Part shown: piece by piece, positions 1 through 23,202 of the stretch | Position numbering within the stretch: position 1 is the stretch's first letter | Layout: the number at the start of each line of letters is the position of its first letter | From: a virus | DNA: 23,202 nucleotides | Strand: one strand, 5' to 3' | Virus record (IMG/VR): IMGVR_UViG_3300042197_000926 | Span: 1-23,202 of that record | The notes under the pieces: generated by a model | What the model was told of the DNA's origin: nothing | The model's input: only the letters and a program-made list of their open reading frames with translations | Database searches by the model: none | Program-made: the position numbers and the translations under genes

Positions 1-2
1 CT

Positions 3-335
3 GGTAAGGCCAAGACTGGACACCTTATGCAACTACTTATCTATATGAAGATTTTAAAACGGCCAAAGGGTGTTATGATTTATGAAAATAAAAACAATCA
101 TGAACTTCTTTTGATTCCCGTAGAAGTAAACGATCATTACCGTCGGTGGGTAGACCAGGCATTTGATTGGATGAGGACAGTTCGAAAGGCATGGGAAGAT
201 AAAACTTTGCCAGTCAAGAACTATAGATCTAATTCCAAGATATGCAAGTCATGCCCAATTAAAAAAGCATGTGAGTCTGCAGGGACAGGCGTAATTAAAA
301 TAGCGCCCCTGGAGATTCTCGGTGAGACATTGTAA
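3..335 (+). CDS. PD-(D/E)XK exonuclease of Cas4/RecB type, C-terminal part (5' end outside window)
   Basis: The reading frame is open from the left edge, so the gene starts upstream and only about 110 residues are seen. The first visible residues read GKAKTGHLMQLLIYM, the K...H..Q...Y motif that follows the ExK catalytic motif in Cas4/RecB-like nucleases. Near the C-terminus is CKSCPIKKAC, the three-Cys cluster that with one upstream Cys binds a 4Fe-4S cluster in this family. Such proteins process DNA ends in recombination or replication. The catalytic D and ExK residues would lie outside the window and cannot be checked. A zinc-ribbon gene and a RuvC resolvase follow directly, which suits a DNA-recombination block. 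Confidence 0.72.
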   Translation, partial: GKAKTGHLMQLLIYMKILKRPKGVMIYENKNNHELLLIPVEVNDHYRRWVDQAFDWMRTVRKAWEDKTLPVKNYRSNSKICKSCPIKKACESAGTGVIKIAPLEILGETL

Positions 336-606
336 CTTTTGTGATAAACAATTTGATCAGTCAGTATCCTATCAGATATATTGTTCGGTAGAATGTAGAG
401 ACCTTGCAACAAAAGAAAAAATTGCTGCAAGGTATTTACAGTCAAAAAGAGCCAAAAGAAAAGGAAAGGTAAGGCCTTGTAAATCTTGTTCAATGCCGTT
501 ATCAATATACAATGATCATCAAATTTGTAACACATGCTCTGTTAATCCAGATGCAGTTACCAAAGCATTAAAAAAGATTAAGGACAAGACAAATGGTAAA
601 AAATAA
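322..606 (+). CDS. small protein with two Cys4 zinc-ribbon motifs
   Basis: 94 residues from a GTG start preceded by GGAG about 7 nt upstream; it overlaps the end of the nuclease gene by 14 nt. Two Cys pairs form an N-terminal zinc site (C4, C7, C21, C25). A second site is formed by C53, C56, C69 and C72. A strongly basic stretch (KRAKRKGK, about residues 42-49) joins them. This suggests a nucleic-acid-binding accessory protein, but no family is recognised. It overlaps the downstream resolvase gene by 14 nt, so the three genes are probably translated from one message. Confidence 0.7.
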   Translation: MRHCNFCDKQFDQSVSYQIYCSVECRDLATKEKIAARYLQSKRAKRKGKVRPCKSCSMPLSIYNDHQICNTCSVNPDAVTKALKKIKDKTNGKK

Positions 607-1189
607 ATGGGGGGTAGATCTAATCCCTAAAGCCCTATGTTCAATTGATGCCAGCACAAATAGTTTTGCCTTTGCCTTATTTGATACCCAACAAAAAACA
701 TTGGGATCTGTTGGTAAAATTAATTTTGACGGAAAAGATATATACGAAAAAGTAATGGATGCAGGTAAGAAAGTAAAAGCATTTTTAGATTTCTATGGTG
801 GCTTTGAAGGAATAGTTATTGAGCATACTGTATTTATGAATAGCCCAAAGACTGCTGCAGACTTGGCGTTAGTTCAGGGCGCTATACTTGGGGCAGCGGG
901 ACAATCTGGGACAAATGTAATTGGTAAGGTATCACCGATAACATGGCAAAATTATATAGGAAATAAGAAAATTTCTAAAGAAGAACAGTTGTACATTAGG
1001 TCACAAAACCCAGGAAAGTCAGATTCTTGGTATAAAACATATGAGCGTAATCTTAGAAAAGAAAGAACAATTAGATTTATTAATACTATATATGATCGAA
1101 ATATTAGCGATAACGATGTTGCTGATGCCTGTGGAATAGGCCATTGGGCAATAAATAATTGGAGTAAGGCTTTGGGAGTTGACAAGTAA
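593..1189 (+). CDS. RuvC-like Holliday junction resolvase
   Basis: 198 residues. The RNase H-fold acidic residues of RuvC-type resolvases are visible: D19 in SIDASTNSFAF, E77 in IVIEHTVF, and the C-terminal pair D175/D178 in DNDVADA. The middle part around residues 85-105 (KTAADLALVQGAILGAA) matches the usual helical segment. Phage resolvases of this type cut branched DNA before packaging, consistent with the terminase genes about 1 kb downstream. The start ATG lies inside the end of the zinc-ribbon gene, with AAGGA about 10 nt upstream. Residue order and length are typical; this is one of the firmer calls. Confidence 0.85.
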   Translation: MVKNKWGVDLIPKALCSIDASTNSFAFALFDTQQKTLGSVGKINFDGKDIYEKVMDAGKKVKAFLDFYGGFEGIVIEHTVFMNSPKTAADLALVQGAILGAAGQSGTNVIGKVSPITWQNYIGNKKISKEEQLYIRSQNPGKSDSWYKTYERNLRKERTIRFINTIYDRNISDNDVADACGIGHWAINNWSKALGVDK

Positions 1190-1193
1190 TCCT

Positions 1194-1349
1194 ATGGCTG
1201 CTAAACTATATACAAGCGAGGCTTATATGCGTAAGAGATATCTTATGGATAAAAAGACTCCAGAAGAAATAGCAAAAGAATGCGGGGTTAGCGTGGAAAC
1301 AATCTATGTCTATCTTGCTAAGTTCAAATTAAGGAAGTCGAGAAGATGA
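1194..1349 (+). CDS. small helix-turn-helix protein (51 aa)
   Basis: A short ORF starting 4 nt after the resolvase stop. The protein reads MAAKLYTSEAYMRKRYLMDK followed by TPEEIAKECGVSVETIYVYL. The second segment is a classic helix-turn-helix: 'EEIAKECG' first helix, 'VS' turn, 'VETIYVYLAKF' recognition helix. The rest is basic and ends KLRKSRR. It may be a transcription regulator or a DNA-binding accessory protein; the same type of HTH occurs near terminase small subunits. The stop overlaps the start of the next gene (ATGA). The call rests on motif and position. Confidence 0.68.
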   Translation: MAAKLYTSEAYMRKRYLMDKKTPEEIAKECGVSVETIYVYLAKFKLRKSRR

Positions 1350-1483
1350 AAAAGATACTATTGCCTATTGTTATATTAGTTGGTGTTGCTTCCTCATTGG
1401 CTGGAATAGCCTTGATTAGGTTATCTAAAAGTATGGAAGATTGGGAAGCATCATGGGAAGAAGAGGACGACAGTGAGTTCTGA
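1346..1483 (+). CDS. small single-pass membrane protein (45 aa)
   Basis: The ATG overlaps the stop of the HTH gene as ATGA and the stop falls inside the next gene, which supports translational coupling. Residues 4-24 (ILLPIVILVGVASSLAGIALI) are hydrophobic and could be a membrane anchor. The C-terminal half is very acidic (MEDWEASWEEEDDSEF). No family is recognised. Its small size and acidic tail resemble phage membrane micro-proteins, but no function can be given. Confidence 0.6.
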   Translation: MKKILLPIVILVGVASSLAGIALIRLSKSMEDWEASWEEEDDSEF

Positions 1484-1745
1484 AACACAGTTCACAATTG
1501 CACAGGTTTGTGATGAGATTAAAGAAATGCTCATTGCAAAGAATAAATCCTATGGAGATTCTGCGCTGAATCCAGTTAGAATTTTTGCTACCTCAGACAG
1601 CGTGGAACAGTTGCATGTTCGCATTGACGACAAACTGTCTAGAATAACCAGGGGTGGATCTTACATTGGCGACAATGATATAGACGATCTTATTGGATAC
1701 TTGATATTGTTAAAAATAGCAAGGGAGTTAAATGGTGTCAACTGA
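1473..1745 (+). CDS. DUF1599 / nucleotide-modification-associated (Nmad1) protein
   Basis: 90 residues, GTG start, overlapping the preceding micro-gene by 11 nt. The core NKSYGDSALNPVRIFA, then 'DSVEQLHVRIDDKLSRI' and 'DDLIGYLILLKIARE', fits the small alpha-helical DUF1599 family. That family is frequent in phages and has been linked to modified-nucleotide metabolism; it shares its general fold with MazG/dUTPase-like proteins. The acidic residues in DDLIGYL may bind metal. Which nucleotide it acts on, if any, cannot be told: no DNA-modification synthase is visible nearby. It overlaps the terminase small subunit gene by 14 nt. Confidence 0.72.
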   Translation: MSSETQFTIAQVCDEIKEMLIAKNKSYGDSALNPVRIFATSDSVEQLHVRIDDKLSRITRGGSYIGDNDIDDLIGYLILLKIARELNGVN

Positions 1746-2268
1746 AGATGATTTAGTTAAGCACCTTGATCAGGTTAATCAGGTAGTAGAAGAATATCTG
1801 AAGGGTAACGATCCAACTGCAATTTCAAAACAACTTGCCATACCACGACAAAAAGTTGTTACACTTATTAATGAGTGGAAGGTAATGGCTTCTGCTAATG
1901 ACGCTATTCGTGCTCGTGCTAAAGAGGCACTTGCTGCAGCAGACACACATTATAGCAAACTAGTATCTCGTACATACGAAGTTATTGATGAAGCATCGAT
2001 GACAAATAACCTTAGTGCAAAAACTGCTGCTATTAAACTTGTAATGGAAATTGAGTCTAAAAGAATTGACATGCTACAAAAGGCTGGTCTTCTTGAGAAC
2101 AAAGAACTAGCAGAAGAAATGATTCAGATAGAAAGACGGCAAGAAGTTTTGATGGGAATTCTTCGTGATATAGCGTCTGAGTATCCTCAGATACGAGATG
2201 AGATTATGCGTAGGCTTTCTGATATTGCCAAGAAAGATGAAGTGATTACAATTGTCCATGATGTTTGA
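1732..2268 (+). CDS. terS: terminase small subunit
   Basis: 178 residues directly upstream of and overlapping the large terminase gene, the usual place for TerS. Residues about 27-50 (DPTAISKQLAIPRQKVVTLI and on) form a helix-turn-helix that would recognise the packaging site. The remainder is helical with many charged residues, as expected for the oligomerisation region, and the C-terminus is short and acidic-basic mixed. TerS proteins bind phage DNA and regulate the TerL motor. Sequence identity in this family is low, so the assignment relies on HTH plus position. The ATG lies within the end of the Nmad1 gene. Confidence 0.78.
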   Translation: MVSTEDDLVKHLDQVNQVVEEYLKGNDPTAISKQLAIPRQKVVTLINEWKVMASANDAIRARAKEALAAADTHYSKLVSRTYEVIDEASMTNNLSAKTAAIKLVMEIESKRIDMLQKAGLLENKELAEEMIQIERRQEVLMGILRDIASEYPQIRDEIMRRLSDIAKKDEVITIVHDV

Positions 2269-4036
2269 TGATTTCTTAGAGGCACTTAAAGATAATCATT
2301 TTGAAGAAACACCAGTCGACGCAAAGACATTTGTTGAGTCACCAGATTATCTTGGTCAGCCAGGCCTATCGGATATTCAATATGACATTGTCGAGGCAAT
2401 GAGCCAAATATATCGTAAAGAAGATTTAGAAAATTTGATGGGGTATGAAGAAGGTGCAAGATACTATGAAAAATATACTAAAAATGAAATTATCCTCCAA
2501 CTTGGAAAGGGTAGTGGTAAAGATTTTACTTCTACTGTTGCTTGTGCTTACATCGTTTATAAGTTACTATGCCTTAAGGATCCAGCCAGATATTTCGGCA
2601 AACCCACTGGGGATGCCATAGACCTAATCAATGTTGCTATTAACGCACAACAGGCAAAGAATGTTTTCTTTAAAGGTTTTAAAACGAAGATTGAAAAGTC
2701 CCCTTGGTTTGCAGGCAAGTACAATCCTAAAGCAGATTCAATTGAATTTGATAAATCAATTACAGTTTACTCTGGACACTCAGAGCGTGAATCGCATGAG
2801 GGTTTGAATCTTTTGCTTGCTGTTCTTGATGAGATTTCTGGTTTTGCATCTGAGGTTGGCACAGGAAATGAACAAGGAAAAACTGCAGAAAACATATATA
2901 AGGCATTCCGTGGATCTGTAGACTCTCGTTTTCCAGATTTAGGTAAAGTTGTTTTGCTTTCGTTTCCCAGATATCCAGGAGACTTTATTTCAGAAAGATA
3001 TGAGTCTGTTATTGCAGATAAAGAAGTAATAGAAAAGAAGCATGAGTTTGTAATTAATCCACTGTTGCCAGAAGATGATAAAGACAATAGGTTTGAAATA
3101 TCATGGGATGAAGATCAAATACTTTCATACAAATATCCTGGAGTCTTTGCACTCAAAAGACCTACATGGGAAGTAAACCCTACAAGAAAGATTGATGACT
3201 TTAAGATTGCATTTATGACAGACCTTGGAGATGCAATGATGCGCTTTGCTTGTGTTCCAACATTTGCTTCTGACGCATTTTTTAAGCAGGCAGAAAAGTT
3301 AAGATCCTGCATGACAACTAGAAATCCAATAGATGATTTTAAAAGGTTTGATGAATCATTTAAGCCCGACCCAAATAAAAAATATTATGTACATGCTGAC
3401 CTTGCACAAAAACATGACAAGTGTGCAGTTGCAATTGCCCATGTAGAAAAATGGGTAAACATACAAGTAATAAATAATTATGAGCAGGTCGCTCCAATAG
3501 TTGTAGTAGATGCCGTTGCTTGGTGGGAACCAAAGGTAGAGGGACCAGTTAATTTGTCTGAGGTTAAACAGTGGATACAAAACCTAAGAAGAATAGGGTT
3601 TGATATCGGAATGGTATCTTTTGACCGCTGGCAGTCATTTGATATTCAGAATGAGTTAAATCAGGTAGGAATGAAAACTGATACTGTTTCTGTTGCTAAA
3701 AAACATTACGAGGATATGGCCATGTTGGTATATGAAGAGAGACTTGTTTTGCCAGCCATAGAGTTGTTGTTTGAAGAATTGACTCAATTAAAGATTATGA
3801 AAAATGATAAAGTTGATCACCCCAGGAAGAAATCTAAAGACTTGGCAGATGCCGTGTGTGGTGCTATTTTTGGTGCCATATCTCACACTCCTAAGATTGT
3901 GGACTCTGAAGTAGAAGTTCATACTTTTAGGGATAGGCCACGCCAGGTTGACGAACTACCTGAAAACGTGATACAATATAAACCTAGTCAAATAGAAGAC
4001 ATTAAAGACTATTTGGATAGGCTAAAAACAATATAA
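2258..4036 (+). CDS. terL: terminase large subunit (packaging ATPase and nuclease)
   Basis: About 592 residues, a normal TerL length. Numbering below is from an alternative TTG two codons upstream (2252). Walker A is LGKGSGKD (K90). Walker B is LLLAVLDE (D193, E194). The RNase H-like nuclease has D383 in YVHADLAQ, D458 in VSFDRW, and D530/D533 in KSKDLADA. TerL pumps DNA into the prohead and cuts concatemers. I prefer ATG 2258 or 2261 because the TTG has no better Shine-Dalgarno; the region upstream is only weakly purine-rich. It is followed not by a portal gene but by genes for exported proteins. Confidence 0.93.
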   Translation: MMFDDFLEALKDNHFEETPVDAKTFVESPDYLGQPGLSDIQYDIVEAMSQIYRKEDLENLMGYEEGARYYEKYTKNEIILQLGKGSGKDFTSTVACAYIVYKLLCLKDPARYFGKPTGDAIDLINVAINAQQAKNVFFKGFKTKIEKSPWFAGKYNPKADSIEFDKSITVYSGHSERESHEGLNLLLAVLDEISGFASEVGTGNEQGKTAENIYKAFRGSVDSRFPDLGKVVLLSFPRYPGDFISERYESVIADKEVIEKKHEFVINPLLPEDDKDNRFEISWDEDQILSYKYPGVFALKRPTWEVNPTRKIDDFKIAFMTDLGDAMMRFACVPTFASDAFFKQAEKLRSCMTTRNPIDDFKRFDESFKPDPNKKYYVHADLAQKHDKCAVAIAHVEKWVNIQVINNYEQVAPIVVVDAVAWWEPKVEGPVNLSEVKQWIQNLRRIGFDIGMVSFDRWQSFDIQNELNQVGMKTDTVSVAKKHYEDMAMLVYEERLVLPAIELLFEELTQLKIMKNDKVDHPRKKSKDLADAVCGAIFGAISHTPKIVDSEVEVHTFRDRPRQVDELPENVIQYKPSQIEDIKDYLDRLKTI

Positions 4037-4061
4037 CCAAATGAATAATAAAAGGAGAAAA

Positions 4062-5210
4062 ATGAATTCATTTAAGAAGATCGCTCTAGCCCTGGTTGCA
4101 GCCATGTCTTTGAGCACACTCGTAGTGACACCTGCAAGTGCCAATACCGTTTCCGTTGACGTAACAACTGAAATTGCTGGCGCAGGAACTGCAGCCTCAC
4201 CATTCACAGTTAAGGTTCCATCTGATAACGTAGTAAGCGTCGCAGATACCTCAACTGTTACAAACAACGAAGCACTAATTATTACCGCTACAGTTGTTGC
4301 TGGAACACCAGTAACATTTACTGCAGTTGGTGCTAACACACGCCTCGTCTCTGCAATTGGTTCAACAGTCAATGCATCTGCTGGATCCTCATCAATCACA
4401 GTCACACCTGCTTCAACAACAGCGACTGTTTATGCATACACAACTACTACTGCTGCATCTGCTGTTACAGTTTCTGTAACTGGTGCAAGCACAACCATTT
4501 ATCTTAAGGGTGTTGCAGGTCCTGCATATGAACTTAAGATGTCAATCCCTGCTTCAGGAAATATTTCTGGCAAGGTAACTGCAACTCTTGATGTAGCAGA
4601 TATTTTCGGCAACGCTGTTGCTGATACAGTAACTGTTACCACTCTTGGTGGAGCAACTGCTGGAACTGTAACTGCTGATGCTCTTGTAACAGGTCGTTAC
4701 ACATCAGAGATTTCGCTTCCTGCTGCTGCTGGAACTGTTGCTGTTGGAGCATCTATTACTGCACCAACCTCTGTTCCAACAATTAAGTTGGCAACAACTT
4801 CACAGACTGCAATCGTAACAGTATCTGATCTTTCATCTGCACTTGCTGCTGCTAACGCTGCACTCGCTGCAGAAAAGGCTGGTCGTGCTGCTGATAAGGT
4901 AACTGCAGATGCTGCACTCGCTGCTGCTGTAGCAAAGGCTGCTTCTGATGCAGTTGCTGCAAAGGCTGCTGCCGATGCTGCTGCTATTACTGCTGCTGCT
5001 GAAATTGCTAAGTTGAAGGCTGATGCCGTAACCGCTAAGGTTGCTGCAGACAAGGCTCTCGCTGATGCACAGGCTGCTGCTAAGGCAGAACTTGATAAGG
5101 TCAAGGCAGATAATGCTAAGGCTCTTGCTGACTTGAAGAAGGCTTTCAATGCACTCGCTAAGAAGTGGAATGCAAAGAATCCAACTGCTAAGGTTACTCT
5201 TGTTAAGTAA
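4062..5210 (+). CDS. secreted protein with beta-rich domain and Ala-rich coiled coil
   Basis: About 382 residues from ATG 4062, chosen because AAAGGAG sits 4-5 nt upstream; an in-frame ATG at 4041 has no such site. The N-terminus is a signal peptide (MNSFKKIALALVAAMSLSTL) with likely cleavage after TPASA. Then come about 220 residues of Thr/Val/Ser-rich beta sequence, possibly Ig-like. About 100 residues of Ala/Lys/Asp heptad-like sequence follow (for example AALAAEKAGRAADK), and a basic tail KNPTAKVTLVK closes the protein. It is probably exported and forms a rod. Codon choice is unlike its neighbours, rich in GCT, ACT, AAG and GTT, which suggests high expression or recent acquisition from a host. 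A strong terminator follows. No known family is recognised. Confidence 0.75.
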   Translation: MNSFKKIALALVAAMSLSTLVVTPASANTVSVDVTTEIAGAGTAASPFTVKVPSDNVVSVADTSTVTNNEALIITATVVAGTPVTFTAVGANTRLVSAIGSTVNASAGSSSITVTPASTTATVYAYTTTTAASAVTVSVTGASTTIYLKGVAGPAYELKMSIPASGNISGKVTATLDVADIFGNAVADTVTVTTLGGATAGTVTADALVTGRYTSEISLPAAAGTVAVGASITAPTSVPTIKLATTSQTAIVTVSDLSSALAAANAALAAEKAGRAADKVTADAALAAAVAKAASDAVAAKAAADAAAITAAAEIAKLKADAVTAKVAADKALADAQAAAKAELDKVKADNAKALADLKKAFNALAKKWNAKNPTAKVTLVK

Positions 5211-5223
5211 TTAATATAAAAGT

Positions 5224-5255
5224 TGGGGAGTGGGGAAACCTGCTCCCCATTTTTT
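5224..5255 (+). terminator. rho-independent terminator after the coiled-coil gene
   Basis: Stem TGGGGAG (5224-5230) pairs with CTCCCCA (5243-5249) around a 12-nt loop and is followed by six T. It lies 13 nt after the stop of the secreted coiled-coil gene and directly before the next promoter. Confidence 0.85.
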
Positions 5256-5256
5256 A

Positions 5257-5265
5257 TGTTATAAT
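5257..5265 (+). promoter_or_regulatory. extended -10 promoter for a leaderless gene
   Basis: TGT followed by TATAAT (5260-5265). No -35 box resembles TTGACA; that region is occupied by the terminator hairpin. The expected transcription start, 7 nt past the -10 box, is 5272, the A of the ATG of the next gene. Confidence 0.7.
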
Positions 5266-5271
5266 AACATA

Positions 5272-5853
5272 ATGATACTTCCATTAAATTTTCGTAAAAT
5301 AATTGATAAATGTATAGAAAATAATACAGGGGCAATATTTAAAAAATTTTTTGATGATACTATTACCCCAAATTGGGAAGAAATTTTTAACTGTATTCAT
5401 CAGCAAATGAAGCCAAATATTCCAGGAAAAGATTTTTCTAAAGATAAGCAACCACATGAAGAATTGTATGGAAATGTTTTTGTTTCTGATCAACTATATT
5501 TAACAACTCACCTAGAGCCTGCTGAATTTAATAACTACTTTCCAAAAATCTCAGAAGTATTGCCATTCATTGAAGAATCAGCAAAAATACAGTTAAAAGG
5601 GATAGGCCCAAAAGTTTGTATAGGACCACATATAATTAAATTTCACAAAGATCAATGGCATGCATTTGCTTTACAGTGTGAGGGAAAGGCAAAATGGATC
5701 TTGTCAAATACGGAAGATGGCACAGGAACATATCTTGAGGAGTTTTATCCAGAAAGAGGAGACCTTCTGTTTTTCCCAGTTGGCATGTGGCATAGGATAG
5801 AAACTCAAGATGCCCCAAGAGGTGGCATACAGTTTAATGCAAGAATTATATGA
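5272..5853 (+). CDS. cupin / JmjC-like Fe(II) oxygenase
   Basis: 193 residues from ATG 5272. An upstream GTG at 5230 lies in the terminator and is rejected. The second half has the double-stranded beta-helix signature. H125-K-D127 lies in KFHKDQWHAF, followed by LQCEGKAKWIL and YPERGDLLFFPVGMWH with H174, giving a candidate HxD...H iron triad. The end GGIQFNARI is typical of the last strand. Related JmjC/cupin_8 proteins hydroxylate proteins or small molecules using 2-oxoglutarate. The substrate is unknown. The predicted transcript starts at the ATG, so translation would be leaderless. The first 100 residues are not recognised. Confidence 0.7.
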   Translation: MILPLNFRKIIDKCIENNTGAIFKKFFDDTITPNWEEIFNCIHQQMKPNIPGKDFSKDKQPHEELYGNVFVSDQLYLTTHLEPAEFNNYFPKISEVLPFIEESAKIQLKGIGPKVCIGPHIIKFHKDQWHAFALQCEGKAKWILSNTEDGTGTYLEEFYPERGDLLFFPVGMWHRIETQDAPRGGIQFNARII

Positions 5854-5875
5854 CAGCCAGTTTATTATAATTAAA

Positions 5876-5884
5876 TGATATAAT
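5876..5884 (+). promoter_or_regulatory. extended -10 promoter
   Basis: TGA followed by TATAAT (5879-5884), just after the oxygenase stop. No convincing -35 box at normal spacing. Predicted start of transcription is about 5891, the first base of a hairpin. Confidence 0.65.
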
Positions 5885-5890
5885 AACCTT

Positions 5891-5907
5891 ATTAGACATT
5901 GTCTAAT
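5891..5907 (+). promoter_or_regulatory. hairpin at the predicted 5' end of the mRNA
   Basis: ATTAGAC, loop ATT, GTCTAAT: a perfect 7-bp stem that begins at the predicted +1 and ends 1 nt before the CGGAGG Shine-Dalgarno of the next gene. It could protect the mRNA 5' end or act as an operator. Confidence 0.55.
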
Positions 5908-5921
5908 CGGAGGTTAGGGAG

Positions 5922-7553
5922 ATCAAAAAATTAATAAGAGTATTGTCAGCGTCACTATTGGCCCTTGGCTTCAATCTTTGGATACCAGAAAATGCTAACG
6001 CAACCTGTGTAAATTTTATACAATCACAAACCATAGCAGCAGCATATGAAGGCGATGCCGAACCTACAGTCCATCATATGGATACTTGCTCAGGCGATGA
6101 CATATCTTATCAAATACCAATTGCAACTACCGTGACTTTTGACGGGGTACAGTATGAAAACATTTACGCTACAACTAACTCAGTAATTACATTTGGACAA
6201 CCTGACGGCACATTTCATACCTATCCATCTACACCATCTATCTCCCTATATTCAATGGACTGGTTTCCAGGAGTAAGTGGAACATCTGGTTTGGACATAT
6301 ATTATTCTGAGGGTGGATTCCAGATGAATCTTAACATGGTCCCATTTGGTAACTATGGGGCACAACCAAGTACAGTAAATATATTAGTGGCTATTACTAA
6401 TACTGGCAGTTTAGCGGTGTCCTATAGTTATCAAGGCCCCGAATATCAAAATCTTAGAACAGGGGTAAGGCTTCATAATGGAAGTGTTGTTTCTTTGGAG
6501 GCTTGGGGTGCTACACAGGTTTCTCCTAATTCTCCTGCCCCTACATTGCAGGCAGAGCCTATTCCAGAACCTTCTCCTACACCTACTCAGCAACCATCCC
6601 CAGAACCCTCTCCAACGCCCACAGAAGCCCCTATAACGCCTGAAGAGCAACAAGAGCAGGTAGCAGAGGCAGCACAGTTGGCTTCAGAAATATCAGACTT
6701 AAATAATCTTATTGCTTCTATTAATGGTGAAGAAGTTAATGAACCAGATCCAGAACCTACAACTGATCCAGAGCCAAGTCCTGACCCTACAGATGATCCA
6801 GATTTGCCTGAACCTGATGTTGAGGTTGAGCCAGAAATAATTACACCAGAGGATCCAAGATTCCCTGATGATGAAGAGCAAACTGAACCAGAAGATCCCA
6901 ATCCTTCTCCAAGCCCTGATACCACAGATGGGGAGAACGAAGAGACTGATCCGACTCCAGAGCCTTCAGAAGAGCCTTCACCTCAGCCAACGGATACAGA
7001 TCCAACTCAAGAGCCTGAACCTGAACAACCTGTTGACGAAGAACCTGTAGTAGCACCAGATAATAGTAGCACAGACAGCAACCCAATATCTGCAGATGAA
7101 CTTGAAAAACTAAATAAACTAATTGGTCAAAACGATGCTAAGTTGGCTGCTGAACTATCAAACATGCTAACCGAACTTTCTCCAACTGAGGAAAAAGCAG
7201 TAGCAAAAGATCTTGGTATTAATCCAGAAGAGGTTGCTGTTGTTGCAGAACTTATAAAAAATAATCCAGAAATAGCAGTAGCCTTTGTAGAGTTTGCGGG
7301 TAGAGCAGAAGAAAATGCAGATGCCCCAATGCCATATACATTAGCAGATGCTATCACTGAGGTACAAACAGAAGCATTTTTAGCAGATCCACTAGGAGCG
7401 GTATTTAATGTGGATGTTTCAGAACTCCTATCTAACTTCTCTGAGTTAGGTATGGATATGACAGATGATCAGAGAGAAAAAGCACAGGAAGTAATTATCC
7501 CAGTAGTACTTGTTTCAAACATAGTCTCTGCGGTAATTGGAATGAGGAGGTAA
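5922..7553 (+). CDS. exported Pro/Glu-rich surface protein; probable non-ATG start
   Basis: About 543 residues if translation starts at ATC 5922. An ATG-type start does not exist in frame; the first standard start is TTG 5943. GGAGG (5909-5913) lies 8 nt before ATC. Starting there adds the basic n-region of a signal peptide (KKLIRVLSASLLALGF, then PENANA); the TTG start would lose it. Next are about 190 residues of beta-rich domain and a PEPSPTPT-type linker. Further along are a helical Glu/Gln/Ala segment, a second acidic Pro-rich linker, and a helical C-terminal region. The last part (IPVVLVSNIVSAVIGMRR) is hydrophobic with a basic end, possibly a membrane anchor. No LPXTG motif. Family not recognised. 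Confidence 0.7.
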   Translation: MKKLIRVLSASLLALGFNLWIPENANATCVNFIQSQTIAAAYEGDAEPTVHHMDTCSGDDISYQIPIATTVTFDGVQYENIYATTNSVITFGQPDGTFHTYPSTPSISLYSMDWFPGVSGTSGLDIYYSEGGFQMNLNMVPFGNYGAQPSTVNILVAITNTGSLAVSYSYQGPEYQNLRTGVRLHNGSVVSLEAWGATQVSPNSPAPTLQAEPIPEPSPTPTQQPSPEPSPTPTEAPITPEEQQEQVAEAAQLASEISDLNNLIASINGEEVNEPDPEPTTDPEPSPDPTDDPDLPEPDVEVEPEIITPEDPRFPDDEEQTEPEDPNPSPSPDTTDGENEETDPTPEPSEEPSPQPTDTDPTQEPEPEQPVDEEPVVAPDNSSTDSNPISADELEKLNKLIGQNDAKLAAELSNMLTELSPTEEKAVAKDLGINPEEVAVVAELIKNNPEIAVAFVEFAGRAEENADAPMPYTLADAITEVQTEAFLADPLGAVFNVDVSELLSNFSELGMDMTDDQREKAQEVIIPVVLVSNIVSAVIGMRR

Positions 7554-7554
7554 C

Positions 7555-7761
7555 ATGAAAATAATTAAGAAGGTTGTAAAGGGATTTTTTACATGGCTTA
7601 AAGATGCTGGTGTAGAAATAATTGCTCAGGCATTTACTCTCCTTGGATTCTTTATCGCATGGTTAACATTAACAGGATCAGCCAGAGATATTGTAGGTAT
7701 TGCAGTTCTTGCAACAACAATAATTTGGCTAATTACAATACCAATAAGAAAGGAGAAATAA
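7555..7761 (+). CDS. small two-helix membrane protein, holin-like
   Basis: 68 residues, start 2 nt after the previous stop with GAGGAGG upstream. Residues about 21-41 and 44-64 are hydrophobic (AQAFTLLGFFIAWLTLTG; IVGIAVLATTIIWLITI). Both ends are basic (MKIIKKVVK; RKEK). Size, topology and location ahead of an endolysin fit a holin or a holin partner, but holins cannot be assigned by sequence alone. The Shine-Dalgarno overlaps the end of the surface-protein gene, so the two are probably co-expressed. Confidence 0.6.
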   Translation: MKIIKKVVKGFFTWLKDAGVEIIAQAFTLLGFFIAWLTLTGSARDIVGIAVLATTIIWLITIPIRKEK

Positions 7762-7762
7762 A

Positions 7763-8047
7763 ATGGCAACTAAAAAAATAGTAGAGGCCCCTAAACGAGA
7801 GACCCCTCAAAAGGCAGTAGGGAATATTCTTATGAGAATTGTGGCGGTATTCGCAGCATCAGGACTATCAGTCTTAGGAGCAGGAGCCGTAGTAGGAATT
7901 GACACCATCCAGGCAGTAATGCTTGCAGGTCTGCTTGGCGTAGCCAGTGTTATAGAAAGGCTTGCAAGGGCTTTTTTAGACGATGGCAAACTATCCTTGA
8001 CAGAGATCAATGATGCGTTTAAAGCGGTAGACAAAAAGGCTAATTAG
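7763..8047 (+). CDS. small membrane protein, holin-like
   Basis: 94 residues, 1 nt after the previous gene, with AGGAG upstream. A basic N-terminus (MATKKIVEAPKRETPQKAV) precedes two hydrophobic stretches (residues about 20-44, IVAVFAASGLSVLGAGAVVG; 48-64, IQAVMLAGLLGVASVIE). A soluble charged tail follows (LSLTEINDAFKAVDKKAN). Class II holins have this form. A protein of the same general design is encoded at 17338-17637. Expression probably shares the message of the two preceding genes. Confidence 0.6.
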   Translation: MATKKIVEAPKRETPQKAVGNILMRIVAVFAASGLSVLGAGAVVGIDTIQAVMLAGLLGVASVIERLARAFLDDGKLSLTEINDAFKAVDKKAN

Positions 8048-8063
8048 TCATTATTAGGCTTGC

Positions 8064-8093
8064 TTGACAGCCCCTTCAGGTGGATGGTATACT
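8064..8093 (+). promoter_or_regulatory. consensus-type promoter for the HslV-like gene
   Basis: TTGACA (8064-8069), 18-bp spacer, TATACT (8088-8093). Predicted transcription start about 8100, giving a 24-nt leader with AAGGGG as Shine-Dalgarno. Confidence 0.7.
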
Positions 8094-8118
8094 TGACTAT
8101 ACCTATCTTAAAGGGGCT
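8069..8118 (+). promoter_or_regulatory. long-range inverted repeat masking a Shine-Dalgarno in read-through mRNA
   Basis: AGCCCCTT (8069-8076) is a perfect 8-nt complement of AAGGGGCT (8111-8118). The right arm is the Shine-Dalgarno of the HslV-like gene (ATG 8124). The left arm lies upstream of the predicted start of transcription (about 8100). It is therefore present only in transcripts reading through from the upstream genes. Confidence 0.5.
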
Positions 8119-8123
8119 TTCGC

Positions 8124-8648
8124 ATGACTTGTATTGCTGTAGTAAAACATGATGGTAAAGTTTATATGGCTGGAGATCGTGGAGCATCAGATGATGGAAC
8201 GATCCTTGCTCTTGACGCACCCAAAGTTTGGAAGATAGGTCAATACCTTGTTGGATATGCAGGGGCATTAGACGGAGAAAGAATTCGTTACAATTTTAAG
8301 CCAACCGCACCCAACATTAAAGATACAGATAAATTTATGCAGACTAAATTTATTAAAGAACTAAGAGAATTTTATAATGAATTCTGGGTTGATACTACAA
8401 AAGACGGAGATCTTGGTTTGATTATTTCTATTCGTGGAGAGATATATGAACATAGTGCCGTAGATATGTCTTTATCTAAATATACAGTTCCATATCTAGC
8501 CATGGGAACTGGAGCGGAATATGCGTATGGGGTTTTGTATGCCACAGACAAACAAAAAAATGCAAGAAATAGAGTTCTTCAGGCAGTTAATGCAGCCATA
8601 AAATTTAACCCATCCTGCATGGGTCCAGTTGACATTGTCAGTGCTTAA
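8124..8648 (+). CDS. HslV/20S proteasome-like Ntn protease
   Basis: 174 residues, a single-domain HslV-size protein. After removal of Met the chain begins with Thr. Counting from that Thr, D17 (in MAGDRGAS) and K33 (in DAPKVWKIG) fall exactly at the T1/D17/K33 catalytic positions of HslV and proteasome beta subunits. LVGYAGALDG and YLAMGTGAEYAYG match the GFAGG and IAIGSGG-type segments of HslV. These enzymes form ring-shaped, self-compartmentalised proteases. No unfoldase (HslU or other AAA+) is seen in the window. It could be a head-maturation, host-degrading or scaffold protease; that is open. It has its own promoter and sits in the lysis region. Confidence 0.78.
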   Translation: MTCIAVVKHDGKVYMAGDRGASDDGTILALDAPKVWKIGQYLVGYAGALDGERIRYNFKPTAPNIKDTDKFMQTKFIKELREFYNEFWVDTTKDGDLGLIISIRGEIYEHSAVDMSLSKYTVPYLAMGTGAEYAYGVLYATDKQKNARNRVLQAVNAAIKFNPSCMGPVDIVSA

Positions 8649-8657
8649 GGGTATAAT
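8629..8657 (+). promoter_or_regulatory. perfect consensus promoter for a leaderless gene
   Basis: TTGACA (8629-8634), exactly 17 bp, TATAAT (8652-8657), embedded in the end of the HslV-like gene. The expected start of transcription, 8664, is the A of the next ATG, so the mRNA would be leaderless. Confidence 0.8.
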
Positions 8658-8663
8658 TAATAT

Positions 8664-8846
8664 ATGCTAGAAGAAATAGATCACGACGAATTTTCTATTT
8701 GGTTAGAAAACGGCATCAATAGAGGGTGGATTACAGAACCGTTCTGTAACACTCATGATGGAGATCCATACATGACTGCTGAAGAACAGCAGGAATGGGA
8801 AGACGGTGGAGATCCATGTCAAGTAGTTTTTAAAATAAAAGAATAA
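8664..8846 (+). CDS. small acidic conserved-type phage protein (60 aa)
   Basis: 60 residues, strongly acidic, with the features WITEPFCNTHDGDPYMTAEE and GGDPCQVVFKI. Two Cys and one His could hold a metal, but this is not a recognised zinc motif. Proteins of this look occur in many actinophages; I recall the pattern but cannot name a family or function. It has its own consensus promoter at 8629-8657, with the predicted +1 on the ATG and no Shine-Dalgarno, so it should be read from a leaderless message. Confidence 0.65.
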   Translation: MLEEIDHDEFSIWLENGINRGWITEPFCNTHDGDPYMTAEEQQEWEDGGDPCQVVFKIKE

Positions 8847-8870
8847 ACAAACAACAAACAAGGAGAAAAA

Positions 8871-9743
8871 ATGAAGAAAGCACTACTAGCACTACTATCA
8901 GCAGTACTTGTAATTACAGCAGTTCAGCCAGCACAAGCACAAGATGAAAGAGTATTGGCGATTATTGACTCTGCCATCAATTCTAACAACTTCCCTCAAA
9001 TTATTCATGAGGTCTGCTTTACAACTGTAAAGTCAAAGATTGTTTCTCAAAACATGTCTTGCCCTAACGGAGAACTGTTTATGGAGGGCAAAGGTGCAGC
9101 ATCTGCTCCATGGCCAAAATCAATCAACAACGCTACCTATCATGGTGATTCAATGGTAAAGTCTGCTCTCACTGTTAATCCAAATCTAAAGATTGTTTTT
9201 ATTAGATTTAATGATGTTACATCCCTTGGAAATTCAAGGGGAGATGCAAAAGCCTTGGCATTGGCATTTGACTGGGTATCAAAGAATGCATCTAAGTATA
9301 GTATTGATGCTCTTTCAGTCAGCCAGTCTTCGGTAAGTGCAGGAAACCTTGCGCTGTGCACAAGAGACACAGTTACCATCAATGCCGTGGCATCTTTAAA
9401 TGCAAGTAATGTTCCAGTTTTTGTTGCGGTAGGAAATGACCGACGACGAGATGTTGTTGGGTTTCCGTCATGCGTTAGTGGGGTGATAGGCGTTGGTGCA
9501 CTTGGTAGCGCAACTCAACTAGAGGCAGCAACAAACACAGGCCCTGGTCTTGATATGGTTGCTCCTGGTTCAGTTCAAATTACTAAATATAATGGATCTC
9601 CAACATCAACTGCTGGAAGTTCAGTAGCAACTGCAGTATCTGCAGCGTCTTATGTAAGCCGAAACACATTTAAAACCTTTGGAGAGTATATCTCTTCTCT
9701 TTCAAAGATTTTAATTGGGTCTGCCTCTTATATTCGTAATTAA
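8871..9743 (+). CDS. secreted subtilisin-like serine protease (S8)
   Basis: 290 residues with AAGGAG before the ATG. The signal peptide (MKKALLALLSAVLVITAV) is cleaved probably after QPAQA. The subtilase triad is visible in order: D33 in AIIDSAIN, H91 in TYHGDSM, S251 in TAGSSVATA (GTSMA-type). The oxyanion Asn is N189 in VFVAVGND. The protein lacks an obvious propeptide and is short for the family, so it may be a minimal form. It would act outside the membrane: possible roles are degrading surface proteins at lysis or processing an exported protein such as the coiled-coil or Pro/Glu-rich proteins. It lies between the holin-like genes and the endolysin. Confidence 0.85.
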   Translation: MKKALLALLSAVLVITAVQPAQAQDERVLAIIDSAINSNNFPQIIHEVCFTTVKSKIVSQNMSCPNGELFMEGKGAASAPWPKSINNATYHGDSMVKSALTVNPNLKIVFIRFNDVTSLGNSRGDAKALALAFDWVSKNASKYSIDALSVSQSSVSAGNLALCTRDTVTINAVASLNASNVPVFVAVGNDRRRDVVGFPSCVSGVIGVGALGSATQLEAATNTGPGLDMVAPGSVQITKYNGSPTSTAGSSVATAVSAASYVSRNTFKTFGEYISSLSKILIGSASYIRN

Positions 9744-9753
9744 ATATCAGTCC

Positions 9754-9785
9754 TGGGCATGACTAAAAACTGCCCATGATATAAT
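9754..9785 (+). promoter_or_regulatory. hairpin plus extended -10 promoter upstream of the endolysin gene
   Basis: TGGGCA (9754-9759) pairs with TGCCCA (9771-9776) and is followed at once by TGA TATAAT (9777-9785). Unlike the other hairpin-promoter junctions in this window it lacks a T-run, so termination is uncertain. Predicted +1 is about 9792. Confidence 0.6.
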
Positions 9786-9815
9786 TATGTTGTCATATCA
9801 ACAAGGAGGAATATT

Positions 9816-10463
9816 ATGGCAGTTAAAGGTAGTCTAGAAGCAATCATTGAGGTTGCAAAGAAAGAAATTGGAACCATTGAAGGTCCAAAAGACAATGAAA
9901 CAAAGTACGGTAAGTGGACAGGTGCAAACTTTTTGCCGTGGTGTCAGTCATTTGTTTCTTGGTGTGCATTCACTGCAGGGCTAGATCCAAAGAAATATCC
10001 GAAGTCTGCAGCGACAATAGCAGCATCAGACTGGTTTAAAAAGAATGATCGTTGGGCAGATGCTCGTAACGATGATCCAACTCCAGGCGATTGGATTTAT
10101 TTTGATTTCCCAGACGATGGGGTAAATAGAATTTCACATGTTGGTCTATGCATTAAGAATAATGGAGATGGAACAATTCAGGTTATTGAAGGAAATACTT
10201 CAGGAACCGCTAAGGGTGATCAGCGTAATGGTGGCATGTGCGTAGAAAAGACTCGTGCATACGTAAAGAACAACAAAAAGAAACTAATTAATGCTGTTGT
10301 AGGCTGGGGACGACCAGTTTATGCTGGAGAAGAAAACCTTCCACTATTAAGCAAGGTTGGTTCATCTGATACGGCAGCACCAGCAGCACCAACGAAGCCT
10401 GTTGTAAAGAAAAAGAAAAAGGCTTCAGGTGGCGGTGGAGGAAAAGTACAGGTGGCACTGTGA
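9816..10463 (+). CDS. CHAP-domain endolysin
   Basis: 215 residues, excellent Shine-Dalgarno (AAGGAGGA, 5 nt before ATG). The CHAP cysteine peptidase/amidase residues are C43 in LPWCQSFVSW, H108 in RISHVGLC, and E125/N127 in VIEGNTSG. CHAP enzymes cut peptidoglycan cross-bridges or stem peptides. A linker rich in Ala, Pro and Lys follows, ending KKKKKASGGGGGKVQVAL, probably the cell-wall or export end. No signal peptide, so release should depend on a holin; holin-like genes lie 2 kb upstream. The C-terminal KKK-SGGGG-K tail also occurs on the membrane protein at 17338-17637. Confidence 0.85.
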   Translation: MAVKGSLEAIIEVAKKEIGTIEGPKDNETKYGKWTGANFLPWCQSFVSWCAFTAGLDPKKYPKSAATIAASDWFKKNDRWADARNDDPTPGDWIYFDFPDDGVNRISHVGLCIKNNGDGTIQVIEGNTSGTAKGDQRNGGMCVEKTRAYVKNNKKKLINAVVGWGRPVYAGEENLPLLSKVGSSDTAAPAAPTKPVVKKKKKASGGGGGKVQVAL

Positions 10464-10681
10464 TGGAGTCTAAAAAGAAGTCTTTGCTAAAGACTATTAG
10501 TTGGCCATTTGTACATTTTACTTTTGTTTCTGGAATAATTTATCTTGTTCTTAAGTATTATACTGGAGAAGCAGAGTGGGAATATGTCGGTCTTTATGGG
10601 CTATCATATCTAGCATTAGAAATGACATTCTTTTATTTACATGAAAGAGTATGGGCTAAGTTTGGCAGAAAGGTTAAATAA
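10463..10681 (+). CDS. DUF2061-like membrane protein
   Basis: 72 residues from ATG 10463, which overlaps the endolysin stop (TGATG); GTG 10460 is a possible alternative. The sequence SLLKTISWPFVHF, two hydrophobic segments (FVSGIIYLVLKYYTG; VGLYGLSYLALEMTFFYL) and the ending LHERVWAKFGRK match the pattern of DUF2061 membrane proteins: K-x-x-S/T-W-x-x at the start, then HERxW near the end. A second member is encoded at 13236-13442. Function unknown. The downstream gene starts in the stop codon (TAATG). Confidence 0.68.
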   Translation: MESKKKSLLKTISWPFVHFTFVSGIIYLVLKYYTGEAEWEYVGLYGLSYLALEMTFFYLHERVWAKFGRKVK

Positions 10682-10791
10682 TGCGTATTAAAATTATTAA
10701 GTTTGTAGTTAAACTACTTGGCTATGAGTGGTCTGGGGATGAACTTAAACTTCCTGTTTGGCAAGTAAAGGCAAAGACAAAGAAAAAGTAA
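10681..10791 (+). CDS. 36-aa basic peptide
   Basis: The ATG overlaps the previous stop (TAATG) and its own stop overlaps the next start. The peptide reads MRIKIIKFVVKLLGYEWSGD and ends WQVKAKTKKK. The first half could be an amphipathic helix; the tail is basic. No family is recognised. Coupling on both sides supports translation. Confidence 0.5.
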   Translation: MRIKIIKFVVKLLGYEWSGDELKLPVWQVKAKTKKK

Positions 10792-10976
10792 TGCCATCAT
10801 ATGAATATGATTGTATGTCTTGTGCAATAAGATATACAAAGATTAGATCTATGGCTGACACGGATCCAGGGTATAAATGTGAAACTTGCAATAATGCCCT
10901 GGTTCGTGTATACTCTAATATAGGAGTCACATTTAATGGCTCTGGATTCTATAAAACCGACAATCGGAAGGTATAA
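10791..10976 (+). CDS. FmdB-type zinc-ribbon protein
   Basis: 61 residues. An in-frame start at 10758 is rejected because ATG 10791 gives the canonical FmdB N-terminus MPSYEYDCMSC. The zinc ribbon is C8-x2-C11 and C30-x2-C33, followed by VRVYSNIGVTFNGSGFY, also typical for the family. FmdB-like proteins are small putative regulatory proteins; their real function is not established. TAATG coupling to the gene before, 1-nt gap to the gene after. Confidence 0.82.
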   Translation: MPSYEYDCMSCAIRYTKIRSMADTDPGYKCETCNNALVRVYSNIGVTFNGSGFYKTDNRKV

Positions 10977-10977
10977 T

Positions 10978-11223
10978 ATGTTTACAATGGTTAAAGATGA
11001 GGTAAAGCAAGAGTGGCAGTTATCTCCTATTGATCGATGCGACAGATGTAGCGCAGAGGCTCTTGTTAGAGTAACAGGGCTAAACGGAGATTTATTGTTC
11101 TGTGGCCACCATTACAATAAGATTATGGATAATGCCGTAGGATATGACAAAATGATGAAATTTGCTATTACAATTTTAGACGAAAGAGACAAGTTGGATC
11201 AAAATAAACTAAAGGATAGTTAA
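10978..11223 (+). CDS. DUF7455-type zinc protein of actinobacteria and their phages
   Basis: 81 residues from ATG 10978; an earlier in-frame ATG at 10936 lies inside the FmdB gene and is unlikely. The pattern DRCDRCSAEALVRV (C21, C24) and LLFCGHHYNK (C42, H45) is the short zinc-binding family common in actinobacteria and actinophages. It supports the host inference. Function unknown. The stop overlaps the next start (TAATG). Confidence 0.78.
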   Translation: MFTMVKDEVKQEWQLSPIDRCDRCSAEALVRVTGLNGDLLFCGHHYNKIMDNAVGYDKMMKFAITILDERDKLDQNKLKDS

Positions 11224-11783
11224 TGATAAATAAACTTAGTGAAAAATTTAACTTTAAGTTTCACGGTAATTTTGATGTATCTAGCATAGCAGAACATTTA
11301 TCTACATATTCAGATGAGTGGTTGGAAAACAAGGATAGACAAACTCTTTATGAGGTTCACAAAGACACTAATTCTGTATTTATCTATGATCACGATAATA
11401 CTTGGACTATTGGAGATAGATATGATTTAAAGGTAAACAATAGCAAGTCAGTTATGATTGAACTTGTTTCTCCAATTGTTAAAAGTCTTGAGTTAATTCA
11501 TGATGGCAAAGTTGGGAAATGTGTTTTTATTAAAATGCCTGCATACAAAAGTGTTAGAGAACATGTAGACAGAATGGATTATCTTGGAGCGGTAAGAAGA
11601 CACCATATTCCAATTGTTACTAATAAAGATGTCATATTTTTTGTCAACAAAGAAAGCAAAAACATGAAGGTTGGAGAGTGTTGGGAAATAAATAATAGTT
11701 TTCTGCACAGTGTAGAAAATAATGGTACTACAGACCGCATCCATCTTATGGTGGACATACTACCAAATAAGTTTATTATATGA
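11223..11783 (+). CDS. aspartyl/asparaginyl beta-hydroxylase-like protein
   Basis: 186 residues. The second half fits the Asp/Asn beta-hydroxylase fold: GAVRRHHIPIVTN (H127/H128), then a GECWEINNSFLHSVENNG segment (H162) and DRIHLMVDI (R172, H174). This family uses Fe(II) and 2-oxoglutarate; known members hydroxylate Asp/Asn side chains or related groups. The N-terminal half is not recognised. It overlaps the next gene, a sulfotransferase, by 4 nt (ATGA), so the two are probably made together and may act on the same substrate; that link is inference. Confidence 0.75.
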   Translation: MINKLSEKFNFKFHGNFDVSSIAEHLSTYSDEWLENKDRQTLYEVHKDTNSVFIYDHDNTWTIGDRYDLKVNNSKSVMIELVSPIVKSLELIHDGKVGKCVFIKMPAYKSVREHVDRMDYLGAVRRHHIPIVTNKDVIFFVNKESKNMKVGECWEINNSFLHSVENNGTTDRIHLMVDILPNKFII

Positions 11784-12409
11784 TATACTCAAAAAAACAT
11801 AATTTTTTATTACTAAAAAACTATAAGGTGGGGGGCACATCCCTAGAAGTTGAACTATCTCAGGTATTAGATAATTCTGCAATTGTAACACCAATATATC
11901 CAGCAAACAAATTGCACATTCCAAGAAATTTTGATAAGTTTTATAATCATATACCTTACAGTGAAATAGAAGACTTGTTGGGCAAAGAAACTTTAGACAA
12001 AACCAACACTGTTGTTTTTGTAAGAAATCCTTTTGATGTTGTTTTATCTCACATGTACATGTCTTTTGCTTGGGACAATATAATTATTCCAACAGAAAAA
12101 GATATAGATAATTATTTTAAAAATAATGGTAAATTAAAAAAAATAACAGGACCCTTTTCAAGAAAAATATATACTAAAGATAATGAGATAATGGCAAAAA
12201 CAGTATATAAGTATGAAGATGGGTTAGATCAAATCAATGAAACACTAAAAAATGTTGGAATAGATTTGATATCAATCAGTGCTAAGGAAAAAATGTACAA
12301 GCCAAAAGAAATTAAAGCAAAAGATATTTTTAACTCAAGGCACCTAGATATTATTTCTAAAGATTGGTCTTGGGAAATAGAGCGGTTTGACTATAAAGCA
12401 ATATCATGA
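11780..12409 (+). CDS. sulfotransferase family protein
   Basis: 209 residues. KNYKVGGTSLEVEL (residues 13-26) is the 5'-phosphosulfate-binding loop of PAPS-dependent sulfotransferases. VVFVRNPFDVVLSHMY (78-93) is the 3'-phosphate-binding segment, with R82 and S90 in the expected places. Sulfotransferases move a sulfuryl group from PAPS to sugars, proteins or small molecules. No signal peptide, so it is cytosolic. The next gene, 25 nt downstream, encodes an APS-kinase-like enzyme that could supply PAPS. The acceptor is unknown. Confidence 0.82.
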   Translation: MIYSKKHNFLLLKNYKVGGTSLEVELSQVLDNSAIVTPIYPANKLHIPRNFDKFYNHIPYSEIEDLLGKETLDKTNTVVFVRNPFDVVLSHMYMSFAWDNIIIPTEKDIDNYFKNNGKLKKITGPFSRKIYTKDNEIMAKTVYKYEDGLDQINETLKNVGIDLISISAKEKMYKPKEIKAKDIFNSRHLDIISKDWSWEIERFDYKAIS

Positions 12410-12420
12410 TACTATAGTAT
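12407..12420 (+). promoter_or_regulatory. possible promoter or operator dyad
   Basis: ATACTATAGTAT (12409-12420) is a perfect 12-bp palindrome in the 25-nt gap before the kinase gene. TGATACTAT also resembles an extended -10 box. AGGGG downstream is the Shine-Dalgarno. Weak call. Confidence 0.3.
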
Positions 12421-12434
12421 ATTGAGGGGACGAT

Positions 12435-13193
12435 ATGATTATACAAATTATAGGTTTGCCTGGATCTGGCAAAACCGCACTAGCGACGGCACTCAAAGAA
12501 AGAATTAATGCCATTCATCTTAATGCTGATGAGGTAAGATCTACAGTTAATTCTGATCTTGGATTTACCGCCGAAGATAGGATTGAGCAGGCTCGTCGCA
12601 TGGGAGAGATGGCAAGGCTAATTGCAAATCAGGGTGTTGCTCCTGTCATTGTTGACTTTGTTTGTCCTACTAAAGAAACCAGAGAAGCCTTTGGCCCAGC
12701 AAATATTGTTGTTTGGGTAGACAGAATTAAGCAGGGTAGATTTGAAGATACAAATAAAATGTGGCAAGACCCAGAAAGATTTGATATCAGAATTCTAGAC
12801 GGATACACATTGGAGCAAGAAGTAGATACTGTCATACAGGTAGGTGCATTGTTTGATTGGTCTGCTCCGACCACCTTACAGTTGGGGAGATATCAGCCTT
12901 GGCATGAAGGACATCAGGCTCTTAAAGAAGAGGCTCACAAAAGAACTAAGCAGGTGTTGGTAGGTGTTCGCAATACATATAAGACATCAGAAAAGGATCC
13001 ATTGAAGTATGATGAGGTTGCAACATATATTCAACAAGATAATCCATTTAAGGATACATTAGTATTACGACTGCCCAATATTACCAATATTGTTTATGGT
13101 CGTGATGTTGGGTACAAGATTGAACAAGTAGATTTGGGGTCAGACATTCATGCTATATCGGCTACGCAAAAGCGTAAAGAAATGGGCATCTAA
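12435..13193 (+). CDS. APS kinase-like domain fused to HxGH nucleotidyltransferase
   Basis: 252 residues. The N-terminal P-loop is GLPGSGKT (7-14). LNADEVR (29-35), DLGFTAEDRIEQARRM (41-56) and VIVDFVCPT (71-79) follow the adenylylsulfate (APS) kinase order. From about residue 145 a second domain starts with LGRYQPWHEGHQALKEEA; HEGH (157-160) is the active-site motif of the adenylyl/cytidylyltransferase superfamily, which includes NMNAT and ATP sulfurylase. Together they might make APS and phosphorylate it to PAPS. The second domain is about 110 residues, much shorter than standard ATP sulfurylase, so its substrate is open. AGGGGACG precedes the ATG. Confidence 0.78.
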   Translation: MIIQIIGLPGSGKTALATALKERINAIHLNADEVRSTVNSDLGFTAEDRIEQARRMGEMARLIANQGVAPVIVDFVCPTKETREAFGPANIVVWVDRIKQGRFEDTNKMWQDPERFDIRILDGYTLEQEVDTVIQVGALFDWSAPTTLQLGRYQPWHEGHQALKEEAHKRTKQVLVGVRNTYKTSEKDPLKYDEVATYIQQDNPFKDTLVLRLPNITNIVYGRDVGYKIEQVDLGSDIHAISATQKRKEMGI

Positions 13194-13235
13194 GATATTA
13201 GATAAAATAGGCAATGATAAAATGGAGTGGCCTTC

Positions 13236-13442
13236 GTGAAAGTAACTAGGGCCAGATCATTTGTCAAGGCACTAAGTTATCGCATATGGGGAACTCTTTC
13301 TTCATTTGTTGTCGCCTATGTTATTACAAAAAATGCTACAATATCAGGAGCAATTGCATTTTGGGAAACGGTAGTTAAAGTATTTATCTACTATGCTCAT
13401 GAGCGTGGCTGGAACTATATACAGTGGGGGAGAAAGTCATGA
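13236..13442 (+). CDS. DUF2061 membrane protein
   Basis: 68 residues from GTG 13236, chosen because GGAG lies 8 nt upstream; GTG 13227 has no such spacing. RSFVKALSYRIWGTLSSFVV, then AISGAIAFWETVVKVFIYYA and HERGWNYIQWG are a textbook DUF2061 sequence with two membrane segments. Function unknown. The stop overlaps the ATG of a 21-codon ORF (ATGA). It is the second DUF2061-type gene in the window. Confidence 0.82.
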   Translation: MKVTRARSFVKALSYRIWGTLSSFVVAYVITKNATISGAIAFWETVVKVFIYYAHERGWNYIQWGRKS

Positions 13443-13504
13443 CCCAAAAAGCAGTCGCTATTGGTGGAGATACTATGGGGTGGCTTTTGGAGGGACTAAA
13501 GTGA
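13439..13504 (+). CDS. candidate 21-aa micro-ORF
   Basis: ATG overlaps the DUF2061 stop (ATGA) and the TGA overlaps the next start (GTGA). GGGGGAGA lies 6-7 nt before the ATG. The peptide is MTQKAVAIGGDTMGWLLEGL plus a final K. It may be a real micro-protein or only a coupling bridge between its neighbours; no homology can be claimed. Confidence 0.45.
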   Translation: MTQKAVAIGGDTMGWLLEGLK

Positions 13505-13785
13505 AATTTAGAACAGAATGGATAAATGCACTAAAGACAATGTTCCATAAAGAATACTGGGACAGGCCCAATACCGTTGAATTTTTTGCATTTATGACAA
13601 AGATATGTATTATATTTCCAGGCCTTTTATTTGGCAGGCAGTGGTGGTGGCTTTATATTTTTGCATTAGTATCAAGCCTTGCACTGGTCTGGTCTTCAAC
13701 AGTAAAAACCTTGCCAACCATTATATGGTTTAATATTCTCTGGACAATTCTGGCTACAAGTGCTATAATTAAGTATTGGGTATAA
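13501..13785 (+). CDS. membrane protein, about three segments (94 aa)
   Basis: I start at GTG 13501, preceded by GGAGGGAC, rather than at an ATG at 13393 that lies inside the DUF2061 gene. The N-terminus is charged (MKFRTEWINALKTMFHKEYW). Then follow aromatic hydrophobic stretches: FFAFMTKICIIFPGLLF, WWWLYIFALVSSLALVW and IIWFNILWTILATSAII. No family is recognised. Coupled through the 21-aa ORF to the DUF2061 gene, so the products may act together in the membrane. Confidence 0.62.
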   Translation: MKFRTEWINALKTMFHKEYWDRPNTVEFFAFMTKICIIFPGLLFGRQWWWLYIFALVSSLALVWSSTVKTLPTIIWFNILWTILATSAIIKYWV

Positions 13786-13794
13786 GGAGGCTTT

Positions 13795-14202
13795 ATGTAC
13801 ACATACTATGTAAGAAAAGTAGAGGGCGTAGTAGATGGAGATACCATTGACGTTCTAATTGATTTGGGTTTCGACATCCTTTTTGCATCTCGTGTAAGGC
13901 TTGCTGGTATTGATACCCCTGAGTCTCGCACCAAGGATCTTAAAGAAAAGACTTTGGGCTTAGAGTCTAAAGAATATCTAAAAAAGTTTTTAAAAGATGC
14001 AAAGTCTGTTGTAATTAAAACAGAGAAGATGGACTCATCAGAAAAGTATGGTCGCATTCTTGGCTGGCTATATGTTGATGGAGATACAGTTTCGGTGAAT
14101 GATCATATGATTAATGATGGTTATGCTTGGGGTTACCTTGGAGATACTAAGGTAAAAGATTTTGACGCATTGGCAAAGGCTAGAAAGAAATCTGGAAAAT
14201 GA
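13795..14202 (+). CDS. staphylococcal-nuclease-like (SNase) thermonuclease
   Basis: 135 residues, start preceded by AAGGAGG. VEGVVDGDTIDV and RVRLAGIDTPES are diagnostic. R35, D40, T41, E43 and R87 (in EKYGRILGW) fall at the numbers of the catalytic residues of Staphylococcus nuclease. It would cut DNA and RNA using Ca2+. There is no signal peptide, so it should act in the cytoplasm, for example on host DNA, unless released at lysis. Its stop overlaps the next start (ATGA). Confidence 0.88.
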   Translation: MYTYYVRKVEGVVDGDTIDVLIDLGFDILFASRVRLAGIDTPESRTKDLKEKTLGLESKEYLKKFLKDAKSVVIKTEKMDSSEKYGRILGWLYVDGDTVSVNDHMINDGYAWGYLGDTKVKDFDALAKARKKSGK

Positions 14203-14531
14203 ACGAATCGAATGAAATATTCAACAAGTTAGTTTTAACTGGTGGGCTAAGGTTTGCTGGCAAGGATCCAGAAACAGGGGAAAACATGTATGTTAAAACA
14301 GAAATGTTGAAAGACATAGATCCAAAACTTGATGTGGCATTAGGAAAATATTTTTCAGAAATGTCAATGAGGTTGTGGGAAAAAGGCTTTATCGATATGG
14401 ATGTTACAGATGCTAATCCTATTGTTAGCCTTAATAAAAAATCTCTTGATCCAGATCAGGTAAAAAAATTAGATGCAAATGAAAGGTCAGCCCTAAAACA
14501 GTTGATTAAACTTCTTTTTAACAAAAAGTGA
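14199..14531 (+). CDS. hypothetical phage protein (110 aa)
   Basis: Not recognised. Hydrophilic, mixed alpha/beta by appearance, with KLVLTGGLRFAGKDPETGEN near the start, a middle helix-rich part and a basic end (QLIKLLFNKK). Coupled to the SNase gene by ATGA overlap. The stop overlaps a possible promoter for the next gene. Confidence 0.6.
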   Translation: MNESNEIFNKLVLTGGLRFAGKDPETGENMYVKTEMLKDIDPKLDVALGKYFSEMSMRLWEKGFIDMDVTDANPIVSLNKKSLDPDQVKKLDANERSALKQLIKLLFNKK

Positions 14532-14537
14532 TAAAAT
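14529..14537 (+). promoter_or_regulatory. possible extended -10 promoter
   Basis: TGA TAAAAT overlaps the stop of the preceding gene; the predicted +1 is about 14544, just before an AGGGGG Shine-Dalgarno. One mismatch to TATAAT, no -35 box. Confidence 0.35.
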
Positions 14538-14553
14538 AAGTTTAGGGGGCATC

Positions 14554-14970
14554 ATGAATGATATTTTTGGAGCAATCCTTTTAACAGTAGCAATGCTACT
14601 TTTTATTTCTTTTTATTTGTTTAAGTCTCGTAGGCCTAGTAGAAATATACAGATTGTAAGTCAGGCCAGACTGCACCATAGATACTCTGGGTCTAAAAAG
14701 TATAAAAGAAGGCTTAAGCCAAAGACTCAGTCTAGCAGACATCAAGACGAATCAACAACCAAGGTGATAGTGGTAGACGATGTTGCGTATTGGATCAAAA
14801 ATAATACATTTTATAAGGCTCCCCTAATAAATGAAAAAATTGATAAAGATTCTGCGGAAAAAGTTGACACAACCAACATGGATAAGGTACAATTGGATAA
14901 GATGTTGTTCATAGTAGACAAACTAACAGAAGGGACAAGTGATGATAGTAGGGGTTCAGGGAACACCTAA
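14554..14970 (+). CDS. membrane-anchored hypothetical protein (138 aa)
   Basis: A single N-terminal membrane helix (IFGAILLTVAMLLFISFYLF, residues 4-23) is followed by a very basic stretch (SRRPSRN...RRLKPKTQ) placing the rest in the cytoplasm. A small beta part (TKVIVVDDVAYWIKNNTFYK) and a C-terminal helix (DKVQLDKMLFIVDKLTEG) follow. Unknown function; this architecture occurs in other actinophage accessory regions as far as I recall. Its end overlaps the next gene. Confidence 0.62.
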   Translation: MNDIFGAILLTVAMLLFISFYLFKSRRPSRNIQIVSQARLHHRYSGSKKYKRRLKPKTQSSRHQDESTTKVIVVDDVAYWIKNNTFYKAPLINEKIDKDSAEKVDTTNMDKVQLDKMLFIVDKLTEGTSDDSRGSGNT

Positions 14971-15292
14971 TTTCAACAACTACAATATTTTCCTTAGAGC
15001 AATGGCTGTTGCTTTGTCTGAATTAAAAGATAACGAAAAGGAATTTTACTTATACTCTGTTGGTCCAGCGAATGTTAACGATATGGCAATGGAGTTTGTA
15101 AATCTTTCTGAAAGAGGTATGAAGTCTAGAGGAAAGTCTATCAAACTGTTTAGGGTTACTCCTCAATGGCTTGAGGAAAATATTGATAGTTTTGATCACT
15201 TTGCTTTTGTTGCAAATTCAAAAGAAAGAGTGTCGAATCTAGTTAGTTTGTCAAAGTCAAAAAATATTAATACAAATGTATACAACTTTTAA
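14942..15292 (+). CDS. hypothetical alpha/beta protein, possibly SLOG-like
   Basis: 116 residues from ATG 14942 (GTG 14939 also possible). The N-terminus MIVGVQGTPNFNNYNIFLRA, with GVQGTPNFNNY as a possible nucleotide-binding turn, then YLYSVGPANVND and FDHFAFVANSK, suggests a Rossmann-like fold of the SLOG/YspA kind. This is a fold guess only; no catalytic residue can be named. It overlaps the membrane-protein gene by 29 nt. Confidence 0.5.
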   Translation: MIVGVQGTPNFNNYNIFLRAMAVALSELKDNEKEFYLYSVGPANVNDMAMEFVNLSERGMKSRGKSIKLFRVTPQWLEENIDSFDHFAFVANSKERVSNLVSLSKSKNINTNVYNF

Positions 15293-15302
15293 GGAGTATA
15301 AA

Positions 15303-15515
15303 ATGAAAACAATAGATTCTCTTGAACAAATGGAGACAATTGTTTCCAAGAACAAGAACTTGTCTTGGGATGGTTGGAATGTTGTTGAAATGTCAAGGTC
15401 AGATAAGGCTATGACATCTAAGTACGGTGCACTAAAAAATGGTGCATGGTATCTAAAAAAGATTTTTGTCGTCTCTAGAAACGGATGGGAAATACCTGAC
15501 AAGTATGTAGCATAA
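15303..15515 (+). CDS. hypothetical phage protein (70 aa)
   Basis: Start ATG 15303 is supported by AAGGAG 6 nt upstream; an earlier in-frame ATG at 15276 lies inside the preceding gene. The sequence has many aromatics (NLSWDGWNVVEM; GAWYLKKIFVVSRNGWEIP) and looks like a compact beta protein. Not a recognised family; it sits directly before the WhiB gene. Confidence 0.62.
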   Translation: MKTIDSLEQMETIVSKNKNLSWDGWNVVEMSRSDKAMTSKYGALKNGAWYLKKIFVVSRNGWEIPDKYVA

Positions 15516-15517
15516 TA

Positions 15518-15799
15518 ATGAATAGGTATGAATGGAAAGACAATGCTGCATGCCTAGATTATGATACTAATGTTTTTTTTGATAAATACGAAGAAGATGA
15601 ACTGTTAAGGCCTGCTGTAGATTTGCTCTGTTCCCAGTGTCCAGTAAGAAAAGAATGTTTTTCTGTTGGTATTTCTGGAAAAGAGTGGGGAGTTTGGGGC
15701 GGGGTATACTTAGAGAATGGAGAGATATCAAAAGAGTTCTCTAATCATAAAACAAAGGCTGATTGGGGTGTAACATGGCAGTCTCTAACAATGGACTAG
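15518..15799 (+). CDS. WhiB-family iron-sulfur regulator
   Basis: 93 residues. The four Cys that hold the 4Fe-4S cluster are C12 (DNAACLD), C38 and C41 (LLCSQCPV) and C47 (KECF), followed by the turn WGVWGG. WhiB proteins occur only in actinobacteria and their phages. They bind region 4 of the main sigma factor and change promoter choice, often responding to redox state; phage WhiB proteins can block host WhiB function. The tail after the turn is short and lacks an AT-hook, so DNA contact beyond sigma is uncertain. No strong Shine-Dalgarno is seen. Confidence 0.92.
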   Translation: MNRYEWKDNAACLDYDTNVFFDKYEEDELLRPAVDLLCSQCPVRKECFSVGISGKEWGVWGGVYLENGEISKEFSNHKTKADWGVTWQSLTMD

Positions 15800-16044
15800 T
15801 ATATACAGATGCAATGAGAAGGGCGTTTAGATCACTAGATCATTTGGCGCCTAAAGGTTTTTCATTACAGATAGTTGAGCATCAAGAAGGTTTTTTGACT
15901 GTTCGTGCGTCTGAAAAATCTTTTATGCTTTTAAGTCATGATGACAAGATTCGTGCTGCAAACTATATGATTAAAACAAAGAAGGCTCTTGAGCAGAATG
16001 GGGCAATTGTTCAGTTGGTTAGAGAGGGAGGAAAAGAATTATGA
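15775..16044 (+). CDS. hypothetical protein (89 aa)
   Basis: Start ATG 15775, preceded by GGGGTG; TTG 15763 would be 4 codons longer. It overlaps the WhiB gene by 25 nt. Soluble: an N-terminal helix (DAMRRAFRSLDHL), a beta hairpin (FSLQIVEHQEGFLTVRA) and a C-terminal helix (KIRAANYMIKTKKALEQNG). Not recognised. Overlap with the next gene is ATGA. Confidence 0.6.
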   Translation: MAVSNNGLVYTDAMRRAFRSLDHLAPKGFSLQIVEHQEGFLTVRASEKSFMLLSHDDKIRAANYMIKTKKALEQNGAIVQLVREGGKEL

Positions 16045-16451
16045 TAGAAATGTTTGCTATTATAGGGCTATCTATTACATCACTGCTGTTTGTTTATTTA
16101 TATGTTGTGCAAAAAAGAATAAACATTTCCATTCTTGCAAATACTTTAAAAACTTTATTAGAGCAAGAAATTCAACACAAAGAAAACAAAACAGATAAAG
16201 AGAAGGCTAATGAAGATTTTTTAAAATTTGTTTCAGATTCTCGTGATTTGGCTTATGAATATATAGAGTCTGTACAGGCTGGACTACAAAAGTTTATTGA
16301 CGAGGTAGAACCACAAATTGATTATTATGATAGATATGGGGCTGCTATTGAGGGAATGGTTTCTCCCCATGATTTTGCTTTGAAGAAAATATCTTCAGAA
16401 TTCAAAGAATTAAAAAAATTACTTCCAGAAGATTATGGTAAAACATTATAA
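16041..16451 (+). CDS. membrane-anchored coiled-coil protein (136 aa)
   Basis: Residues 4-23 (MFAIIGLSITSLLFVYLYVV) form one membrane helix. The rest is helical and charged with coiled-coil character (NTLKTLLEQEIQHKENKTDK), then FLKFVSDSRDLAYEYIESVQ and a final acidic-basic helix. The topology resembles phage i-spanin or anti-superinfection proteins, but without a matching partner that is only a thought. Its stop overlaps the start of the monooxygenase gene (TAATG). Confidence 0.6.
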   Translation: MIEMFAIIGLSITSLLFVYLYVVQKRINISILANTLKTLLEQEIQHKENKTDKEKANEDFLKFVSDSRDLAYEYIESVQAGLQKFIDEVEPQIDYYDRYGAAIEGMVSPHDFALKKISSEFKELKKLLPEDYGKTL

Positions 16452-17146
16452 TGAAATTTTATTTGTTTACGTCAGATTTTAATTTAATTAAAACTTTAGA
16501 AAATTTAAAATGGGACGGCGTATTACATACATACCATGCATATCAAGAAAATCCTTTTATAAATATAGCAAAGAATATTACACAAGATACACAAATAAAG
16601 CATATGGTGGCGATTAGGCCGTACACAATTTCTCCACAATATCTTTGTACAATTACTGATACAATTTCTAATATAATAGGTCAAGATAAAATACAAATAA
16701 ATTTTATATCTGGATGGATAAAAGAAGAGGAATCAGACGCTGGTGGTTTTGTGGGGGAGATAAATGATAGATCTAGTAATGTAGACAGGGGAAATTATTT
16801 GATAGAGTATATTCATGTTTTAGAAAAACTAAATAGAAATATTCCAGATTATTATATATCTGTTACTAATAATTTTACTTTTGAGTTGGCAAAAATTTAT
16901 AATAGTAAAATTATAATTGATTATTCACATTTTAAACAATTAAGGTACGATCTTAAAGATATGAAGGTCATGGTATCTATGGGAAATTTATTGTTAGACC
17001 ATCCAGACTTAAGCCATGAAGAATTTTTTAATATAGTAGACAATATTAAATCTCAAAATATACAAGAAATCATATTTCCAAATCAAAAAAACACAAATCT
17101 TGTTATTGATCTTGTAAATAGATATAAACAAAGGGAAAATAAATGA
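16451..17146 (+). CDS. luciferase-like (SsuD-type) flavin monooxygenase
   Basis: 231 residues, very AT-rich. Residues about 49-90 (IKHMVAIRPYTISPQYLCT, then IQINFISGWI) match the ALRPSVTSPT...LFNLVTG segment of E. coli alkanesulfonate monooxygenase SsuD. NVDRGNYLIEYIHVLEKL matches its SERYEASAEFTQVWRRL part. PDYYISVTNNFTFELAKIY matches PPLYFGGSSDVAQELA. SsuD-like enzymes use FMNH2 and O2, many of them cleaving C-S bonds. The chain is shorter than the usual 330-380 residues, so parts of the TIM barrel may be missing and activity is uncertain. Nearby sulfur genes make the family interesting. Confidence 0.7.
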   Translation: MKFYLFTSDFNLIKTLENLKWDGVLHTYHAYQENPFINIAKNITQDTQIKHMVAIRPYTISPQYLCTITDTISNIIGQDKIQINFISGWIKEEESDAGGFVGEINDRSSNVDRGNYLIEYIHVLEKLNRNIPDYYISVTNNFTFELAKIYNSKIIIDYSHFKQLRYDLKDMKVMVSMGNLLLDHPDLSHEEFFNIVDNIKSQNIQEIIFPNQKNTNLVIDLVNRYKQRENK

Positions 17147-17328
17147 AAGAAATCTTGTTATCACTATCAGTAGGCCTTACTCTAGGCTTAATAATCCTAT
17201 CAATAAGCGCAATATCCCCAGTTAAGATTCCAATTCCAGCCCCTCCAGTATTCGCTGGCGTTGCTGGTATAATTGGATTATGGCTTGCTCAACCAGTTTG
17301 GGTAGCCATATCGAAGTTCATATCCTAG
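17143..17328 (+). CDS. XapX-domain (DUF1427) membrane protein
   Basis: 61 residues overlapping the monooxygenase stop (ATGA). The XapX pattern LSLSVGLTLGLIILSI, then SPVKIPIPAPPVFAGVAGII and GLWLAQPV, is clear, with two membrane segments and the PAPP turn. Function is unknown in any organism. It is followed 9 nt later by another membrane protein gene. Confidence 0.75.
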   Translation: MKEILLSLSVGLTLGLIILSISAISPVKIPIPAPPVFAGVAGIIGLWLAQPVWVAISKFIS

Positions 17329-17337
17329 GAGGAAAAA

Positions 17338-17637
17338 ATGAATGAACAAATTAAGGCAGCACTAGCGTCTTATGGTCGATCAGTTCTTGGAGCAGCAACA
17401 GCAATGTATGCTTCTGGAGTAACTGATCCACAGACACTAGCATACTCATTGCTTGGTGCAATTGTGCCAGTAGTATTGAGAGCAGCAAATCCAAACGACA
17501 CAGCGTTTGGTCGCCTACCATCTGTAGAAGATGTAGACGCTGCAGTTAAGTCTGCAAAGATTGTAAAGAAGCCTGCAAAGAAGGCTCCAGCAAAGAAGAA
17601 GTCTGGCGGTGGCGGAAAGCCACAGCAAATGCTTTAA
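17338..17637 (+). CDS. holin-like membrane protein with Lys-rich SGGGG tail
   Basis: 99 residues, AGGAGG before the ATG. The middle (ASYGRSVLGAATAMYASG; LAYSLLGAIVPVVLRAANP) gives two membrane-type helices joined by DPQT; this type is widespread in phages and sometimes labelled holin. PNDTAFGR and SVEDVDAAVKSA follow. The tail KKPAKKAPAKKKSGGGGKPQ ends with QML. The same K-rich/SGGGG/K-x-Q/L tail ends the CHAP endolysin. A terminator and the Hsp20 promoter follow. Confidence 0.65.
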   Translation: MNEQIKAALASYGRSVLGAATAMYASGVTDPQTLAYSLLGAIVPVVLRAANPNDTAFGRLPSVEDVDAAVKSAKIVKKPAKKAPAKKKSGGGGKPQQML

Positions 17638-17654
17638 TAGTATTTGTTTATAGG

Positions 17655-17684
17655 ACAGGGATGGGCACTTGACATCCCTGTTTT
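17655..17684 (+). terminator. terminator overlapping the hsp20 promoter
   Basis: ACAGGGATG (17655-17663) pairs perfectly with CATCCCTGT (17673-17681), 9-nt loop, then four T. The right arm contains the end of the TTGACA -35 box of the following promoter. Confidence 0.8.
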
Positions 17685-17697
17685 ATTATGCTATAAT
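17669..17697 (+). promoter_or_regulatory. perfect consensus promoter for hsp20
   Basis: TTGACA (17669-17674), 17-bp spacer, TATAAT (17692-17697) with TGC in the extended position. Predicted +1 is 17704. Confidence 0.85.
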
Positions 17698-17703
17698 TTA
17701 GTT

Positions 17704-17725
17704 GTGCCTGCCCAAAGGGGGGTAC
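17704..17725 (+). promoter_or_regulatory. hairpin at the predicted 5' end of the hsp20 mRNA
   Basis: GTGCCTGCCC, loop AAA, GGGGGGTAC: nine pairs (two G-U) with one bulged G. It starts at the predicted +1. The Shine-Dalgarno (AAGGAGG, 17744-17750) is outside it, so it is not an obvious thermometer. Confidence 0.5.
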
Positions 17726-17755
17726 AAATTGAACTCGCTTAACAAGGAGGAAATA

Positions 17756-18175
17756 ATGGTAAGTTCATGGTCATTGGATCTTTTTAAGGATCCATTTTTT
17801 ATTGGTTTCAACAGAGAGTTGGACCGCTTCTATAATATCCATCGTGAGGCAACTCGTCAATCATATCCACCATATGATGTGGTAAAGATTGATGAAGATA
17901 CTTACAAACTATCTTTGGCTATTGCTGGCTTCAGCAAAGATGAGGTAGAGGTTTCTGTGGATAATGGAAGTCTTATTGTAAAGGGTGAGAAAACCGAAGA
18001 GGACGCAAATAATGTCCTGCATAAGGGTATCGCAACCAGAAAGTTCACACGCACCTTTGCTCTCGGAGAGTATATGGAGGTTGATCGTGCTGAAATGGCA
18101 GACGGTATTCTTAGCGTCTTTGTGGAAAGAAATGTCCCCGAAGAAAAGAAACCAAAAACAATCAAAATCAAGTAA
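17756..18175 (+). CDS. Hsp20 small heat-shock protein, IbpA type
   Basis: 139 residues from ATG 17756 (AAGGAGG 5 nt upstream); a TTG at 17702 would begin in the hairpin and is rejected. YPPYDVVKIDEDTYKLSLAI, GFSKDEVEV, GSLIVKGEK and the AEMADGILSVFVER strand form the alpha-crystallin domain. The tail TIKIK supplies the I-x-I motif that links dimers. These chaperones hold unfolded proteins; IbpA-type members are known in cyanophages, where a role in head assembly or scaffold stability was suggested. It has its own strong promoter and is followed by a terminator. Confidence 0.9.
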   Translation: MVSSWSLDLFKDPFFIGFNRELDRFYNIHREATRQSYPPYDVVKIDEDTYKLSLAIAGFSKDEVEVSVDNGSLIVKGEKTEEDANNVLHKGIATRKFTRTFALGEYMEVDRAEMADGILSVFVERNVPEEKKPKTIKIK

Positions 18176-18196
18176 GTAATAATACTATCAAACACC

Positions 18197-18224
18197 TGAG
18201 CATGTGTATAAACTGCTCATTTTT
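18197..18224 (+). terminator. terminator after hsp20
   Basis: TGAGCA (18197-18202) pairs with TGCTCA (18214-18219), 11-nt loop, five T. Short stem but a clean T-run. Confidence 0.7.
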
Positions 18225-18226
18225 CA

Positions 18227-18235
18227 TGCTATAAT
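18227..18235 (+). promoter_or_regulatory. extended -10 promoter for a leaderless gene
   Basis: TGC TATAAT right after the terminator T-run; no -35 box. Predicted +1 at 18242, the A of the next ATG. Confidence 0.7.
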
Positions 18236-18241
18236 AGTTTT

Positions 18242-19306
18242 ATGCCGTATCGTATAGGTTCTAAGGGGTCTAATGGTTGTTCTGGATACCCCGCTTTAAA
18301 GGACACAGGAGAGGTTATGGGATGCCATAAGACTCGTTCTGAGGCTGCAGCACAGATCTACGCTATAAACCGCTCTGAGGGCAATATAGGCAAGGCTATG
18401 GTCAAAGAGGGCGACATGGTTATGGCCCCACACGAAGAAGAAATGTATGTTGGTCGTGTTGTTCATGTTATGACAGAAGGAATGCTTGGAACTCCAGGAT
18501 CTGAATATGCTCTTGAAGCAAGCCCAACAGAACCAGCCATACTAATACAACTTTTTGAAATGGAAGAAGGCGGTCTTGAAGAGACTGAGTATTTCGTTGG
18601 AGCAAAAGCATCGGAGGTAATGGCAATGCCATCTTTAGAGTCAAATGTAGGAATGGATAAAGCATATGAAGGATGCGGATGTCCAATGTGTAAAGAATTA
18701 AATGTAACATGTGAAGAATGTCCACAATGCCAAGCAGGAGAAATGAAATCAGATTGTTGTGGTAATGTAAATAAAAAAGCACCTTGCTGGGATGGTTATG
18801 TACAGCGTGGAATGAAGCCAGGAGAAAACGGTAAACCAGTACCTAATTGTGTGCCTGCTGCAAAGGCAGACGACCTATGGGAAGATGATGATACAGTTGA
18901 GTATGATACAGACTCTGTGTCTAAGGCAGAAGGTTATTCGCCACCTGCAGGAGCAAGGGCTGCTGCTCGTAAAGCAATTAAGTTTAAAGAAGATGGTAAG
19001 GCAAAAGGTGCAGGAACTTCAGTGGGCTGGACTCGTGCAGGGCAGTTAGCAAGAGGAGAAACACTGTCTCTTAGTACCGTAAAGAGAATGTATTCATACT
19101 TCTCACGCCATGAGGTAGACAAGAAGGGTAAGGACTGGGGCAATCAAGCAAATCCATCTAATGGTTATATTATGTGGCTTGCATGGGGTGGAGATGCAGG
19201 ATTCTCTTGGTCAAGAGGAATTGTTAATCGTGAAAAAGACAAGGCATTGTTTGCTGACTTTGGAAAAGATTATACAAGAGTACAAACAGAAAAGCATACA
19301 CTTTAA
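18242..19306 (+). CDS. mosaic phage protein with Cys cluster
   Basis: 354 residues. The start (GCSGYPALKDTGEVMGCHKT, residues 12-31) matches a short domain seen at the N-terminus of many phage head-associated proteins. A beta-rich part (60-125) follows. The segment 145-173 has eight Cys, including CGCPMC, CEECPQC and CC, a likely metal site. PCWDGYVQRGMKPGENGK (181-198) and the C-terminal 235-330 region (GWTRAGQLARGETLSLSTV, RMYSYFSRHEV, LAWGGDAGFSWSRGIV) are further phage-type modules. Role unknown, perhaps head or DNA associated. The transcript is predicted leaderless. I did not find protease residues. Confidence 0.7.
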   Translation: MPYRIGSKGSNGCSGYPALKDTGEVMGCHKTRSEAAAQIYAINRSEGNIGKAMVKEGDMVMAPHEEEMYVGRVVHVMTEGMLGTPGSEYALEASPTEPAILIQLFEMEEGGLEETEYFVGAKASEVMAMPSLESNVGMDKAYEGCGCPMCKELNVTCEECPQCQAGEMKSDCCGNVNKKAPCWDGYVQRGMKPGENGKPVPNCVPAAKADDLWEDDDTVEYDTDSVSKAEGYSPPAGARAAARKAIKFKEDGKAKGAGTSVGWTRAGQLARGETLSLSTVKRMYSYFSRHEVDKKGKDWGNQANPSNGYIMWLAWGGDAGFSWSRGIVNREKDKALFADFGKDYTRVQTEKHTL

Positions 19307-19458
19307 TGTCAAAAAGAAATTCATCTGGCAAGTACAGATCAAAGCATCCATTTAATCCAGTTCAGATTAAAGACGGAATGATTGTTAGGTTAAGAAAAGA
19401 CGGGACTGTTAAGGCAGTTCTTGGTAAATACGGCGAGTATAACAAGAAAGATAAGTAA
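19306..19458 (+). CDS. small basic protein (50 aa)
   Basis: ATG overlaps the previous stop (TAATG) and its stop overlaps the next start (TAATG). MSKRNSSGKYRSKHPFNPVQ, then IKDGMIVRLRKDGTVKAVLG and a basic tail. Looks like a compact beta protein with a basic N-terminal arm, perhaps nucleic-acid binding. Not recognised. Confidence 0.6.
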   Translation: MSKRNSSGKYRSKHPFNPVQIKDGMIVRLRKDGTVKAVLGKYGEYNKKDK

Positions 19459-19709
19459 TGAAAGAACTAATACATTTTACAGCAGAATGGTGTAACCCAT
19501 GCAAAAGAATGGCACCAGTTATAGATGAGTTTTTAAAAAATAATACAGATATTCACTACGACAAGGTTGATGTTGATACAGAATTTTATAAAGCCGAGCA
19601 ATACAATGTTCAATCAGTTCCAACTTTAATATCAAAAATTGATGGCAAAATCTATGATCGTGTTTCTGGCGTTGCATCTGAATTTAAATTAAAATCAATG
19701 TTTGGTTAA
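19458..19709 (+). CDS. thioredoxin-like protein
   Basis: 83 residues, shorter than the usual 105. FTAEWCNPCKRMAP holds the redox pair C12/C15, and SVPT holds the cis-Pro P55. KVDVDTE is the buried-Asp strand typical of thioredoxins. It would reduce disulfides in the cytoplasm, possibly with the peroxiredoxin encoded 0.7 kb away on the other strand. The end of the gene overlaps the convergent 52-aa ORF by 15 nt. No terminator is seen between the converging units. Confidence 0.85.
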   Translation: MKELIHFTAEWCNPCKRMAPVIDEFLKNNTDIHYDKVDVDTEFYKAEQYNVQSVPTLISKIDGKIYDRVSGVASEFKLKSMFG

Positions 19710-19853
19710 ATAATCTTTTATTAATTCCATAATTTGAATTGTGTACTTATCATAATCTATTTCAATAATAAGATTGCCATCTATCAACTTATGTACTTTT
19801 ATTTCTTTGCCGATTTCAAACAGTATATCTTTTATTTCATTTTCTAAACTCAT
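19695..19853 (-). CDS. 52-aa ORF using the tRNA-Thr 3' end as ribosome-binding site
   Basis: The protein starts MSLENEIKDILFEIGKEIKV and continues with KLIDGNLIIEIDYDKYTIQI, then MELIKDYLTKH. It is acidic with alternating hydrophobic residues; not recognised. Upstream is AGGAGG with 5-nt spacing, an ideal Shine-Dalgarno, but it is the 3' acceptor strand of the tRNA-Thr. The stop region overlaps the end of the thioredoxin gene tail to tail. A real gene is likely given codon structure and spacing, but no homolog is known to me. Confidence 0.6.
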   Translation of the reverse strand: MSLENEIKDILFEIGKEIKVHKLIDGNLIIEIDYDKYTIQIMELIKDYLTKH

Positions 19854-19857
19854 TTGA

Positions 19858-19928
19858 GCCTCCTGTAGGATTTGAACCTACGACAACCCGCTTACAAGGC
19901 GGGTACTCTACCCCTGAGTTAAGGAGGC
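19858..19928 (-). tRNA. tRNA-Thr(UGU)
   Basis: Cloverleaf reads GCCTCCT acceptor, D-stem ACTC/GAGT, anticodon stem CCCGC/GCGGG with loop CTTGTAA (anticodon TGT), T-arm with GGTTCAAATCC, closing AGGAGGC. 71 nt, no encoded CCA. It starts 6 nt after the ahpD stop and ends 4 nt before a small ORF. Confidence 0.93.
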
Positions 19929-19934
19929 AATCCA

Positions 19935-20447
19935 TTACGCTACTACAACCTTAGCAATGGCATTAATTGTTGCAGCAATTCTTCCAATATCTCGAAGTTG
20001 TTCGGTTGTGTACCCTTCTTTCTTCAAGGTATCATAATGAGCCTTAACACAGAAATGACACTTACCAATAATTGATGCTACTAGTGCATATGCTTCAAAC
20101 TTATCTTTTGTTGTACCGCCATGAGATGCGATGGCATTCATTCTAAGTTGTGCAGGTAATCCAGTTAGATTAGGATCATCTGCCATCTCTGTGTATGGAT
20201 ACCAAACATTATTCTGTGCCATTATTGCTGCTGCAGTAAAGGCTGCATTTTTTTCTACTTCATCTGTAACACCAGCAGAAATCATAGCAACAATGTCTTG
20301 ATTACCTGTTGCAAGGGCTGCTGCAAGTGCAAGCGATGAAGAGTAATCGTAATCAAAAGCACTTCTATTTATTACAGCATCAAGGTTTAGTTTAATATCC
20401 TTAGCGTATTCAGGAACAAGTTCTTTTACTTCGTCTACCCAACTCAC
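19935..20447 (-). CDS. ahpD: AhpD-type alkylhydroperoxidase
   Basis: 170 residues. GKCHFCVKAHYDTL gives the redox pair C130/C133 and H137; E118 lies in the KFEAYALV helix. These fall at the same numbers as the active-site residues of M. tuberculosis AhpD; the one difference is the His between the cysteines (position 131 rather than 132). AhpD reduces AhpC through lipoamide and dihydrolipoyl proteins of host metabolism. It overlaps ahpC by 4 nt and is followed by tRNA-Thr. AhpC-AhpD pairs are typical of actinobacteria and unusual in a phage. Confidence 0.92.
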   Translation of the reverse strand: MSWVDEVKELVPEYAKDIKLNLDAVINRSAFDYDYSSSLALAAALATGNQDIVAMISAGVTDEVEKNAAFTAAAIMAQNNVWYPYTEMADDPNLTGLPAQLRMNAIASHGGTTKDKFEAYALVASIIGKCHFCVKAHYDTLKKEGYTTEQLRDIGRIAATINAIAKVVVA

Positions 20448-21016
20448 AAAGTTTCTCCGCCGAGACTTCTATTGCAAGCACAGAGTTCTCCTGTTTGAAG
20501 AGCATCAAGAACACGTAATGTTTCCTCTGGGCTTCTTCCAACATTGAGATTATTTACTGTTACATGCTGAATAACATTGTCTGGATCAATAATAAAGGTT
20601 GCACGAAGAGCAACTCCATCTTCATTAAGGACTCCAAGTTGTTCTGCTAAACCAGTGTATCCATCATCATCTCCATGATATTGCCAACTGCGAACCTGGT
20701 CAGCAAAAGACCATGAGTTGGTTTTCTTTAAATCTTCGTGAGCATTGCGCCATGCAACCTTACAGAATTCATTATCTGTTGAACCTGTCAGCAATACTGC
20801 GTCACGATCATTAAAATCATTTACAAGTTTATCATAAGCCACAATTTCTGTGGGACACACAAAGGTAAAATCTTTAGGGTAATACACAAGAACTTTCCAT
20901 TTTCCTGGAAACCACTTCTCGCTTAATGTTTCAAAAACATCATCAGCACCATCTAGTCTTCCTGGCTTTACGCCAACAATGCGAAATGGATTTAGTTTAT
21001 ATCCAATTGTTTTCAT
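20444..21016 (-). CDS. ahpC: AhpC peroxiredoxin, actinobacterial CxC type
   Basis: 190 residues. Peroxidatic C54 in YPKDFTFVCPTEI. The resolving pair C179/C181 in GELCACNRS matches the CxC tail of mycobacterial AhpC rather than the single Cys of enterobacterial AhpC. It reduces H2O2, organic peroxides and peroxynitrite, with electrons from AhpD. The start ATG is preceded by AGAAAGAG. A leader of about 95 nt with inverted repeats lies upstream. It heads an operon with ahpD, tRNA-Thr and the 52-aa ORF. Confidence 0.94.
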   Translation of the reverse strand: MKTIGYKLNPFRIVGVKPGRLDGADDVFETLSEKWFPGKWKVLVYYPKDFTFVCPTEIVAYDKLVNDFNDRDAVLLTGSTDNEFCKVAWRNAHEDLKKTNSWSFADQVRSWQYHGDDDGYTGLAEQLGVLNEDGVALRATFIIDPDNVIQHVTVNNLNVGRSPEETLRVLDALQTGELCACNRSLGGETL

Positions 21017-21030
21017 TATATCTCTTTCTT

Positions 21031-21113
21031 CTATGTTTGATCAAAAATAGGGGGTGTAGTGTTGCAACATAGGCTATACATGTTTCCCGACAAATATAGG
21101 CTAACTACACCTT
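21031..21113 (-). promoter_or_regulatory. structured leader and palindrome upstream of ahpC
   Basis: On the minus strand, from the predicted +1 near 21113, GGTGTAGT pairs with ACTACACC about 50 nt later (8 bp). Inside are CTATAT...GTATAG plus TGT/ACA around loop CGGGAA, and the self-complementary GTTGCAAC. TAGCCTAT occurs twice. Nearer the gene, at 21031-21050, is a 20-bp dyad (half-site CTATGTTTGA against CTATTTTTGA, 9 of 10 equal). This could be a cis-regulatory RNA plus an operator. Confidence 0.5.
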
Positions 21114-21119
21114 AATATA

Positions 21120-21128
21120 ATTATAGCA
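21120..21128 (-). promoter_or_regulatory. extended -10 promoter for the ahpC operon
   Basis: TGC TATAAT on the minus strand, about 105 nt upstream of the ahpC start. No clear -35 box. Predicted +1 near 21113. Confidence 0.65.
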
Positions 21129-21142
21129 TATTTACAATTTTG

Positions 21143-21760
21143 TTAATTTTTATCATTATTTATAAGACTATCTCTCAGTTCGTTTATTTCTTTAAAAATT
21201 TCATGATCTATAGAGTAAACTAAATGAGAATTATCGCTTATATTTTCAATATTACAAAATCTAAAAAATATCATTTTAACAAATTCATCGTCTTTAAAAA
21301 TTTTATGTGGTCTCCAGTGTATATTTTTGTTTGCATTAAAAACTAAAATAGAATTGTCTTTTAAGACATATATTTGTTTTTCGACGGCAAAGTTCCAATC
21401 TGTATTTGACTTAAGTTGGTAACTTATTACCAAATCGTTAATATCTGAATCAAAATGTGGAGGAAGATTTGGAATACCATATTTGTTATTATATTCTACA
21501 TAGGTCGTACTACTTAAAGTAAGATTGCTTACAGATAATTTTGCTAATACTGAATCAAACATTTGTGATAAAAATGAACTTTGTGGCAAGACTGTGATGT
21601 TTCTTCCTAGCCTATCGTCTATTTTTTTTGGAACATCGTCTATAATTTTATTTAAAATTTTTATGTTTTCGTCTGAAAGAAAATTGTAAAACTGACTAAC
21701 AGATCCCTTCATCAGTGCAGCAGGCTCTTGTCCAATTGTTATAGTTTTGTCTGTTGTCAT
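21143..21760 (-). CDS. 2OG-Fe(II) oxygenase, paralog 1
   Basis: 205 residues. YGIPNLPPHFDSDINDLVIS contains the HxD pair H102/D104. NIHWRPHK (H148) and the KDDEFVKMIFFRF strand complete the Fe(II)/2-oxoglutarate fold. The substrate is unknown; this type of oxygenase hydroxylates amino acid residues or small molecules. It starts 4 nt after its paralog's stop. A 63-nt stretch is almost identical between the two genes although the proteins are otherwise clearly diverged. Confidence 0.78.
   Translation of the reverse strand: MTTDKTITIGQEPAALMKGSVSQFYNFLSDENIKILNKIIDDVPKKIDDRLGRNITVLPQSSFLSQMFDSVLAKLSVSNLTLSSTTYVEYNNKYGIPNLPPHFDSDINDLVISYQLKSNTDWNFAVEKQIYVLKDNSILVFNANKNIHWRPHKIFKDDEFVKMIFFRFCNIENISDNSHLVYSIDHEIFKEINELRDSLINNDKN
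21257..21319 (-). repeat. 63-bp near-identical direct repeat, copy in paralog 1
   Basis: 61 of 63 bases equal to 21864-21926 by my reading; both copies encode the H-W-R-P-H-K to KDDEFVKMIFFRF part. Confidence 0.85.
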
Positions 21761-21764
21761 ATAT

Positions 21765-22370
21765 TTATCTATAACTTTCTCTAAATTTATTAATTTCTTT
21801 AAATGCTTTTAAGCATGTTATATGGTCTAGATGACTATAGTCTGATGGGTTTTCGTAATCTTTAAATCTAAAAAATATCATTTTAACAAATTCATCGTCT
21901 TTAAAAGTTTTATGTGGTCTCCAATGAGTATGCTCATTACCATTAAATATAACAGCAGAGTTGTCTTGTAAATTATAAACTTCAAGATCAACCCCAATGC
22001 CCCATTGCGTATTAGATAGTAATTGAAAGTTAATTATTAAATCATTATCATCAAGATCATAATGCACTGGAAGATTCGGAGTTCCATAACAAGCCTTATA
22101 CTCTACTCCCATAGCATGATTGAATGATACTTCTTTATCAAATAAGTTTGTAGCAATGTTGTTTACTTTATCTTTAATTTCTTTTGACAAATTTTCTAAT
22201 CCACCAAATTGCAATCTTCCGAGTTCTTGATGAACTCCAACGCCTTCATCATTGCTTTTATAACTTACATAATTGTTATTTTCGTCCAGCGGCACTTTAG
22301 AATAGTTTAATTTATTATTCAATATTTCTAACTCTTTTTGTGTGAAAATATTATCAATAAACTTTATCAC
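21765..22370 (-). CDS. 2OG-Fe(II) oxygenase, paralog 2
   Basis: 201 residues, GTG start, with AGGGGG 4 nt upstream. YGTPNLPVHYDLDDNDLIIN gives H103/D105. THWRPHK (H149 or H153) and KDDEFVKMIFFRF follow. Homologous along its length to the next gene, so a tandem duplication. The upper part (NKLNYSKVPLDENNNYVSYK) is more divergent than the core. Its own promoter and a +1 hairpin lie in the 50-nt gap beside tRNA-Arg. Confidence 0.8.
   Translation of the reverse strand: MIKFIDNIFTQKELEILNNKLNYSKVPLDENNNYVSYKSNDEGVGVHQELGRLQFGGLENLSKEIKDKVNNIATNLFDKEVSFNHAMGVEYKACYGTPNLPVHYDLDDNDLIINFQLLSNTQWGIGVDLEVYNLQDNSAVIFNGNEHTHWRPHKTFKDDEFVKMIFFRFKDYENPSDYSHLDHITCLKAFKEINKFRESYR
21864..21926 (-). repeat. 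63-bp near-identical direct repeat, copy in paralog 2
   Basis: See 21257-21319; only two differences seen. Confidence 0.85.
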
Positions 22371-22385
22371 AAAACCCCCTGGTTA

Positions 22386-22406
22386 AAATATATAAACTAT
22401 ATATTT
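22386..22406 (-). promoter_or_regulatory. hairpin at the predicted 5' end of the oxygenase mRNA
   Basis: AAATATATA, 3-nt loop, TATATATTT: a perfect 9-bp stem whose first base on the minus strand (22406) is the predicted +1. A/T only, so weaker than its length suggests. Confidence 0.5.
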
Positions 22407-22412
22407 AACACT

Positions 22413-22421
22413 ATTATAGCA
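22413..22421 (-). promoter_or_regulatory. extended -10 promoter for the tandem oxygenases
   Basis: TGC TATAAT on the minus strand. It directly follows, and by 1 nt overlaps, the 3' end of tRNA-Arg, so the tRNA occupies the -35 region. Confidence 0.6.
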
Positions 22422-22491
22422 CCCCTGGCAGGAATTGAACCTGCGACAAACGGATTAGAAGTCTGCTACTCTTCCGCTGAGTTACAGAGGT
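22421..22491 (-). tRNA. tRNA-Arg(UCU)
   Basis: Acceptor ACCTCTG/CAGGGGT (one G-U), D-stem ACTC/GAGT, anticodon loop CTTCTAA (anticodon TCT, reads AGA), T-arm GCAGG/CCTGC. The anticodon stem GCAGA/TCCGT has one A-C mismatch. No encoded CCA. AGA is a frequent codon in these AT-rich genes. Confidence 0.88.
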
Positions 22492-22496
22492 TTAGT

Positions 22497-22567
22497 AGCA
22501 CTAACGGGAATCGAACCCGTCTTTCCGCCGTGAAAGGGCGATGTCCTGACCGATAGACGATAGTGCC
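22497..22567 (-). tRNA. tRNA-Glu(UUC)
   Basis: Acceptor GGCACTA/TAGTGCT (one G-U), anticodon arm CGCC-CTTTCAC-GGCG (anticodon TTC), T-arm ACGGG/CCCGT with TTCGATT. The D-arm GTCTATCGGTCAGGAC is typical for Glu. No encoded CCA. Confidence 0.93.
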
Positions 22568-22573
22568 AAAATC

Positions 22574-22646
22574 GATTCGTATGAGACTTGAACTCACGAT
22601 CTCTACCGTGACAAGGTAGCGCTTTAATCAACTGAATTAACGAACC
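22574..22646 (-). tRNA. tRNA-Asp(GUC)
   Basis: Acceptor GGTTCGT/ACGAATC (one G-U), D-stem with loop AGTTGATTAAA, anticodon arm CTACC-TTGTCAC-GGTAG (anticodon GTC), T-arm GTGAG/CTCAT with TTCAAGT. Discriminator G, no encoded CCA. Confidence 0.92.
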
Positions 22647-22667
22647 ATAATAAATATACTATCATAC

Positions 22668-23202
22668 TTAGTCTTGTCCGTCAAAATAGGTATTTTTTAA
22701 ATATTGGTAAAGTGAAGGAGCATTTTCTGCATTTTTTTTCCATTTTTGTTTTCTTAATTCCCATTTAGAATTACAAGAATCTGCTGTTTCAATTAATGAT
22801 TTTTTTGTTGTAAAATACTCATTTTCTGCTCTTGCATTATTCATCATATTTAAATTCATTCCAGTTGCTATATAGGTTATCCCATCGCTTCCTAATGGAT
22901 GTCTTTGCCAATCCATATATCTTTCAACTAAATTATAAAAAGAACCAGTTTTATAGTAGTATTCGTCATACATTTCATTTTTAGTATCAATACGATTACC
23001 ATTTTTTATATCTTTCCAATACTCTGTGTCATCTCTATGAGACAAAAGATAGTGTAAAGATACAAATTTAGTAAATGACTCAAATACAACTTTTGCCGAA
23101 GAATTATACATATCACGATCAAATTGACTAATATCATTTCTTTGTAAAATATCTACAAGTTTAAATAAAAATTTATGAACTGTAAATAATCCATTAGACT
23201 CC
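22668..23202 (-). CDS. flavin-dependent (tryptophan-type) halogenase-like protein, C-terminal part; gene start outside window
   Basis: Open to the right edge, so only the last 177 or so residues are seen; the ATG at 23111 is internal. The order ESNGLFTVHKFLFKLVDIL, FDRDMYNSSAKVVFES, then FVSLHYLLSHRDDTEYWKDI is the typical C-terminal half of FADH2-dependent halogenases (EPLESTG, YNR, DFIxLHYxxxxRDDTPFW patterns). The N-terminal FAD site GxGxxG, the WxWxIP motif and the catalytic Lys are outside the window, so activity cannot be judged. A viral halogenase, VirX1 of cyanophage Syn10, is known. The substrate is unknown. tRNA-Asp follows 21 nt after the stop. Confidence 0.72.
   Translation of the reverse strand, partial: ESNGLFTVHKFLFKLVDILQRNDISQFDRDMYNSSAKVVFESFTKFVSLHYLLSHRDDTEYWKDIKNGNRIDTKNEMYDEYYYKTGSFYNLVERYMDWQRHPLGSDGITYIATGMNLNMMNNARAENEYFTTKKSLIETADSCNSKWELRKQKWKKNAENAPSLYQYLKNTYFDGQD

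Follow-up and report, generated by a model that had tools for sequence, protein, structure and literature searches.

Can a phage make PAPS with a single polypeptide, and so sulfate a target independently of its host? The question is raised by three adjacent genes in a 23,202-nucleotide stretch of viral DNA (IMG/VR record IMGVR_UViG_3300042197_000926, positions 1 to 23,202), which is referred to here as the window. A sequence-only reading had described these genes as a sulfation cassette composed of an Asp/Asn-hydroxylase-like gene, a sulfotransferase, and a fusion of an APS kinase-like domain with an HxGH nucleotidyltransferase (NTase) domain. All three open reading frames are found at exactly the positions assigned there, the first two genes sharing 4 bases, and the region is arranged as follows:

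11223-11783, plus strand: Asp/Asn beta-hydroxylase-like 2-oxoglutarate oxygenase, 186 residues (PF05118)
11780-12409, plus strand: sulfotransferase-like protein, 209 residues (5'-PSB and 3'-PB motifs)
12435-13193, plus strand: kinase-NTase fusion, 252 residues, proposed miniature PAPS synthetase (PF01583, phrog_10255)
12435-12839, plus strand: APS-kinase-like domain of the fusion, residues 1-135 (Foldseek PDB matches)
12849-13193, plus strand: HxGH NTase domain of the fusion, residues 139-252, proposed miniature ATP sulfurylase (motifs, AF2 model, operon homologues)
13227-13442, plus strand: DUF2061 small membrane protein, 71 residues, downstream of the fusion (PF09834, 62.3 bits)

The fusion is genuine, as both domains are matched and the protein occurs at full length in many viral contigs. 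The APS_kinase family (PF01583) covers residues 2-85 with 62 bits against a cut-off of 21.1, the HxGH motif is contained in GRYQPWHEGH at residues 151-160 (CTP_transf_like, 21.7 bits), and phrog_10255 matches over the full length. IMG/VR holds at least 589 relatives, the best 80 of which are 74-98% identical across all 252 residues, and the fusion is also present, at 37-42% identity, in a small number of cultured phages (of Stenotrophomonas, Xanthomonas and Clavibacter). The AF2 model, computed from an alignment of 74 diverse sequences, has a pLDDT of 93.4 and a pTM of 0.85. From the evidence set out below we infer, with good confidence, that the fusion is a miniature PAPS synthetase with both activities, its ATP sulfurylase being of a new kind, and that PAPS would be made from sulfate and ATP in one chain.

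The kinase half carries the P-loop GLPGSGKT (residues 7-14), the motif NADxVR (residues 30-35), F44 and R49. In a Foldseek search of the PDB with the model of the fusion, all 50 of the 50 best matches are APS kinases or PAPS synthetases, the closest being Mycobacterium tuberculosis CysC (4rfv, TMt 0.79), and a profile search of the kinase half likewise returns APS kinases. In M. tuberculosis CysC the adenine of APS lies between Phe492 and Phe576, with further contacts from Arg497 and Asp480 (PMC4373884). D32, F44 and R49 of the phage kinase align with Asp480, Phe492 and Arg497 of this site, and across family alignments D32, R35 and F44 are invariant and R49 nearly so (the DGDxxR and GFSxEDR positions). 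The kinase thus groups with APS kinases rather than with polynucleotide or other P-loop kinases, and the APS-site residues of its N-terminal half are kept. The profile match to APS kinases stops near residue 94; the canonical lid KGLYKKARxGxIKxFTG, with its Lys and second Phe, is absent from the kinase half, which has RFEDTNKMWxxP instead (residues 102-113), and the Asn of the EDRxEN motif is replaced by Gln. Against the CysC equivalog model TIGR00455 the kinase half scores 62.8 bits (cut-off 138.7), so that by this model it is a divergent relative and no orthologue. With the site residues kept, the lid replaced and the equivalog score well under the cut-off, we regard the domain as a divergent member of the APS-kinase family. 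APS is its likely acceptor, to which the retained residues point without in themselves amounting to proof; the N-terminal domain would use a second ATP to phosphorylate APS at its 3'-hydroxyl, giving PAPS.

The NTase domain bears, besides its HxGH segment, R179, YGRDVGY (residues 221-227) and ISATQKR (residues 241-247). Scored over 57 diverse sequences, the NMN adenylyltransferase motifs GR[FY]QPxHxGH and ISxTxxR are invariant or nearly so. Modelled alone (114 residues, pLDDT 92.6), the domain has a fold closest to PPAT and NMNAT (1ej2, TMq 0.70), and its profile is closest to archaeal, NadM-type NMNATs (2qjt, E=1e-8; 1f9a, E=6e-8). The profile aligns with the first ~65 residues of NMNATs only, the domain having 114 residues versus about 170, and the part beyond is short and holds the invariant PN(I/V)...YGRxVGY. 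QxRN is the sulfate-binding motif of Sat, and at its position the NTase domain has GRxQ. Neither the 50 best fold matches of the domain nor its profile search includes an ATP sulfurylase, and the fusion has no match to PF01747 (Sat), which bears out the earlier statement that the HxGH domain is unlike classical ATP sulfurylase. The refuting condition named at the same time, an HxGH domain that is clearly NMNAT-like in active-site residues, applies in part: the ATP-binding motif and the fold are NMNAT-like, but the second half of NMNAT is missing and the gene surroundings suggest sulfate. A correspondence of IVYGRDVGY to the Sat motif GRDHAG was considered and dropped, as Sat is returned by neither profile nor fold search. 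The sequence therefore indicates an adenylyl- or cytidylyltransferase of the NMNAT/PPAT kind and does not tell its substrate; the evidence for sulfate is contextual, and the sulfurylase half would be a pared-down NMNAT/PPAT-type adenylyltransferase recruited to this anion.

Such context is provided by bacteria. Among 385 alphaproteobacterial genomes searched for the stand-alone NTase, four of 0.8-1.1 Mb (L483-L486) contain, in a row, genes for a CbiX-like chelatase, uroporphyrinogen-III methyltransferase, CysI, CysH, DUF2061, the kinase and the NTase, the last two as separate genes at the operon end. CysI, CysH and the methyltransferase exceed their NCBIfam cut-offs in the two operon copies scanned, and since the CysH bears CCxxRK and GCxPCT, the signature of APS reductases, APS is needed. 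CysN is absent from all four genomes, which may be incomplete, and Sat from three of them; G591, G665 and G498 thus lack both, the exception being G377, in which Sat lies on another contig. The two extra genes are proposed to encode precisely the two activities that these genomes lack, and outside the exception the NTase stands in for sat/cysDN in sulfur operons of genomes without both. As the bacterial homologues belong to operons for sulfate assimilation or to apr operons, in genomes that mostly have no canonical Sat or CysN, the NTase domain very probably forms APS. The window's own NTase is a long branch in the tree, on which it could have drifted in function. With an APS-kinase-type half and NTase homologues in sulfur operons, the supply of PAPS by one protein remains the favoured reading, and the NTase, being unlike Sat, would indeed represent a new design for such an enzyme, as had been suggested.

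SAR11 bacteria, among the most abundant in the ocean, offer a second context. Pelagibacter ubique has AprBA and no sat or cysDN (PMC5069961), and most SAR11 are without ATP sulfurylase (PMC10356861); with an APS reductase present and sat/cysDN reported lacking, the end of the SAR11 sulfite-oxidation pathway is unexplained. SAR11 genomes mostly encode the kinase and the NTase side by side in separate genes, and another set of genomes shows the NTase alone. In at least 10 genomes the distance between this lone NTase and aprA is 1.39-1.42 kb; the order NTase-aprM-aprB-aprA is seen in the five loci inspected in full, with aprB and aprA over their cut-offs in one. Across 197 SAR11 genomes, 152 have a strong match to the kinase/NTase family, and aprA exceeds its cut-off in 140 of these 152 versus 12 of the 45 others (Fisher 1e-17, a value that ignores kinship, and a family match may involve no more than the kinase half); canonical Sat is found in only 10. 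A search of openly licensed papers turned up none that describes a new ATP sulfurylase from SAR11 or from phages. If the miniature PAPS synthetase reading is right, a new ATP sulfurylase family follows. We hold it likely that the HxGH domain forms a third class of sulfate adenylyltransferase next to Sat and CysDN, derived from NMNAT/PPAT stock and of about 110 residues, which would be the missing ATP sulfurylase of SAR11, would supply the APS that other streamlined alphaproteobacteria use in assimilation and, fused to APS kinase in hundreds of phages, would feed sulfation in hosts unable to make PAPS. For the reported SAR11 gap the NTase is a testable candidate: a protein of ~125 residues beside or co-occurring with aprBA would close it, and expression and assay should be easy.

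Other arrangements also occur in SAR11. Directly 5' of the fused kinase-NTase copies (L091 5000-5974, L095 5001-5981 and others) lies a gene with a pyruvate-kinase barrel (PF00224, about 325 residues), and at L098 7-1398 a paralogous NTase domain, with YGRTVGY replacing YGRDVGY, forms one protein with a class III aminotransferase (PF00202); the NTase superfamily may for these reasons serve more than sulfur. One SAR11 subgroup has the kinase-NTase pair after a DddP-like M24 protein (L219 6767-8002, minus strand; 348 bits, DddP cut-off 600).

In the window phage the most likely user of PAPS would be the adjacent sulfotransferase. This protein reaches 17.7 bits with PF00685 (cut-off 22, E=0.0025), is under every Pfam cut-off and has no PDB match. 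The PAPS-binding loops claimed for it are nevertheless both present and in the right order, KNYKVGGTSL near the N-terminus and FVRNPFDVVLS about 60 residues later. A 72% identical relative also stands directly before the fusion in L039, with nearly identical loops and identical cores (KVGGTS, 5'-PSB; RNPFDVVLS, 3'-PB). This is the only recurrence among 83 related loci and was found by synteny; the IMG/VR search, which missed it, returned no relatives, and there are none among GenBank phages. A motif scan of phage fusion loci recognised five sulfotransferase types, and at least four besides that of the window adjoin the fusion in other phages. Sulfotransfer_3 genes lie close upstream of it in unrelated phages (e.g. 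L123, L145, L166), and four contigs of 70-151 kb (L121, L122, L125 and L138; G732, G733, G736 and G740) each combine the fusion with 5-9 Sulfotransfer_2 matches, most of which stand in arrays, and these are the most promising candidates for a sulfation system in phages. Of the 14 contigs that have both, 8 place the sulfotransferase no farther than 2.5 kb from the fusion, versus 1.6 expected (p=3e-5, with positions that come from related phages); after thinning by lineage it is 5 of 8 (p=4e-4). The presence of a sulfotransferase as such does not correlate significantly with the fusion and was rejected on that ground (14 of 41 contigs >40 kb with the fusion versus 1 of 9 without it, p=0.25), a recognisable one being missing from about two thirds of the fusion contigs of this size. 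In bacteria, Rhizobium sp. BK376 encodes Sulfotransfer_2, APS_kinase and NTase domains in one 555-residue open reading frame, which is not its sole source of APS since CysN is also present, and a Rhodospirillales MAG has a sulfotransferase gene immediately after the kinase/NTase homologue. The other sulfotransferase types near the fusion in unrelated phages, together with the Rhizobium protein, argue that the functional link between sulfotransferase and fusion is real.

The hydroxylase is a clear member of its family (PF05118 Asp_Arg_Hydrox, 55.4 bits, cut-off 22.6) with HxD and the distal His-Arg region present; proline cis-4-hydroxylase (4p7w) is a weak match. About 20 of the 83 loci related to the window contain a relative, and 19 of 47 IMG/VR loci with the hydroxylase also contain the fusion. 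The order hydroxylase-sulfotransferase-fusion, for which other phages were to be searched, is met again in L039. L037 and its relatives have sulfotransferase-hydroxylase-fusion, with a sulfotransferase unrelated to that of the window and hydroxylases 46% identical, and recurrence of the trio in two gene orders favours a joint role. Of the proposed three-gene cassette, then, the link between sulfotransferase and fusion stands, while the unit is not conserved (1 of 83 loci for the sulfotransferase, about 20 of 83 for the hydroxylase). The sulfotransferase target may first be hydroxylated by the neighbouring 2-oxoglutarate oxygenase; we put the chances of a hydroxylate-then-sulfate cassette as a unit at about even, and two-step modification of a single target by these enzymes is a guess.

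Among relatives of the fusion, 74 of 80 close ones and 15 of 79 distant ones have a DUF2061 gene no more than 700 bp away, and the family is common to the phage unit and the cys operon; it is a conserved membrane partner. It was rejected as a general sulfur marker, as it is found in 34 of 150 Pseudomonadota genomes and stands beside canonical cysC-cysH in 1 of 30 loci inspected. Being common without sulfur neighbours, DUF2061 alone proves little; it carries information only through its repeated placement between cysH and kinase-NTase. Upstream of the cassette the window encodes another DUF2061 protein of more divergent sequence (10460-10681, plus strand, 73 residues, PF09834, 30.7 bits). The window also encodes a WhiB-like transcription factor (15518-15799, plus strand, PF02467, 46.7 bits), a hallmark of actinophages (PMC10202952), so that the host is very probably an actinobacterium. 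A DUF7455 gene (10936-11223) is also nearby. Elsewhere lie genes for a proteasome/HslV-like peptidase (8124-8648, plus strand, PF00227, 23.4 bits, phrog_1040) and, in a minus-strand block, an AhpC/TSA-type peroxiredoxin (20444-21016, PF00578, 73.6 bits).

What the PAPS would be for can also be read otherwise. With its enzymology unchanged, the fusion could serve to boost sulfate assimilation in the host as a cysC-type auxiliary gene, with sulfotransferase and hydroxylase as unrelated neighbours. Published work describes phage 'cysC' as an auxiliary gene for sulfate assimilation that is transcribed in lakes (PMC10914622 and PMC9529941), and most fusion phages show no sulfotransferase. Yet in 159 viral loci the fusion has neither cysH nor cysI in its vicinity, which makes sulfation a likelier use of PAPS than reduction; several sulfotransferase types cluster beside the fusion; and the likely hosts, acI, the commonest freshwater actinobacteria, have no assimilatory sulfate reduction and lack the whole reduction pathway (PMC5301498). 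We consider this account possible but doubtful. Under the preferred reading, sulfation with phage-made PAPS, an actinobacterial host from a streamlined freshwater lineage without sulfate assimilation would leave the phage in need of its own PAPS supply.

Two further accounts give the fusion another chemistry. In the first, the kinase would act on an alcohol and the NTase would yield an NDP- or ADP-activated compound, such as a sugar, for surface polysaccharide or tail modification, sulfotransferases being coincidental in decoration islands. The location of fused SAR11 copies among polysaccharide genes and beside the pyruvate-kinase-like gene, the aminotransferase fusion of the paralogous NTase, and glycosyltransferase- or methyltransferase-like genes in some phage loci accord with it; since it leaves unexplained the cysI-cysH operon end, the aprBA adjacency, the aprA co-occurrence, the Rhizobium fusion and the APS-kinase type of the kinase, we find it improbable. 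The second was raised by Casjensviridae, in which the fusion directly follows a NADAR-domain gene (L083, Stenotrophomonas phage Bhz60, 7553-8729), with MazG-like and cysteine dioxygenase genes close by. NadR-like NAD salvage, with the kinase acting on nicotinamide riboside and the NTase turning NMN into NAD, whether against depletion or for metabolism, would suit the NadR-type pairing of kinase and NMNAT, the GRFQPxHxGH motif and the NMNAT-like sequence and fold, but it is highly improbable, as the kinase groups with APS kinases and not ribosylnicotinamide kinases, the profile covers only the first ~65 NMNAT residues with the remainder absent or different, homologues lie in cysI-cysH and aprBA operons or are fused to sulfotransferase, and an unsystematic look at loci outside Casjensviridae recognised no NAD-salvage gene beside the fusion.

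As a miniature PAPS synthetase, the fusion would give phages a self-sufficient sulfate-activation enzyme, with which a virus could sulfate in a host without sulfate assimilation, and its very small size could be useful for PAPS production. Among phage cysC auxiliary genes, as described in PMC10914622 and PMC9529941, it would receive the cysC label from its kinase half; a word search of the two main texts finds the nucleotidyltransferase domain unmentioned in both and sat unmentioned in the former. NadM-type NMNAT and PPAT are nearest to the NTase in sequence and fold, whereas the NTase has a cut-down second half with PNIxxxxYGRxVGY instead and a sulfur gene context. With Sat (PF01747) and CysDN it would have in common the proposed reaction and the place in apr and cys operons, HxGH being common to Sat and NTase; it differs in its size of about 110 residues, in the lack of PF01747, in GRxQP versus QxRNP, and in having no GTPase/PP-loop pair as in CysDN. 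Finally, compared with animal PAPSS1/2, the phage fusion is shorter (about 250 versus about 620 residues), with an NMNAT/PPAT-like half without PF01747 and an altered kinase lid, but shares with them the order of APS kinase and HxGH adenylyltransferase in one chain, the APS-kinase fold and the expected reactions.
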